Source: Haloglomus litoreum (GTDB taxonomy: Archaea > Halobacteriota > Halobacteria > Halobacteriales > Haloarculaceae). Taken from it: 64,000 bases of DNA. Both the position numbers and the translations under genes were made by a program. Positions 1 through 64,000 of this stretch are shown one piece after another. Positions within the stretch are counted from its first letter, which is position 1. Every line of letters starts with the position of its first letter. The notes below the pieces were generated by a model. It worked only from the letters and a program-made list of their open reading frames with translations, had not been told where the DNA came from and did not search any database. The stretch is taken from contig NZ_CP119988.1 of assembly GCF_029338515.1 (NCBI RefSeq), positions 3,782,001-3,846,000 on the forward strand. The letters are read 5' to 3'.

Positions 1-1
1 C

Positions 2-385
2 GGTCGGTACGTCGGGTTCCCCGTGCGAGCCGGGGAGCCGGTCCGGGTGAACGGGACGGTCCGGATCCGGGAGCGCGACGACGGCGGCTCGCGCCCGGTC
101 CAACTCATCGCGGTCTACGACAGCAACGGGAACGGTCGGTTCGACGGCCCCCGGACGTCGGACGAGATCGATCTCCCGTTCCAGTCGGACGAGGGGGGAA
201 TCCTCGTCCAGACGGTCCGGCTCCCGCCGCCGTCGCCGACGCCGACGGTCACCGCGCCGCCGCCGGGAACGACCATCGCGGTCGACGAGGGCCAGCCGGG
301 GTTCGGGCCGCTCGTAGCCCTCCTCGGGATGCTGGGAGTGGTCTGCCTGCTCGGAGCGCGCCGCGGCCGCGGCGGGTCGTCGTAA
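2..385 (+). CDS. PGF-CTERM surface protein, C-terminal part
   Basis: Partial: the reading frame is open from the left edge and ends at TAA 383-385. The visible part holds a beta-rich segment with a DSNGNGRFDG motif, which resembles the haloarchaeal DUF7282-type domain (from memory, not searched). A Pro/Thr-rich linker follows, then a C-terminal PGFGPLVALLG hydrophobic stretch ending in Arg residues. That last block is the PGF-CTERM sorting signal, which archaeosortase A recognises and replaces with a lipid anchor in known haloarchaea. The protein is therefore probably cell-surface anchored. Its function is unknown because the N-terminal part lies outside the window. Confidence 0.85.
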   Translation, partial: GRYVGFPVRAGEPVRVNGTVRIRERDDGGSRPVQLIAVYDSNGNGRFDGPRTSDEIDLPFQSDEGGILVQTVRLPPPSPTPTVTAPPPGTTIAVDEGQPGFGPLVALLGMLGVVCLLGARRGRGGSS

Positions 386-436
386 GGTTTGCGAATTTCG
401 AAACGACGTTCCGAGATTCGTAACGTTTCGTCGCCC

Positions 437-444
437 TTATTACG
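437..444 (+). promoter_or_regulatory. putative TATA box of carB
   Basis: The AT-rich octamer CTTATTAC sits in GC-rich surroundings about 23-30 nt before the chosen carB ATG, the spacing expected for a leaderless archaeal mRNA. Confidence 0.5.
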
Positions 445-466
445 ATGTGCGGACCACCTCGCGGTA

Positions 467-3400
467 ATGAGCGTAACCGGCGAGGACCGGACCATCCTGC
501 TTATCGGGAGCGGCCCGATCCAGATCGGACAGGCGGCCGAGTTCGACTACTCCGGCGCGCAGGCGTGTCGCGCCCTGCAGGAGGAGGGCGCCCGGGTCGT
601 CCTCGTCAACTCCAACCCCGCGACCATCATGACCGACCCGGAGATGGCCGACGAGGTGTACGTCGAGCCCATCACCACCGAGGCCATCGCCGAGGTCATC
701 GAGGAGGAACGCCCCGACGGCGTCATCGCGGGGCTGGGCGGCCAGACGGGACTGAACGTCACGGCCGAACTCGCCGAGGAGGGTGTCCTCGAGGAGTACG
801 ACGTGGACATCATGGGGACGCCGCTCGACACCATCTACGCGACGGAGGACAGGGACCTCTTCCGCGAGCGGATGGAGTCCATCGGCCAGCCCGTGCCCGA
901 GTCCGTCACCATCAACAGCATCGACGAGATCGACGACGCCGTCGACACGGTCGGCGGACTCCCGGCCATCATGCGCACCACGTACACGCTGGGTGGGGCG
1001 GGGTCGGGCGTCATCCACGAGATGGACGAGATGCGCGAGCGCGTCCGCAAGGGTCTGCGCCTCTCGCGCAACAACGAGGTGATGATCACCGAGTCCATCG
1101 ACGGCTGGGTCGAACTGGAGTACGAGGTGATGCGCGACGCCGACGACTCCTGTATCATCATCTGCAACATGGAGAACCTCGACCCGATGGGCATCCACAC
1201 GGGCGAGTCGACGGTCGTCACCCCGTCGCAGGTCATCCCGGACGAGGGCCACCAGGAGATGCGCGACGCGGCGCTGGAGGTCATCCGCGAACTCGGTATC
1301 CAGGGCGGCTGTAACATCCAGTTCGCGTGGCAGGACGACGGCACCCCCGGCGGCGAATATCGGGTGGTAGAGGTGAACCCGCGCGTCTCGCGGTCCTCCG
1401 CGCTGGCGTCGAAGGCGACGGGCTACCCCATCGCCCGCGTCACCGCGAAGGTCGCGCTGGGCAAGCGCCTCCACGAGATCGAGAACGAGATCACCGGCGA
1501 GACCACGGCCGCGTTCGAGCCGGCCATCGACTACGTCGTGACGAAGGTGCCGCGCTGGCCGAAGGACAAGTTCACCGACGTGGACTTCACGCTGGGCACG
1601 GCGATGAAGTCGACCGGCGAGGCGATGTCCATCGGCCGGACGTTCGAGGAGTCGCTGCTGAAGGCGCTCCGGTCGAGCGAGTACCAGCCCGCCGTCGACT
1701 GGGTCGACGTGAGCGACGAGCGCCTCGAGCGGGAGTTCCTCGAGACGCCGACGCCGGACCGCCCGTACGCGATGTTCGAGGCGTTCGACCGCGGCTACTC
1801 CGTCGAGGAGGTCGTCGAGCTGACCCGCATCAAGGAGTGGTACGTCGAGCGGTTCAAGACAATCGCCGACGCCGCCGCGGACGCCCAGAACGGCGACTTC
1901 TCCGGCGCCGCCAACATCGGCTTCACGGACCACCAGACCGCGGCCATCGCCGACGGCGCCGGCACCGCCCCGGAGTTCGCCTCCGAGGCCAACCCCCAGC
2001 AGGGCCCCATCGACGAGGTCGAGCGCGAATCCATCGACCGCCGGTTCAAGCAGGTCGACACCTGCGCCGGCGAGTTCGCCGCCAGCACGCCGTACTACTA
2101 CTCGGCTCGCGACCCGGTCTCGGGCATCTCGCGCGACGAGGTCCAGGTCGACCGCGACAACGAGTCCGTGGTCGTGGTCGGCGGCGGCCCCATCCGCATC
2201 GGGCAGGGCGTCGAGTTCGACTATTGCGCGGTCCACGCGGTCCGCGCGCTGCGCGAATCGGGCATCGACGCCCACGTCGTCAACAACAACCCCGAGACGG
2301 TGTCGACGGACTACGACACCTCCGACGGGCTGTTCTTCGAGCCCATCACGGCCGAGGAGGTGGCCGACGTGGTCGAGGAGACCGACGCCGACGGCGTGAT
2401 GGTCCAGTTCGGCGGCCAGACCTCCGTCAACATCGGCGAACCGCTCGCCGACGAGATCGAGCGCCGCGGCCTCGACTGCGACATCATGGGGACCTCCGTC
2501 GAGGCGATGGACCTGGCGGAGGACCGCGACCGCTTCAACCGCCTGATGGACGACCTGGGTATCTCCCAGCCCTCGGGCGGCACCGCCACGAGCGAGAGCG
2601 AGGCGCTCGACCTCGCGAACGATCTGGGCTACCCCGTCCTCGTCCGGCCGTCGTACGTGCTGGGTGGGCGCGCGATGGACGTGGTCCACTCCGACGAGGA
2701 GCTGAAGAGCTACATCGAGGAGGCGGTGCGTGTCTCCCCGGACAAGCCCATCCTCGTCGACGAGTTCCTCGCCGACGCGGTCGAGCTGGACGTCGACGCC
2801 GTGGCCGACGGCGAGGACGTGCTCATCGGCGGCATCATGGAACACGTCGAGACCGCCGGTGTCCACTCGGGCGACTCCGCGTGCATGATCCCCCCGCGGT
2901 CGCTCTCGGAGGACACCCTCGAGCGCGTCCGCGAGGTCACGAAGGACATCGCGGTGGCACTCGACACCGTCGGCCTGCTGAACGTCCAGCTGGCGGTGCG
3001 TGACGGCGAGGTGTTCGTCCTCGAGGCGAACCCGCGCTCCTCGCGCACGGTCCCGTTCGTCTCGAAGGCGACCGGCGTCCCCATCGCGAAGCTGGCGGCG
3101 AAGGTGATGGCGGGCTCCTCGCTGGACGAACTCCGCGCACACGAGATGGTGCCCGAGCACGTCTCCGTGAAGGAGGTCGTCCTGCCGTTCGACCGCCTGC
3201 CCGGCTCGGACCCGCGTCTGGGCCCGGAGATGAAGTCCACCGGCGAGGTCATGGGCACCGCCCGCTCGTTCGGGAAGGCCTACCTCAAGGCCCAGTCCGC
3301 GACGGGCAAGGCCATCCCGACCGAGGGCGTGGCGCACGTCGACCTGGACTCGGTGCGTGAGCTGTCGCAGCTCGACGAGGACGTGAGCGAGGTCCGCGAG

Positions 3401-3658
3401 GGCTTCGAGCGCCACTTCGAGGTCAAGCAGTTCGACGACCTGGAGCAGGCGATCAAGGACGGCGAGGTGGACCTGGTGGTCTCGCGCGAGCGCAAGCCGC
3501 TGGAGGTCGCCGTCGAGGAGACCGTCACCTACTTCTCGACACTCCCCTCGGCGAAGGCCGCGCTGGAGGCCATCGAGACGAAGGACGAGCCGCTGGACGT
3601 CGAGTCGCTGTCCGAGCGCCCGCGCGAGCGGCGCAAGTGGGGCGTCCGCGAGGAGTAG
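467..3658 (+). CDS. carB: carbamoyl-phosphate synthase large subunit
   Basis: Makes carbamoyl phosphate from bicarbonate, ammonia (delivered by CarA) and 2 ATP for arginine and pyrimidine synthesis; cytoplasmic. The protein has 1063 residues, the usual CarB length. It shows the duplicated carboxyphosphate and carbamoyl ATP-grasp halves (first half begins ILLIGSGPIQIGQAAEFDYSG, second repeats VVVVGGGPIRIGQGVEFDY near residue 570) and a C-terminal MGS-like allosteric domain. ATG 467 is chosen over an upstream in-frame start because it begins right at the family N-terminus. A TTATTA box at 438-443 lies about 25 nt upstream, fitting a leaderless transcript. carA is not downstream and is not seen in the window. 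Confidence 0.97.
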   Translation: MSVTGEDRTILLIGSGPIQIGQAAEFDYSGAQACRALQEEGARVVLVNSNPATIMTDPEMADEVYVEPITTEAIAEVIEEERPDGVIAGLGGQTGLNVTAELAEEGVLEEYDVDIMGTPLDTIYATEDRDLFRERMESIGQPVPESVTINSIDEIDDAVDTVGGLPAIMRTTYTLGGAGSGVIHEMDEMRERVRKGLRLSRNNEVMITESIDGWVELEYEVMRDADDSCIIICNMENLDPMGIHTGESTVVTPSQVIPDEGHQEMRDAALEVIRELGIQGGCNIQFAWQDDGTPGGEYRVVEVNPRVSRSSALASKATGYPIARVTAKVALGKRLHEIENEITGETTAAFEPAIDYVVTKVPRWPKDKFTDVDFTLGTAMKSTGEAMSIGRTFEESLLKALRSSEYQPAVDWVDVSDERLEREFLETPTPDRPYAMFEAFDRGYSVEEVVELTRIKEWYVERFKTIADAAADAQNGDFSGAANIGFTDHQTAAIADGAGTAPEFASEANPQQGPIDEVERESIDRRFKQVDTCAGEFAASTPYYYSARDPVSGISRDEVQVDRDNESVVVVGGGPIRIGQGVEFDYCAVHAVRALRESGIDAHVVNNNPETVSTDYDTSDGLFFEPITAEEVADVVEETDADGVMVQFGGQTSVNIGEPLADEIERRGLDCDIMGTSVEAMDLAEDRDRFNRLMDDLGISQPSGGTATSESEALDLANDLGYPVLVRPSYVLGGRAMDVVHSDEELKSYIEEAVRVSPDKPILVDEFLADAVELDVDAVADGEDVLIGGIMEHVETAGVHSGDSACMIPPRSLSEDTLERVREVTKDIAVALDTVGLLNVQLAVRDGEVFVLEANPRSSRTVPFVSKATGVPIAKLAAKVMAGSSLDELRAHEMVPEHVSVKEVVLPFDRLPGSDPRLGPEMKSTGEVMGTARSFGKAYLKAQSATGKAIPTEGVAHVDLDSVRELSQLDEDVSEVREGFERHFEVKQFDDLEQAIKDGEVDLVVSRERKPLEVAVEETVTYFSTLPSAKAALEAIETKDEPLDVESLSERPRERRKWGVREE

Positions 3659-3966
3659 GACCCCCCACGGGCCGGTCCACTCCCATCGGGAACCCGTTCC
3701 GGCGGCCCCGGAAGCGGGTCACGTACAGCCCGTGGTTCGGTGGCGGGACGACCGTGCACAGCTACCGGACTGATCCACGGTGACATCAGCGACGGGGAGC
3801 TGCTGGAGGCCCCTCCGTCGGCGCACGCTCCGAGACCGCTGGCTCGCTGCCCCCGCCAGGACGCCGAGCCGTGCGGAACGGACGGCCAGCCCACCACCGG
3901 CCGGTATCTGAGCGCGCGGGTTCGCGGGCCCCAGAACGTATCCGTCGGACGACCCCGGTTCGAGGT
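3659..3966. other. intergenic stretch without convincing gene
   Basis: About 308 bp between carB and the next gene. Small overlapping open frames exist on both strands, but none has a haloarchaeal acidic composition or a recognisable domain. No clear TATA box, terminator T-run or repeat was seen. Confidence 0.5.
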
Positions 3967-4356
3967 ATGGACGAAGCACTCGGAGAGGCGACCATCGTCT
4001 ACGACCACCCCGAGGAGGGGACCGCCGAGCTGACCCTCGAGAACGAGAACGTGGCGTACTTCCAGGACCACTGGATCTGCAAGATCGACGAGCGCGACGG
4101 CGAGGACATCGTCCGGCGCATTCCCGCCGAGCGGGTCTACTACGTCGAGCGCACGGTCGAGGAGTTCGAGGACGAGGTGGCGACGCTGCGCAACCAGGTC
4201 GAGTCGTTCGCCGACGACCTCCGCGAGACGCTGCTCGGCGGGCGGAAGCGCGACGGCGGAGACGACCCGGACACCGAGGCGGACGCCGACCGTGACGACG
4301 GCGACGACGGTCCGGTCACCGTCGACGTGAGCGAGGCCGAGCGCGACGACCAGTAG
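3967..4356 (+). CDS. small acidic haloarchaeal protein, unknown function
   Basis: 129 residues, not assigned to a named family. Residues 1-60 look like a compact beta-rich domain (VYDHPEEGTAELTLENENVAYFQDHWICKI). A predicted helical, possibly coiled-coil segment follows (about 58-90, VEEFEDEVATLRNQVESFADDL), then a highly acidic low-complexity tail. There is no signal peptide or membrane segment, so it is probably cytoplasmic. ATG 3967 is chosen because the upstream extension of the frame is Arg/Pro-rich and unlike the body. It stands alone between carB and a PGF-CTERM gene. Confidence 0.8.
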   Translation: MDEALGEATIVYDHPEEGTAELTLENENVAYFQDHWICKIDERDGEDIVRRIPAERVYYVERTVEEFEDEVATLRNQVESFADDLRETLLGGRKRDGGDDPDTEADADRDDGDDGPVTVDVSEAERDDQ

Positions 4357-4503
4357 CCTCGAACCGGGTCGAACCCTCGCACGCTGGCGGGACCGGTCGG
4401 GGACGAGATGGGCTGAAACCGCGGTGACCGCCGGGCAGCCGGTGGGATCCGGGGTGCCGGAGAAGCCCGCGGATATTTAGGCTCCCCCGACCTCGGACCG
4501 GAT

Positions 4504-5742
4504 ATGCAACGCGCCGTACTGCTCAGTGTACTCCTCCTCGTCGCGGCGGCCGCACCGTTCGTCGGGACCGCCGCAGCGACACAGGAGCAGGTGACGCTGG
4601 ACGTGCAGGTGGTCAACGAGGCGGGTGATCCGGTCAGTGGGGCGACGGTCAACGCCACCTGGGACGGCGGCAGCCGGACGGAGACGACGACCTCCAGCGG
4701 CCGGACCCTCATCGACGTCCCACGGGGGGAGGACGTCCGACTCACGATCAGCGACGACACCTACGTCCGGAACTTCCCGAAGATCGTCACGAACGCCGAG
4801 GCCCAGGACGTGACCATCGAGGTCGCGAGGAAGGGGTCGGCGACGCTGACGTTCACCGAGGAGGGGAGCACGCCGGTCGAGAACGCGACGGTGTTCATCC
4901 GGTCCGGCCAGCGCGTCGTCGTGCGGGGGGAGACGAACGCGAACGGCCGGTTCTCCAGCGGCACCATCGAGCAGGATGACTACACGCTCATCTTCCGCAA
5001 GGACGGCTACTTCCGCAACGAGACGTCCCTCTCGGTGCCCGGGAGCGTCATCCGGTCCTACGAGATGCGCCGCGGGACCGTCAACGCGGAGTTCCGCGTG
5101 GTCGACGACCACTTCGACGACCCGCGGCCCGTCTCCGACGCCGCGGTCACCCTCGAGGGGATCGGCACCCAGCGGACGACCAACGGCCGGGTGACGTTCA
5201 CCGTCCCGGTCAACACCCAGCAGCAGGTCGAGGTGACGAAGGAGGGGTACCGGACGGTCGAACTGACCGCCACCATCGGCGAGGGCAGCGAGAACGTCCG
5301 CGTGACCATCCAGCGGACGCCGAAGCTGAACCTCACCGCCGATAGTACCCGCGTGCTGGTCGGGAACCGCGTCGGCGTCTCCGTCCTGAACGCCTACGAC
5401 GAGCCGGTCAACGGCGCGACCATCAGGTTCGACGGCGAGCGGCTCGGGCAGACCGGGTCCGACGGCCGGTTCCGGTTCCGCGTCGACTCCACCGGGAACC
5501 ACACCCTCGAGGCGAGCACGGCGTCGCTGACCTCCGACCCCGTCATCATCCGCGGCGTCGAGGTCGACGAGTCGACGCCGACCGCGACACCGACCGCGAC
5601 GGCCACCCCGACCGAGACGCCGACCGAGACGGCGGCCGAGACGCCCACGGCCACCCCCGCGGTCGGGCTGCCCGGCTTCACGCCCGCGGTCGCGGTGCTC
5701 GGGCTGCTGCTGGCGGCACTGCTGTTCCGACGGCGCGACTGA
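4504..5742 (+). CDS. secreted PGF-CTERM protein with carboxypeptidase-regulatory-like repeats
   Basis: 412 residues. A Sec signal peptide (about 1-25) is followed by four or so beta-sandwich repeats resembling the carboxypeptidase D regulatory-like/PEGA fold. Each is marked by a pattern such as VVNEAGDPVSGATVNATW, with related motifs near residues 35, 125, 210 and 300. A Thr/Pro-rich linker (about 355-385) precedes a C-terminal LPGFTPAVAVLGLLLAALLFRRRD sorting signal. The architecture indicates an archaeosortase-processed cell-surface protein, possibly glycosylated on the linker and adhesive or structural. Several N-x-S/T sequons are present. No enzymatic motif is visible. Confidence 0.88.
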   Translation: MQRAVLLSVLLLVAAAAPFVGTAAATQEQVTLDVQVVNEAGDPVSGATVNATWDGGSRTETTTSSGRTLIDVPRGEDVRLTISDDTYVRNFPKIVTNAEAQDVTIEVARKGSATLTFTEEGSTPVENATVFIRSGQRVVVRGETNANGRFSSGTIEQDDYTLIFRKDGYFRNETSLSVPGSVIRSYEMRRGTVNAEFRVVDDHFDDPRPVSDAAVTLEGIGTQRTTNGRVTFTVPVNTQQQVEVTKEGYRTVELTATIGEGSENVRVTIQRTPKLNLTADSTRVLVGNRVGVSVLNAYDEPVNGATIRFDGERLGQTGSDGRFRFRVDSTGNHTLEASTASLTSDPVIIRGVEVDESTPTATPTATATPTETPTETAAETPTATPAVGLPGFTPAVAVLGLLLAALLFRRRD

Positions 5743-5772
5743 TTCGGCCACGGGGGACCCGGCCGACAGGGA

Positions 5773-5780
5773 TTTATGAT
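5773..5780 (+). promoter_or_regulatory. putative TATA box upstream of the PAS kinase
   Basis: TTTATGAT stands out in GC-rich sequence. It lies about 160 nt before the kinase start but only 28-35 nt before an ATG at 5808 that opens a 44-codon reading frame ending on the kinase start. Confidence 0.4.
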
Positions 5781-5938
5781 GTCATTCAGTCTCTAGGGAC
5801 CAGGCTGATGGACATCCGCCTTCGCTGTCGTTCCGCGACGGCCGGTCCCACGCGTAGCGGACCCGCCGACCGCGACGACGGAAGGGGGGCGTCCGGCGTG
5901 ACCGAACAGGGACCATCAGGGCGGGAGGGGGGGTGGCC

Positions 5939-8900
5939 GTGAGCGAACGGTCGGACCCGGGACGACCGACCGGTTCGGGGCAGGGGGGTGGGGCCGTGGG
6001 GGTGGACCCACCGGCCGATCGGGTGCTGCTGTTGCTCGAGCCGGGACGCGACCGTGAGCTGTTCGCCGAGCGACTCGCCGACCACGACCTCGTGGTCGGC
6101 GACCCCGACGGGAGCATCCCGGAGTTCGACTGCTGTCTCGTCGACACGACCACGTATCCCGCGGTGGTCGACGCGCTGGCCGAACGGAAGGCCGAGACCG
6201 GCCCCCACCTCCCGGTGTTGCTCGTCGTCGGCCCGGACGAGCGGGAGGAAGTCGTTCGGGAGAGCGCCGACCTCGCCGACGACGTGCTCCCACTGCCGAC
6301 CTCCTGGCCGGTCCTCCGGAACCGGGTCGACTCGCTCCTGCGGGCACGCCGGGATTCGCTCCGCCTCAACGCCGAGCGCGAGCGGTTCCGCACGCTCGCG
6401 GAGACCGCACCCAACGCTATCCTCACCATCGACAGCGACGGCGTCGTCCGGTACGCCAACCCCGCCATCGAGCAGGTGTTCGGCCACCCGCCCGAGGCCG
6501 TGACCGGCGAGCCGCTGACGATGCTGATGCCACAGGGACTCCGGGAGGCCCACCGGGAGGGACTGTCGCGGTACGTCGAGACCGGCGAGCGGTCGCTCGA
6601 CTGGACCGGGTCCCGGCTCCCGGGCCGGCACGCCGACGGGCACGAGATACCGCTGCTGCTGGCGTTCGCCGAACACTGGACGGGGGGCGAGCGCCGCTTC
6701 ACCGGCATCGTTCAGGACATCTCGGAACAGGTCGAGCGCGAGCGGGAACTCGAACGGACGGTCGACCTGCTGGGGAAGACACAGACCATCGCCGACATCG
6801 GTGGCTGGGAGATCGACGCCGAGACGCTGGGCGTGCTCTGGACCGAGCAGGTGTACGAGATCGTCGGGCTTCCGGTCGGCGAGGAGCCACCGCTCGAGAA
6901 GGCGCTCGAACTCTACCACCCGGCGGACCGGTCCCGCGTCGAGGCAGCCGTCGAGGACGCATTGGAGACGGCCGAGCCGTTCGACATGGAACTGCGCATC
7001 CAGCGGCCGAACGGCGAGGTCCGCTGGGTCCGCGTGCGTGGCGAACCGGAGAGCGTCGACGGCGAGGTCGAGATGCTCCGGGGGACCATCCAGGACATCA
7101 CGGAGCGACGGGAGCGCGAGCGGGAGCTGGAGCGGACGGTCGACCTGCTGGACCGGACCCAGTCGATGGCCGATGTCGCGGGCTGGGTGGTCGACGCGGA
7201 GACGCTGGAACTCACCTGGACCGACCAGCTGTTCGAGCTCCTCGGCATCCCGGTCGGCGAGGAACCACCCCTGGACGAGGCGCTGGGGTTCTACCACCCG
7301 GAGGACCGGCCACGCATCGAGGCCGCCATCGCGGCCGCGCTCTCGGAGGGGGAGCCGTTCGACCTCGACCTCCGCGTCGTGCGGGCCGACGACGAGGTCC
7401 GGTGGGTGCGGACGGTCGGCGAGCCGGTCGTGGTGGACGGCGAGGTCGAGACGTTCCGGGGGACCTTCCAGGACATCACCGAGCGGATGGCGCGCCAGGC
7501 CGAACTGGAGCGGACCCTCGATCTGCTCGACCGGAGCGGCGAGATCGCCGAGATCGGCGGCTTCGAGAACGACTTCGACACCGGGGACGTCGTGTGGACG
7601 TCCCAGACCTACGACATCCTCGGCCTGTCGCCGTCGTACGAGCCCGACCTCGACGGTGTCCCCGAGTTCTACCATCCCGACGACCGGGCGGAGGTGCTGG
7701 CGGCCATCGAGAACACCCTGGAGACCGGTGAGCCGTTCGACCTCGAGGTCCGGGTCGTCACCGCCGACGACCGGGAGCAGTGGGTCCGGCTGCGCGGCGA
7801 ACCCACCAGCGGGGACGGCGACGTGATACGCGGGACCATCCAGGACATCTCCGATCGCAAGAAGCGCGAACAGGAACTGGAGCGGTACGAGACGGTGCTG
7901 GAGACGGTCCCGGAGGCGGCGTGGGTGCTCGACGAGCGCCTCGAGGTGGTGTTCGCCGACAGCAACGCGGCCGAATCCGCCGGACTGACCCGCGAGGAGA
8001 TAGTCGGGAAGCCCACCGACACGTTCCGGGACACGCTCTTCCCCAACGCCGAGGCGTACACGGAGTACGTCGGGGCTGCCGAGGCGATACTGGCCGGCGA
8101 GCGCGAGAACGCCGAGGTCGTCACCGAGCTGTCGCTCGTGGACGGGGCGGTGGTCGTCGAGATCGGTCTCTCCCCCCTGACCCGCGACGGCGAGATCGAG
8201 GGCGTCGTCGGGCTGGCACGCGACATCACGGGCCGGATCGAGCGGCAGCGCGAACTCGAGCGGACGGTGGACATGCTCGACCGGGCCGAGCGCATCGCGG
8301 ACGTCGGGGGCTGGCAGTACGACCCCGCGGCCGAGGAGCTCATGTGGTCCGAGCAGGTCTACCGCATCAGCGGCCTCGACCCCGCGACGGAGGAACCCGA
8401 CGTCGAGGAGGCCATCGACCTCTATCACCCGGAGGACCGCCCGATCATCGCCGAGGCGTTCGAGCGGGCCCTCGAAGAGGGCGAGCCGTACGACCTCGAA
8501 CTCCGGATCGTCCGGCCGAGCGGCGACGTCCGATGGGTCCGGACCATCGGTGAGCCCGAGGTCGTCGACGGACGGCGGGTGGTGCGCGGTGCCTTCCAGG
8601 ACATCCACGCCCGGAAGGAACGCGAGCGGGAACTCGAACGGACGGTCGCACAGCTCCGTCAGACGCGTGACATCGCCGACGTGGGCGCCTGGGAGTACGA
8701 CCCCGATACCGAGGAGGTGTGGTGGGACGGGAAGGTGTGGGACATCCACGGCCAGCTGGCGTCGTTCGAGCCGACCGCGGAGTCGGTCATGGCGCTGTAC
8801 ACGCCGGCGTCCCGGAACCGGATGGAGAGGGCCATGGAGCGAGCCGTCGTCGAGTTCGAGTCGTTCGACATCGAGATCGAGGTGGCCACCGAGCCGACGC

Positions 8901-10024
8901 GCTGGGTCCGGGTCACCGGCGAGCCGCAGGTCGAGGACGGCCACACGACGGTCGTCCGCGGTGTCGTCCGGGACATCACCGGACCCAAGCGCCGCGAGAA
9001 GTTCCTGCAGCGGCACGAGCGCATCGTCGAGACGGCCGACGAGCCCATCTACACGCTTGACGCCGACCTGCGGCTCACGCTGGTCAACGGTGCGCTCGCC
9101 GGGCTGTTCGGCCGCAACCGGGAGGAGCTGCTCGGCGAGCACGTCTCGACGGTGTTCGGCGACGCCCACGCGGAGGCGCTCGGTGACGCCGCCACCAAGC
9201 TCTACGCCCGCGACGATGACGACCCCATCACCGTCGAGACGGTCATCACGGACGCGTCGGGGCGGCCCCGGTACTACCAGACGACGGTCTCACCGAAGTT
9301 CGATGCCGACGGCTTCCAGGGGCTCGTCTGCGTGAGCCACGACGTGAGCGACCTCACCGAACACGAGCGCCGGCTGTCGGTCCTGGACCGCGTGCTCCGG
9401 CACAACCTCCGCAACAAGATGAACGTGGTCCTGGCGCGGGCCCAGGATATCCAGAGGGAGGCCACCGACCCGGCGGCCGTGGAGGCGGGGGCGTCCATCG
9501 AGGCGGCCGCGGAGGAGCTGCTGGGGCTCGGCGAGGCCGCCCGGACGTTCCACGACACGCTGGACCCCGCCGGGATGGACCTGGTCGCCGTCGAGGACAT
9601 CGCTACCCACGCCGGCCACGTCGTCGAGGCCGCACGCGCCAGCTACGACGACGTGACGGTCGACGCCGACCTCCCCGACCGGGCGTGGGCACTGGTCCAC
9701 GCGGAGTTCGAGCTGGCGCTGGGCGAACTGGTCGACAACGCCGCCACCCACGGCGGGGCGGGGACGACCGTGACCGTCGCGGTCGAGCGGGCCGGCGACG
9801 AGGTGGTCGTCCGGGTCCTCGACGACGGGCCCGGCATCCCGGTGCTGGAGCGGCGGGCACTCGAGGCCGGCTCGGAGTCCCCGCTCCAGCACGCCACCGG
9901 GCTCGGCCTCTGGTTCGTCCAGTGGACGGTCAGGAACAGCGGTGGGACGATGCACATCGACGACCGCGAGGGGGGCGGCGCGGTCGTCGAACTCCGGCTT
10001 CCGGCCGCCGACCCGGACGAGTGA
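5939..10024 (+). CDS. giant multi-PAS sensor histidine kinase
   Basis: 1361 residues; soluble, no membrane segments. An N-terminal degenerate receiver-like module (about 25-140, VLLLLEPGRDRELFAERLAD) lacks a clear phosphoacceptor context. Eight PAS domains follow, starting near residues 148, 284, 410, 536, 652, 786, 912 and 1030. Numbers 2, 3, 4, 6 and 7 share a G-G/A-W-x-x-D opening and the same linker. The kinase core has RVLRHNLRNKMN near 1150 (phosphoacceptor His), N-box LGELVDNAATH near 1260, DDGPGIP near 1294 and GLGLWFV near 1320. GTG 5939 is preferred because it overlaps a short upstream frame as GTGA; GTG 5933 is also possible. It probably phosphorylates a response regulator encoded elsewhere. 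The signal sensed is unknown. Confidence 0.93.
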   Translation: MSERSDPGRPTGSGQGGGAVGVDPPADRVLLLLEPGRDRELFAERLADHDLVVGDPDGSIPEFDCCLVDTTTYPAVVDALAERKAETGPHLPVLLVVGPDEREEVVRESADLADDVLPLPTSWPVLRNRVDSLLRARRDSLRLNAERERFRTLAETAPNAILTIDSDGVVRYANPAIEQVFGHPPEAVTGEPLTMLMPQGLREAHREGLSRYVETGERSLDWTGSRLPGRHADGHEIPLLLAFAEHWTGGERRFTGIVQDISEQVERERELERTVDLLGKTQTIADIGGWEIDAETLGVLWTEQVYEIVGLPVGEEPPLEKALELYHPADRSRVEAAVEDALETAEPFDMELRIQRPNGEVRWVRVRGEPESVDGEVEMLRGTIQDITERRERERELERTVDLLDRTQSMADVAGWVVDAETLELTWTDQLFELLGIPVGEEPPLDEALGFYHPEDRPRIEAAIAAALSEGEPFDLDLRVVRADDEVRWVRTVGEPVVVDGEVETFRGTFQDITERMARQAELERTLDLLDRSGEIAEIGGFENDFDTGDVVWTSQTYDILGLSPSYEPDLDGVPEFYHPDDRAEVLAAIENTLETGEPFDLEVRVVTADDREQWVRLRGEPTSGDGDVIRGTIQDISDRKKREQELERYETVLETVPEAAWVLDERLEVVFADSNAAESAGLTREEIVGKPTDTFRDTLFPNAEAYTEYVGAAEAILAGERENAEVVTELSLVDGAVVVEIGLSPLTRDGEIEGVVGLARDITGRIERQRELERTVDMLDRAERIADVGGWQYDPAAEELMWSEQVYRISGLDPATEEPDVEEAIDLYHPEDRPIIAEAFERALEEGEPYDLELRIVRPSGDVRWVRTIGEPEVVDGRRVVRGAFQDIHARKERERELERTVAQLRQTRDIADVGAWEYDPDTEEVWWDGKVWDIHGQLASFEPTAESVMALYTPASRNRMERAMERAVVEFESFDIEIEVATEPTRWVRVTGEPQVEDGHTTVVRGVVRDITGPKRREKFLQRHERIVETADEPIYTLDADLRLTLVNGALAGLFGRNREELLGEHVSTVFGDAHAEALGDAATKLYARDDDDPITVETVITDASGRPRYYQTTVSPKFDADGFQGLVCVSHDVSDLTEHERRLSVLDRVLRHNLRNKMNVVLARAQDIQREATDPAAVEAGASIEAAAEELLGLGEAARTFHDTLDPAGMDLVAVEDIATHAGHVVEAARASYDDVTVDADLPDRAWALVHAEFELALGELVDNAATHGGAGTTVTVAVERAGDEVVVRVLDDGPGIPVLERRALEAGSESPLQHATGLGLWFVQWTVRNSGGTMHIDDREGGGAVVELRLPAADPDE

Positions 10025-10033
10025 TGGGGCGGG

Positions 10034-10327
10034 TCAGCCGTCGACGGTGAAGCCGCGCTCGTGGAGGAGCGCCGGCACGCGATCGACGTGGTCACCCTGC
10101 AGTTCGATGGTCCCATCGGTGGTGGTCCCGCCGGTGCCGAGCGCGCCCTTCAGTTCGGAGGCGAGCGCGTCGAGGTCGGTGTCGTCGAAGCCCTCGACGA
10201 TGGTGACGGGCTTGCCGTAGCGGCGATTCTCGAGGCGGATGCGGAGCCGTGCGTCCGCCCGCGCGAGGTCGTCGTCGATACCCAGCTCCGCCGGTAACCC
10301 GGCGATGTCGGAGAGGTCCTTTGCCAC
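10034..10327 (-). CDS. translation initiation factor SUI1/eIF1 homologue
   Basis: 97 residues with the SUI1 fold: RLRIRLENRRYGKPVTIVEG, then the loop GTGGTTTDGTIELQGDH, which in eIF1 family members binds near the ribosomal P site and secures start-codon selection. The length matches archaeal SUI1 proteins. The start is GTG at 10327; the longer upstream frame is not SUI1-like. The gene converges on the PAS kinase with a 9-bp gap. Cytoplasmic, associated with the 30S subunit. Identification is by family pattern and is strong. Confidence 0.93.
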   Translation of the reverse strand: MAKDLSDIAGLPAELGIDDDLARADARLRIRLENRRYGKPVTIVEGFDDTDLDALASELKGALGTGGTTTDGTIELQGDHVDRVPALLHERGFTVDG

Positions 10328-10422
10328 GGCCGGGGTACGGGCCGGGCGCTGATAAGCGAGCGCCGGTCGTGTCGTGAGTGCGCAATATCGGTTACTGGTA
10401 GAAACCTGATTTCGTCTTGTAA

Positions 10423-11505
10423 CTACTTGCCCAACAGCGCCCGCAGTTGCTCGCGCGAGAACAGCGTCGAGGGTTCGTCCATGTGGACGCCGATCTCTCC
10501 AGAGAACGCCCGAAGGCCGGCGCGCTGGAGCGGTTCCGGGACCGAATAGCCCGCGCGGACGAGGTGGCCCAGCCGTTGCTCGGTCCGCAACTCGTCGCGC
10601 CACGCCCGCTCGTAGTCGCCCAGCGTCCCCGGCACGGCCGGATCGACGGTCCGGGCGGCGTGGTCGGCCGCGCGCATCCCGTAGAGGATGCCGCCGCCGG
10701 TGAACGGTTTCGTCTGGGCGGCGGCGTCCCCGACGAGCAGCGAGCGCCGGCCGGTCACGCGCTTCGGCGGGCCGACCGGGATGAGCCCGGAGCAGCGCCG
10801 GTCCAGCGTGACGCCGTAGTCCTCGCAGAGGGCCTCGAACCGGGCGCGCTCGTCCTCGCCGGGCGAGACCGCCAGCCCGTACTCGACGCCCGCGTCGCCC
10901 CGCGGGATGCGCCAGGCGAAGAAGCGCGGGACGGTGAGGTGGACGTCGACGAAGTCCTGGGGGTCGGGGTCCTCGTCGAACCCGAGGACGCCGTGGAGGA
11001 ACTCGTCGGGTTCGGGGAGGCCGCATTCGTCGCGGACCCGCGAGCGCGGGCCGTCCGCGCCGACGACCATCCGGGCCTCGTGGCGCTCGGTCCCGTCCGG
11101 GCCACGGGCCGTGACGGCCACCGAGTCGCGGCGCTCGTCGACGGCTGTCACGGTGTGGTGGTTGCGCACGTCGGCGCCCGCGTCCGCGGCGGCCTCGGCG
11201 AGCGTCCGGTCGAGGCCGACCCGATCGATGGCGTTCGAGATGGGCTCGTCGCGGTGGAACGCGTAGGCCGGCGAGTCCGCCCCGCCGAGGTGGAACCGGG
11301 CGCCGCGGATGGCGTTCTGGAACAGCTCCTCGCGGGCCCCGTCGGGGACGTAGTCCCAGATGTCCAGCGAGACGTGCCCGGAGCAGGCGAGGGGCTTCCC
11401 CACCTCGCCCTGCTCGAGGACGAGCACGTCGCGGCCCCGATCGGCCGCGCTCCGGGCGAACCGCGCGCCTGCGGGGCCGCAGCCGACGACGACGAAATCG
11501 TACAT
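10423..11505 (-). CDS. geranylgeranyl reductase-family FAD-dependent oxidoreductase
   Basis: 360 residues. The N-terminal Rossmann motif VVVGCGPAGARFARSAADRG binds FAD. The family features LACSGHVS (near residue 40, cysteine region), VVGADGPRSRVR (about 148) and LLVGDAAAQTKPFTGGGILYGM (about 265) are all present. Archaeal members hydrogenate the geranylgeranyl chains of ether lipids or prenyl quinones, so a role in membrane lipid saturation is likely, though haloarchaea carry several paralogues with undefined substrates. The gene is transcribed leftward with a weak TTAG element about 30 nt upstream of the ATG. Confidence 0.88.
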   Translation of the reverse strand: MYDFVVVGCGPAGARFARSAADRGRDVLVLEQGEVGKPLACSGHVSLDIWDYVPDGAREELFQNAIRGARFHLGGADSPAYAFHRDEPISNAIDRVGLDRTLAEAAADAGADVRNHHTVTAVDERRDSVAVTARGPDGTERHEARMVVGADGPRSRVRDECGLPEPDEFLHGVLGFDEDPDPQDFVDVHLTVPRFFAWRIPRGDAGVEYGLAVSPGEDERARFEALCEDYGVTLDRRCSGLIPVGPPKRVTGRRSLLVGDAAAQTKPFTGGGILYGMRAADHAARTVDPAVPGTLGDYERAWRDELRTEQRLGHLVRAGYSVPEPLQRAGLRAFSGEIGVHMDEPSTLFSREQLRALLGK

Positions 11506-11906
11506 CTACTCGATGTCTGGGGGATTCCCGGCTAAGTAGCTTGTTGCTCGGTGGTGCCGACGGCGACCGGAGCGGCCGGACAGCACCGGGAGACTCCGTT
11601 GGAACTCTCCGGTCCCGGCCGAAAGCCTGTGCGGGACACAGGGGATATATCCAGCACACCAACCACCTCTCGCACGCCCCGACACGCACTTCCGGAATCC
11701 GACTGGAAAACCGAGGGTCGAGCGGTGGAACACACACGATTCGAAAGCCGAATAGCCGACCCGACGTCCCTCCGGGTCGTTCGGAGCGCCCCCGAACAGG
11801 ACTGATACGCTACGAGAGCCCGTCACTCACGCAGCTCCGTCTCGCCGAGCGACTTTCGATTCGAAGGCGAAACCGGCAAAGAATTTCAGCCCGTACGTTC
11901 ACACGT
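11506..11906. other. divergent intergenic region with paired inverted-repeat motifs
   Basis: About 400 bp between the divergent reductase and copZ-like genes. No credible gene is seen. It contains two near-copies of CGATTCGAA, at 11737-11745 and 11857-11865, each sitting in a short inverted repeat (ATTCG-AAAGC-CGAAT at 11739-11753; TTTCG...CGAAA at 11854-11872). An AT-rich AAAGAATTT lies at 11878-11886 about 21-29 nt before copZ. The repeats could be operators for a metal-responsive regulator; this is inference. Confidence 0.5.
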
Positions 11907-12104
11907 ATGGCGACCACCATCACCGTGAACGGGATGTCCTGCGACCACTGCGAGCGGACGGTCTCTGACGCCATCGAGGCTGTCTCCGGCGTCACCGACG
12001 TCACGGTCGACCGCACCGCCGGGACGGCGACGGTCGAGGGCGAGGCCGACCCGAACACGCTCGTCGCCGCCGTCGAGGACGCCGGCTACGAGGCTTCGGC
12101 CTGA
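11907..12104 (+). CDS. CopZ-like heavy-metal-associated (HMA) copper chaperone
   Basis: 65 residues, a single ferredoxin-like HMA domain: TITVNGMSCDHCERTVSDAI carries the GMxCxxC copper(I) site (Cys10 and Cys13), and ...VEDAGYEASA forms the typical C-terminal strand. It presumably binds Cu(I) in the cytoplasm and hands it to the CopB-type ATPase two genes downstream. It is the first gene of a compact operon, 25 bp before the SHOCT gene. Length and motif agree fully with the family. Confidence 0.95.
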   Translation: MATTITVNGMSCDHCERTVSDAIEAVSGVTDVTVDRTAGTATVEGEADPNTLVAAVEDAGYEASA

Positions 12105-12129
12105 GTCGCCGGCCACGCACGAGGTATCG

Positions 12130-12525
12130 ATGACCGACCGAGACGACCCGACGAGACCACCCATGACACAGACCGAACCGCTCTCCAGCACGCTGTTGAT
12201 CGCCCTCGGTGCCATCCTGCTCCTTCCGGTACTCGGGATGGCGTTCATGATGCCGATGATGGGGATGTGGGGGGGCGGATGGAGCCACATGGCCGACACC
12301 GGGATGTGGGGTGCCGGTGGCGGGTCGTGGGTGTGGGTCGTGATGTGGCTCGTTCCGCTGGTCGTCCTCGGCGGACTCGGCTACCTGCTCTACCGTGGTC
12401 TCGCCGGGACGGTCGACGAGTCCGCGGACCCCGCGCTCGAGGAACTCCGCCTCGCGTACGCTCGCGGCGACCTCTCGGACGAGGAGTTCGAACGCCGCCG
12501 TGAGCGGCTCGGCGAGTCGGAGTGA
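12130..12525 (+). CDS. Met-rich SHOCT-domain membrane protein of the copper operon
   Basis: 131 residues with two predicted membrane helices (about 20-38 and 66-89). Between them lies a loop with eight methionines and one histidine (residues 37-59, including [11 protein letters not shown]). A C-terminal SHOCT motif follows (about 101-127, [25 protein letters not shown]). SHOCT is a short oligomerisation motif found at protein C-termini. Methionine-rich loops often bind Cu(I), and the gene lies between copZ and copB, so a copper-binding or pump-accessory role is inferred. A second in-frame ATG at codon 12 could be the real start. Confidence 0.85.
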
Positions 12526-12530
12526 CGCCG

Positions 12531-14807
12531 ATGGCCGACCACCAGGCGGCTCACGAGGACGACGAACACGCCAGTCACGCCCACCACGAGCGGCGCACCG
12601 ACCGCGCGTGCCCGGGCTGTCGGGTGTGTGAGTGCTACCGCCCGACGCGAGGCGGAACGGATGCCGAGCGGACGGCACACGCCGCCCACGGCGCGACCGA
12701 TGCCGGCGAGGGACACGACCACGGTGGTGGGCAGGACCACGATGGGGGACACGACCACGGCGCGATGGTCGACCACTCCGACCACGAGGCGATGTTCAGA
12801 CGCCGGTTTGTCGTCAGCCTCGCGCTGGCGATCCCCGTCCTCTACTACAGCGCGTCCCTCCAGTCGTGGCTCGGGTTCACCGCCGTCTCGGTCCCCGGGA
12901 GCGAGTTCGTCGCCCCCGTCTTCGGTGTTCTCGTCTTCGCCTACGGTGGCATCCCGTTCCTGCGGATGGGCGCCGTCGAGGTCCGCAATCGCGAACCGGG
13001 GATGATGCTGCTCATCTCGCTGGCCATCACCGTCTCGTTCGTCTACAGCCTCGGCGTCGTCGTCTCCGGCGTCGGCGAGCCGTTCTTCTGGGAGCTCGTC
13101 ACGCTCATCGTCATCTTCCTGCTCGGCCACTGGATCGAGATGCGGAGCGTCCGGCGGGCCTCGGGTGCGCTCGACGAACTGGCAGACCTGATGCCGGACA
13201 CCGCAGAGCGGGTGACCGAGGCGGGCGAGACGGAGGAGGTGGCGGTCGCCGACCTCGCTGCGGGCGACCTCGTCCTCGTCCGCCCGGGGGCGAACGTCCC
13301 CGCCGACGGCGTCGTCGAGGAGGGCGAGTCGAAGGTCAACGAGGCGCTGGTCACCGGCGAGTCCGCGCCCGTCGAGAAGACGCCGGGCGACGAGGTCATC
13401 GGCGGGACGACCAACCGGAGCGGGAGTCTGCGGGTCAGGGTGACCGCGACCGGCGAGGAGACCACCCTCTCGGGTATCATGCGTCTCGTCGAGGAGGCCC
13501 AGCGGAGCCGGTCGCGGACACAGGTGCTCGCCGACCGCGCGGCCGGGTGGCTGTTCTACGGAGCCCTCGGGGCCGCGGTCGTCACGGCCGTCGCGTGGAC
13601 GGTCGCCGTCGGGTTCGGCCTCACCGTGGTCGAACGGGTGGTCGCCGTCCTCGTCATCGCCTGTCCGCACGCGCTCGGGCTGGCCGTCCCGCTGGTCGTC
13701 GCCATCAACACCTCGCTGGCCGCCCGCAACGGGATGCTCGTCCGCGACCGCATCGCGATGGAGGAGGCCCGGAACCTCGACATCGTCGTCTTCGACAAGA
13801 CCGGGACGCTCACGAAGGGCGAACAGGGCGTCGTGGACGTGGCGACGACCGACGGCTGGAGCGAGGACGACGCCCTCCGACTGATGGCCGCCGCCGAAGG
13901 GGACTCCGAACACATGATCGCGGCGGCGATCCGCGAACACGCGGCGGAGCGAGGCCTCGATGTCCCCGACGCGAGCGGGTTCGAGGCACTGGAGGGGCGT
14001 GGCGTCCGGGCGACGGTCGAGGCCGACACGGCGCTCGTCGGGGGCGACGGCGGGACGGCCGAGGAGACGGTGTACGTCGGCGGCCCGAACCTGCTCCGAG
14101 AGATGGACGTCGACCGCAGCGAGGTCATCGAATCGTTCACCGAGGAGATGGGGTCGCTCGGCCGCGGTGTCGTCTACCTCGTCCACGGGGAGCGAGTGGT
14201 CGGTGCCGTCGCGCTCGCCGACGTCGTCCGCGAGGAGAGCCGCGAGGCCGTCGACGCGCTCCACGCGATGGGTATCGAGGTGGCGATGCTGACCGGTGAC
14301 TCCGAGGCGGTCGCCCGCGCCGTGGCCGACGACCTCGGCATCGACACCTACTTCGCCGAGGTACTGCCCGAGGACAAGGACGAGAAGATCGTCGAACTCC
14401 AGCGTGCGGGCCGGCTGGTGGCGATGGTCGGCGACGGCGTGAACGACGCGCCCGCACTGACACGTGCGGACGTCGGTATCGCCATCGGGTCCGGCACCGA
14501 CGTCGCCGTCGAGTCGGCCGACGTCGTCCTCGTGGAGAACGACCCGCGTGACGTGGTGGCGCTCGTGCGCCTCAGCAAGCGGAGTTACCGGAAGATGCAG
14601 GAGAACCTCGTGTGGGCCGCGGGCTACAACGTGTTCGCCGTGCCGCTGGCTGCGGGCATCCTGGCCCCGTTGGGTATCCTCCTCTCGCCGGCACTCGGCG
14701 CCGTGCTGATGTCCGCGAGTACGGTCATTGTGGCGGTGAACGCACAGCTCCTGCGACGGGCGGACATCCGGCCGCAGGGCGGAGCGCTCTCCGGACGTGG
14801 TGACTGA
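12531..14807 (+). CDS. copB: CopB-type copper-translocating P-type ATPase
   Basis: 758 residues. Exports copper at the cost of ATP. The transmembrane metal site is Cys378-Pro-His (ACPHALGL), the mark of the P1B-3/CopB group. The phosphorylated Asp422 lies in DKTGTLT; TGES is the actuator motif and GDGVND (about 634) the hinge. The N-terminus is unusual in combining a CxxCxxCxC cluster (Cys27, 30, 33, 35) with a His-rich segment (about 50-85). The nucleotide-domain motif reads SEHM (His461-Met462) where SEHP is usual. ATG 12531 is used, 5 bp after the SHOCT stop; a GTG at 12522 would overlap it. Operon with the two preceding genes. Confidence 0.95.
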
Positions 14808-15095
14808 CTCGCACCCTGTACCCAGCACGCCTCCAACGAACTATCGGGGATGCTGGACCTCGACCGGCCCCACTGGGTAGAGCGCCCCTGCCCGCTCGAC
14901 GCCCGGGAATCCAGGAGCCGTTTCACCGTGGTCGGCACGTGCCCGAGGTGCAATAGCGGGGGTCACAGGCCGCTCTGCCACCATCAAGCAGACCGACTTA
15001 TTTTCGATCTGTAACACACACCCATCATATATAGAGAGACTTCTATCGATATTCAGGATTCAAGAATAGAACCCAGAATATTACTGAGGTGTGTA
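14808..15095. other. convergent intergenic region with AT-rich tract
   Basis: About 290 bp between the 3' ends of copB and the propeller gene. The right half (about 14995-15085) is AT-rich, with CATATATAGAGAG and several T-runs, and may terminate transcription from both sides. A 54-codon frame at 14850-15014 is discussed as a finding, not annotated as a gene. Confidence 0.45.
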
Positions 15096-16091
15096 CTACA
15101 GACACACCAGGGCTCGCGGAACACCCCATTCGCCACCGGCCACCTGCTCGAACGAGGCGCCGGCGTCGGTCGACCGGAACAGGCCGCGGTTGGTGCACAC
15201 GAGCAGTTCGTCGGGCGCGGGCGCCGCCAGGACCGCCCGGCAGACGCCCTCACCGACCGGCACTCCCGCGCCCAGCGTCTCCCCGTCGAAGCGCCGCCAG
15301 TTCCCCTCGCCGTCACGACGATAGACGTGCGCGTCGGCACTCGCGACCCGGTGCGCCGCGTACGCGCCGTGCGCTGCGGAGACGTACACCCGGTCGGGGT
15401 CCCCGGGGTCCACGGCCAGCCCCCAGACGTAGCCGTGTTCGAGGCCAGCGGTCGGGTGGTCCCAGGAGGCGCCCGCATCCGCGGACTGCGCGTACCCGTC
15501 GCCCGCGGCCGCGTACACCCGGTCGGGGGCGTCCGGGTGCGTCGCGAGGGCGTGGTTGTCGTAGCGGCTGCCGGGCGGGCGCTCCGTCCACGACGCTCCC
15601 CCATCCGCGCTCCGGACGAACGCGCCGGCCTCGATGCCGACGTACAGGCGCTCGGGGTCCTCGGGATGGACCGCCAGCGTCCGGACGTGGTGGGTATCCG
15701 GGCGCGGCGGGAACGACCACTCGGCCGCGGAGGGCAGGTCGGTGAGCGGCGCGCACTCACGCCACGTCTCGCCCGCATCGTCCGAGCGGTACACCTCGCT
15801 CGGCTCGGCCCCGAGGTAGACCACGTCCGGGTCGCTCGGCGCCGTCGCGAGCGCGGTCACGCGCCCGGGGAGCGTCTCCGGCGCGACGCGTTCGAACGAT
15901 GGGTCGGTCGCGCCGTCGCCGGCCTCGAGGTCGGCCGCCCGCCACAGCCCGTCGTCGAACGTTCCGGCCAGGACCGCCCCCCCGGTGCCGGCGAGGCACT
16001 CGACCCGGTGGCCGGGGAGGTATCCGGTCGCGACGCCGGCGTCGGGGGGAATCGCACGCAGTCCGTCTTCGAGTGCGAGGAGTGAGAGCAT
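15096..16091 (-). CDS. BNR/sortilin-type beta-propeller protein
   Basis: 331 residues made of repeated Asp-box (BNR) blades: VYRSDDAGETWREC, FVRSADGGASWTER, YAQSADAGASWDH and LFRSTDAGASFEQV. Each blade is preceded by a DPDRVY-type strand. Such propellers occur in sialidase-like and plant HCF136-type proteins, but no catalytic residues can be recognised. There is no signal peptide, so it is probably cytoplasmic. The start is ATG 16091; the longer frame upstream is Arg/Pro-rich and runs into the divergent promoter region. Function unknown. Confidence 0.85.
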   Translation of the reverse strand: MLSLLALEDGLRAIPPDAGVATGYLPGHRVECLAGTGGAVLAGTFDDGLWRAADLEAGDGATDPSFERVAPETLPGRVTALATAPSDPDVVYLGAEPSEVYRSDDAGETWRECAPLTDLPSAAEWSFPPRPDTHHVRTLAVHPEDPERLYVGIEAGAFVRSADGGASWTERPPGSRYDNHALATHPDAPDRVYAAAGDGYAQSADAGASWDHPTAGLEHGYVWGLAVDPGDPDRVYVSAAHGAYAAHRVASADAHVYRRDGEGNWRRFDGETLGAGVPVGEGVCRAVLAAPAPDELLVCTNRGLFRSTDAGASFEQVAGGEWGVPRALVCL

Positions 16092-16261
16092 GGCACCGAC
16101 TACGGCGCGCGGACACATCAGCGTGCCCACGGGGGCGCGTCCCAGAGATCGCCACCTGAGGAGTAGCCGAGCAGGGCCGAGAGGGTCGTTCCCCGGTTCT
16201 ACACCGCCAATCACCAGTTACTAAACCCGATGAAACCCCCGGAAGCGACCCGAATGGCCGG

Positions 16262-16271
16262 TAGTATTATC
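16262..16271 (+). promoter_or_regulatory. putative TATA box of the KaiC/LOV-kinase operon
   Basis: TAGTATTATC lies 26-35 nt upstream of the ATG at 16297, the correct distance for a leaderless haloarchaeal transcript. A second AT-rich element, GATATATA, lies at 16284-16291 but is too close to the ATG to act as its TATA box. Confidence 0.55.
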
Positions 16272-16296
16272 ACCATAGATAGGGATATATAGGACA

Positions 16297-17754
16297 ATGG
16301 ACGGCAAGGCCGGATTCGAGCGTGCGTCGACCGGGATCGGGGGGCTCGATGAACTCCTCGGCGGTGGACTCCCCGCTGGCCGGGCGTACGTGCTCCGGGG
16401 TGGGCCCGGAACGGGGAAGACCATCGTCGCACTCCACTTCCTGACCGCCGGCGTCGAGGCCGACGACGACCCGCTGTTCGTCGCGTTCGAGGAACCCGCC
16501 GCGGACCTCCGCCGGAACGCGTCGACGCTGGGGCTGGACCTCGACGGCGTGGAGATCCTCGACCTGAGCCCGAACGCCGACCGGTTCCTCGAGGACCGGA
16601 GCTACACCGCGTTCGAACCCGCCGAGGTGGAGGGGCACGAGCCCGCCGAGCGGATCGTCGAGGCCGTCCGCGAGCGCGACCCCGGGCGGGTCGTCATCGA
16701 CCCGCTGACGGGCTTTCGCCTCCTCTCGCCCGACAACTACCAGTTCCGCCAGGAGATGGCCTCGCTCACGGCGTTCCTGAAGGACCGCGACGCGACCGCC
16801 ATCTACACCACGCAGCCGACCGCCAGCCACCCCGACGACGACCTGCAGTTCCTCGGTGACGGCATCGTGACCATCTCGCGGAGCGGGTCGGGGCGTAGCA
16901 TCGAGGTGGAGAAGCTCCGAGGGTCGGACTTCCGCGGCGGCTCGCACGCACTGCGCATCCGCGGGGACGGCGTCCACGTCTTCCCGTCGCTGGTGCCCGG
17001 CGACTACGACCGCGAGTTCACCCGCGAGGTCCTCTCCTCGGGGGTCGACGAGCTCGACCAGCTCCTCGGCGGCGGCTTCGAGCGCGGGACCGTCAGCGTC
17101 GTCACGGGCCCGTCCGGCGTCGGCAAGACCACCACCGGCACCCACTTCATGAAGCAGGCTGCCGAGCGCGGCGAGCGCTCGACCATCTACCTGTTCGAGG
17201 AGGCCGACGAGCAGTTCCGATACCGGTCGGAGGCCATCGGGGTGCCGGTCGACGAGATGATCGAACGGGGGTCGCTCGGCGTCGAGGAGATCGAGCCGAT
17301 GGACCTCTCGGCCGACGAGTTCGCACACCGGGTGCGCACCGACGTCGAGGAGAACGGCACCGAGGTGGTGATGATCGACGGGACCGCGGGCTACCGGCTC
17401 TCGCTGCGGGACGAGGCCGGCCTGCTCGAACACCTCCACCGGCTCTGTCGCTACCTCCGGAACGTCGGCGTCACCGTCATCCTCATCGAGGAGCAACAGT
17501 CCGTGGCCGGCGAGTTCGCGGCGACACAGGAGAACATCAGCTACCTCGCCGACAGCATCCTGTTCCTGCGCTACCTGGAGCTGGACGGGGAGATACGGAA
17601 GGCAGTCGGCGTGCTGAAGAAGCGCCTCGGCAGCTTCGAGCGGACGCTCCGCGAACTCGAGATCGGTGAGGGCGGGCTCACCATCGGGCCCCCGATGACG
17701 GACCTGCGGGGCGTCCTCACGGGCACACCGAAACGGGTCGACACCGACGACTGA
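16297..17754 (+). CDS. double KaiC-domain RecA-superfamily ATPase
   Basis: 485 residues with two tandem KaiC-type domains. Domain 1 has Walker A GGPGTGKT (35-42), the FEEP catalytic glutamates near 66 and VVIDPL Walker B. Domain 2 has GPSGVGKT (271-278), LFEEADEQ and VVMIDG. The length is close to cyanobacterial KaiC, but the C-terminal Ser/Thr autophosphorylation context of true clock KaiC is not evident, so this belongs to the archaeal KaiC-like signalling ATPases. It lies 18 bp upstream of the LOV kinase gene and is very likely cotranscribed with it. Role inferred: ATP-driven partner or output of that kinase. Confidence 0.92.
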   Translation: MDGKAGFERASTGIGGLDELLGGGLPAGRAYVLRGGPGTGKTIVALHFLTAGVEADDDPLFVAFEEPAADLRRNASTLGLDLDGVEILDLSPNADRFLEDRSYTAFEPAEVEGHEPAERIVEAVRERDPGRVVIDPLTGFRLLSPDNYQFRQEMASLTAFLKDRDATAIYTTQPTASHPDDDLQFLGDGIVTISRSGSGRSIEVEKLRGSDFRGGSHALRIRGDGVHVFPSLVPGDYDREFTREVLSSGVDELDQLLGGGFERGTVSVVTGPSGVGKTTTGTHFMKQAAERGERSTIYLFEEADEQFRYRSEAIGVPVDEMIERGSLGVEEIEPMDLSADEFAHRVRTDVEENGTEVVMIDGTAGYRLSLRDEAGLLEHLHRLCRYLRNVGVTVILIEEQQSVAGEFAATQENISYLADSILFLRYLELDGEIRKAVGVLKKRLGSFERTLRELEIGEGGLTIGPPMTDLRGVLTGTPKRVDTDD

Positions 17755-17772
17755 ACACGGGAACCGGGACCA

Positions 17773-20330
17773 ATGGGAACGATAGACGCGGCCGCCCTCG
17801 GCGCTCGCGCCGACGGACAGCTGCGGGTGCTGGTCCTGGTCGCCCACAGGCGCGACCGCGAACTGTTCGTCGAGCAGCTCGCCGACGGCTACGAGGTCCT
17901 GACGGCGACACCCGACGAGGAGTGGCCGACGTTCGACCTCTGTCTGGTGGGCTCGGACTGGTACCCGGAGGTAGCGACGAAGCTGAGCGGCCGGCGGGCC
18001 GCGGCCGAGCCGGTCCAGCTCCCGGTCCTGCTCCTGCTCCGGGGGCAGCCGACCAACACCCCCTGGCTGTCCGACGCGCTGGGGGAGACCATCGACGACG
18101 TGGTCGAGCTCCCGACCGGGAAGCTCGAACTCGACGCCCGCGTCGCCTCGCTCGCCCGCGACCGCAACATGTCGCTCGCGCTGGCCGAGCAGCGCGACCA
18201 GCTCCGGCTGTTCCAGCGCGCTATCGACGAGGCCGCCGTCGGCATCTCCATCAGCGACTACCGCCAGCCCGACAACCCGCTCGTCTACATCAACGACCGG
18301 TTCGAGGAGATAACGGGCTACGACGCCGCGACGGCACTCGGGCGGAACTGCCGCTTCCTGCAGGGGGCCGACACGGACCCCGAGCAGGTCGCCGAACTCC
18401 GCCGGGCCATCGAGGCCGGCGAGCCGGCGCGGGTCCAGCTCCTGAACTACCGCCAGGACGGGACGCCGTTCTGGAACCGCCTCACGGTCGCCCCCATCCG
18501 GGACGACGAGGGGACGGTCACCCACTTCGTTGGCTTCCAGGAGGACGTGACCGAGGAGCGCGAGCGCGAGCGCCGGTACGAGGCCATCCTCGACAACGCC
18601 GACCAGTTCGCGGGACTGCTCGAACCGGACGGGACGGTCGTCGAGGCCAACGCCGCTGCGCTGGACGCCATCGACGCCACCCGGGGGGACGTGGTCGGCC
18701 ACCCGTTCCCGGAGACGGAGTGGTTCGACGACGACAGCCGCCCCGTCGTCGAGGACGCCATCGAGCGAGCCGCCGCGGGCGAACTGGTCCGTGGTGAGCT
18801 CGACCTGACCCTGAGCAGCGGGGATCTGGCGCTGGCGTTCACGCTCAAGCCCGTGACCGACGCCGACGGGGGAGTGGAGCTGCTCGTTGCGGAGGGGCGC
18901 GACATCACCCCGCTGAAGCAGCGCGAGCGCGAACTCCAGGAGGAGCAGGCCGTCACCGAGGCCATCCTCGACGCCGTCCCGGACGTGTTCTACATGTTCG
19001 ACACCGAGGGGACGTACGTCCGGTGGAACGACCGGTTCAACGAGGTGACCGGCTGCACGGACGAGCTGATACGGCAGCTCGGCCCGTTCTCGTTCATCCC
19101 GGAGCCCGATCGGCCGCGGGTGGCCGAGGCGCTCGGGAAGGTCAGCGACGGCGATGGGACGGCGACCGTCAAGACGGAGACCGTCACGCTCGACGGCGAG
19201 CGCATCCCGTACGAGTTCGCCAACGCCCGCATCGAGGTCGACGGGGAGACGGTGGGCTATGCGGGCATCGGGCGCGACGTCTCCGAGCGGGTCGCCCGCG
19301 AGCGCGAACTGGAGCAGTTCGAGGCCATCCTGCACGCCGCGCCGGACCCGGTGTACGCGCTGGACACCGAGGGACGGTTCACGCTCGTCAACGACGCGAT
19401 GGTCGAGGAGCTGGGCTACGACCGCGAGGCGTTCGTGGGCTCGCACGTCTCGATGGTGATGCCCGAGGAGGGCGTGGCGAGGGGCCGGTCGCTCATCGAG
19501 CGGCTGCTCCGGTCCGACGAGACCTTCGAGACGCTGGAGACGACCCTCAGGACCACCGACGGCGTCGTCCGACAGTTCGAGATCAACATCACCCTGCTCA
19601 CGGGGGAGGACGGCGCGTTCCTCGGCACGGTCGGCGTCTGTCGCGACGTGACGGAGCTCCGCCAGAACGAGCGTCGCCTCTCGGTGTTCGACCGCGTCCT
19701 CCGACACAACCTCCGCAACAAGATGAACATCATGCTGGCGCGGGCCAGGAACATCGAGGCGGGGAGCGACGACCCCGTCTCCGAGGCCGCGGCGATCCGG
19801 CGGGCCGGCGAGGAACTGCTGGCACTCAGCGACCGGACCCGGAAGTTCCACCCCAGTATCAGTCCGGAGGGGGAGCCGACGACCATCGACGTCGCTGCGG
19901 TCGCCCGCCAGGTCGTGGCGGTCCACCGGGAGGAGCACCCCGACGCGGCCATCGCCGTCTCGGCGCCCGACACCGCCCTGGTCCGCGGCCACGAGACGCT
20001 GGAACTCGCGCTGGACGAGCTGGTCGGGAACGCCATCACCCACCACGACGGAGACCGGCCGGCCGTCGAACTCCAGGTCCGAGCCGACGAGGACCGGGTG
20101 ACCATCGAGGTGGCCGACGACGGCCCCGGCATCGGTGAGCTGGAGCGGAGCGCGCTCCAGCGCGGCCACGAGACGCCGCTCGAACACGCCACCGGCCTCG
20201 GCCTCTGGTTCGTCCGCTGGACGGTCACGAACGTCGGCGGCGAGATCGAGATCGAGGACCGCGACCCGCGGGGGAGCATCGTCCGGCTGTCGCTGCCGCG
20301 GGCGAGGCCCGACCGGAAGACGGACGACGG

Positions 20331-20334
<4 letters not shown>
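17773..20334 (+). CDS. LOV-PAS sensor histidine kinase (putative blue-light sensor)
   Basis: 853 residues, soluble. A degenerate receiver-like module (about 17-130) precedes a LOV domain (about 140-260). That domain holds GRNCRFLQG with Cys193, LLNYRQDGTPFWN and the terminal Gln in GFQEDVT, the residues that bind flavin and form the photoadduct in known LOV proteins. Three ordinary PAS domains follow (about 268, 395, 516), then RVLRHNLRNKMN (about 642), N-box LDELVGNAITHH, DDGPGIG and GLGLWFV. Its C-terminal core closely resembles the eight-PAS kinase at 5.9-10 kb. Likely senses blue light or redox via flavin and signals to a regulator not in the window. The stop codon overlaps that of uvrA. 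Confidence 0.93.
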
Positions 20335-23363
<3,029 letters not shown>

Positions 23364-23578
23364 TGTGGTGTGGGTAGAGTGGGGCCCGAAAACGTCTGTC
23401 GGTCGCGGGCGTACGATGTTGTGCTGGTCTCTGCTGGATACTTGCCTGCCGACGACGGTGACGATGGGACTGGGTAGAAAGCCCCCGGGCGCTCCGGGCT
23501 CCGGGGCTCGCTGTGCTCCTCGGTCGCTCACTTCGTTCGCTCCCTGCGGTGCTTGCGTCGCCCGGGAACCGCGGAGCG

Positions 23579-23601
23579 GATTGTCGGCGAAGCCGACAAT
23601 C
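23579..23601 (+). repeat. hairpin 1, 10-bp stem with GAA loop
   Basis: GATTGTCGGC, loop GAA, GCCGACAATC: a perfect inverted repeat with a three-base loop, first of four closely spaced hairpins. Confidence 0.85.
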
Positions 23602-23615
23602 TATTAGCTGGCGTT

Positions 23616-23636
23616 CACGAGAGCGAAGCTCTCGTG
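23616..23636 (+). repeat. hairpin 2, 9-bp stem with GAA loop
   Basis: CACGAGAGC, loop GAA, GCTCTCGTG. The stem sequence is unrelated to hairpin 1 but the loop is the same. Confidence 0.85.
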
Positions 23637-23643
23637 CAGCCCA

Positions 23644-23664
23644 TCAGAACGCTTCGCGTTCTGA
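23644..23664 (+). repeat. hairpin 3, 9-bp stem with TTC loop
   Basis: TCAGAACGC, loop TTC, GCGTTCTGA. On the minus strand the loop reads GAA, as in hairpins 1 and 2. Confidence 0.85.
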
Positions 23665-23668
23665 GGAC

Positions 23669-23680
23669 GGCGGAGCCGCC
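23669..23680 (+). repeat. hairpin 4, short GC stem
   Basis: GGCG-GAGC-CGCC, a short GC-only inverted repeat 4 bp after hairpin 3. It is weaker than the other three and could be chance. Confidence 0.5.
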
Positions 23681-23981
23681 AGCCGCCCGACCCCTTTCAG
23701 TCCCATCCGATACTGGCTGTCGAGGCTCGCTGTGACCCTGCCCTTCCCCGGGTCGCGCGGGCTCACCCACAAGGGGCTCGCCACGCACTCCCGGCCGGGT
23801 GGCAGTTGGTCGGCTGGCAGGTTCCACGAACAGGAAGCGCGCTCGCGCCATCCCGTGGAGGGGGCGAGGCGCTCTGCCGCCGAGCCCCGGGAACACGGCG
23901 GCGCGAGCGCGGGGAGGTGTGGGGACGCTAGCGCCCCGGTGGAACCACCACGCACGTCGCTCGGCCGACCCAGCAACGGGG

Positions 23982-24095
23982 TGGGACTGAAAGGGGCCGC
24001 TCGCTCGGCCCGTCCCGGGCGACGCAAGCACCGCAGCGACCGCAGGGAGCGAGGAGCACAGCGAGCCCCGGACGGTCGAGCGAGCGGGGGCTTTC
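23982..24095 (+). repeat. repeat unit, right copy (compact)
   Basis: 114 bp from TGGGACTGAAAGGGG to CGGGGGCTTTC, inverted relative to the left copy. It is rich in GAGC/GCGA words (GGGAGCGAGGAGCACAGCGA), a style I recall from other haloarchaeal intergenic repeats. No terminal target duplication or transposase is visible. Confidence 0.8.
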
Positions 24096-24157
24096 AACAG
24101 GATGTCAGGCTCACCAGCACTGGTAGTGGCCGAAGTAACGGATCCGTGACCTCTGTT

Positions 24158-24622
24158 CTACTCCCCAGGCGCCTCGTCAAGCGGTTCGCGCCGCTTCACC
24201 ATCCCCAGGCCGATCCACGAGATCACTTCCTCCCCGTCCTGGTTGATGCCGGTCATCCGAGAGTTCACCCGGCCGCGCGTCGGGTCCGTGGGGTGGGGCT
24301 CCTTCTCGACGGTCTCGACCCGCACGGTCAGCTCATCGCCCGGGTAGACCGGCTGCTTCCACCGCAACTCGTCCACCCCGGCCGCACCCAGCGAGGCCTG
24401 GTCTTCGAGCACGCCGTCGACAAGCAGGCGCATACAGACGCTGGCGGTGTGCCAGCCCGACGCGGCGAGCGAGCCGAAGATGGAGTCCTTCGCCGCCTCC
24501 TCGTCCGTGTGGAACGGCTGGGGGTCGTACTGCTCGGCGAACTCCACGATCTCCTCCTTCGTCATCTCGTAGGTGCCGTGTTCGGTGACGTCGCCGACCT
24601 CGATGTCCTCGTAGTAGCGCAT
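24158..24622 (-). CDS. MaoC-like hot-dog fold dehydratase
   Basis: 154 residues, one hot-dog domain. The motif FAEQYDPQPFHTDEEAAKDSIFG places an Asp and His in the MaoC/R-hydratase active-site arrangement; FGSLAASGWHTAS is the family helix. Such enzymes hydrate enoyl-CoA or act on related acyl thioesters, and in haloarchaea many copies exist, some for PHA or branched-acid metabolism. The exact substrate is not deducible. ATG 24622 begins at the family N-terminus (MRYYEDIEVGDV). It diverges from the LURP-like gene and ends next to the repeat block. Confidence 0.88.
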   Translation of the reverse strand: MRYYEDIEVGDVTEHGTYEMTKEEIVEFAEQYDPQPFHTDEEAAKDSIFGSLAASGWHTASVCMRLLVDGVLEDQASLGAAGVDELRWKQPVYPGDELTVRVETVEKEPHPTDPTRGRVNSRMTGINQDGEEVISWIGLGMVKRREPLDEAPGE

Positions 24623-24722
24623 GGCGGCTCCTCGCGCGGGTGGGGCAAGTGTCTGCCGACGGCGGCAGCGGCGACGGCGCGTGGCGGGAAGACCTATGCC
24701 GGGGCCCGTGCCAGCGCCGGGT

Positions 24723-25340
24723 ATGAGCGACTCCGGGACCGAGGCGCCCGACACGTCGGCCGAGGGGGGCGACGAACGCGACGTCATCGGCGGCATCGAC
24801 CTCTCCGACGACGAGTACGTCGTCACGCAGGCGTGGATCCGCTCGAAGTACAAGGTCGAGGACTCCTCCGGGGAGGTGGTCCTCCGGGGGAAGAAGAAGC
24901 GCTTCAAGATGAAGGAGGACTTCCCGTTCACGACGCCCGGGGGCGACGTGGCCTTCCGGGTGAAGGCCCAGAACATCATGGACGTGGCCGGGGACTACAA
25001 CCTCGTCGACGAGGCCTCGGGCGAGACGTTCGCGGTCATCCAGAAGGAGCTCACCCTGTTCCAGCACGTCTACCGTATCCGCTCGCCCGAGGGCGAACTG
25101 TGGGCCACCATCGAGTCCGAGTCGGCGGCGGTGATGGCGCTCAAGTCGTTCGTCGGCATCCTGAGCCTCATCCCGCACTCCTACAGCATCAGCGACGGCT
25201 CGGGGGCCGGAATCGGGACCATCGAGGAGCGGTTCTCGCTGCGCGACCAGTACGACATCACCCTCGGCGACACCGGCGACGTGCCCCGGGAGGCCATCAT
25301 GGCCGCCGCCGTCGCCATCGACGCGCTGGAGGAGAACTGA
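24723..25340 (+). CDS. LURP-one/Tubby-like C-terminal domain protein
   Basis: 205 residues: an acidic N-terminal 30 residues, then a beta-rich domain containing YKVEDSSGEVVLRGKKKRFKM, YNLVDEASGETFAVIQKEL and YRIRSPEGELWATIE. This repeated pattern fits the LURP-one-related (Tubby-like) beta-barrel family. Family members are found in all domains; archaeal ones have no known function. Cytoplasmic by appearance, although residues 140-160 (VMALKSFVGILSLIPHSY) are moderately hydrophobic and may lie in the barrel core. ATG 24723 starts a typical acidic haloarchaeal N-terminus. Confidence 0.75.
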   Translation: MSDSGTEAPDTSAEGGDERDVIGGIDLSDDEYVVTQAWIRSKYKVEDSSGEVVLRGKKKRFKMKEDFPFTTPGGDVAFRVKAQNIMDVAGDYNLVDEASGETFAVIQKELTLFQHVYRIRSPEGELWATIESESAAVMALKSFVGILSLIPHSYSISDGSGAGIGTIEERFSLRDQYDITLGDTGDVPREAIMAAAVAIDALEEN

Positions 25341-25435
25341 GCAACCATCCATATATTGTATTTGCATACGATTTCGGGATAGAAGTCCGAGGATCGACCA
25401 CTAAATCCACACTTCCAGGTCGTATCGAGCGGAAC

Positions 25436-25442
25436 CGTTATC
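25436..25442 (+). promoter_or_regulatory. putative TATA-like element of the small Gly-rich gene
   Basis: CGTTATC lies 25-31 nt before ATG 25467. An AT-rich patch at 25347-25378, just after the preceding stop, may serve as terminator of the LURP-like gene. Confidence 0.35.
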
Positions 25443-25466
25443 CTTCCGGCAGGTCACCGGACCGGT

Positions 25467-25661
25467 ATGGCTGCCGACGCGGAGACCGACGGGGATACCC
25501 CCGCGCTGACCGGGCAGGGGCTGGCGATGGGGATCGGGGTCGGGATGGCCATCGGGGCGGGCATCGGCCTGGGAACCGGTGAGCTGGGGCTGTGGCTCCC
25601 CATGGGGCTCGGCCTGGGTATCGCGCTCGGCGTGGCGTTCTCGCAGGGACTGGCGGAGTGA
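25467..25661 (+). CDS. small glycine-rich membrane protein
   Basis: 64 residues. After an acidic N-terminus comes one long Gly/Ala/Met-rich hydrophobic region (about 19-60) with repeated GxGxG and GLG words, likely folding as two tightly packed membrane helices. No domain assignment is possible; similar small Gly-zipper-like proteins are common in haloarchaea. It has a plausible promoter and a clean start, and its amino-acid bias is unlike the shadow frames around it. Confidence 0.7.
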   Translation: MAADAETDGDTPALTGQGLAMGIGVGMAIGAGIGLGTGELGLWLPMGLGLGIALGVAFSQGLAE

Positions 25662-25691
25662 CTCGCAGAGCACACCCCCTGCAGACGACCG

Positions 25692-26456
25692 TTACACCTT
25701 CTCCGGCAACCACCCTCCGTCGACCTCCACGTTCTCCCCCGACACGTAGTCGGCGGCGTCCGAGCAGAAGAAGAGCATGGGCGCCGCGAGGTCGTCGAAC
25801 GAGGCCCACCGGCCACGTGGCGCGTCGTCGGGGAACTCGTCGGAGTTCTCGACGACATAGGGTGAGACGGCGTTGACGGTGATGCCGTCGTCCTGCGTGT
25901 CGGCGGCGAGCATCCGGGTGAACATCAGGACGCCCGCTTTCGCGGCGAAGTAGGGGAAGTTCTTCGGGCTCACGAGGCCCTTCTCGCTGGAGGCGTAGCC
26001 GACGTTGACGATCCGGCCCCAGCCCTGCTCGCGCATCGGTCCGAGCGCGCGCTGTGAACAGATGGCGGTCCCGTTGAGGTTCGTCTCCAGCACCAGATTC
26101 CAGCGGTCCCAGCCGATCTCCTCCCAGTGGCTTGGCGCGAACGCGCCGACGTTGTTGACGAGCACGTCGACGCTCCCGAGCGCGGCCTCGGCGTCGTCGA
26201 ACAGGCCGTCCACGCTGTCGGGGTCGGTCACGTCGCCCTGGACGACCGTGGCCTCGACGCCGCGCTCGCGGGCTTGCTCTGCGACCTCGGCGGCTTCCTC
26301 GTGGCTCGTCCGGTAGTGGACGACGGCGTCGGCGCCGGCGTCGGCCAGCGCCAGCAGGAGGCCGCTCCCGAGTCCCGTCGCGCTCCCGGTCACGAGCGCG
26401 GTCCGTCCCTCCAGGTCCGGCGTGATGTCCGATGCCGGCACGTCGCTGTCGCTCAT
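25692..26456 (-). CDS. short-chain dehydrogenase/reductase (SDR)
   Basis: 254 residues, classical SDR. The NAD(P)-binding motif TGSATGLG is at about 20-27, NNVG at about 95, the active-site Ser in NVGYASSEKG and the Tyr-x3-Lys pair in PYFAAKAG. The C-terminus GENVEVDGGWLPEKV is typical of the family. Similar to 3-oxoacyl-ACP reductase (FabG)-like enzymes; the substrate cannot be told. The HYRTS segment after the first strand may favour NADPH. ATG 26456 was chosen since the upstream frame is Arg/Gly-rich. Divergent from the AIM24-like gene. Confidence 0.9.
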   Translation of the reverse strand: MSDSDVPASDITPDLEGRTALVTGSATGLGSGLLLALADAGADAVVHYRTSHEEAAEVAEQARERGVEATVVQGDVTDPDSVDGLFDDAEAALGSVDVLVNNVGAFAPSHWEEIGWDRWNLVLETNLNGTAICSQRALGPMREQGWGRIVNVGYASSEKGLVSPKNFPYFAAKAGVLMFTRMLAADTQDDGITVNAVSPYVVENSDEFPDDAPRGRWASFDDLAAPMLFFCSDAADYVSGENVEVDGGWLPEKV

Positions 26457-26584
26457 ACCGGGCAATCGTCCGAGGGACGCAAAAACGCCCGCACCGCGGC
26501 GACCGGCCGCCCCGCTCCCGCCGCGGCGCACGCTGCTACCACCCCTCAGTGTTGGTTTATCGTCGTAGCGCCCGATAGAAAGGC

Positions 26585-27346
26585 ATGGAGTACGAGATCA
26601 AACACCGCCCCTCCGATTCGTTGCTGGTCGTCGACCTCGGTCCCGGCGAGTCGCTGGTCGCCGAGGCCGGCGCGCTGGTGAGCCACACGGACGGCCTGAC
26701 GGTCGAGACGGGTGCCCGCGGCGGCATCTTCGGCTCGCTCAAGCGGATGCTCGGCGGGGAGTCGTTCTTCGTCAACACGTTCCGCGCCGAGGACGCGAGC
26801 AGCGTCTCGCTGGCGCCGCCGCTCCCGGGCGACGTGGTGGCACTCGACCTGCAGGACGAGACGGTCCATGTCCAGTCGGGCTCGTACCTCGCGGCCGGCG
26901 AGGGCATCGAGGTCGACACGAAGTTCGGCGGCGCGCGGACCTTCCTCGGCGGCGAGGGGCTCTTCCTCCTCCGCGTGTCCGGGACGGGGCCGCTGTTCGT
27001 CGCCAGTTACGGCGCGCTGGAGGAAGTCGAACTGGCGGCGGGCGAGACACTCACCGTCGACACCGGCCACATCGCCGCCTTCCGCGACACCGACTTCGAC
27101 GTCCGGCGCGTCGGCGGCCTGAAGTCGACGCTGTTCTCCGGCGAGGGCCTCGTCTGTGACTTCGAGGGCCCGGGGACGGTGTGGGTCCAGTCCCGGAGCA
27201 TCGACGCGCTGCTGTCGTGGCTCGACAGCCACCTGTCGCGCCCCTACGCGGGGAACGACATCGGCGGCTCCGGCCACGAGACGGGCCGCTCGGGCGGGTT
27301 CGTGAACAGCGGCTCCTCGGGACCCGGGTTCCGGGTGAAGTTCTGA
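26585..27346 (+). CDS. AIM24/TIGR00266 family protein
   Basis: 253 residues of beta-helical repeats with the family pattern: GESLVAEAGALVSHTDGLTVETGARGG, then LKRMLGGESFFVNTF, then FLGGEGLFLLRVSGTGPLFVASYG and GLKSTLFSGEGLVCDFEGPGTVWVQ. This fits the AIM24/TIGR00266 group, related to yeast mitochondrial Aim24; prokaryotic members have no settled function. The C-terminus is a flexible Gly/Ser tail ending GFRVKF. Cytoplasmic. The ATG is preceded by a GTAGCG/GATAGAAA-rich short leader. Confidence 0.9.
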   Translation: MEYEIKHRPSDSLLVVDLGPGESLVAEAGALVSHTDGLTVETGARGGIFGSLKRMLGGESFFVNTFRAEDASSVSLAPPLPGDVVALDLQDETVHVQSGSYLAAGEGIEVDTKFGGARTFLGGEGLFLLRVSGTGPLFVASYGALEEVELAAGETLTVDTGHIAAFRDTDFDVRRVGGLKSTLFSGEGLVCDFEGPGTVWVQSRSIDALLSWLDSHLSRPYAGNDIGGSGHETGRSGGFVNSGSSGPGFRVKF

Positions 27347-27427
27347 CGGCGGCCACCGTCCGTGACGACGTGGCGCGTCGGCGTTCCGTCTGACACCGTT
27401 TTCGCGCTCGGATAACCCTCGCGGGAG

Positions 27428-27435
27428 TATATGAT
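27428..27435 (+). promoter_or_regulatory. putative TATA box of the 47-residue gene
   Basis: TATATGAT is centred about 27 nt upstream of ATG 27458, in otherwise GC-rich DNA. Confidence 0.5.
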
Positions 27436-27457
27436 ATGCCGGGTACTACCGGATGGT

Positions 27458-27601
27458 ATGATGACACAGAATCCGGCTGCGGACGCTGAGCGGATCCGCG
27501 AGGCGCTGGCGGAGGTGACCGACCCCAACGCACGATACCACCTCAGGGTGGCGCTGCAGTACGTGGTCGCGGCCGAGACCGACGCGAAGAGCAGCCTCTG
27601 A
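27458..27601 (+). CDS. 47-residue helical protein, unknown function
   Basis: Translation begins MMTQNPAADAERIREALAEV and continues through TDPNARYHLRVALQYVVAAE to KSSL, with TGA at 27599-27601. The composition is acidic and strongly helical with heptad-like spacing (IREALAEV, YHLRVALQYVV), suggesting a small helical hairpin that may dimerise. It has its own TATA-like element at the right distance and a double ATG start. I do not recognise the family; a conserved haloarchaeal microprotein is my inference. Confidence 0.6.
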   Translation: MMTQNPAADAERIREALAEVTDPNARYHLRVALQYVVAAETDAKSSL

Positions 27602-27723
27602 CGCGAGCGGTCACGCACCCCGTTCTCTGCGGCCCCAGTAGCCGCTCCTCGCCATCGCCCGGCTCCGAGCACCGCCTCCGTCACGACCGAGGGTTGATGT
27701 GTGCCGGGCGCCCCGCCGTCGGT

Positions 27724-28710
27724 ATGCCGAGTTACGCCGCCGTCGACCTCGGGGCGACGAACACGCGAGCGCTCGTCGCGGGCCCCGACGGTGACGAGCG
27801 GGGGCGAGCCCGCCGTTCCACGCCGCAGGCCGACGGCCCGACGATCGCGGCGGCGGTCGTGGCCACGCTCGAACGAGCCTGTGACGCCGCGGACGTGGCC
27901 CCCGAATCGCTCGCGGGCGTCGGCGTCGGCAGCATCGGGCCACTCGACGGCGACGCCGGGGCGGTCGTCGGGTCGCCGAACGTCCCGGCCGACCGCATCG
28001 AGCTGGCCAACGCGCTCCGCGACCGGACGGACGCACCCGTCACCCTGGAGAACGACGCCGTCGCGGGAATCCGGGGTGAGCGGCGGTTCACCGACTGTCC
28101 GGACCACGCCGTCTACCTCACCCTCTCGACAGGCGTGGGCGCCGGGGTCGTCGTGGACGGCCACGTCCTCCGGAGCTGGCGGGGGAACGCCGCCGAGGTC
28201 GGGCACCTCGCCCTCGTCCCGGACGGCCGCCCCTGCGGCTGTGGCGGACGGGGCCACTGGGAGGCGTACTGCTCCGGCGCCGGCATCGCCGCGCACGCAC
28301 GCGCCCTCGCGGCCGAGGGACACGAGACGAGCATGGACCCCGGGACACTGGACGCGGCGGCCGTCTTCGACGCCGCCGACCCCGAGGCCGTACTCGCCGC
28401 CGCGTCGGCCGAGACGCCGGATAGGACCGCCGTGTCCGGCGGCCCGGGCGACCCGCTCGCCACGCGCGTCGTCGCCGACGCCGTGCGTATGAACGCTCGG
28501 GGGGTCGCGGCGCTGGCACACGCGTACGCGCCCGAACTGGTCTCTATCGGCGGGACCGTCGCCCTGTCGAACCCCTCGCTCCTCGTCGAGCCGCTGACCG
28601 ACCTGCTCGCGGCGACCGGACTGGCGGTCCCCGCGCCGGCGGTCCGGGCGACGCCGCTGGGCGACGATGTCGTCCTCCGGGGGGCGCTGGCGAGCGTGCT
28701 GCCGGCGTGA
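27724..28710 (+). CDS. ROK-family sugar kinase (glucokinase-like)
   Basis: 328 residues. The phosphate motif VDLGATNTRALV is at the N-terminus. The sugar-binding END motif (ENDAVAG, about 108) and the catalytic-loop Asp in that motif are present, as is the ROK zinc signature GHLALVPDG...CGCGGRGHWEAYCSG (about 165-190). It phosphorylates glucose or a related hexose with ATP in the cytoplasm; the precise sugar is not certain. ATG 27724 starts exactly at the family N-terminus. It precedes the LVIVD genes but a metabolic link is not evident. Confidence 0.92.
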   Translation: MPSYAAVDLGATNTRALVAGPDGDERGRARRSTPQADGPTIAAAVVATLERACDAADVAPESLAGVGVGSIGPLDGDAGAVVGSPNVPADRIELANALRDRTDAPVTLENDAVAGIRGERRFTDCPDHAVYLTLSTGVGAGVVVDGHVLRSWRGNAAEVGHLALVPDGRPCGCGGRGHWEAYCSGAGIAAHARALAAEGHETSMDPGTLDAAAVFDAADPEAVLAAASAETPDRTAVSGGPGDPLATRVVADAVRMNARGVAALAHAYAPELVSIGGTVALSNPSLLVEPLTDLLAATGLAVPAPAVRATPLGDDVVLRGALASVLPA

Positions 28711-28776
28711 GCACCCGGGCGCCGACCCCGCCGCGTGACCACAACCCATAGGCCCGTTCGAGCCGTCGACCCGGCG

Positions 28777-30216
28777 ATGAGACGGCGCGCGTTCCTGCGG
28801 CGGGCCGGGACGGTCACGGCGGGACTGGCCCTCCCAGCCGGTGCCGTGGCCGGGCAGGAGACGGAGACACCGACGTACACCCCGCGGCGGACCACGCCGG
28901 TCGCCGAGGGGACGGCGCCGCTGGGACGGCTCCGCCTCGACAGCCTGAAGGAGGTCGTCACCGCCCCCGACGGGGAGACGGCCTACTGCGCGACCGACGA
29001 CGGGTTCGCCGTCGTCGACATCACCGACCCGGCCGCGCCCGAGGTGCTTGTCGACGAGCGCGACCCCCTGGCCGACCGCGAGGCGAGCCTGTTCGACGTG
29101 TACGACGTGAAACTCGACGCCGAGAACGACCTGCTGGCCGTGGTTGCGCCCGCGAACCCCGGTGACCCGCGGGTGTTCATGGGCCTCCTGGTCTACGACG
29201 TGAGCGACCGGGCCGACCCGGAGCGCGTGACGACCTACGAGACGGAGTTCTTCAACCACAACTGCTTCGCGACCGGCGGCCACGTCTACCTCTGTGCGAA
29301 CCGGGGGAGCCGCAACGGCCTCGTCGTCGTCGACGCCCACGCCGGCGAGGAGGTGGGGAGCTGGTCGCTCGCCGACCGCGACGAGCGGTGGACCGACGTC
29401 CGCCTCCGGAACTGGGTGCTCCACGACGTGTCCGTCCACGACGGGGTCGCCTACCTCGCACACTGGGACGCCGGGACGGTCCTGCTGGACGTGCGCGACC
29501 CCGCCGACCCGTCGTTCCTCGCGCGCATCGGTGGACAGGGCCCGAGGCAGCTCGCCTCGCTCACGAGCAGCGAGGCCGCCGACGAGGCGCTCGAGCCGCC
29601 GGGCAACGACCACTACGCCGCCGCGAACGACGACGGGAGCCTGCTGGGCGTGGGCGTCGAGTCCTGGGACGCCGACCCGGACGACGACGAGGGGGGCCCC
29701 GGCGGCATCACGCTGTACGACATCTCCGACCCGACCGCGCCGGAGGAGCTGTCTGTCATCGACCCGCCACCGACGCCGGACCCGACGTTCACGGGGGTCT
29801 GGACCACCTCGCACAACTTCGCGTTCCGGGGCGACCGGCTCTACACCTCCTGGTACCGGGGCGGGGTGCGGGTGTACGACGTGAGCGACCCCGCGGACCC
29901 GGCGCTGCTGGCGCGCTGGCGGGACTCGTACAACGCGGGGTTCTGGACCGCCGAGCCCGCGGGCGACCGCGGCTTCTTCGTCGCGCCGTCCTGGAAGGGC
30001 CGGGACGACGAGGGCATCTTCGCCTTCGACCATGCCACGCTGTACACCTTCGCCGACCCTGCGGGCACACCGACCGATACACCGACGGCCCCCACGTCGA
30101 GCGACGGGCAGCCCGGGTTCGGGCCGCTCGCCGGGCTCGTGGGACTCGGTGCGGGCGCCTGGTACACGCTGGCCCGTCGTCGACGCGACGGGGGGCCGGT
30201 CGACGATCGGACGTAG
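28777..30216 (+). CDS. Tat-exported LVIVD-repeat PGF-CTERM protein, copy 1
   Basis: 479 residues. A Tat signal (MRRRAFLRRAG) is followed by a propeller of LVIVD-type repeats such as GFAVVDITDPAAPEVL, LLVYDVSDRADPERV, TLYDISDPTAPEEL and RVYDVSDPADPALL. A short Pro/Thr linker precedes the PGF-CTERM signal QPGFGPLAGLVGLGAGAW. It is likely folded before export and then lipid-anchored on the cell surface. The conserved FNHNCFATGG and TTSHNFAF histidines may bind a ligand or metal, which is inference. It is followed 83 bp later by a close paralogue. Confidence 0.9.
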   Translation: MRRRAFLRRAGTVTAGLALPAGAVAGQETETPTYTPRRTTPVAEGTAPLGRLRLDSLKEVVTAPDGETAYCATDDGFAVVDITDPAAPEVLVDERDPLADREASLFDVYDVKLDAENDLLAVVAPANPGDPRVFMGLLVYDVSDRADPERVTTYETEFFNHNCFATGGHVYLCANRGSRNGLVVVDAHAGEEVGSWSLADRDERWTDVRLRNWVLHDVSVHDGVAYLAHWDAGTVLLDVRDPADPSFLARIGGQGPRQLASLTSSEAADEALEPPGNDHYAAANDDGSLLGVGVESWDADPDDDEGGPGGITLYDISDPTAPEELSVIDPPPTPDPTFTGVWTTSHNFAFRGDRLYTSWYRGGVRVYDVSDPADPALLARWRDSYNAGFWTAEPAGDRGFFVAPSWKGRDDEGIFAFDHATLYTFADPAGTPTDTPTAPTSSDGQPGFGPLAGLVGLGAGAWYTLARRRRDGGPVDDRT

Positions 30217-30299
30217 CGAAGGCCCGGCCGAGAATCGGAGGTGGCGACGGGGGTCGGCGCGACCACAAGGCTTAGTCCCGCCCGACGGCGAGTGGGTCC

Positions 30300-31853
30300 G
30301 TGAACCGCCGCTCCCTCCTCCGTCGCGGCGCCGCCCTCCCGTTCGGGCTCGCCACCCTCGGCACCGTGTCCGGCACCGGCACGAACGGGCGGGCCACGCA
30401 GACGGACTACGGCCCGCTCGCCGAACTCGGTATCCCGAAGGCGAAGGAGGTGGTCCCGAGTGCGGACGGCCGGACGGCCTTCCTCGCCGTGACCGACGGG
30501 TTCGCCGTCGTCGACGTCACCGACCCCGAGTCACCAGAGGTCGTCCACGAGAACCGCGAGCCCTGGGCCGGCGAGGGGAACGGCCGCCTCGAGCAGATCT
30601 ACGACGTGAAACTCGACGCCGAGAACGACCTCCTGGCGGTCGTGGGGCCGGCCAACCCGCGGAACGCCTGGAAGGGCCTCATCGTCTACGACGTCTCGGA
30701 CCCGACCGCGCCCGAGAAGGTGGCCGTCCACGAGACGGAGTTCTTCAACCACAACTGCTTCGCGACCGGCGGGTACGTCTACCTCTGCGGGAACGCGAGC
30801 GAGCGCAACTCGCTCGTCGTCGTCGACGCCCGCGCCGGCGAGGAGGTGGGCCGGTGGTCCATCGCCGACGTGGACGAGCGATGGACGGAGGTCGGCCCGA
30901 ACTGGGTGCTGCACGACGTCTACGTCCACGACGGCGTGGCCTACCTCGCCCACTGGGACGCCGGGACGTGGGCGGTGGACGTGAGCGACCCCACGGCCCC
31001 CGAACTCCTCGCCCGCATCCGTGGGCGCGACGCGGAGACGTTCGTCGAGATGACCCGCTCCGAGGCCCGGCAGGACTACTCCGAGCCCCCGGGGAACGAC
31101 CACTACGTCGCCACCAGCGACGACGGGACGCTGCTGGGCATCAGCCTCGAGGCCTGGGACACGAACCGGGGCGACGACAGCGGCGGCCCCGGCGGCGTCT
31201 GGCTCTACGACGTCTCGGACCCGACCGCCGCCGAGGAACTGGCGTTCATCGAGCCGCCGCCGACCGACGACCCCACCTTCGGCGGCACCTGGACCACCTC
31301 GCACAACTTCTCGTTCGCGGGCGACCGCCTCTACACCTCCTGGTACGAGGGCGGGGTGCGGGTGTACGACGTGAGCGACCCCGCGGACCCGGCGCTGCTG
31401 GCGCGCTGGCGCGACAGCGACGCGGCGAGTATGTGGACGGCCGAACCCACCGGCCGCGGGGCGTTCCTCGCCACCAGTCACCGCGACGGGCCCCGCGCGT
31501 CGAGCGAGAGTTCCGCCGACGGCGCCGCGCTCTACACCTTCCCGGACCCGCCGGCCGACGCGGAGCCGCTGACACCGACGCCGGGGCCGACCCCGACAGT
31601 CACCGACACAGCGACGGGGAGCGAGACGGCCACCGGCACGGCGACGACCACACCGACACCCTCGGCGACCGACACGCCGACCGCCGCAGAGACGCCCACG
31701 GCGACCGACGCCGCCACCCCGGACGCCGGAGCGACCGACGGGGAACCCACCGGGACGAGCGCGGCCGGCCCCGGCTTCGGTCCGCTCGCGGCGCTCGGCG
31801 GGCTGGGACTCGGGGCGTGGCGGCTGCTCCGCCGCCCCGAGGACGACAGATAA
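30300..31853 (+). CDS. Tat-exported LVIVD-repeat PGF-CTERM protein, copy 2
   Basis: 517 residues, paralogue of the preceding gene with the same order: Tat signal (MNRRSLLRRGAAL), LVIVD propeller (GFAVVDVTDPESPEVV, LIVYDVSDPTAPEKV, WLYDVSDPTAAEEL, RVYDVSDPADPALL), a longer Thr/Pro-rich linker (about 415-490) and the PGF-CTERM signal GPGFGPLAALGGLGLGAW. The start is GTG at 30300. Blocks of DNA are identical between the copies, including 63 nt (29859-29921 with 31349-31411), pointing to a recent duplication or gene conversion. Cell-surface; function unknown. Confidence 0.9.
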   Translation: MNRRSLLRRGAALPFGLATLGTVSGTGTNGRATQTDYGPLAELGIPKAKEVVPSADGRTAFLAVTDGFAVVDVTDPESPEVVHENREPWAGEGNGRLEQIYDVKLDAENDLLAVVGPANPRNAWKGLIVYDVSDPTAPEKVAVHETEFFNHNCFATGGYVYLCGNASERNSLVVVDARAGEEVGRWSIADVDERWTEVGPNWVLHDVYVHDGVAYLAHWDAGTWAVDVSDPTAPELLARIRGRDAETFVEMTRSEARQDYSEPPGNDHYVATSDDGTLLGISLEAWDTNRGDDSGGPGGVWLYDVSDPTAAEELAFIEPPPTDDPTFGGTWTTSHNFSFAGDRLYTSWYEGGVRVYDVSDPADPALLARWRDSDAASMWTAEPTGRGAFLATSHRDGPRASSESSADGAALYTFPDPPADAEPLTPTPGPTPTVTDTATGSETATGTATTTPTPSATDTPTAAETPTATDAATPDAGATDGEPTGTSAAGPGFGPLAALGGLGLGAWRLLRRPEDDR

Positions 31854-31918
31854 CCCGAGAACCCGCCGCATAACTCAGATAGACTCGATTTCTGTCGTGA
31901 AAGACAGCAGTTACCGTA

Positions 31919-33394
31919 TCAGAGAGCATTCTCGACGGCACTCGCCACGCTTCTCGCCTTCTCCGCCAGCGCCTCGCTCACGTGGCCGCGCTCGACGGCC
32001 TCGTCCAGTTCGTCGTCGTCGACCCGCCGAACCGTCCCGTCGGCCTCCTTCACCACGTCGACGTGGAGGTCGACGTAGCGCGCCGCGTCCGGGAACAGTT
32101 CGACCGGCGTGCAGACGTTGACGTACGTGCCCCGACGCGTCCCGTCGTCGCCCCGGTAGACGGTGGGGTACCACCAGCGGCCCTCCTGCAGTTTGGTGAT
32201 GGCCACGTCGCCGGCCTGGCGCTCGACGCCGAGCGCGTCGTAGGTGCCGCCGGCGCTCATCTCCCGGCGGAGCGTCACCTGCCCCCCGGGGTCGTAGTCG
32301 GTCACCTCGCCGCGGCCGAGCGTGATGAGGCGGCCGTCCGGCTTCCCGTGGTGGAGCGCCAGCCGGTCGCCCTCGCGGGGTCCGAACTGGCGGGTGACGG
32401 CCGCGAACGGGAAGGGGTCCCCGGGCTCGAACCGGTCACCGGCGACCGCCTCTGCGAAGTCGACGGCGGCGCTGGCGGCGTAGTCGGCCGCCTTGGTCCG
32501 GTGGTGGCCCGGCATCGTCGCCGTGACGCCGCGACGGCGCTCGTCGAGCGCGAAGCGGGACTCCCGGCCGAACCAGGACCAGACGGTCGCTTCGGGGGTG
32601 GCGAGGCACCCGGGTGCGTCGTCAGGGTCGCCGCCACCCACGGCGTCGCGCACGGCCTCGACCCGGTCGACCGCCCGCTCGAGCGCGTCCGCGAGCGCGT
32701 CGAGGTCGGCGTCGTCCGCCGCGCGGTCCCAGCGGGGCGCCCAGCCGTCGGGCACGTCGACGGGGAGCATCTCGGCCATCCGCGCGGCCTCGCTCGACCC
32801 CCGGGAGCCGCCGCGCCGGAGTTCGACGAGGCCGCCGTCGACGACCAGCCCCGTGGCGAGCTCGGCGCGGTCGTCGTCCCACGGGGGGCGGGGGTCGCGC
32901 ACCTGCACGCGCAGGACGTCGCCCTCCTCGACGTAGTCGTCGGCCGCGCTGTACGGAAGGAATCCCGAATCCGGGCCACAGTCGACAACGGCGCCGCTCC
33001 CCACGTCGTCGGTGACGACCCCCTGGTAGACGGCCCCGGCGGGGAGCGCGGCCTCCCACGCGAGGGTATCGCGACCGACGCGTTCGAGGCGCTCGGCGAG
33101 GCGGGCGACGGCCCAGGGCGCGCCGGAGATGCCGATGCCCTGGCGCTCGTCCGTCGTCTCGACGGTCGCGTCGGCCGCCGCCACAGCGAAGTCGGCGTCG
33201 AAGCGGTCGCGGATGGGTTCGGAGGCCTGCACCACCCGCGTCGGAACCCCGTCGGTCGTCGAGTCGTGGAGCGCCGCGGTCAGCGCGGTCGTGTAGATGC
33301 CCCGGACCCGCACGGAGAGGTGGTCGGCGTCGGCGGGGACCGCGGGACGGCCGTCGGCTCCGCCGGCCCCGTCACCCGCCCCCTCACCGCTCAT
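31919..33394 (-). CDS. probable ribonuclease FAU-1 (AU-1/RNase E/G-like, DUF402)
   Basis: 491 residues. The N-terminal S1-like RNase E/G-related region has VRVRGIYTTALTAALHD and GAVVDCG...EEGDVLRVQV. The C-terminal half carries the DUF402 domain: GTYVNVCTPVELFPDAARYVDLHVDVVKEADGTVRRVDDDEL. This arrangement matches archaeal FAU-1, an AU-rich RNA-binding ribonuclease reported to act on 5S rRNA precursors. Cytoplasmic. Its ATG overlaps the stop of the upstream gene by ATGA (33391-33394), so the two are translationally coupled. Confidence 0.87.
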   Translation of the reverse strand: MSGEGAGDGAGGADGRPAVPADADHLSVRVRGIYTTALTAALHDSTTDGVPTRVVQASEPIRDRFDADFAVAAADATVETTDERQGIGISGAPWAVARLAERLERVGRDTLAWEAALPAGAVYQGVVTDDVGSGAVVDCGPDSGFLPYSAADDYVEEGDVLRVQVRDPRPPWDDDRAELATGLVVDGGLVELRRGGSRGSSEAARMAEMLPVDVPDGWAPRWDRAADDADLDALADALERAVDRVEAVRDAVGGGDPDDAPGCLATPEATVWSWFGRESRFALDERRRGVTATMPGHHRTKAADYAASAAVDFAEAVAGDRFEPGDPFPFAAVTRQFGPREGDRLALHHGKPDGRLITLGRGEVTDYDPGGQVTLRREMSAGGTYDALGVERQAGDVAITKLQEGRWWYPTVYRGDDGTRRGTYVNVCTPVELFPDAARYVDLHVDVVKEADGTVRRVDDDELDEAVERGHVSEALAEKARSVASAVENAL

Positions 33395-33768
33395 TCCAGC
33401 GCCTCGCGCGTCGGCGCGAACCGCACCCTACTGTTCACGGTCGGGCCGAGCGTCAGCTCGACGGTCCCGTCCGAGAGGACACGGCCGTCCTCGACGGGGA
33501 CGCCCCAGGTGTCGAACCGGAGCCACCCGCGGAGGTCGGCGGCGTGGGTGTAGGTGTCCAGCCACCGGACCTCGTGTTCGGGGAACTCGGCGCTGGAGTG
33601 GGCCTGGTCCATCGTCGAGTGGACGGTGTCGTGCTCGTCGAAGAACGCCTCCAGGTCGGCCGCCGCCTCGGCGACGGCGTCGGCCACGGCCTCGGAGGCC
33701 GCCTGCAGCTCCTCGGTCGACAGGCCGACCTCGCGGAGCGCCGCCTGCTCGCGGGGGTCGAAGTGCAT
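33391..33768 (-). CDS. small haloarchaeal protein coupled to FAU-1, unknown function
   Basis: 125 residues, no family recognised. Residues 1-60 are helical (REQAALREVGLSTEELQAASEAVADAVAEAAADLEAFFDEH); residues 60-125 look beta-rich (HEVRWLDTYTHAADLRGWLRFDTWGVPVEDGRVLSDGTVELTLGP). Soluble. The gene overlaps fau-1 by 4 bp, so it is expected to be made in step with the ribonuclease and may act on the same RNA process; this is inference only. ATG 33768 begins an acidic, haloarchaeal-like N-terminus. Confidence 0.78.
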   Translation of the reverse strand: MHFDPREQAALREVGLSTEELQAASEAVADAVAEAAADLEAFFDEHDTVHSTMDQAHSSAEFPEHEVRWLDTYTHAADLRGWLRFDTWGVPVEDGRVLSDGTVELTLGPTVNSRVRFAPTREALE

Positions 33769-33901
33769 ACCCCGGCTTCGGCCGGCGGGGACGAAAAGCG
33801 TCCGGTGTCGGCTGGCGTGGGCGTTTCCTCGTCCTCCGGGGCTGTGGGGTCGGTTCACCCTCCAAAACGTTCAGGGTCGCCCCCCGACTACGAGCGGGTG
33901 A

Positions 33902-35059
33902 ATGGGAGATCGCGACCCGATAGAGGCCCACGCCGACGGCACGCGTGACCTCTACGACATCTCGACGTGGGAGCCCCGCTCGGCGCTGGACGCGTTCGCC
34001 GTCCGGCTGTACGGCGGCATCCTGACCACGCTCCGGGCGGTCGTGGTCCTGCTGGCGGTGCTCATCCTCCTGAGCCAGTTCCTGCTCGGGAGCATCGGTG
34101 CCACGTTCGCCCAGGACCCCTACTCCGTCGGCCTGGTCGTCCTGTCGGTCGTCCCCGCGGTCGGCCTCGCGGCGTACGTCTACTACACCGACATCACCTC
34201 CTCGGAGCCGCTCGAACTCATCGTCGGCACGTTCATGCTCGGCATCCTGTTCGCCGGGTTCGCCGCCATCCTGAACACGGTGCTGGGGCCCATCGTCCGG
34301 GGTGGCCCGTCGATGTTCGGCGTCCTCGGCGCCATCGCCGGCTCCGTCCTCTTCTTCTACCTCGTGGTCGGGCCGGTCGAGGAGACCGTCAAGCTGCTCG
34401 CCGTCCGCCTGCACGCCTACCGGCACGAGTCGTTCGACGCCGTCATCGACGGGGCCGTCTACGGCGCCGCCGCGGGACTGGGCTTTGCCACCATCGAGAA
34501 CGCCCTCTACATCACCCGCAACATCGGTGGCTCGGGCAACGAGCTGGCCCTGGGCGCCGCGCTCACGACGGCCGGACTGGGCTGGGTCGCCGCCACCCTG
34601 GCCGACCTCTCCGTGCCGGTCGCCCAGACGGGGGCGAGCGGCATCATCGGCGTCTTCGAGAGCGGCGGCCGCATCACCGCGCTCCGGGCGCTCGCCGGAC
34701 CGGGCCACGTCATCTACTCGGCGTTCGCGGGCTACTACCTCGGCCTCGCGAAGTTCAACCAGGAGCACGCCGGCCCCATCGTCGTGAAGGGGCTCACCAT
34801 CGCCGCGCTCATCCACGCCACCTACAACGTCTCGGTCGGCATCGTTCCCGCGCTGTTCAGCATCGGCGCGAGCGAGCTCCTGGGCATCGCCGTCCCGCAG
34901 CTGGTCGCCTTCTTCGCGTTCGTCGTCGTCTACGACGGCATCTTCGGCCTCGCGCTGTACCGGAAGATCGCCGCCTACCGCGACGCCTACCAGGACGTCC
35001 GGGGCACCGGGGACCGCGAGGACGCGTTCGCCCCCGAGGCGACGGAGTTCGACCCCTGA
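33902..35059 (+). CDS. PrsW-family intramembrane protease-like protein
   Basis: 385 residues with about eight membrane helices. The PrsW signatures are present: EExxK as Glu160-Glu161 and Lys164 in VGPVEETVKLLAV, FATIEN near 199, the His in GPGHVIYSAFAGYYLG, and the His in ALIHATYN. These glutamates and histidines form the predicted metalloprotease site, as in the CAAX-protease superfamily. Bacterial PrsW cleaves anti-sigma factors; archaeal substrates are unknown. The N-terminal 30 residues are cytoplasmic and acidic. Divergent from the small gene coupled to fau-1. Confidence 0.9.
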   Translation: MGDRDPIEAHADGTRDLYDISTWEPRSALDAFAVRLYGGILTTLRAVVVLLAVLILLSQFLLGSIGATFAQDPYSVGLVVLSVVPAVGLAAYVYYTDITSSEPLELIVGTFMLGILFAGFAAILNTVLGPIVRGGPSMFGVLGAIAGSVLFFYLVVGPVEETVKLLAVRLHAYRHESFDAVIDGAVYGAAAGLGFATIENALYITRNIGGSGNELALGAALTTAGLGWVAATLADLSVPVAQTGASGIIGVFESGGRITALRALAGPGHVIYSAFAGYYLGLAKFNQEHAGPIVVKGLTIAALIHATYNVSVGIVPALFSIGASELLGIAVPQLVAFFAFVVVYDGIFGLALYRKIAAYRDAYQDVRGTGDREDAFAPEATEFDP

Positions 35060-35294
35060 CCGAGCGAGCACGGCGTGGAGCGGCCCGGGAACGCCGAATC
35101 GGACGGCTGAAAGGGCGCGCGTGACGCCGAGCCACGGGCGCTTCCAGCAGTACTCCACCGTCGCAGTCAGCAGCACTCCACCGACCGATGCGGGACGCAC
35201 GCCGTCTCTCATCTCCGACCCCGGCATCGGCGCAATCGGCCGCCGTCGACCCGAAGCCACGAGGCTTTTACCGCGCCATCGCCGACCGGGAGCC

Positions 35295-36098
35295 ATGCAA
35301 CGGTCCCCGCTCGCGGCGGTCGCGCTCGCGGTCCTGCTGGTGACGGCCGGCTGTAGCGGCGTGCTCGGCGGCGATGGCTCGACCTCGCCGGACGAACCCA
35401 CGCCCGTCGACGGCGACGCGGCCGACTCCCTCCCCGGCGTCTCCGACGGGCAGGTGACGAACGCGACGGCACTGCTGGCTGCCCACGAGCAGGGGCTGGT
35501 CGATGCGGGCTTCGAGAACCGGCTCCAGCTGAACGCGACCATCTCGTACCGCGGCGAAGCGGTGGATTCGGCCCGGGAGAAGCAGGTCATCGCCGAGCCC
35601 GGGGCCAGCGAGTACCGCTTCCGGGTGGTCAACCAGCAGGGTGGCGGTGGCGTCCGGTTCGACCACTGGGGCAACGAGAGCGTCTGGGTCTCCCGTGGGA
35701 CCCTCGGCGACCGGACGACCTACCAGGTCCGTGATCGGCGGGCCGGGGCGAGCGGGCTCGCCGTCCGGGGCATCATGGCGAACTACATCAACGGCTCGGA
35801 GGCGACCGTCACGAACGTCAGCGAGCGCGACGGCCTGACGCTGTACACCTTCGAGACGACCACGCCGCCGACGGACCCCGATGCCCTCCCCGAGAACGCG
35901 ACGAACGTCCGCGACTACCGGCTCCGGTTCGTGGCCGACTCGCAGGGCCGGATCCACGCGCTGGTCGCGCAGGGGACGTACGACATCCAGGGCGAAGCCA
36001 GCACGTTCTACGTCGGCTACCGGACCGTCGGGCTCGGAGACCGGGCCGTGACCCAGCCCGACTGGGCGAGCGAGGCACTGCGGAACGGGAGCGCCTGA
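35295..36098 (+). CDS. haloarchaeal lipoprotein, unknown function
   Basis: 267 residues. A signal peptide ends in the lipobox VTAGCSG (Cys20), so the mature protein should be lipid-linked outside the membrane. The body is a beta-rich domain with many N-glycosylation sequons (NAT, NGS, NVS). It shows a LolA-like pattern of long strands such as EYRFRVVNQQGGGGVRFDHWGNESVWVS and DYRLRFVADSQGRIHALVAQGTY. I recall similar proteins being common haloarchaeal lipoproteins but cannot name a function. ATG 35295 begins directly at the signal peptide. Confidence 0.85.
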   Translation: MQRSPLAAVALAVLLVTAGCSGVLGGDGSTSPDEPTPVDGDAADSLPGVSDGQVTNATALLAAHEQGLVDAGFENRLQLNATISYRGEAVDSAREKQVIAEPGASEYRFRVVNQQGGGGVRFDHWGNESVWVSRGTLGDRTTYQVRDRRAGASGLAVRGIMANYINGSEATVTNVSERDGLTLYTFETTTPPTDPDALPENATNVRDYRLRFVADSQGRIHALVAQGTYDIQGEASTFYVGYRTVGLGDRAVTQPDWASEALRNGSA

Positions 36099-36250
36099 GG
36101 CTGCCGGCACGTCCGTCCCTCGATGGCCGTCCGCCGACAGCGATGGCCGGGAGCGGACGAGCATGGGGAACCCACGCCACCGATGCCGTATACCCCCCAC
36201 CAGTTCGTGGCGCAATACCTAAGAGAACGCCTCCACTGGTTGCGATGTAG

Positions 36251-37336
36251 ATGCAGCGGGTCGAACAGGATCCACAGGACTTCGGGCGCGTCCTCTCGTC
36301 GATGTGTACGGAACCGCACCCGGCGGCGCGGGATGCCGCCGAGCGGTTCCTCGCGACGAACCCGGGCGATCCGGGCACGTACGAGACCGTCGCCAAGCTC
36401 GAACGCCGCGCGGTCGACCTGCTCGGAGAGGTCGTGGGGCTGCCCGACGTTGCGGGCTACGTCGCCTCCGGCGGTACGGAGGCCAACATCCAGGCGGTCC
36501 GCATCGCGCGCAACCGCTTCGAGACCGACACCCGCAACCCGAACGTCGTCGCCCCCCAGCACGCGCACTTCTCGTTCTGGAAGGCCGCCGACGTGCTCGG
36601 CGTCGAGTTGCGGACGGCGCCGCTCTCGGGCTACACGGCCAACCTGGAGGCCATCAAGCAGCAGGTCGACGAGGACACCATCGCCGTCGTCGGCGTCGCC
36701 GGCTCCACGGAGTACGGGCGCGTCGACGACATCCCCGCGCTCGCCGACATCGCGGCCGACGTGGGGGCGCTCTGTCACGTCGACGCCGCGTGGGGCGGCT
36801 TCGTCCTGCCGTTCACCAGCCACGACTGGAACTTCGCCTCCGCCGACGTGGACACGATGACCATCGACCCCCACAAGATGGGCCAGGCCGCGGTGCCGGC
36901 CGGCGGCCTGCTCGCGCGCGGCCCCGAGTTCCTCGACGAACTCGCCATCGATACCCCCTACCTCGAATCCACCTCGCAGGTGACGCTCACCGGGACCCGC
37001 TCCGGCGCGGGCGTCGCGTCGGCGGTCGCGGCGATGGAGGCGCTGTGGCCCGACGGCTACCGCGAGCAGTACTACGAATCGCAGGCAAACGCCGAGTGGC
37101 TCGCGAAGAAGCTCCGCGCGCGCGGCTTCGAGGTCGTCCCGCCGGTGTTGCCCATCGTCGCCGCCGACATGCCCGACCGCCTCATCGACACCCTCCGGGA
37201 CCGCGGCTGGCGGCTCTCGCGCACGGGCACCGACGAGGCCCGCGTCGTGATGATGCCCCACGTCGACCGCTCGATGCTCCGGGAGTTCGTCGAGGATATC
37301 GACGCCATCTTCGCCGAGTTCGACATCGGGCGATAG
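36251..37336 (+). CDS. mfnA: MfnA-type L-tyrosine/L-aspartate decarboxylase
   Basis: 361 residues, group II PLP decarboxylase. Lys209 in TIDPHKMGQ is the Schiff-base lysine; HVDAAWGG holds the PLP-binding Asp; [14 protein letters not shown] binds the phosphate. In methanogens MfnA makes tyramine for methanofuran. In haloarchaea the homologue is thought to decarboxylate aspartate to beta-alanine for coenzyme A. That assignment is by family knowledge; the sequence does not prove the substrate. Length and motif order are normal. A weak AATACC element lies about 35 nt upstream. Confidence 0.9.
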
Positions 37337-37408
37337 GCCTCACCTCCCCGGGCGACAGCCCGCCGACGAACCGGACATCATTTCCCCTTCCTGACCGACC
37401 GCTCCGTC

Positions 37409-38185
37409 ATGGCCGAGACGACGAACCGCGACCCCGAACTCGCGCGCACCCTGCTCCGCCGGCGCGAGGTCCTCGGCGCGGTCTGCGACGGGACGGGCGA
37501 CAAACGGACCATCGTCGACCAGCTCGACATCCCGCGGTCCACCCTCGACGACGTGATGCGGGAGCTCTCCGACGCCGGGCTCGTCCGGTACGCCGACGGG
37601 GAGTGGGTGCCGACGACGGTCGGGCGGTGTGCACGCGACATCCACGAGGCGTACGTCGAGCGGATCGCCGGGCTGGCGGGCGCGGCGGCGGTGCTCGAAC
37701 CGCTCTCCGACGCCGACATCGACCCGGCGATGCTCGACGGGTGTACCGTGCTGGAACCGGACGCGGTGCTCCCCGACCGGAACGTGACCGCGTTCACCGA
37801 ACGGGTCCGGGACGCCACGTCGCTCCAGGGGCTCGTCCCGCAGGCGCTGGCCGGACACGTGCCGTCGGTCCACGAGGAGATGATCGGCGACCCGGAGATG
37901 ACGACGGAGCTGGTGTTCGACACGGCCGTCTACGACGAACTGCTCGAACTGTACCCCGAGCGGACCGCGGTGGCGCTCGAACACGACGCCATCACCATGT
38001 ACCGGGCCCCCCTCGACACCGAGTACGGCCTCTGGATCGCCGACGGTGACAGCGTCGGCATCATCGTCTACGCCGGTGGGGGCGCCCGCGGCATCATCAT
38101 GAACGACAGCGACGCCGCCGTCGAGTGGGCACTGGAGCGGTTCCGGGCGGCCCGCGACCGGGCCGAGGAAGCCCCCGCCGAGTGA
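37409..38185 (+). CDS. winged-helix transcriptional regulator with FilR1-like domain
   Basis: 258 residues. The N-terminal 70 residues form a winged helix (IVDQLDIPRSTLDDVMRELSDAGLVRYADGEW). The rest matches the DUF1724/FilR1 ligand domain known from methanogen regulators (LDGCTVLEPDAVLPDRNV, ...EHDAITMYRAPLDTEYGLWIADGDSVGIIVYAGGGARGIIMNDSDAAVEWA). It is probably a DNA-binding regulator responding to a small molecule. Targets are not known; it lies downstream of mfnA with a 72-bp gap but need not be cotranscribed. Confidence 0.85.
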   Translation: MAETTNRDPELARTLLRRREVLGAVCDGTGDKRTIVDQLDIPRSTLDDVMRELSDAGLVRYADGEWVPTTVGRCARDIHEAYVERIAGLAGAAAVLEPLSDADIDPAMLDGCTVLEPDAVLPDRNVTAFTERVRDATSLQGLVPQALAGHVPSVHEEMIGDPEMTTELVFDTAVYDELLELYPERTAVALEHDAITMYRAPLDTEYGLWIADGDSVGIIVYAGGGARGIIMNDSDAAVEWALERFRAARDRAEEAPAE

Positions 38186-38420
38186 GTGGGGCGGCGACGG
38201 CCGCGCTTGACGGCAGTCTCATCGAACGGGGGGTAGTCAACTCTCGCACGGAGCGAGGCGTTCGCCATGATACCAGTAGGTGGAGTAAGGGTACCTGGCC
38301 TCCTCGGGTTCGACTGGCCCTCCAGGCGATCACCCGTCGCTGTTCGGGACGGATGATTCAGGCGGAACATGGTCCCCAGGTTGCCAGCCGCCGGTAGCTG
38401 CCGATACCGTTCGGCGCCGG

Positions 38421-39485
38421 TCAGTCCCCGGCCGCGCTCGACAGCACGCCGGCATCGCGCAGGTCCTCGCCGCCGACGCTCGTCCGCAGGTCGGCAGCGT
38501 CCATGCCGTCGTCCTGCGTGGCGCCGAAGTTCTCCGCGTACAGTTCCTCGACGCGCTCCAGTTCCGCCTCGTCCAGCGCGGGCGTGTCGGGTGCGGCGGC
38601 CCACTCGTCGATGTCCGCCTCGGTGCGGAACGTCGGCGTGACGGTGGCCATCTCGTCGAACGAGAGGAGCCACTGGATGGCGGCCTGGCCGAGCGTCCGT
38701 GCCCCGTCCCGTTCGAGGAACCGGACGTTCTCGATCTTCTCCCACCCGGCCTCGTACCACGCGGTCGGGCGGTGGCCGCGGTGGTCGCCCTCGTCGAGCT
38801 CCGTCTCCGGGGTGACCTGCTCGTTGAGCAGGCCCGAGGAGTGCGGGACCCGGGCCATGACGCTCGTCGCGGCGTTCTCGGCGCGGATGGTCTCGATGAA
38901 GTGCCGGCCGGGCGTCTGCTCGAACATGTTGAAGACGGTCTGGACGACGTCGAACTCGTGAGCGACCGCCGCGTCACCCTCGGCGAGCCAGCCGATGGAC
39001 GGCCCGAGCGCCCAGCCGACCGCCTCGACGCGGCCCTGCTCGCGCTGCTCGTCGAGCCACGCCAGCACGTCCGCGTCGACCTCGTCGGCGTTGGCGTTGT
39101 GCAGCTGGAGCAGTTCGACGTGGTCCGTGCCGAGCCGGTCGAGGCTCTTCTCGAACGCCTCGTCGAGGTAGTCGACGGAGAGGTCCTTCGGGAGTTCGCC
39201 GTGGCCGGCCTGCGGGTTGTTGTAGAAGTCGTAGCCGACCTTCGTCCCGAGGACGACCTCGTCGCGGTGCTCGGCGAGCGCGCGCCCGAGCAGTTCCTCG
39301 GAGTCGCCGTGGCCGTAGACGTCGCTCGTGTCGAAGTAGGTGATGCCCCGGTCCAGCGCGTGCTGGACCATCTCGACGGCCTGGTCCTCGGTTCGGTCGC
39401 CCCACCAGTCCGTGCCGACGACCCACGCGCCGAAGCCGACCTCGCTGACCTCGACACCCGAGTCACCGAGTTCTCGATGGTTCAT
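38421..39485 (-). CDS. aldo/keto reductase
   Basis: 354 residues, (alpha/beta)8-barrel oxidoreductase. The catalytic tetrad is complete: Asp52 (FDTSDVYGHG), Tyr57, Lys82 (GTKVGYD) and His129 (LLQLHNAN). It should reduce aldehydes or ketones with NADPH, or act in reverse on sugars; the substrate is unknown. The C-terminal 90 residues extend beyond the minimal barrel. Cytoplasmic. Haloarchaeal acidic composition; ATG 39485 fits the family N-terminus (MNHRELGDSGVEVSEVGFGAW). Confidence 0.92.
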   Translation of the reverse strand: MNHRELGDSGVEVSEVGFGAWVVGTDWWGDRTEDQAVEMVQHALDRGITYFDTSDVYGHGDSEELLGRALAEHRDEVVLGTKVGYDFYNNPQAGHGELPKDLSVDYLDEAFEKSLDRLGTDHVELLQLHNANADEVDADVLAWLDEQREQGRVEAVGWALGPSIGWLAEGDAAVAHEFDVVQTVFNMFEQTPGRHFIETIRAENAATSVMARVPHSSGLLNEQVTPETELDEGDHRGHRPTAWYEAGWEKIENVRFLERDGARTLGQAAIQWLLSFDEMATVTPTFRTEADIDEWAAAPDTPALDEAELERVEELYAENFGATQDDGMDAADLRTSVGGEDLRDAGVLSSAAGD

Positions 39486-39631
39486 ACGCCCTGTTCGGGC
39501 GTGGTCGCACTTAGCGGATGCGGTCGTTCCGGCGGACCGGGAGTGACGGCCCCGGGGTGACGACGGGGGACGGACCTGGGGTGTCGCGGGATCGGGGATG
39601 GGGCGAGCCGACGGGGGGTAGGGCGGCCGGA

Positions 39632-39775
39632 TTATACGACGAACGCGTAGTAGAGACCACTCGCGAGCAGGAGTCCGACGAGCAGCCCGTACGTCAGGAG
39701 GGTTCTGCCGAGATCGCCGTCGGCGATCCCCGCGGTCGGGTCACGGTCGGTGTCGGTATCGTCGGAGGGCGACAT
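39632..39775 (-). CDS. 47-residue single-span membrane protein
   Basis: Begins MSPSDDTDTDRDPTAGIADG, with a hydrophilic acidic N-terminus, followed by one membrane helix near the C-terminus (LLTYGLLVGLLLASGLYYAFVV). The longer upstream reading frame is Arg/Cys-rich and unlike a haloarchaeal protein, so ATG 39775 is used. No family recognised. Such tiny tail-anchored proteins occur often in haloarchaea, with unknown roles. Confidence 0.65.
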   Translation of the reverse strand: MSPSDDTDTDRDPTAGIADGDLGRTLLTYGLLVGLLLASGLYYAFVV

Positions 39776-39898
39776 ACGGGTGCCCCTAGCCCCGGACGGA
39801 CACTTCAGGGACACGCATCGTACCCGCCGAATCGCTGCGGGGCGGTAACATCGACGTAACGGCAACCCCTATGCCGCCGGCCCGACTACCCCGCGGGT

Positions 39899-40834
39899 AT
39901 GACCAAACGTCACGTCCGCCTGCCGGTGGAGGCCGAGGAGGGCCTGCAGGCGTTCCTCGAGGACGTGGACCGGCGGCTCGGCGACCCCGAGGAGGACACC
40001 TGCGAGGTCGTCACGGAGACGCTCGTCGACCTGTTCGGCGACCGCGACGCCTACGACCGCTGGCAGGCCGGCGAGGACGTCTCGCCCGCCGAGCGCGTCC
40101 GGCTCCAGGGATACGACCCCTGCAACGCCACGCTCGAATCCGAGTACTACGCCGAGAAGGACGAGGACGCCTTCCAGGAGTCGAAGTACCTCCAGTGGCT
40201 CTGGCGCCAGTTCGACGCCACGCCGATGGCCGACAACGTGGAGTTCGCGCTCCGCTTCCGCCGGATGCTGGCGAAGCACCTGTTCGCCGACTGCGGGGAG
40301 AACTGTCGCTTCTTCAAGGGCATCTCGATGACCTACGGCCACAACATCGAGGTCGGCGACAACGTCGTGGTCCACGACGACGTCCACCTCGACGACCGCG
40401 GGAAGCTCACGGTCGGTGACCGCGTCTCCATCTCCGATGGGGTCCACATCTACAGCCACGACCACGACATCGTCGACCAGACCGAGGTGACCAACTACCA
40501 CACCGTCGTCGAGGACGACGTCCGGCTCACCTACGACGCGGTCGTCCAGGCCGGCTGCCGGGTCGGCGAGAACGCCGTCGTCGGCTCCCGCGCCGTCGTC
40601 CAGGACGACATCCCCGCCCACCACATCGCCGTCGGGACGCCCGCCAAGAGTGTGAAGGTCAAGCCCGGCTGGGAGTCCGTCGCTCGGCCCGTCGAGGAGG
40701 ACCACGACCGCGGGAAGGACGAGCGCCGCATCGACTACGAGCTGCCCGACGACCTGGAGCAGTTCGACGAGTTCGGGCGGGACCTGCAGCCGCCGGACCG
40801 CCCCGACGCAACCGCCGACGCCGACGACGACTGA
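39899..40834 (+). CDS. left-handed beta-helix acyltransferase
   Basis: 311 residues. After a helical N-terminal region of about 120 residues comes a hexapeptide-repeat left-handed beta helix (about 135-245). It has NIEVGDNVVVHDDVHLDD, LTVGDRVSISDGVHIYSHDHD and CRVGENAVVGSRAVVQDDIPAHHIAVGTPAK, as in maltose/galactoside O-acetyltransferases. The His in HIYSHDHD is the expected catalytic base. It probably transfers an acetyl or other acyl group from CoA to a sugar or small molecule. The N-terminal extension and the acidic tail are unusual for this family. Confidence 0.88.
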   Translation: MTKRHVRLPVEAEEGLQAFLEDVDRRLGDPEEDTCEVVTETLVDLFGDRDAYDRWQAGEDVSPAERVRLQGYDPCNATLESEYYAEKDEDAFQESKYLQWLWRQFDATPMADNVEFALRFRRMLAKHLFADCGENCRFFKGISMTYGHNIEVGDNVVVHDDVHLDDRGKLTVGDRVSISDGVHIYSHDHDIVDQTEVTNYHTVVEDDVRLTYDAVVQAGCRVGENAVVGSRAVVQDDIPAHHIAVGTPAKSVKVKPGWESVARPVEEDHDRGKDERRIDYELPDDLEQFDEFGRDLQPPDRPDATADADDD

Positions 40835-40851
40835 CCGTCATCGCCACGTCC

Positions 40852-41724
40852 CTAGGTGTCCAGCCCGTACAGTCGCACGTCCCCGTTCCCGACCTCGCAG
40901 GAGAGTTCGGGGCCGCCGCCGTTCAGCTGGCCGGTGATGCGGTCACCGCCGCCCGACCGGTTCTCGAGGTCGACACCCTCCACCACGAGGTCACCGTTCC
41001 CGACCGAGAGCGTCACGTCGGCCGACAGGTCGGCCGGGACGCCGACATCGACGTCGCCGTTGCCCGACGAGCAGGAGACGGCCTCGCGGAGGGCGAACAC
41101 CTCGACCGCCACGTCGCCGTTGGCGCTCCGGGCGCCGGTCAGCCCGGTCGTCCCGGTCGCCTCGGTGTCGCCGTTGGCGGTCTCCAGGTCGACGTAGCCG
41201 TCCACGTTCTCCGCGATGACATCACCGTTGCCCGATCCGAGGTCCGCGTCGCCGGCCACGTCGGTCGCGGTCACGTCGCCGTTCCCGGTGCGGGCGGCCA
41301 CGAGCGGGTGCCCCTCCGGAACCCGGACCGTGAGGTCGACCGAGACGCGGCCCGGTGCCAGGGCGCCCTCGTAGTCTGTCTCGAGTTCGAGCGTGCCGTC
41401 GTCCACTCCCGAGAGGACCGAGACGCGGTCGAAGCGGTCGCGGCCCCCGCGGGTGCGCTTCAGGATGCCGACCTCCACGTCGTCGCCCTCCGGCATCGGC
41501 TCGACCACGACGTCGCCGTTCGCGTTCGAGACATCGATGGCGGTCCCGGCGGGGATGCTGTAGACGTTCGTCGAGCGCTCGGTCTCCAGCGGACCGGTCC
41601 CGAACGAGCAGCCGGCGAGGCCGACCGTCGCGGCGGCCGCCCCGCTCGCGAGGAACGCTCGTCGAGTCGGCGCGTTCGTCGTGAGCGGGGCGGTGCCGTC
41701 GTCGCTGTCGTCGCTGGAGGGCAT
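40852..41724 (-). CDS. Tat lipoprotein with DUF4097-type beta-helix
   Basis: 290 residues. A Tat signal (TRRAFLASG) runs into a lipobox (GLAGC), indicating an exported lipid-anchored protein. The mature part is a series of short strands each ending in NGD (SNANGDVVV, TGNGDVTATDV, SGNGDVIAEN, TANGDTEATG, SANGDVAVEV, SSGNGDVDVG, SVGNGDLVVEGV, EVGNGDVRLYG). This is the DUF4097/DUF2807-like right-handed beta-helix, also called putative auto-transporter adhesin fold. Function unknown; surface display is likely. ATG 41724 precedes the signal. Confidence 0.88.
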   Translation of the reverse strand: MPSSDDSDDGTAPLTTNAPTRRAFLASGAAAATVGLAGCSFGTGPLETERSTNVYSIPAGTAIDVSNANGDVVVEPMPEGDDVEVGILKRTRGGRDRFDRVSVLSGVDDGTLELETDYEGALAPGRVSVDLTVRVPEGHPLVAARTGNGDVTATDVAGDADLGSGNGDVIAENVDGYVDLETANGDTEATGTTGLTGARSANGDVAVEVFALREAVSCSSGNGDVDVGVPADLSADVTLSVGNGDLVVEGVDLENRSGGGDRITGQLNGGGPELSCEVGNGDVRLYGLDT

Positions 41725-41771
41725 CTCTGATTGCTCGGCACACGCCGGGAACAAACGGTTTTCGGTGCCGC

Positions 41772-43148
41772 TCAGGCCACGTCAGCGAACCAGCCGTCCC
41801 GGTAGCCCTCCCAGAGGAGCGCCACGCCGGCGACGAGGCCGACAAGGCCGGTCAGGAGCTCGGCGAGGCCGACCCAGGGCGGGAAGACGAAGCCGAGCCA
41901 GGACTCGACGGTCGCGATACTGTCACCGACTCCACCCGTCGAGCGGCTCTGCAGGTCGCCGCCCGCGGGCACGTCGTCGGGTTCCTCGGGCATCGGGTCG
42001 TCGCCGGGCCCGAGGCGGTCGGCCTCGTAGACGATGCCCTTGCGGTCGGCCAGCGAGTGCGACCAGACGACGCTCCCGTTCGGCCCCACCTCCAGCACCC
42101 GGAAGTTCCGCGAGTCCGTGACGAGCGTGTTCCCGTTGGGGAGGCGGTCGGCGTCGCGCGGCCACGCCAGCTTCTCGCCCGAGCCGGTGCCGTCGTACTC
42201 CCAGACGACGGAGCCGTTGCTCGTGTGGACCTCGACGACCCGGTCGTTCTCCGAATCCGCGATCAGCAGGGTGTCGTGGCGCTCCAGCCGGTTGGGGTTG
42301 TGCTGCTCGTTCATCACCTCGTGGCGCGTGGGCGCGCCGATGACGTCGACGATGTCGCCGGACGGGCGCTCGATCTCGATGGTCGTGTCGAAGTTGCGGA
42401 TCGAGAGCTGGAAGTTGCCGTTCTCCAGGCGGTCGACGTCGTTCATGTGCGTCCAGTCGCTCTCCGGGCCCTGCTTGCGGAACTCCTCCCGTTCCTCCTC
42501 GGGGAGCGGCGCGACGTACTCGTTCCAGAACTCGGTGCCCTCGGAGAGGTGGTTCTCCGCGTACCACGACCACGTGATCTGCCCCGAGCGGTCGACGGTG
42601 AACACGCGGTTGTTCCCCATGTCGATGATGACCGTCTCACCGTTCGGCAGCCGGTCGGCGTCGTGGACCTCGTGGTGGGTCGGGTAGGCGTCGTACCAGG
42701 AGTGCTCCCAGACGATCTCGTTGGTCTCGGGGTTCACCTCGACGACGCGGTTGTAGATGCAGCCGTTCTTGCCGGCCGGGCGCTCGCCGCTGTAGTACTC
42801 GTCCGGGCACCGGACGTTCTCGGCGAGCGGGTTCTGCCCGAACGCGACCTGCACGTTCCCGTTGTCGAGGGCCTCGGCGTCGAACACGTACGAGTGTGGC
42901 GGGTCGTACGTCCAGGTCCGCGTGCCGTTCCGGTCGACGGTGATGGCCTGTCCGTTGTCCTCGGTGAACCAGCCGTACACCTGGACGGCGATGAGCGTCT
43001 CGCCGGGGTAGGCACCCTCGCCACCCGCCGGGGCGTCGGGGGTGGCCGGGGCGCCGCCACCGGGCGCGGGCGCGGTGGCGGCCTGCCCGACGAGCAGCGC
43101 CACCGCGAGGAGGAGGACGACCGCGGGGACCGCAAGGCGGCGGTTCAT
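41772..43148 (-). CDS. arylsulfotransferase (ASST)-like membrane-anchored protein
   Basis: 458 residues: N-terminal signal or anchor helix (about 5-28), then a six-bladed propeller with PQQ/kelch-like blades, each containing a DRLPNG(E/N)T motif (DADRLPNGETVIIDMGNNRVFTVD, RLERHDTLLIADSENDRVVEV, DADRLPNGNTLVTDSRNFRVLEV). A C-terminal membrane helix lies at about 432-450. This is the arylsulfotransferase fold. True ASST transfers sulfate between phenols via a catalytic His; several His are present (HHEVHDADR), but I cannot confirm catalysis. Probably faces outside the cell. Confidence 0.82.
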   Translation of the reverse strand: MNRRLAVPAVVLLLAVALLVGQAATAPAPGGGAPATPDAPAGGEGAYPGETLIAVQVYGWFTEDNGQAITVDRNGTRTWTYDPPHSYVFDAEALDNGNVQVAFGQNPLAENVRCPDEYYSGERPAGKNGCIYNRVVEVNPETNEIVWEHSWYDAYPTHHEVHDADRLPNGETVIIDMGNNRVFTVDRSGQITWSWYAENHLSEGTEFWNEYVAPLPEEEREEFRKQGPESDWTHMNDVDRLENGNFQLSIRNFDTTIEIERPSGDIVDVIGAPTRHEVMNEQHNPNRLERHDTLLIADSENDRVVEVHTSNGSVVWEYDGTGSGEKLAWPRDADRLPNGNTLVTDSRNFRVLEVGPNGSVVWSHSLADRKGIVYEADRLGPGDDPMPEEPDDVPAGGDLQSRSTGGVGDSIATVESWLGFVFPPWVGLAELLTGLVGLVAGVALLWEGYRDGWFADVA

Positions 43149-43268
43149 ACACGCGGGGAACGGGTCGTCGCGCATAGGCGTGACGGTCACGGGTGGCGCC
43201 GGACCCCGTCCGCGACGGTCGCTACGCGCGCCAGGACCCCGTCCGGCGGAGTCGCTTCCCGGCCCCGG

Positions 43269-43499
43269 TCAGCCCATCGCGACGTAGGTCTGCGTGTCCT
43301 CGACCCCGTCGATGTTCTGGATGCGGTCGGCGGCGACGGTCTTGACCTCGGCCGGCGACGGCACGTCCAGTTTCGCGATGAGGTCCACGTCGCCCGCGAC
43401 GACGGTGGCGTCGACGACGCCGTCGATGGCCTCGATCTCCCGCAGGAGCCGGTCGGCCTCGCCGGTGTGGGCCTTCACCATCACGTAGGCGCGGACCAT
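43269..43499 (-). CDS. stand-alone Lrp/AsnC ligand-binding (RAM) domain protein
   Basis: 76 residues: only the alpha/beta sandwich of Lrp/AsnC regulators (VRAYVMVKAHTGEADRLLREI, VVDATVVAGDVDLIAKLDV), without a DNA-binding helix-turn-helix. Stand-alone domains of this kind bind amino acids and can form mixed oligomers with full-length Lrp proteins. It follows the TrkA gene directly: a GTG at 43505 would overlap its stop as GTGA, while ATG 43499 lies 2 bp further on. In many haloarchaea this pair is conserved, which suggests a role in K+ or osmotic regulation (inference). Confidence 0.9.
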   Translation of the reverse strand: MVRAYVMVKAHTGEADRLLREIEAIDGVVDATVVAGDVDLIAKLDVPSPAEVKTVAADRIQNIDGVEDTQTYVAMG

Positions 43500-43501
43500 C
43501 C

Positions 43502-44200
43502 TCACTCACCTCCGGCAGCCGCGGCCGCGACCTGCTGGGCGTCCTCGCCGCCGACGATGAGCTGACGGACGTCACCCAGGACGTCGAACCCGGCGATGAC
43601 GACGAGCCGGTCGCCCTCCTCCAGCGACTGGTCGGGCTCGGGGATCTCCACCGGGCTCCCGGCCTTCCCGAACGCGAGCAGCCGCGAGTTCGCGGGCATC
43701 TCCAGCTCCGAGAGGGTGTACCCCCGCATCGGCGACTCCTCCGTGACCGTCAGCTCGACGAGCTGGACCTCCTGGGCCACGTCGGCGATGGCGCGGATGT
43801 TCCCGCCCAGCAGGGCGTTCTTCGCCAGGACGGCGCCCAGCCGCTCGGGGTAGACCACCTCGTCGACGTCGCTGGCGTACTTCCGGATGACGTACTCGCG
43901 GTAGTCGTCGTCGGCCCGCAGCACCGTCCGGCAGCCGTAGTCCTTCGCGATCATGCAGGCGGTGAAGTTCACGACGAGGTCCGGCGTCAGGGCCGCGAGC
44001 CCGTCGATCTCCTCGAGATCGAGATCCAGCAGGAGCTCCTCCCGCGAGCCGTCGCCCTCGACGACCGCGAACCCCTCCTCGCGGAGGCGCTCGACCTTCG
44101 TCCGGTCCGGCTCGACGATGACCACGTCGTGGCCCTCCTCGCGGAGCACGCGCGCCGTCCGCATCCCGACGCGCCCCGCACCGACGATAACGAATCGCAT
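43502..44200 (-). CDS. trkA: TrkA-N/TrkA-C potassium-uptake regulatory protein
   Basis: 232 residues. An RCK/TrkA-N Rossmann domain (MRFVIVGAGRVGMRTARVLREEG, with the acidic VEPD binding the NAD ribose) is followed by a TrkA-C domain (about 145-220, VQLVELTVTEESPMRGYTLSEL). It gates a membrane Trk-type K+ channel in response to nucleotides. The channel subunit is not beside it here. High-K+ cytoplasm makes these proteins important in haloarchaea. The gene is likely cotranscribed with the Lrp-domain gene downstream. Confidence 0.9.
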   Translation of the reverse strand: MRFVIVGAGRVGMRTARVLREEGHDVVIVEPDRTKVERLREEGFAVVEGDGSREELLLDLDLEEIDGLAALTPDLVVNFTACMIAKDYGCRTVLRADDDYREYVIRKYASDVDEVVYPERLGAVLAKNALLGGNIRAIADVAQEVQLVELTVTEESPMRGYTLSELEMPANSRLLAFGKAGSPVEIPEPDQSLEEGDRLVVIAGFDVLGDVRQLIVGGEDAQQVAAAAAGGE

Positions 44201-44428
44201 ACGGGCCCATTCACCGGCCGCCGGCAAGTAGCTTTCTCCGGGGCGGGAGTCGCGTGCAGGGTGCGGTGGAGGCTCGACACCCGACGGAACTGGCCTGCCG
44301 AACAGAGAGGAGGGATGCAGCGCGGTCGCTCCCCGGTGGCGACCCAGTCACGACTCGATAGAAAGACGGGATAGCTATTCGGGAGGGTTGACCGGCCATC
44401 GGACGGTGGAACTCCGTTCGTCGGTCGC

Positions 44429-44869
44429 TCAGGCACCCATGTTCGCCACTTTCTCGGCGAACTCGGCGTGGAGATCGGCGTGGTGGTGGACCATCTTCCA
44501 CTCGTCGTTCTCCTTCCGGTAGACGTTGGTCGTCCGGCCCTCCAGGGACATCGGTTCACCCGCGAACGTCCACGACACCGACTCGGTGCAGAGTTCGTAC
44601 GCAGCATCGCCGATGACGCGGACGACCTGGTCCGATCGGGTGACCGTGCCATCGGTACTCGCCGATGCGACCCCCGCGAAGGACTCCGAGACGGCCTCCC
44701 AGCCCTCCTCACGTCCACCGATCGGGTGCATGGTCGTCACGTCGTCCTCGTGTGACCAGATCTCCGGCATGGAGCTGGCATCCCCGTTCGCCATCGCTTC
44801 CAGCGCACTGTAGAACTGGTCGGATGCAGCTCGGACATCGGCGTCAGCTGATACGCGTTTTGTAGACAT
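44429..44869 (-). CDS. SnoaL-like/NTF2-fold protein
   Basis: 146 residues, single NTF2-like cone: an N-terminal helix (DVRAASDQFYSALEAMANGDASSMPEIWSHEDDVTTMHPIGG), then strands with VVRVIGDAAYELCTESVSWTF and TTNVYRKENDEWKMVHHHADLHA. This is the DUF4440/SnoaL-like ketosteroid-isomerase family, whose members are small-molecule enzymes or binding proteins of many kinds. No specific reaction can be assigned. A strong TATA box lies upstream. Confidence 0.87.
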   Translation of the reverse strand: MSTKRVSADADVRAASDQFYSALEAMANGDASSMPEIWSHEDDVTTMHPIGGREEGWEAVSESFAGVASASTDGTVTRSDQVVRVIGDAAYELCTESVSWTFAGEPMSLEGRTTNVYRKENDEWKMVHHHADLHAEFAEKVANMGA

Positions 44870-45241
44870 TACTAAACCTCACCCCCAGATACACCCGCCC
44901 AGTATATAAACCAGATGCGGAATCTGCTACCCATATAGTCCCGATTTCCGCGCTCTCGTCCACTCTAGGGCGCGAATAACACTGGTCGATTCTGACCGTC
45001 TCGGTCCGTTCGGAGGATGGAGTTTGCACGCTTCGGTACCAACCCGTGCGCACTGCCTCTGGATGCGAGACTCGCACCACCCATTCAGCACGCCGCTTCG
45101 GAACGGTCACAAATCGAGATCCCCGTGTTACTGATGACAATATATCCAAAAAACGTGCAATAATCCATATAAATGATATTTCGATAGAAAATTTCAGAAC
45201 TAATTTGATTCCCGGACGCACTTGGGGATTATCCGCCTATC
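44870..45241. other. AT-rich intergenic region
   Basis: 372 bp between the NTF2-like gene start and the 3' end of the oxidase operon. The stretch 45121-45210 has only 26 G or C bases in 90, against a very GC-rich background. A short frame crosses it but looks non-haloarchaeal in composition and is not accepted as a gene. T-runs near 45200-45240 may terminate the oxidase transcript. Confidence 0.5.
44903..44910 (-). promoter_or_regulatory. TATA box of the NTF2-like gene
   Basis: On the minus strand the sequence reads TTTATATA, a near-consensus haloarchaeal TATA box, 34-41 nt before the ATG at 44869. It predicts a transcript with a leader of about 10 nt. Confidence 0.65.
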
Positions 45242-47014
45242 TCATATCGGCAACCAGCCGGCGACCGACACCGGCACGGCGGGGATGGTCGGGTCGAGCG
45301 CCCCGCTCTGGATCATCGAGTAGATGGGGAAGCCGTAGGCCAGCACGACCAGCAGGAGCGCGAAGACGGCCCACAGGCGGAGGTTGTCGAGCACCTTCGG
45401 GGCGTCCTCGGCGCCAGACAGCGGCTCGGGGAACTCGCTGTTGACCCGGAGGTCGCCGCCCTTGCCCGCGAGGATGGTCGCGAACATCACCGCGAGGAAC
45501 ATCACGAGCGCGACGAACAGCAGGGTGCCGCCGAGCGCGATCTGGATGCGCATCTCGCCGTAGCCGCCGACCGTCTGCGCGTAGTTGAAGGCCTCGTACT
45601 GTGGCTCCGCGGTGCGTCGGGGGACGCCGATGAGGCCGGCGCGGTGCATCGCGTTCGACATCAGCGTCATGCCGAGGAACCACATGTACGGCTGGACCGC
45701 CGCGACGCCCCGGAGCTGGAGGCGCTTGCCGGTGATCTGGGGCACGAGCCAGAAGCTCGCGGCCATCGCCGTCAGGGCGAACGCCGTGCCGACGGTGAGG
45801 TGGAAGTGGCCGGGCACCCACAGCGTGTTGTGGACGAGGTAGTTGATGTTCATCCCGGCGTTGATCATCCCGGAGAAGCCGCCGGCGGCGAACATCAGGC
45901 CGGCCAGCGCCATCCCCGAGAACGCGGGGTTGCCCCACGGCAGGGTCTTCAGCCAGCCGAAGTAGCCGTCACCACCCTGCTGGCGCCCGGCGTGTTCCAG
46001 ACTGGCGACGACGGTGAACGCCGTCAGCAGCGACGGCAACAGGAGGAACATCGTGTTCGTCATCGCGACGAACTTGAAGCCCTCGGGGATGCCGGGGTCG
46101 ACGTACTGGTGGTGGAAGCCGACCGGCGTCGACAGCAGGACGAACAGGACGAAGACGATACGCGCGAGCGGATCACTGAACAGCCGCCCGCCCGCCAGTT
46201 TCGGCATGATGGTGTACCACGCGAGGTACGCGGGCAGGAGCCAGAAGTAGACGACCGGGTGGCCGAAGAACCAGAACAGGGTCCGGGCCAGGGTGGGGTC
46301 CGGCGTCGAGATGAGCCCCAGCGACCACGGGATGAGGAAGACGACGACCTCGATGGCGATGCCGATGGTGGCGACGTACCACATCACCATCGTCGTCAGG
46401 ACCATGAACGCCTGGAGCGGGATGCGCTCGTCGGCGTTGGTCTTGCGCCACGCCCAGAACCGGCGGAACCAGCCCAGGCCGACAACCCAGGAGCCGACGA
46501 CGATGAGCGCCGCGCCGATGTAGAACGCGGGGTGAGCCTGCAGCGGCGGGTAGAACGTGAACAGCACGTCCGCCGAGAGCGGCACGCTGTCGACGAGGCC
46601 GCCGAGGATGGCCACTGCGGCGAGGACCGTCCCGACGAGGAGCATGGCGAAGCCGCCGTACTCGACGCGCGGGTCGACGCTCCCCCGGTCGAGCGAGCGG
46701 GTGATGGCCCAGTTGAAGAAGCCGCTGATGAAGAACGTCGTGAACACCAGCACCAGCAGCACGCCGTGGCCGGTGAGGATGGTGTAGTAGTCGGCCGAGG
46801 AGACGAACCCGCGGAAGGCACCGGTCCGGTGGAGCGCCTGGATGAGGCCGAACAGTCCCCCGATGCCCAGCGCGACGAACGCGACGAGGAACGTGTAGCG
46901 GGTCAGGCGGGCCTCGGTGGGGAACTTGTCGACGAAGGCGTTGCGGTCCTCGTCGATGACCTGATCGTCGGTCGCGGTCCCGGTGTCGCTCTCGTCAGGG
47001 GTGATGGTCGCCAT
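45242..47014 (-). CDS. cbaA: ba3-type cytochrome c oxidase subunit I
   Basis: 590 residues, about 13 membrane helices. Reduces O2 to water at a heme-copper centre and pumps protons. His83 (TGHGVLL) and His404 are the low-spin heme ligands. His251 and Tyr255 (HPVVYFWLLPAY) form the cross-linked CuB pair; His300/His301 (GFHHQY) complete CuB; His402 lies in GHFH. The absence of the HPEVY glutamate and the short motif are typical of the B-type ba3 group. The start overlaps the stop of subunit II by 1 nt (TAATG), so the two are coupled. Confidence 0.95.
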   Translation of the reverse strand: MATITPDESDTGTATDDQVIDEDRNAFVDKFPTEARLTRYTFLVAFVALGIGGLFGLIQALHRTGAFRGFVSSADYYTILTGHGVLLVLVFTTFFISGFFNWAITRSLDRGSVDPRVEYGGFAMLLVGTVLAAVAILGGLVDSVPLSADVLFTFYPPLQAHPAFYIGAALIVVGSWVVGLGWFRRFWAWRKTNADERIPLQAFMVLTTMVMWYVATIGIAIEVVVFLIPWSLGLISTPDPTLARTLFWFFGHPVVYFWLLPAYLAWYTIMPKLAGGRLFSDPLARIVFVLFVLLSTPVGFHHQYVDPGIPEGFKFVAMTNTMFLLLPSLLTAFTVVASLEHAGRQQGGDGYFGWLKTLPWGNPAFSGMALAGLMFAAGGFSGMINAGMNINYLVHNTLWVPGHFHLTVGTAFALTAMAASFWLVPQITGKRLQLRGVAAVQPYMWFLGMTLMSNAMHRAGLIGVPRRTAEPQYEAFNYAQTVGGYGEMRIQIALGGTLLFVALVMFLAVMFATILAGKGGDLRVNSEFPEPLSGAEDAPKVLDNLRLWAVFALLLVVLAYGFPIYSMIQSGALDPTIPAVPVSVAGWLPI

Positions 47015-47592
47015 TATCGGTCACCTCCGTACGTCAGCGCGGCGCGGAGCCGTTCGCGGTCCTCGCCGTCGCTCGGCTCCTGGTCGTACTCGGACTGCGG
47101 GACGACCTCCATCGTCCCGGCCATGTCGTGGTGGCCGGCGCCACAGTACTCGTGACAGATGATCCCGTAGGTCGCCGGCTCGTCGAACCGGGCGGTCATC
47201 TTCGAGACCTGCCCGGGCGCCACCATGACGTTCACGTTCGTGCCGGCGATGTTGAACCCGTGCATGACGTCGGCGGAGGCGACGTAGAACGTCACCTCGC
47301 TCCCCGCCGGCACCCGGACCGGTTCGCCCGTCCCGGGGTTGAACGCGAACCGCTGGGCCACGATGTACACGTCGTAGCTGTTCTCACCGCTCTGGTAGAC
47401 GCCCGGTTCCTGGAAGTTGTCGACAGCATCCCAGTTCCCGTTGGCGATGGGGGTCGCGCCGACCTGGCCGCCGGAGTCGTCGACCATCGCGATTCCCGGG
47501 CCGACCGCCCCGTACGCGATGGTCCCGATGAACCCGACGATGAGCACCATCCCCGCGACGAACCACGCCTTCTCGTATCTGTGTATCTCCAT
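47014..47592 (-). CDS. cbaB: cytochrome c oxidase subunit II (CuA protein)
   Basis: 192 residues: one N-terminal membrane helix (about 10-32) and a cupredoxin domain facing outside. The CuA site is complete, with His111 (VMHGF), Cys146, Glu148, Cys150, His154 and Met157 in CHEYCGAGHHDM. It accepts electrons from a carrier, probably halocyanin, and passes them to heme in CbaA. ATG 47592 gives the normal short N-terminus. Its stop overlaps the ATG of cbaA, and the halocyanin gene lies 5 bp upstream, so all three form one operon. Confidence 0.94.
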   Translation of the reverse strand: MEIHRYEKAWFVAGMVLIVGFIGTIAYGAVGPGIAMVDDSGGQVGATPIANGNWDAVDNFQEPGVYQSGENSYDVYIVAQRFAFNPGTGEPVRVPAGSEVTFYVASADVMHGFNIAGTNVNVMVAPGQVSKMTARFDEPATYGIICHEYCGAGHHDMAGTMEVVPQSEYDQEPSDGEDRERLRAALTYGGDR

Positions 47593-47597
47593 TGATA

Positions 47598-48416
47598 TCA
47601 CCCGATGATGGTCGGTCCGCCGCCGAGGAACTCGACGAAGTACATGAGTATCCACATCACGACCAGGATGAGGAAGTAGCCGATGAGCAGTGCCGCGGTC
47701 CCGCTCGGGTCGTACGCGTCGTGCCCGATGGTCCGCTCGGCGCTATCCTCCGCGGGGGCCGACTCCACCGCCGGCCCATCGACGTCTCGCACCTTCTCCT
47801 TCCAGGCGCCGTACGAGCGGTAGCCGTCCGCGCCGAGGATCATCGCGCCGGCGAGGCCGGTCACGCCCAGCAGGAGCCCCATGAACGTGAGGCCGAGGGC
47901 TCCGCCCGGCGGCTCGAACGGCTGCCCGCCCCCACCCAGTTCGACATCGCCGGTCACGACGACGCCCTTCATGCCGAGCGCGCGGTGGGGCTGGCAGAAG
48001 TACTTGGTCACACCCTCCTCCTCGAACGTCTGCTCGAAGGTGAATCCCGCCTCGGCGACCAGCTCGGACTCGAAGGCACCACCCTCGTCGACGACGTTGT
48101 GCTGGTTGCCCTGGCCGGTCCACTCCCAGATGACGGTCGTACCGGGGTCGACCTGGATGGCCGCGGGACCGAACCCGTACGGCTGTCCGCCGTTGTCGAC
48201 GCCGACGCGGACCGTTACCTCCTCGCGACCGGTCCGGTCGATGACGCCGTTGTAGTTCTGGACGTCGGAGAGCCAGCCGTCGAACGACGGTTGGGCCTGG
48301 GCCGCGGCCGGGCCCGCGAGCGCCGACGCACCCGCGGCCGTGGCTGTAGCGCCGGCAGCCCCCCGAAGAACCGCTCGCCGACTGATGCTCCGCCGTCCGG
48401 AGGTTCCGTTCGACAT
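47598..48416 (-). CDS. Tat-exported halocyanin fused to an oxidase small-subunit-like membrane tail
   Basis: 272 residues. Order: a Tat signal (SRRAVLRGA, 12-20), a blue-copper cupredoxin with ligands His106, Cys141, His144 and Met149 (CQPHRALGM), a membrane helix (about 172-195), a cytoplasmic or linker segment, and a second helix (about 240-263) ending VEFLGGGPTIIG. The last 35 residues (YDPSGTAALLIGYFLIL...) resemble the CbaD/subunit IIa peptide that is a separate small gene in other ba3 operons. The protein likely donates electrons to CuA while anchored in the oxidase. First gene of the operon. Confidence 0.85.
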   Translation of the reverse strand: MSNGTSGRRSISRRAVLRGAAGATATAAGASALAGPAAAQAQPSFDGWLSDVQNYNGVIDRTGREEVTVRVGVDNGGQPYGFGPAAIQVDPGTTVIWEWTGQGNQHNVVDEGGAFESELVAEAGFTFEQTFEEEGVTKYFCQPHRALGMKGVVVTGDVELGGGGQPFEPPGGALGLTFMGLLLGVTGLAGAMILGADGYRSYGAWKEKVRDVDGPAVESAPAEDSAERTIGHDAYDPSGTAALLIGYFLILVVMWILMYFVEFLGGGPTIIG

Positions 48417-48449
48417 TTCGGGTGTGCGCTCCGGCCGCCCCAGCTAAAA

Positions 48450-48458
48450 AGATATATG
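48450..48458 (-). promoter_or_regulatory. TATA element of the oxidase operon
   Basis: On the minus strand, ATATATCTT lies 34-42 nt before the halocyanin ATG (48416). The same AT block separates the oxidase operon from the divergent CbaE-like gene. Confidence 0.55.
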
Positions 48459-48490
48459 CTGTTCCGGGGATCCTGGAACCGACCCGGTCG

Positions 48491-48496
48491 TTTATG
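48491..48496 (+). promoter_or_regulatory. putative TATA box of the CbaE-like gene
   Basis: TTTATG at 28-33 nt before ATG 48524, on the plus strand. Confidence 0.45.
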
Positions 48497-48523
48497 TGCT
48501 GGCGACCGAACGGGCGCGTAGCA

Positions 48524-48718
48524 ATGCTCGACGCGCTCCCTCCCTCGCTCGCCCCGGTGGTGGCACTGCTCGCACTCCCGTCGGTCGCGGTGTTCTTCCT
48601 GAGCCGCGGGGAGCCGTTCATCGCCGTCGCGGCGGTGAACGTGCTCCTCATCGCCGGGAGCCTGCTGTACGTCGTCACGCGGGAGGGCTCCGGCGAGCAC
48701 GGGGCGACCCACGCCTGA
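48524..48718 (+). CDS. small CbaE-like membrane protein of the ba3 oxidase cluster
   Basis: 64 residues with two membrane helices (about 8-26 and 31-51): PSLAPVVALLALPSVAVFFL and FIAVAAVNVLLIAGSLLYVV. A similar tiny gene, cbaE, is described next to the ba3 genes in Natronomonas; here it is divergent from the halocyanin gene. Assignment by position and size, so moderate. It could help assemble or stabilise the oxidase. Confidence 0.65.
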   Translation: MLDALPPSLAPVVALLALPSVAVFFLSRGEPFIAVAAVNVLLIAGSLLYVVTREGSGEHGATHA

Positions 48719-48782
48719 CGGCGGGCGAGCGCGAGGCGGACACGGATCGACGGTCGAGTACCGAGTGCGGTCCCCCACACAC

Positions 48783-49580
48783 ATGGCATCCAGTCCCTTC
48801 GCCGGGTTCGTCCCCGAGGCCGGAGCCGGCGGCCTGGAGGTCGCCGCCTTCCTCCTGCTCGGCGCACTCGGGAGCATCCACTGTCTCGGGATGTGTGGTC
48901 CACTCGTCTCGACGTACGCCGAGGGCATCCGCTCTCGCGGTCACGACGCGACCGAGTGGGCATCCATCCGCCAGCACCTCCTGTTCAACGCCGGGCGGAC
49001 CGTCTCGTACGCCGCCCTGGGTGCCGGCTTCGGTGCGCTCGGCGCGATCCTCGTCGACGCGGGTGGCCTGCTCTCGGTCGCCAGACTCGTCCGGGGGGTC
49101 GTCGGCATCACGGTCGGGCTGTTCGTGCTCGCGCTCGGACTGGGCTACCTCGCTGCCGACCGCGGCGGCGGCCGGTTCGTGGGCGCACTCGGCCGACCGT
49201 TCCGTGCCGGTGGGGCGGCGCTCTCGGGAACCGTCGCCTGGCTTCGGGCCCGTGCCGAACGGTGGACCCGCGGCCCCCGGATCGTCGGCCTCGGCGCGGC
49301 CCACGGCCTCCTGCCGTGTCCGCTCCTCTACCCGGCGTTCCTCTACGCCCTGGCGACGGCCTCACCCGTCCGGGGCGCCGTGGCGCTCGCGGCGCTGGGT
49401 GCCGGGACCGTCCCCATGGTGTTCGCGACGGGGCTCGCGGTCGGGTCACTCGGCCCGGAGACGAAACGACGGCTCCACCGCGCCCTCGGCGCGGCGTTCG
49501 TCCTGCTCGCCGTGCTCCCGCTCCGGATGGGGCTGCGGAGCCTCGGGATCGAACCGCTCGCGCTCCTGGGGGTGGCGTAG
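48783..49580 (+). CDS. SafE/DsbD-like membrane protein for oxidase assembly
   Basis: 265 residues, six or so helices. It carries the family motif GSIHCLGMCGPL (Cys34 and Cys38) and a second-half motif GAAHGLLPCPLLYPAF. These belong to the UreH_2/SafE-DsbD_2 group, whose bacterial members occur beside CcoI/CcoS and help copper insertion into cytochrome oxidase. The paired cysteines may carry copper or electrons. The next gene starts at the base after this stop and is certainly cotranscribed. ATG 48783 fits the start of the first helix. Confidence 0.82.
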   Translation: MASSPFAGFVPEAGAGGLEVAAFLLLGALGSIHCLGMCGPLVSTYAEGIRSRGHDATEWASIRQHLLFNAGRTVSYAALGAGFGALGAILVDAGGLLSVARLVRGVVGITVGLFVLALGLGYLAADRGGGRFVGALGRPFRAGGAALSGTVAWLRARAERWTRGPRIVGLGAAHGLLPCPLLYPAFLYALATASPVRGAVALAALGAGTVPMVFATGLAVGSLGPETKRRLHRALGAAFVLLAVLPLRMGLRSLGIEPLALLGVA

Positions 49581-52163
49581 ATGAGCGACCCGCCGACCGG
49601 GCCCGTCGACGTCGACGGGCCCGACGGCTGTGACCTCTGTGACCTCCCGACGCCGGACCCACCCGTGACGGACGAGGACGTGCCGGGCGCGTACTGCTGC
49701 CAGGGGTGTCTGGCGGTCGCGGGGACGCTGGACGCCCCGACGGAGACCGACATCGGGGACGCCCGCGAGGCCGTCCGCGCCGAGCGCCGCGAGCCGGTCC
49801 CGGACGAGGCCGAGACCGCGTTCGTCCGGGTCGAGGGGATGCACTGCACCAGCTGCGAGGCGTTCCTCGAATCGCGCGCCGAGGGCGCGCCCGGCGTCCA
49901 CCGCGCGGAGGCCAGCTACGCCGCCGAACTCGTCCGGGTCGCGTACGACCCCGACGAACTCGGGGCGGCGGGTGGCGATGGCGGGGACGGGGGCGACGAG
50001 CGGGCCGGCGCCGACGAGCGGGTCGCCGCGCTGCTCGACGCGCCGGGCTACCGGGCCCGGCCGGCCGACGGCGCCGAAACGGACGACAGCGAGTCGCTGG
50101 GCCGGCTCCTCGTCGGCGGCTTCCTCGGGATGATGGTGATGGCGTGGTACGTCCTCTTCCTCTACCCGACCTACCTGGGGCTCCCGTCCGACGCGCTCCT
50201 GCTCGACGTCCGGGGCTCGGCGGGCGGCTACCTCCTGTGGAACGTCTGGGCGTTCTCGACCATCGTGCTGGGCTACACAGGCGCCCCCGTCCTCCGGGGG
50301 GCGCTCGTGAGTCTCCGGGCCGGCCGGCCGAACATGGACCTGCTCGTGGCGACGGCCGCCGTCACCGCCTACCTCTACAGTACGGCGGTCCTCCTGACCA
50401 GCGACGTCGACGTCTACTTCGACGTGAGCGTGGTCGTGCTCGTCGCAGTGACCGTCGGGGGGTACTACGAGCGGCGCATCCGGCGGCGCGCGGCCGACCG
50501 GCTGGCCGACCTGACGACCGAGCGTGTCGAGACGGCACGGCGGGCGGTCGATGACGGAGGGAGCGACGGAAGCGGCGGCGAGGCGGCCGGCGACGGGGCG
50601 GGTGGGGCTGCGGCCACCGAGACGGTCCCGGTCGACGAGGTGGCCACGGGCGACCGCCTCGTCGTGGAACCGGGCGAGCGACTCCCGACCGACGGGACGG
50701 TCGTGGACGGGCGCGCGGGCGTCGACGAATCGCTCGTGACCGGCGAGGCCGCCCCCCGGCGGGTCGGCCCCGGCGACGAGGTGCTGGGCGGCGCACTCGT
50801 GACCGACGGCACCCTCCGGGTCGAGAGCGACGGCACCAGCACGGTCGAGCGGCTGGCCCACCACCTCTGGGACGTGCAGGCCGCGACGCCGGGCGCACAG
50901 CGAGTCGCCGACAGGGTGGCGGCCGTCTTCGTCCCGCTGGTGGTCGTCGTGGCGGCGCTGGCGTTCGGCGCGACGCTCCTGACCGGCGGCACCGCGACCG
51001 GCGCGCTCCTGACGGGGCTGGCGGTGCTGGTCGTCTCCTGCCCGTGTGCGATGGGGCTGGCGACACCCCTCGCGGTCGCGGCCGGCGTCCGGGACGCGCT
51101 GGACCGCGGCGTCGTCGTGACCGACCCGTCCGTGTTCGAGACGGCCGTCGACGCCGATACCGTGGTACTGGACAAGACCGGGACGCTCACCGAGTCGGAG
51201 CCGTCGCTGGTCGAGCGGGCGGGCGACCACGAGGCACTCCGGCGGGCGGCGGCCGTCGAGCGCCGGGCCGACCACCCCATCGCGGGCGCCGTGGTCGATG
51301 CGGTCGACGCGCCCCCGGCGGCCAGCGGCTTCCGCACCCACCCGGGACACGGCGTCAGCGCCGTCGTCGAGGGGGACCGCGTCCACGTCGGCGACGCGGC
51401 GCTGTTCGAGGGCCTGGACGGCGACTGGTCGGTGCCCGACGCCTGCCGGACGTGCTACGAGGCCGGCGACGAGCGCGGCATCGCCGCGTACGTCGGCTGG
51501 GACGGCGCGGTCCGGGGGGCGCTGGTGGCGGCCGAGCGCCCACGCGAGGGGTGGGAGGCGGCGGTCGAAGCCCTCGGGGCGGGCCGCCGCGTGGTGGTCC
51601 TCACGGGCGACGACCGGGCCGCCGCCGAGTCGTTCGCCTCACATCCGGCCGTCGACGAGGTGTTCGCCGGCGTCCCGCCGGCGGGGAAGGCCGAGACCGT
51701 AGAGCGGCTCCGGAAGCGGGGGACCGTCGTGATGGTCGGTGACGGGAGCAACGACGCGCCGGCGCTCGCGGCGGCGGATCTCGGGGTCGCCCTCCGCTCG
51801 GGGACGGCACTGGCGGCCGACGCCGCCGACGCCGTCGTCACGGATGGCGGACTCGACCGGGTGCCGGCCGTGTTCGACCTCACGACGGGGACCCGGCGCC
51901 GGGTCCGGGAGAACCTCGGCTGGGCGCTGTGCTACAACGCCGTCGCCGTGCCGGCGGCGGCGCTGGGCCTGCTGTCGCCGCTCCTCGCGGCGGTCGCGAT
52001 GGCGACCAGCAGCCTGCTCGTGGTGGCCAACTCGACGCGCCCCGTCCTCGACAGCGAGGCGCGCAGCGACGGGCGGAGGCGCGGGTCGGGCGACGACCAC
52101 ACCGGCGAATCCGACCCGGGCGGGCCGTCGGCACCGACCCGGACGCTGGCGGGGGACGACTGA
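49581..52163 (+). CDS. CcoI/FixI-like copper-transporting P-type ATPase
   Basis: 860 residues. The N-terminal zinc-ribbon-like metal-binding domain has Cys17, Cys20 and Cys39/Cys40/Cys43 (CDLCDLP...YCCQGC). An HMA domain has GMHCTSC (Cys89, Cys92). The membrane copper site is Cys487-Pro-Cys489 (SCPCAMGL); phosphorylated Asp531 lies in DKTGTLT; DHPIAG is the intact HP motif and GDGSNDAP the hinge. This combination is typical of CcoI/FixI, the pump that loads copper for heme-copper oxidase assembly. Position directly after the SafE-like gene and near the ba3 genes supports that role. CopA-like export is the alternative. Confidence 0.93.
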   Translation: MSDPPTGPVDVDGPDGCDLCDLPTPDPPVTDEDVPGAYCCQGCLAVAGTLDAPTETDIGDAREAVRAERREPVPDEAETAFVRVEGMHCTSCEAFLESRAEGAPGVHRAEASYAAELVRVAYDPDELGAAGGDGGDGGDERAGADERVAALLDAPGYRARPADGAETDDSESLGRLLVGGFLGMMVMAWYVLFLYPTYLGLPSDALLLDVRGSAGGYLLWNVWAFSTIVLGYTGAPVLRGALVSLRAGRPNMDLLVATAAVTAYLYSTAVLLTSDVDVYFDVSVVVLVAVTVGGYYERRIRRRAADRLADLTTERVETARRAVDDGGSDGSGGEAAGDGAGGAAATETVPVDEVATGDRLVVEPGERLPTDGTVVDGRAGVDESLVTGEAAPRRVGPGDEVLGGALVTDGTLRVESDGTSTVERLAHHLWDVQAATPGAQRVADRVAAVFVPLVVVVAALAFGATLLTGGTATGALLTGLAVLVVSCPCAMGLATPLAVAAGVRDALDRGVVVTDPSVFETAVDADTVVLDKTGTLTESEPSLVERAGDHEALRRAAAVERRADHPIAGAVVDAVDAPPAASGFRTHPGHGVSAVVEGDRVHVGDAALFEGLDGDWSVPDACRTCYEAGDERGIAAYVGWDGAVRGALVAAERPREGWEAAVEALGAGRRVVVLTGDDRAAAESFASHPAVDEVFAGVPPAGKAETVERLRKRGTVVMVGDGSNDAPALAAADLGVALRSGTALAADAADAVVTDGGLDRVPAVFDLTTGTRRRVRENLGWALCYNAVAVPAAALGLLSPLLAAVAMATSSLLVVANSTRPVLDSEARSDGRRRGSGDDHTGESDPGGPSAPTRTLAGDD

Positions 52164-52226
52164 TGGCTTCCCAGAATCTGGGAGCCGGAGGGGTGTTGAT
52201 ACGCCGGCCCCCCCACCACACGACCG

Positions 52227-52394
52227 ATGACCGCAACCGACACCAGCGAGGGCACCGAGGACGCGTCCATGAGTGACTCCGCCGACGACGACGAGGAGCT
52301 CCCGTTCGCGGTGAAGGTGATGATGGTCCTCATCGTTCTCGCCATCCTCGGCGTCGTCCTGGTCGACGTACTCCACTTCCTCGGCGCGTTCTGA
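52227..52394 (+). CDS. 55-residue single-span membrane protein
   Basis: Too short for routine ORF cut-offs. It begins MTATDTSEGTEDASMSDSAD, acidic, followed by one membrane helix (VKVMMVLIVLAILGVVLVDV) and a short tail LHFLGAF; TGA at 52392-52394. A second ATG (52269) could give a 41-residue form. It lies 63 bp after the CcoI-like ATPase gene, so a role in oxidase or copper biology is possible but unsupported. Confidence 0.6.
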   Translation: MTATDTSEGTEDASMSDSADDDEELPFAVKVMMVLIVLAILGVVLVDVLHFLGAF

Positions 52395-52690
52395 CCGCGA
52401 TTCCGTGCCGCGGCACCACCCGTTCCCCCTCACCACCCACCGCGACACCGCCGCGACAGCCCGTTTCGGGGACACCCGGGATGCCGCCCAGCGTGCCACT
52501 GACCCGTGCTGATAGTCGGAACGTTTAGTGTCGTGTCACCGCTGGATGGAGGTAGCACACTCCGTGCCGGGGGGCGGTGGGACAACGGGGGCACCCGCGG
52601 CCCCACAGACGATGTCTTCAGATGGCACTGAATGGGCCAGAATGTAATCGACCGGTACCCTTTTGCCTCGGGAGGCGTTAGCAGGGGGTA

Positions 52691-53011
52691 ATGCTCGAAC
52701 GACTCACGGACCAGGTCTCGAAGGAGGCCCGCGACCTCCAGATTCTCCAGGCCGTCATCGACCACCACCCCATCGGCATCGTGCGCGTCTCGAAGGAGAC
52801 CGGCATCCCGGAGCACAAGGTGCGCTACTCGCTGCGGATGCTGGAGAACGACGGGCTCATCGACCCGACCCAGCAGGGTGCGGTCCCCGCCGACGACATC
52901 GACGAGCGCGTCACGGAGATCAACGCCGGGCTCGACGAGCTGGCCGACCGCGTCCGCGCGCTCGCCAGCGAGGCCGACGAGGTCGAGCAGGCCGCCGAGC
53001 CCGAGGTCTGA
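52691..53011 (+). CDS. winged-helix DNA-binding protein
   Basis: 106 residues. Residues 10-65 form a winged helix (LQILQAVIDHHPIGIVRVSKETGIPEHKVRYSLRMLENDGLI). A helical, probably coiled-coil tail (about 70-100, DDIDERVTEINAGLDELADRVRALASEADEVEQ) likely dimerises it. This is a small haloarchaeal regulator type; targets are unknown. Start at ATG 52691 after a short AT-richer leader; the preceding 296 bp hold no other gene. Confidence 0.85.
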   Translation: MLERLTDQVSKEARDLQILQAVIDHHPIGIVRVSKETGIPEHKVRYSLRMLENDGLIDPTQQGAVPADDIDERVTEINAGLDELADRVRALASEADEVEQAAEPEV

Positions 53012-53075
53012 GGCCCCTTCTCGCCGGCACCTGGCGACCGTCAGGTTCACGCGACTCTACCCCCTACACCCGGGT

Positions 53076-53372
53076 ATGCCGCTTCCGTCGGCCGCCGACA
53101 TCGACATCGAGCTGCCGGGCTGGGCCCGCCTGCTGGCCGTCCTCGCGGTCGGCGTCGCCCTCTCCGGGCTCGCGGACTTCGCGCTGACCCAGGCCGGCTA
53201 CCCGACCCTCGCCACGTTCGTCTGGGCCACCGGCTACGCCGGCACCATCATCGTCGTCTGGCTGGTCTGGGGGCAGCACCTCGACCTCGTCGGCGATACG
53301 GGCGTCGGGCACGAGACCGACCCCGAGGAGAACGTCCACGCCGATGACGGGGAGCAGTCGGACCCGTACTGA
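53076..53372 (+). CDS. small two-span membrane protein
   Basis: 98 residues with two membrane helices (about 15-37 and 45-67: WARLLAVLAVGVALSGLADFAL, LATFVWATGYAGTIIVVWLVW) and an acidic cytoplasmic tail. No domain recognised. It begins 64 bp after the winged-helix gene; ATG 53076 gives a sensible N-terminus. Typical of uncharacterised haloarchaeal membrane proteins. Confidence 0.72.
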   Translation: MPLPSAADIDIELPGWARLLAVLAVGVALSGLADFALTQAGYPTLATFVWATGYAGTIIVVWLVWGQHLDLVGDTGVGHETDPEENVHADDGEQSDPY

Positions 53373-53456
53373 GCAGCACCGGAGACCCGCCACGCGCGCT
53401 ACCGTCAGCGACGAACGGAATTGTTATGTGCGCGTCGTCGTGACTTCGGGGCAAGG

Positions 53457-53720
53457 ATGCTCCCGTTCGCACCGTTGCAGGTCATCGACAGCTTCCTGCT
53501 CCAGTACAACGTGGGGCAGGCCATCCTCGCGCTCTTCATCCTCACCACCCTCGGTACCCTCCCGCTCAAGTCCCGGAAGATCACCGGCCTGAACACCGTC
53601 GCGTTCGGGCTGCTGTTCCTCCTCACGCCGACGCCGAGCATGCAGCCGGTCCACTTCCAGTTCTTCGGCATCGCGCTCATCTTCGTCGGCCCGTTCCTCG
53701 TCATCACGGGCAAGCAGTAA
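53457..53720 (+). CDS. small membrane protein
   Basis: 87 residues, three hydrophobic stretches (about 10-31 IDSFLLQYNVGQAILALFILTT, 43-60, 63-82 FQFFGIALIFVGPFLVI). A GTTATG element lies about 30 nt before the ATG at 53457. No family assigned. The frame is clean and its composition differs from the shadow frames. Confidence 0.7.
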   Translation: MLPFAPLQVIDSFLLQYNVGQAILALFILTTLGTLPLKSRKITGLNTVAFGLLFLLTPTPSMQPVHFQFFGIALIFVGPFLVITGKQ

Positions 53721-53828
53721 CCGTCGGCGCCGTTCGGTGCGAACGTCCGATCCTCCCGACGAACGCTCGACGCTGTTCTCGTATCTCGGTACCCGTCGCA
53801 GGAAGTTGATCGCGACTCGATGCGCGAC

Positions 53829-54593
53829 CTACTCGTCGCCCTGCACCTTCGTCTGCCCGACGTGCCGGTTCCACTCGGTCAGCCCCTCCGCCAGCGCGTA
53901 CGTGATGGCGTCCCGGACGGGGAGGATGCCCCGGTCGTCCGGCTCGACACCCCCGTAGACGGCGCTCAGAAGCTCGTAGTCGTCCGGTTCGTCGAGCGCG
54001 AGGCGCACGTCGCGCCGGTCGCAGGGGAGCGGCCAGTCGTACACGTCGTCCCAGCGGACGGGCTCGCGCTCGAACGCGTCGGGGTGTTCGAGGTAGTACT
54101 GCGTGACGTGCTCGCGCTGGTGTGGCTCGTCGGAGGCCGCCTCCACGCGGTCGAACGATGCCATCGACATCGCCTCGACCACGAGGCCCTGCGGGAAGGT
54201 CCGGTCGATGGTGTTGCCGGCGTAGTCCGCACCCGCGCGGACCGCCTCGGCACACGCGTTCACGACGGCCGGGGCCACGAGCGGATCGTCGCCGGTCGCG
54301 CGGACCACCACGTCGGCGTCGGCGTCACGCGCCGCGGCGTGCATCCGGCCCAGCACGTCGTCCTCCGGGCCGCGGTGGACCGCGGCGCCCGCGCGCTCGG
54401 CATAGCGCGCGACGATGTCGTCACGACCGGCGGTGGAGGTGGCGACGACGACCTCGTCGACGGCCTCGGCGGCCCGCAGGCGGCGCACGTCGTGGGTGAG
54501 GACGTGCTCGCCCGCGAGCGGGAGCATCACCTTCCCCGGGAGCCGGGTCGACCCCATCCGGGCCTGCACGACCGCCACGACGCGTTCGCTCAT
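53829..54593 (-). CDS. SpsF-like cytidylyltransferase (glycan precursor enzyme)
   Basis: 254 residues, nucleotidyltransferase fold. The N-terminal VVAVVQARMGSTRLPGKVMLPLAG is the nucleotide-binding motif; VVVRATGDDPLVAP carries the metal-binding Asp pair, and YAGNTIDRTFPQGLVVEA is family-specific. SpsF/NeuA-type enzymes activate sugars as CMP derivatives for surface polysaccharides. The sugar here is unknown; no other glycan genes lie nearby. Cytoplasmic. ATG 54593 begins MSERVVAVVQ. Confidence 0.88.
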   Translation of the reverse strand: MSERVVAVVQARMGSTRLPGKVMLPLAGEHVLTHDVRRLRAAEAVDEVVVATSTAGRDDIVARYAERAGAAVHRGPEDDVLGRMHAAARDADADVVVRATGDDPLVAPAVVNACAEAVRAGADYAGNTIDRTFPQGLVVEAMSMASFDRVEAASDEPHQREHVTQYYLEHPDAFEREPVRWDDVYDWPLPCDRRDVRLALDEPDDYELLSAVYGGVEPDDRGILPVRDAITYALAEGLTEWNRHVGQTKVQGDE

Positions 54594-54645
54594 GGGTGGT
54601 AGTGGGTGGACGTGGCCCAAAAGAGGTCGGTGTCGGGCGCCGCGG

Positions 54646-55278
54646 TCAGGCCGTCTCGCGCTCGCCCTCGCTCTCGTCCTCCTCCTCCTCGGTGTCGCCG
54701 CGCTCGGCCGCCCGGCGCGCCCGCTCGCGGGCCAGTTCGCGGTCGATGGGATCCTCGCCGCCGAGTCCGGAGATGGACTCGACGGTGAGGACGTTCCCGC
54801 CGCCGGGGTCGACGACCAGCACCTCCTCCCCCACCTCGATGGCGCCGTCGACAGAGCGGGCCTGGAAGTAGGGGTTGAAGCCGCCGCCCTCGTCGAGCTT
54901 CACCTCGCCCCCGTCGCGGGTGACGCGCTCGGTGACGCGCGCGGTCTTGCCCCGCAACGACCCCGAGTCGGAGGTCCGGCCGCCGTCTGCCTCCCCGTAG
55001 ATGCCGAGGTTCCGATAGGCGTACAGCGAGACGGCGCCGGCCACCAGGACGACCGCCGCGAGGAACAGCGGCGTCAGGGGGCCGAACACGCCGCCGAGCA
55101 GCGTCCCGATGAGGCCGGCCGTCAGCAGGGCGACCCCGACGACGATGAAGTGCGCGCCCGGCGCCAGCGCCTCCAGCACGACGAGACCGGCACCCGCGAG
55201 TAGCAGTATCAGCGAGAGCGAGAGCCCGAAGAGTTCGAACCCCCCCTGGAGGGGTACAACCGCGAGGGCGTCGAGCAT
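54646..55278 (-). CDS. NfeD-family membrane protein
   Basis: 210 residues: three or four helices in residues 20-105, then a soluble OB-fold domain (about 118-175, GKTARVTERVTRDGGEVKLDE...VLVVDPGGGNVLTVESISGLG), then an acidic, Arg/Glu-rich tail. This is the short NfeD arrangement. NfeD proteins work with SPFH/slipin proteins in membrane domains; no slipin gene is in the window. ATG 55278 removes an Arg-rich upstream extension. Confidence 0.9.
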   Translation of the reverse strand: MLDALAVVPLQGGFELFGLSLSLILLLAGAGLVVLEALAPGAHFIVVGVALLTAGLIGTLLGGVFGPLTPLFLAAVVLVAGAVSLYAYRNLGIYGEADGGRTSDSGSLRGKTARVTERVTRDGGEVKLDEGGGFNPYFQARSVDGAIEVGEEVLVVDPGGGNVLTVESISGLGGEDPIDRELARERARRAAERGDTEEEEDESEGERETA

Positions 55279-55347
55279 ACCGGGACTACGACGCGCCACG
55301 GAATAACGGTTGGCCCGCAGCCACGGCCGACGGAGCGGTCGCCGGCC

Positions 55348-55653
55348 TCAGAGGCCGACGAGTTGCGCGAGCACGACCACCGTGAGCACGACGCCGAGCA
55401 GCACGAACAGCGCGCCCTCCAGCGTCGGCGTCTCCGGTTCGACGGGCCCGAGGTCGGCGCCCGGCGACGCGCCCGCCACGTTCCCGCCACCCTGCTCGTA
55501 CTCGATCCCGTCCACGTCCTGGACCGTCGACTCGACGGTCTCGGGGTCGTAGCGGCTCCCGTCGGCAGTCGTCCTGTCGTGTTCGGGGGCCGCCGCCGGT
55601 TGCTCGTGCCCGGCGTCGGGTCCCCGGTCGCGCGAGTCGTCCGTCTCGTCCAT
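55348..55653 (-). CDS. acidic tail-anchored protein, unknown function
   Basis: 101 residues: residues 1-78 are hydrophilic and acidic with low complexity; one C-terminal helix (LEGALFVLLGVVLTVVVLAQLVGL) anchors it. No family recognised. The orientation is the same as the nfeD and nadE genes, with gaps of 69 and 77 bp, so cotranscription is possible. Confidence 0.72.
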   Translation of the reverse strand: MDETDDSRDRGPDAGHEQPAAAPEHDRTTADGSRYDPETVESTVQDVDGIEYEQGGGNVAGASPGADLGPVEPETPTLEGALFVLLGVVLTVVVLAQLVGL

Positions 55654-55730
55654 ACCGGATGGACGGTCCGGACGCCCAAAGGGCTACCGTCGAGTGGCGC
55701 CGGCGCGGTCGAGGCGGGCCGAGGCCTGCC

Positions 55731-56558
55731 TCACAGCGGCTCCGGCGCCGGCGGCATGTGGCGCTTGTGTTCGCTGCCGGCGACGAGGTCCGTGACGCGG
55801 TCGATGGCCGACTCGGGCACGTCGAGGGTGCGCATCGTCGCGGACTTCGAGAACGGCCCGTCGACGTGGAGCGCGAGGATGGCGTCGAGTTCGTCGTAGC
55901 CCAGGCCCATCTCCTCCTCGTCGGTCTGGCCCACCCACATCTCCGCGCTCGGGGGCTTCTCGACGAACTCGTCGGGGACGCCGACGTGGCTCGCCAGCTG
56001 CCGGACCTGGCACTTGTAGAGGTTGCCGATGGGGTTGCAGTCGACGGCCTGGTCGCCGTACTTCGTGAAGTAGCCCGTCATCGCCTCCGAGCGGTTGCCC
56101 GTCCCGAGCACTACCCGGGACTCGGCGTTAGCGACGAAGTAGTTCAGCACCGCCCGCGTCCGCACCCGGACGTTGCCGAGTGCCATCCGGTCGTCCGCGG
56201 CGTGGTCGGGCGCGGCGTCGACGAAGGCGTCGACGATGGGCTCGATGTCGATGACATCGTACTCGATGTCGAGCATCTCGGCGACGCGCTCGGCGTCGGT
56301 CATGTTCGTCTCCGTGTTCACGTCGCTCGGAAGGACCAGCCCGTGGAGCCCGTCCTCGCCGAGCGCCTCGACCGCGAGGTGGGCCGTCAGCGTCGAGTCG
56401 ATGCCGCCCGACAGGCCGAGTACCGCGCCCTCGGCCCCCGCATCGTCGACCACGCCCTCGATGAACGACGTGAGGTGCTCGCGCCGCGCCTCGAGTTCCG
56501 CCTCCGAGAGCAGCAGGTCGACGTTCGTCCCCTCCAGAAGCGCCGTGGGTTCTGTCAT
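55731..56558 (-). CDS. nadE: NAD synthetase, ammonia-dependent
   Basis: 275 residues. Makes NAD from deamido-NAD, ammonia and ATP. The P-loop LSGGIDSTLTA (about 48) is the ATP-pyrophosphatase motif. GTGNRSEAMTGYFTKYGDQAVDCNPIGNLYK holds substrate-binding residues, and KPPSAEMWVGQTDEEEMGLGYDELD is the NadE-specific loop. There is no glutaminase domain, so it uses free ammonia. ATG 56558 is preferred to a GTG one codon earlier. Confidence 0.96.
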   Translation of the reverse strand: MTEPTALLEGTNVDLLLSEAELEARREHLTSFIEGVVDDAGAEGAVLGLSGGIDSTLTAHLAVEALGEDGLHGLVLPSDVNTETNMTDAERVAEMLDIEYDVIDIEPIVDAFVDAAPDHAADDRMALGNVRVRTRAVLNYFVANAESRVVLGTGNRSEAMTGYFTKYGDQAVDCNPIGNLYKCQVRQLASHVGVPDEFVEKPPSAEMWVGQTDEEEMGLGYDELDAILALHVDGPFSKSATMRTLDVPESAIDRVTDLVAGSEHKRHMPPAPEPL

Positions 56559-56687
56559 CACCGGAACGTAGGCCGCGAGCGACTAATAGCTCGTGACCGG
56601 CCGCCGGAACTGGACGCTCGTCGGGTCGTGTGGAGCCGCGGAAGCGCTACGTTCAAGTTGGCGACCGAGCAAGCAGTTCACGGGAGC

Positions 56688-56758
56688 GCGCCGTTGGTCC
56701 AGTGGTAGGACATTAGCTTCCCAAGCTAATAGCCCGGGTTCAATTCCCGGACGGCGCA
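56688..56758 (+). tRNA. tRNA-Gly (anticodon CCC)
   Basis: 71 nt. Acceptor stem GCGCCGT/ACGGCGC, D-arm GGTCC..GGTAGGAC, anticodon arm TTAGC-TTCCCAA-GCTAA with anticodon CCC, T-arm CCCGGG-TTCAATT-CCCGG. Discriminator A; CCA is not encoded. No intron. Decodes GGG glycine codons. It stands between nadE (opposite strand) and the DICT gene. Confidence 0.95.
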
Positions 56759-56844
56759 TCTTCCTTCCCGTCGTCGGCCGGTGAACGTGGTCCCCAGATA
56801 CTTGACGAGGGCGGCCATACCCATCGACACCCCTTGATCCGTCC

Positions 56845-57618
56845 ATGAACGACCCGCAGCCGTCCTCTCTCTCCGAGTTCATCGACGAGGTCCCCGAGAC
56901 GGAGACATCGCTGATCGTGCTGAACCGGACGGGACCGGAACCGCTCGTGGGGTTACTGCGGGACGCCTTCGGAACGCAGGAGGTGAGCGTCTCGGACCGC
57001 CAGCTGCCCGAGGGCGGGAAGGACCTGGTGTTGCTCGTCCGCGAGGGGAGGGTCGTCGCGACAAGTCACATGGAGCGGCTGCAGAACAGCTTCCTGCTCA
57101 TCAACGCCGACCGCTACCGGACCGGGACACACGGGCTCCAGGAGGCCAACATGCCGGACGTGCTGATCGGTCTCGACGAGATCGAGTTCGAGGTCCGTGG
57201 CTTCCCGGCCTCGAACAAGGAGAAACTGCTGCTGGTGCTCATCTCGCGGTTCATCGAGGGGCGGGCGCTCCGGGCGGAGACGGGCCGGTTCGACGTCTCG
57301 TTCCAGCGGTTCTCCCGTCTCGACGACGAATACGGCACCCGCAAGGTCTACCGCTGGCTCGGCGACTCCGGCGTCGACACCCACGTCTACGGTGTCCGTG
57401 ACGAGCCCATCGACGAGGACCTGGCCGTGACCCCGCACGCCGGGACGCACGAGGAGTACCGCCACTCGTGGTTCGTCGTCTTCCGCCCACCGGCGGACGA
57501 GGACGGCCACGTCGCCCTCGTCGCGCTGGAGACCGGCGACAACGTCTGGCGGGCGATGTGGACGTACGACCCCGACCGGGTGGCCCGGATCGGCGCGTAC
57601 GTCCAGCGGAACTTCTGA
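56845..57618 (+). CDS. DICT sensory domain protein
   Basis: 257 residues consisting of a DICT domain almost throughout: LSEFIDEVPETETSLIVLNRTG, then SFLLINADRYRTGTHGL, LLLVLISRFIEGRALRA and YGTRKVYRWLGDSGVDTHVYGV, ending ALETGDNVWRAMWTYDPDRVARIGAYV. DICT domains are sensory modules associated with two-component systems and diguanylate cyclases. Here no output domain is fused, so it may act through a protein partner. Soluble, cytoplasmic. Confidence 0.88.
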   Translation: MNDPQPSSLSEFIDEVPETETSLIVLNRTGPEPLVGLLRDAFGTQEVSVSDRQLPEGGKDLVLLVREGRVVATSHMERLQNSFLLINADRYRTGTHGLQEANMPDVLIGLDEIEFEVRGFPASNKEKLLLVLISRFIEGRALRAETGRFDVSFQRFSRLDDEYGTRKVYRWLGDSGVDTHVYGVRDEPIDEDLAVTPHAGTHEEYRHSWFVVFRPPADEDGHVALVALETGDNVWRAMWTYDPDRVARIGAYVQRNF

Positions 57619-57639
57619 GGCCACCGCGTCCGCAACGAC

Positions 57640-58050
57640 CTACAGCGCCTCGACCTCGCGGGTCCGCTCGCTCTCGTGCTCACCGGTGTTCAGCGTCCCA
57701 GCGGGCTCGAACAGGAGAACGTGCGCCTCGTCGCCGTCCGGGCCGACACCCGTCTCCTCGGGGACGACGGGTCGGTGTTCGACACCCGCCGGGACGACGT
57801 GCAGTTCGTTCGCCTCGAGGTGAACCGTCGGGGCGTCACGGCGCTCGATGTCGAGCGCGCCCGCGACGACGAGGAACAGCTCGTCGGCGTCGGCGTGGCG
57901 GTGCCACTCGAAGGCGCCCCGTAGCTTCGCGAGCTTGACGTGCTGGCCGTTGAGTTCGGCCGCCAGGCGCGGCGCCCAGTGCTCGTCGATGCGGTCGAAG
58001 GCGTCGGCGAGCGAGACGGTCGTGCCGTCATCGGGAGCAGCATCCGACAT
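57640..58050 (-). CDS. cupin-fold protein
   Basis: 136 residues, one cupin barrel: FEWHRHADADELFLVVAGALDIE carries the first metal motif (His-x-His...Glu) and ELHVVPAGVEHRPVV the second (His). Such single cupins are mannose-6-phosphate isomerase-like or small-molecule enzymes. Metal binding is likely; the substrate is unknown. ATG 58050 follows an unrelated upstream frame. Cytoplasmic. Confidence 0.87.
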   Translation of the reverse strand: MSDAAPDDGTTVSLADAFDRIDEHWAPRLAAELNGQHVKLAKLRGAFEWHRHADADELFLVVAGALDIERRDAPTVHLEANELHVVPAGVEHRPVVPEETGVGPDGDEAHVLLFEPAGTLNTGEHESERTREVEAL

Positions 58051-58142
58051 GCGCGGGGCTGGGGCTGGCGGGCCAAGGAAGGTTACGGGGGCCGGTTCTG
58101 CAGGACGGAGACCGGAGCCCCCCGTTTCGGGTCGAACGTGGC

Positions 58143-58970
58143 TCAGCTCGACCCGGCGACACGTCGGCGGAACGTCTCCGATACGCCCGCACCGCGCGAG
58201 AACTCGGCGACCGCGACGAAGGCGACGGCCCAGACGAGAACCGCGACGCCCCCCGTCATGCCCACGCTGCTGGCCTGGGCGGGGAAGGCGACCGACATCG
58301 CGCCGAAGTACGCCGCGACGAGGGCGGCCTGCCACGCGGCGAGGCGCCACCCCGCGAGACCCATCCCGGCGGCCAGCGCGAGGGCGACCGGGGCCACGCC
58401 GGCCCCGGCCATCATCAGGTAGTGGCCGCTGAGGGCGTGCGAGTCGGCGCTCACCTGCAGGACGAGCTGGTTCCCGACGTACGCCAGCAGCGGGACCGCG
58501 GCGACGACGGCCAGCGCCAGGAGCGCCGGGCTGAACGAGTCACCGCGCCGGAGCACACCCCGCCCGGCGGGGTGGGTGAGGATGGCGACGCCCGTCACCA
58601 CGAAGAACGGGACGACCTCCTCCGGGCGGCCCGCGCCGAACCCGAGGGTTGCGAGCGTGATGACCGTCATCACGACGAGGCTCCCCCAGAGCGACGCGAC
58701 CCGCTCGTGGGGGCGATAGACCTGCACGAACAGGCCCACGAGGACGGTCGCGATGACGAGCGCGATGCCCATGATGTGCAGGCGGTGGATGCCGAGTTCG
58801 GCGCCCACGCCCGCGGTCCAGCCGAGCACGAGCAGCGGCAGGAGTTCCGTGAGGAACGCCAGCGTCATCGCGGCGGCGGCGACGATGGCGAGGTAGAACA
58901 GTACGAAGCGGGCCTTGCCGAGGGTGGAGCGCTCGCCGAACGAGACGCTCGCGGTGGACGATTCTGCCAT
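58143..58970 (-). CDS. polytopic membrane protein, unknown function
   Basis: 275 residues, about eight predicted helices. Histidines occur near helix ends (GIHRLHIMGIALVI and SGHYLMMAG), which could bind a cofactor such as heme or metal, though no family is recognised. The C-terminus is cytoplasmic and basic (FRRRVAGSS). A TTAA-containing AT-rich element (59002-59009) lies about 33-40 nt upstream on the minus strand. Neighbours give no functional hint. Confidence 0.75.
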   Translation of the reverse strand: MAESSTASVSFGERSTLGKARFVLFYLAIVAAAAMTLAFLTELLPLLVLGWTAGVGAELGIHRLHIMGIALVIATVLVGLFVQVYRPHERVASLWGSLVVMTVITLATLGFGAGRPEEVVPFFVVTGVAILTHPAGRGVLRRGDSFSPALLALAVVAAVPLLAYVGNQLVLQVSADSHALSGHYLMMAGAGVAPVALALAAGMGLAGWRLAAWQAALVAAYFGAMSVAFPAQASSVGMTGGVAVLVWAVAFVAVAEFSRGAGVSETFRRRVAGSS

Positions 58971-59101
58971 GATTCCACATACCCTAACGGCGTGCTAGAG
59001 CTTAACGTATCACTTCCCTGAGGTAACTCGATTACCTGCCACCGACAGGGGTGGGCCCCCACCGTGCCGACTTCCAGCGCGTTCCGGCTCGAACGGGCCC
59101 G

Positions 59102-59839
59102 TCAGCCGTCGAAACAGCGGTCCCACGCCCGCGTGTCGTGGATGTCGAGCAGTTCCTGAGTGCCGTCGTGGTCGTAGCGGAGCGGCCGGCGCCACCACGG
59201 GCCCTTCCCGGAGTCCGCGGACAGCTCCGTGACGAGGCGGTTGGCCTCGCTCCCCGCCTCCCGGGAGGAGAGCGGGACAGCCGCGTCGTACAGTGTCGAG
59301 CCCCAGGCGTCGCCCTGCACCAGCACCCGCGCGTCGAACGTCTCGCGCTTGACGTGGGCGTTGTTGGCGAACGCGTCGCGCGTGGGGTCGCCCGCCGCCT
59401 CGAACTCGTCGGGACCCAGCGGGTCACGTGCCAGCCGGAAATGGCCGACGAGGAAGGCGCCCCACCGCGGCGGTTGCCAGTCCGGGCGCCCCTCCTCGGG
59501 GGTGTCGAGCGTCGCGTAGAAGAACAGGAAGTCGCCGGCCGCCAGCTCCGAGATGGGCCCGGCCTTCGCGCCGTACGGGTCGCCGTAGGTGTACCCCTCG
59601 CAGTACGGGTAGCCGTCGAACTCGGGGTCGAGGTGGACCGGCACGTCGGCCACGGCGCTCACGTCCACGTCGAGGTCGAGGGCGTCGTCCAGGTCGCCGT
59701 AGGTCGGGACGTGGGCGTCCTCGCGCGTGGACTCGGATTCTGGAATCGGCACGAAGTCGAACTGGCCGTACGCGTCGACGGGCGCCCGGAAGCCCGGTTC
59801 GTTCGTGTTCGCGCCGACGTTGATGGCGAGGCCGCGCAT
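59102..59839 (-). CDS. Nmad3-like protein, unknown function
   Basis: 245 residues. The start MRGLAINVGANTNEPGFRAP followed by FDFVPIPE, and the later segments YPYCEGYTYGDPYGAKAGPISELAAGDFLFFYATLD and GAFLVGHFRLA, remind me of the nucleotide-modification-associated domain 3 (Nmad3) family, a predicted relative of DNA/RNA modification systems. This is recollection, not a search. The protein is soluble and acidic. ATG 59839 begins the match. No phage or modification genes surround it. Confidence 0.6.
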   Translation of the reverse strand: MRGLAINVGANTNEPGFRAPVDAYGQFDFVPIPESESTREDAHVPTYGDLDDALDLDVDVSAVADVPVHLDPEFDGYPYCEGYTYGDPYGAKAGPISELAAGDFLFFYATLDTPEEGRPDWQPPRWGAFLVGHFRLARDPLGPDEFEAAGDPTRDAFANNAHVKRETFDARVLVQGDAWGSTLYDAAVPLSSREAGSEANRLVTELSADSGKGPWWRRPLRYDHDGTQELLDIHDTRAWDRCFDG

Positions 59840-59963
59840 TCTCTGGTGTTCGGTTCGGTCGGTCGCGTACATCAAGCCGCCGGAGGATGGATCACGGTAT
59901 GGACGACCCCACGGCTGGCGGAGCGAAGCGCGAGAACCGTGAGAACCAGCCAGCGAACCGCGT

Positions 59964-61559
59964 TCAGGCGTCCTCCAGCACGATGGTCCGGAGGATGTCA
60001 CCGTACGCCGGGCGGGTGACGAGCACACCGAGCAGCACACCGACGATGGTGACGATGGCGAAGCCCTGCAGGTCACCCAGCGACAGCACCGCCAGCGGCG
60101 ACATCGCGATGATCGTCGTCGCCGCCGCTGCGCCGATGACCCAGAACGCCTTGCGGAACCGCGACTCGAACACCCGCGAGGTGTTGACCTCACCCGACTG
60201 GAGGATCTCGTCCGCGATGATGATGAGGTCGTCCACCCCCGTCCCGATGACCGCGATGAACCCCGCGATGTGCGACAGGTCCAGCGCCAGCCCGACGGCC
60301 GACGCGAAGCCCATCAGCAGGAACACCTCCGCGCCCGCCGTCAGCACCATCGGCGCCGCCACACCGGGCTCACGGTAGCGGATGAAGACGACGCCCGCGA
60401 CCGCGAGGACGGCGATGATGGCGGTGATGAGGGAGAACAGCTTGAACTCGTTGGCCAGCGACGGCTCCAGGAAGTAGGTCGTCCCCTCGCCCTGGATGTC
60501 GAGCGTCGTCGGCAGCGCACCCGCCTGCAGGTCGATGGCCAGCTGCTGGGCCTCGCTGAAGTTGTTCGCCGTGATGACGAACGTCGGGTCGCGCACGAAG
60601 TCGCCCGAGCGGATGGTCCGGGCGAGGCCGGGGCTCATCGATGCCCCGTAGACGACCTCGCCGTCACGGACCGTGTACAGACAGTAGCCGGGGAAGGTGT
60701 CCGGGTCGGCCCCGGAACTGGGCTGGTAGCCGCAGTTGCTGATCCCCTCGTCGGTGAAGCCGAACGTCTGCATCGCGTTCGAGAAGTTCCGTGCGGGCTC
60801 GTCCCGCAGCGCGACCGGAACCTGTGCGGGCTGGCCCTCGCTGGCGGGCTGGGCCTGGAAGTTGCTGGTCGAGAAGTCCTCCTGCGTCAGGAGCGAGACG
60901 TCGCGGTAGACGGTCCGGGTGCCGTTGCCGCTCTGGTTCTGGCGCTGCTGGGGGAAGTGCGCGACCAGCTCCACCCGACCCCGCGAGGTGATCAGCTCCA
61001 GCACCTCCGACCGGTTCGCGTTCGGCACCTCCACGAGCACGAACGTCTCGCCCGTCGGCGTGGTCGTCGTCGAAACCGTCCCGCCCGAGAGCCCGACGTT
61101 GTTGATCTTGCTCGACAGCACGTTCACCGCCGTCTGCCGGGTCTCCTGGGTCACACCATCGCGGATGTCGTCCGTCGAGACCTCGACCCCGGCCGCGTTC
61201 AGCGCCGCCGCGAACTCCTGCCGGGTCACGCCGCCGTTGTCCTCGTTGGCGAACACCTCCACGGTGTCCTGCCCGTTCCGGACATCCCGGACGTTGACGT
61301 CCGTCCGCGAGACGTTCAGCTGGTTCGACAGGGTCGCGGCCAGTTCACGCGACTCGCCGTCGGGGACGTCCACCTCGGCGGTCATCCCGACCAGCGGCGC
61401 CCGCACACGGGTCCCACCCGAGAGTTCGAGCCCGTACTGGAGGTTCGTCGGGCCGTCCGTGTCGGCGCCCCCGAGCGGGACGAACACCGCGACCGTGCTC
61501 ACGAGCAGCAGGACGATCAGCAGGAAGATCCGCCAGTTCTCGCGGGGGTCGATGTTCAT
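59964..61559 (-). CDS. secD: protein-export membrane protein SecD
   Basis: 531 residues. With SecF it uses the proton or sodium gradient to help finish protein translocation through SecYEG. One N-terminal helix (about 10-30), a large extracytoplasmic P1 domain beginning LQYGLELSGGTRVRAPL (about 45), and five C-terminal helices. The helix-4 motif reads GTGVDDLIIIADE (GxGVDD/AD), typical of archaeal SecD. ATG 61559 overlaps the secF stop as ATGA, so the pair is translationally coupled. Confidence 0.95.
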   Translation of the reverse strand: MNIDPRENWRIFLLIVLLLVSTVAVFVPLGGADTDGPTNLQYGLELSGGTRVRAPLVGMTAEVDVPDGESRELAATLSNQLNVSRTDVNVRDVRNGQDTVEVFANEDNGGVTRQEFAAALNAAGVEVSTDDIRDGVTQETRQTAVNVLSSKINNVGLSGGTVSTTTTPTGETFVLVEVPNANRSEVLELITSRGRVELVAHFPQQRQNQSGNGTRTVYRDVSLLTQEDFSTSNFQAQPASEGQPAQVPVALRDEPARNFSNAMQTFGFTDEGISNCGYQPSSGADPDTFPGYCLYTVRDGEVVYGASMSPGLARTIRSGDFVRDPTFVITANNFSEAQQLAIDLQAGALPTTLDIQGEGTTYFLEPSLANEFKLFSLITAIIAVLAVAGVVFIRYREPGVAAPMVLTAGAEVFLLMGFASAVGLALDLSHIAGFIAVIGTGVDDLIIIADEILQSGEVNTSRVFESRFRKAFWVIGAAAATTIIAMSPLAVLSLGDLQGFAIVTIVGVLLGVLVTRPAYGDILRTIVLEDA

Positions 61560-62449
61560 TTCGCCACCCCCTCGTACTTGTAGTAGCGCAGCAGCGTGAC
61601 GTTGAGCATGTAGGTGTTCATCAGGTCGGCCGTCAGCCCGAAGACGAGCACCGTCCCCACCGCCGGCAGCAGCGGGATGCCGAACAGGAAGGCGGTGATG
61701 GACATCACGGTCATCGCGGCGATGGAGGTGAGCGTCATCGTCACCCCGGTCCGCATCGCCCGGTAGGTCGATTCGTAGAAGCCACCCGACCGCCGGAGGA
61801 CGTGGTTGTTCAACAGCAGGTCGGAGTCGACGGAGTACCCGATGAGCATCAGCAGCGCCGCGACGGTCCCCAGCGTCAGCTCCATCCCGAAGAGGTTCAT
61901 CAGCGCGACCGGGATGACGATGTCGGAGAAGGCCGACGCGACGACGGCGACGGAGGGAACGAACGTGCGGAACAGCGCGAACACCAGCACCGCCATGCCG
62001 CCGAAGGCGATGCCCACGCCGAGGAGGGCCTGGGTCTGGCTCTGGGCCCCGAACGAGGCCGACCGACCCTGTATCGAGTTCACGTCGTAGCCGGCCCCTT
62101 CGGCCGCGTTCTGGATGCCGTCGGTGTTCGTCGACTGGAACGTGACGATGAAGGAGTTCTCCTGCGAGCGGATCGGCTGTACCGACTCCACGTCGTAGCC
62201 CGCGGACCCGAACGTCGACTCGATCTGGGCAGTCGTATCGCCCGTCGTGACCTGGAGCTCGGTCCCGCCGGTGAACGCCAGTCCCGGGCGGACCGGCGCC
62301 CCGGTCAGCGCGAAGAACGCGCCGATGACGGCGAGGGCGAGAATCAGCACGACCAGCGGGATGGCGATGAGCTGCCGGTTCGTGTACCGCTCGTAGTCCA
62401 CGTCGGGGAGGTCGAACGGGAGCTTCCCGGTCGCGTCGGCCTCAGCCAC
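61556..62449 (-). CDS. secF: protein-export membrane protein SecF
   Basis: 297 residues, six helices. P1-like signature GLAFTGGTELQVTTGD (about 57), and the membrane motif LIGYSVDSDLLLNNHVLRR (about 205), which carries the coupling Asp residues of the SecF family. Acts in complex with SecD. The gene is promoter-proximal and overlaps secD by 4 bp. Length and motifs are normal. Confidence 0.95.
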   Translation of the reverse strand: MAEADATGKLPFDLPDVDYERYTNRQLIAIPLVVLILALAVIGAFFALTGAPVRPGLAFTGGTELQVTTGDTTAQIESTFGSAGYDVESVQPIRSQENSFIVTFQSTNTDGIQNAAEGAGYDVNSIQGRSASFGAQSQTQALLGVGIAFGGMAVLVFALFRTFVPSVAVVASAFSDIVIPVALMNLFGMELTLGTVAALLMLIGYSVDSDLLLNNHVLRRSGGFYESTYRAMRTGVTMTLTSIAAMTVMSITAFLFGIPLLPAVGTVLVFGLTADLMNTYMLNVTLLRYYKYEGVAK

Positions 62450-62557
62450 CGACGCTCACCCCCACGTGCGCGGAATCTACCATGGCCACGGGTCGGAAAC
62501 GGCGGCGAATAAGCCTTCTCACTTCGCCCCTGACGGGGTCGATCCCCATCCCCATGG

Positions 62558-62566
62558 TCTATATCC
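62558..62566 (+). promoter_or_regulatory. TATA box of the first HAD gene
   Basis: TCTATATCC is 23-31 nt before ATG 62589, within a divergent intergenic region shared with secF. Confidence 0.55.
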
Positions 62567-62588
62567 GCCGAGCCCCATCCCACAGGCG

Positions 62589-63266
62589 ATGCCCGCCGAT
62601 CCGGTAGAGACAGTCCTGTTCGACCTCGACGACACCCTCTGCGAGTACCGGCGCTCGCCGGGCGACCTCATCGAGATCGCGTGCGAGGCGGTCGGGGTGG
62701 AGCCGTTCTTCGGGCAGGCCGAGTACGAGGCGCGCTACGGCGAGTTCACCGACGAGAGCGACGACGTGCGAGACCTCCGCGAGCGGTGCTTCGCCGCCAT
62801 CGCCGCGGACCGCGGGCGCGACCCCGACCTCGGCCGCGACATCGCCCGCGCGTTCGCCGCCGAGCGCGACCACACGAACGTCCGGCCGCTCCCGGGCGCC
62901 CGCGAGGCCGTCGAGACCCTCGCCGAGCGCCACCGCGTCGGCGTCGTCACGAACGGCGCGCCCGGGATGCAGCGACGGAAGCTCTCGGCGCTCCCGTTCG
63001 CCGACCGCTTCGAGACGGTCGTCCACGCGGGCTACGACGCCCCCGCCAAACCCGCCCCCGACCCGTTCCACGAGGCGCTAGCGGCCCTCGATGGCCGCCC
63101 CGAGCGCGCGGTCCACGTCGGTAACTCCCTCTCGAGCGACGTGGCCGGCGCGCACAACGCGGGCTGCCGGTCGGTGTGGCTCCGCCAGCCGGGCGGCCCC
63201 GGCGACCACCGGCCCCACTTCACCGTCGACGGGATGGCCGAGCTGGCGGCCCCGCCATGGGAGTGA
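62589..63266 (+). CDS. HAD-superfamily hydrolase, copy 1
   Basis: 225 residues. Motif I LFDLDDTLCEY (nucleophile Asp and acid/base Asp), motif II VVTNGAP (Thr), motif III Lys in PAKPAPDPF, and motif IV GNSLSSDVAGA. The helical cap (about 25-95) places it in subclass I, as for phosphoglycolate phosphatase-like enzymes. It hydrolyses a small phosphate ester; the substrate is unknown. ATG 62589 has a good TATA box. A paralogue follows 74 bp downstream. Confidence 0.9.
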   Translation: MPADPVETVLFDLDDTLCEYRRSPGDLIEIACEAVGVEPFFGQAEYEARYGEFTDESDDVRDLRERCFAAIAADRGRDPDLGRDIARAFAAERDHTNVRPLPGAREAVETLAERHRVGVVTNGAPGMQRRKLSALPFADRFETVVHAGYDAPAKPAPDPFHEALAALDGRPERAVHVGNSLSSDVAGAHNAGCRSVWLRQPGGPGDHRPHFTVDGMAELAAPPWE

Positions 63267-63308
63267 GCGCGGACCCTCGGAGAAGCGGTCCCCCACCGCG
63301 CCGAGTCG

Positions 63309-63316
63309 TTTAATCC
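63309..63316 (+). promoter_or_regulatory. TATA box of the second HAD gene
   Basis: TTTAATCC is 25-32 nt before ATG 63341, giving the second HAD gene its own promoter. Confidence 0.6.
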
Positions 63317-63340
63317 GGGGCAGGCCGAACCCGCCTCCGG

Positions 63341-64000
63341 ATGACGGCAGTGGAGGCGGTCACGCTGGACATCGACCGGACGCTGTGCGAGTACCGGCGC
63401 TCGACCGCGGAGCTGCTGGCCGAGGCGTTCGCCGAGGTCGGCGTCGACCCGTTCTTCACCGCCGACGAGTACCGCGACCGGATGTTCCGTTACGTGCCCC
63501 GGACGGAGACGAAGGCCGAGCTGCGGGAGGCGTGTTTCGCGGACCTCGCGGAGGAGCGGGGCCACGACCGCGCTGTTGGCCGCCGGGTCGCGGCGGCCCA
63601 CACGAACCGGCGCGACCACCGCGCGGTCGACCCAGTGCCGGGCGCCCGCGAGGCCGTCACGGCGCTCGCCGAGCGCTACCCGCTCGCCGTCGTGACGAAC
63701 GGCGCGCCCGAGATCCAGGCACCCAAACTCGACGCGCTCGGGCTCACCGACCGCTTCGAGACGGTGGTCCACGCCGGGTACGACACGCTCGCGAAGCCGG
63801 ATCCCGCGCCGTTCCTCGACGCGCTGGACGCCCTCGGGAGCGCGGCGCCCGCGACGGTCCACGTCGGCGACGGGCGCGACGACGTGCTGGGGGCCGACGC
63901 GGCCGGGATGCGGGCGGCGTGGCTCCGACACCCGGACGAGCGGGACGCGACCGGCCGACCGGGGACCCGGCCGCACTTCGAACTGGGGTCGATGCGGGAG
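63341..64000 (+). CDS. HAD-superfamily hydrolase, copy 2 (cut by window edge)
   Basis: 220 codons visible, no stop reached before 64000. Motif I reads TLDIDRTLCEY, motif II VVTNGAP, motif III Lys in LAKPDPAPF and motif IV GDGRDDVLGADAAG. It resembles the preceding gene over its full length (shared CEYRRS, EVGVDPFF, PGAREAVTALAER, DRFETVVHAGYD), so the pair arose by tandem duplication. Motif I keeps both catalytic Asp residues. Only the final residues should be missing, judging from copy 1. Confidence 0.9.
   Translation, partial: MTAVEAVTLDIDRTLCEYRRSTAELLAEAFAEVGVDPFFTADEYRDRMFRYVPRTETKAELREACFADLAEERGHDRAVGRRVAAAHTNRRDHRAVDPVPGAREAVTALAERYPLAVVTNGAPEIQAPKLDALGLTDRFETVVHAGYDTLAKPDPAPFLDALDALGSAAPATVHVGDGRDDVLGADAAGMRAAWLRHPDERDATGRPGTRPHFELGSMRE

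Follow-up and report, generated by a model that had tools for sequence, protein, structure and literature searches.

The locus examined here lies in a window of 64,000 nucleotides, by which we mean the whole stretch of DNA that was analysed. It raises the question of whether a blue copper protein encoded next to the genes of a terminal oxidase is itself a part of that oxidase, and whether such an arrangement would do away with a diffusing electron carrier. A sequence-only reading of the locus had proposed both. As judged from its sequence, the 272-aa open reading frame (ORF) is a halocyanin/CbaD fusion, composed of a Tat-like signal, one halocyanin domain and two helices (Table 1).

Table 1. 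Features of the fusion gene, of its surroundings in the window and of the bc-complex cluster of the same genome (positions preceded by L107 refer to that cluster).
Feature	Position	Strand	Remarks
Halocyanin-CbaD fusion gene	47598..48416	-	272 aa, ATG start
Tat-like signal, twin arginine	48297..48416	-	residues ~1-40; boundary read by eye; low model confidence
Halocyanin (type-1 copper) domain	47955..48281	-	residues 46-154; TIGR03102; ligands H106, C141, H144, M149
Extra helix TM1	47787..47897	-	residues 174-210; model helix; proposed topology adapter
CbaD/subunit IIa tail	47601..47741	-	residues 226-272; free-CbaD profile match
cbaB, oxidase subunit II with CuA motif	47014..47592	-	Thermus ba3 subunit II, E 5.5e-31
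cbaA, oxidase subunit I	45242..47014	-	Thermus ba3 subunit I, E 8.1e-124
Small hydrophobic ORF, divergent	48523..48718	+	65 aa; matched in 1/80 loci (L001)
DsbD_2/SafE-like membrane protein	48765..49580	+	PF13386 E 1.5e-42; 55/80 loci
Copper-type P-type ATPase	49581..52163	+	matched in 78/80 loci
Halocyanin with C-terminal helix	L107 8577-9140		directly upstream of bc-complex genes
Rieske-like protein	L107 9528-10370		name from reading of sequence
Cytochrome b	L107 10460-11254		
PetD-like protein	L107 11261-12058		name from reading of sequence
Another halocyanin	L107 17172-17738		

The halocyanin domain scores 146.1 bits against its NCBIfam family, where the cut-off is 93.8, and the protein also matches Pfam Copper-bind with an E-value of 1.1e-13. 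The four type-1 copper ligands, which had been called intact, are indeed present, and all are invariant across 28/28 fused sequences in an alignment that uses the last halocyanin domain of each. The copper ligand C141 is the only cysteine of the protein, and the CXXCH haem c motif of the caa3 type is absent. In the structure model, the cupredoxin part is well predicted (blocks 41-160 at 89-98), and the PDB structure that matches it best is plastocyanin 1bxu (E 1.7e-8). The model as a whole has a mean pLDDT of 77.8 and a pTM of 0.53, with low confidence in the linkers. Two helices had been said to follow the domain; both are found by hydropathy and in the predicted structure (174-210 and 237-264).

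As for the oxidase, the fusion ORF lies directly upstream of cbaB-cbaA, with 5 bases between its end and the cbaB ATG; the frames of cbaB and cbaA overlap. CbaA is nearest to Thermus ba3 subunit I (3eh3_A), with the A-type chains among the matches listed far behind, and the CuA stretch H...C...C...H...M of CbaB aligns with Thermus subunit II. Both its subunit I and its CuA site would make the predicted enzyme a ba3 (B-type) oxidase.

A scan with the window CbaA, from which the best 80 of 105 relatives in named genomes were taken, provides a survey biased towards near relatives. The window CbaA is 90% identical to the CbaA of Haloglomus halophilum. A CbaD-bearing ORF is found directly upstream of cbaB in 80/80 loci, with a gap of -4 to 18 bases. 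Halocyanin is fused to CbaD in 27 of these 80 haloarchaeal ba3 loci and split from it in the other 53.

The last helix of the window protein had been likened to CbaD/subunit IIa, and this likeness is borne out. A profile built solely from the 53 free-standing CbaDs of the split loci matches residues 226-272 (DPSGTAALLIGYFLILVVMWILMYFVEFLGGGPTIIG) with an E-value of 1.4e-23 and 55% identity over 47 columns, a resemblance far beyond chance. The same profile, run over the organism's own 4.7-Mb genome with E up to 10 allowed, gives one match only, which is the fusion tail. A check for a separate cbaD elsewhere in the genome had been suggested; none was found in this search, the profile matching the tail and nowhere else. 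The result that was to refute the proposal, a second cbaD together with a tail unlike CbaD, was therefore not obtained.

Conserved positions tell the same story. The motif P-x-G-[TA] followed by W is present in 80/80 loci. P237, G239, T240, W255 and E262 are invariant in the 28 fused proteins (the 27 of the survey and that of the window), as are the corresponding P, G, W and E in the 53 free CbaDs. The top PDB match of the profile is Thermus ba3 subunit IIa (1ehk_C), weak alone with its E-value of 0.023, and aligned at the P-x-G-T/A and W positions that a passage of PMC3128077 describes for subunit IIa. Taken together, these sequence comparisons strongly support the tail as CbaD/subunit IIa. 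A wider sample covered 292 genomes of the class; 201 of them gave a CbaD match, fused and split taken together.

A small hydrophobic 55-aa ORF (52227-52394) also lies beside the oxidase genes, with a match in 1/80 loci (L001). It was rejected as a separate cbaD, being absent from the CbaD profile matches. An HTH gene near the oxidase genes is likewise matched in locus L001 only, of 80.

The fusion itself is described in print for Halobacterium salinarum (PMC2674319, PMC3128077, PMC3403918, PMC8305020) and for Haloarcula (PMC3128077, PMC3403918), and passages of these four papers use it as an argument for halocyanin being the partner of the oxidase. Neither the fusion nor its reading is therefore new, and the window protein is another member. 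HcpB of H. salinarum (OE_4073R / VNG2196G) and a protein of Haloarcula marismortui share with it an N-terminal halocyanin, a C-terminal CbaD and a position directly upstream of subunit II, according to parts of PMC3128077, PMC8305020 and PMC2674319. The H. salinarum locus (L019), however, has two halocyanin domains, whereas the window protein has one. The CbaD of the Natronomonas pharaonis and Haloferax volcanii ba3 oxidases and Thermus subunit IIa resemble the window tail, being single helices with P-x-G-T/A and W and preceding subunit II (PMC3128077, in part), but they are free-standing small subunits without halocyanin.

Our literature search found no biochemistry on any halocyanin/CbaD fusion protein. 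caa3-type oxidases offer a functional parallel, with a tethered donor in the form of cytochrome c fused to subunit II. The window protein differs from these in its donor, a blue copper instead of haem c, and in its carrier, subunit IIa instead of subunit II.

In the tree of CbaA and CbaB the fused rows group together, with one split row (L017) inside. When the 28 fused rows were held together, the log-likelihood was 6.38 higher and p-AU was 0.611, so these sequences do not reject one clade of fused oxidases. The split CbaD of Halomicrococcus (L017:7345-7488) accompanies an oxidase that the quick tree places within the fused group. It is possibly a fission, on a long branch, and a tree without L017 inside is equally good.

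In terms of domain number, a single halocyanin domain is found in 6 of the 28 fused proteins and a pair in 22. Two of the latter are irregular, with the first domain cut by the frame (L010) or located in another frame (L028). In the 20 two-domain proteins left after excluding these, the first and second domains (D1 and D2) of one protein have a mean identity of 81%, against 63% for the same position between proteins. In several lineages of the domain tree, a protein's D1 groups with its own D2 as sister, although only 7/44 inner branches of this tree are starred. The similarity within proteins and the sister pairs point to repeated duplication or gene conversion. Halocyanin domain number is labile. 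Locus L019 (H. salinarum DSM 3754) has two 300-base copies that are 80% identical. In strain NRC-1, according to PMC3119063, one copper domain of HcpB was precisely deleted through a 32-bp repeat; besides that paper, our search found no useful literature on the two-domain form. This analysis thus adds to the published picture the count of 27 fused and 53 split loci, a single fused clade that is not rejected, two domains in 22/27 fused survey loci, and the lability of domain number.

The fused proteins also differ from free CbaD in their helices. A threshold scan gives exactly two hydrophobic segments in 26/27 fused loci (L018 has a third near the signal), against one segment in 50/53 split loci and two in 3/53. 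Mean pairwise identity in the fused proteins is 27% for the first helix (TM1) and 67% for the second (TM2), and TM1 was rejected as a conserved extra subunit on the former value. The count of K and R is greater after TM1 than before it in 26/28 fused proteins, equal in L020 and lower in L015. In A-type oxidases, helix 1 of subunit II runs from the outside to the inside. Subunit IIa superimposes on that helix with the opposite polarity, as stated in a passage of PMC3128077. Poor conservation and a positive-inside signature fit a topology adapter, and we infer that TM1 lets an exported N-terminal domain precede an inside-to-outside helix.

The explanation that we favour, and consider very probable, is that the fusion is a haloarchaeal ba3 subunit IIa with an electron donor built into it. 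What follows on topology, docking, the path of the electrons and their donor is inferred. The halocyanin domain, exported by Tat, would lie on the outer side of the membrane, joined to the rest by a linker of ~26 residues. TM1 would lead the chain inwards, and the CbaD helix would return it outward, with the polarity that has been reported for subunit IIa, and pack in the oxidase. An upstream donor would reduce the tethered copper site; this donor may be the anchored halocyanin at the bc complex or a different halocyanin. Electrons would then pass to CuA of CbaB and on to CbaA. Some findings count against this explanation: the true donors could be among the many other halocyanins of the genome, L020 and L015 depart from the positive-inside pattern, and both the pTM and the PDB match of the CbaD profile (E 0.023) are low.

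One half of the original proposal is a donor tethered to the oxidase. It follows from the strongly supported CbaD fusion that halocyanin would be an integral, covalently tethered part of the enzyme, and this reading, already in print, is plausible from the sequence. The other half, in which a diffusing carrier would be bypassed, finds no support in the form proposed, because the fused domain must itself still be reduced by something. The genome contains 18 halocyanin-domain matches, 7 of them over the family cut-off and some sharing one frame, and the bc locus has an anchored halocyanin gene of its own. The same genome has 6 COX1 matches. Two of the halocyanin-domain matches fall in an open frame of 708 aa elsewhere in the genome (C1:4511163-4511912; L082, L087).

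Haloarchaeal Rieske/cytochrome b complexes were reportedly treated by Baymann et al. in 2012. The only cytochrome b match of the window's genome lies in the cluster read as L107 (C1:2989000-3008900). We also surveyed the surroundings of cytochrome b in 40 stretches from 39 other genomes, namely 26 of the 27 fused genomes, that of L017 and 12 others of the 28 split genomes that have cytochrome b. A halocyanin match lies upstream on the same strand in 39/40 stretches, so that every one of the 39 genomes has such a match; the lone exception is the second cytochrome b of the L018 genome. A motif script finds a hydrophobic C-terminal segment in 36 of these 39 bc-linked halocyanins, and no motif in L129, L131 and L132.

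Judging by these genes, an anchored halocyanin on the bc side and another on the oxidase side coexist, and a relay without a free carrier is allowed. We are doubtful, while giving it some chance, that the last respiratory stretch in bc-bearing haloarchaea does work without a free carrier, from the helix-anchored bc halocyanin to the one or two ba3-tethered halocyanin domains, copper to copper, perhaps in a bc-ba3 supercomplex. Cytochrome b (PF00033) is present in 28/28 fused genomes, the window's own included, versus 28/53 split ones (Fisher p 2e-6). A tie between the fusion and the bc complex was rejected as independent evidence, because there is only one independent pair on starred branches.

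On the other side of the fusion gene, the SafE/DsbD_2-like and copper ATPase genes (48765-52163), divergent from the oxidase genes, are likely involved in copper supply. In Halobacterium, hcpB, coxB2, coxA1 and a copper ATPase gene appear in one list of jointly raised transcripts in PMC2880973, in favour of the explanation that we prefer. The presence of these two neighbours in most loci would suit a different role for the fusion, in which CbaD is a mere membrane anchor or co-expression device, free halocyanins mainly feed CuA, and the tethered copper forms a side branch or helps with assembly or copper delivery. The loci in which CbaD is unfused, 53 of the 80, and the many other halocyanin domains in the genome also agree with it. 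We nevertheless find this role improbable: the invariance of all four copper ligands in the fused proteins is what is expected of an electron carrier, and the fused clade has kept the halocyanin domain across several families. Lastly, that the tail is a chance hydrophobic anchor of a membrane halocyanin is next to impossible: it is a short hydrophobic helix, but the E-value to free CbaD and the sole genome match already refute the idea, and the shared P, G, W and E, the poorly conserved TM1 of the same proteins and the failure to find another cbaD in the genome all speak against it.

A subunit IIa carrying its own donor would offer a tractable test system, in which the donor is covalently tied to the oxidase and one or two copper domains sit on an otherwise fixed anchor. 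Such a system could address whether tethering takes the place of diffusion, and what a second copper domain contributes.
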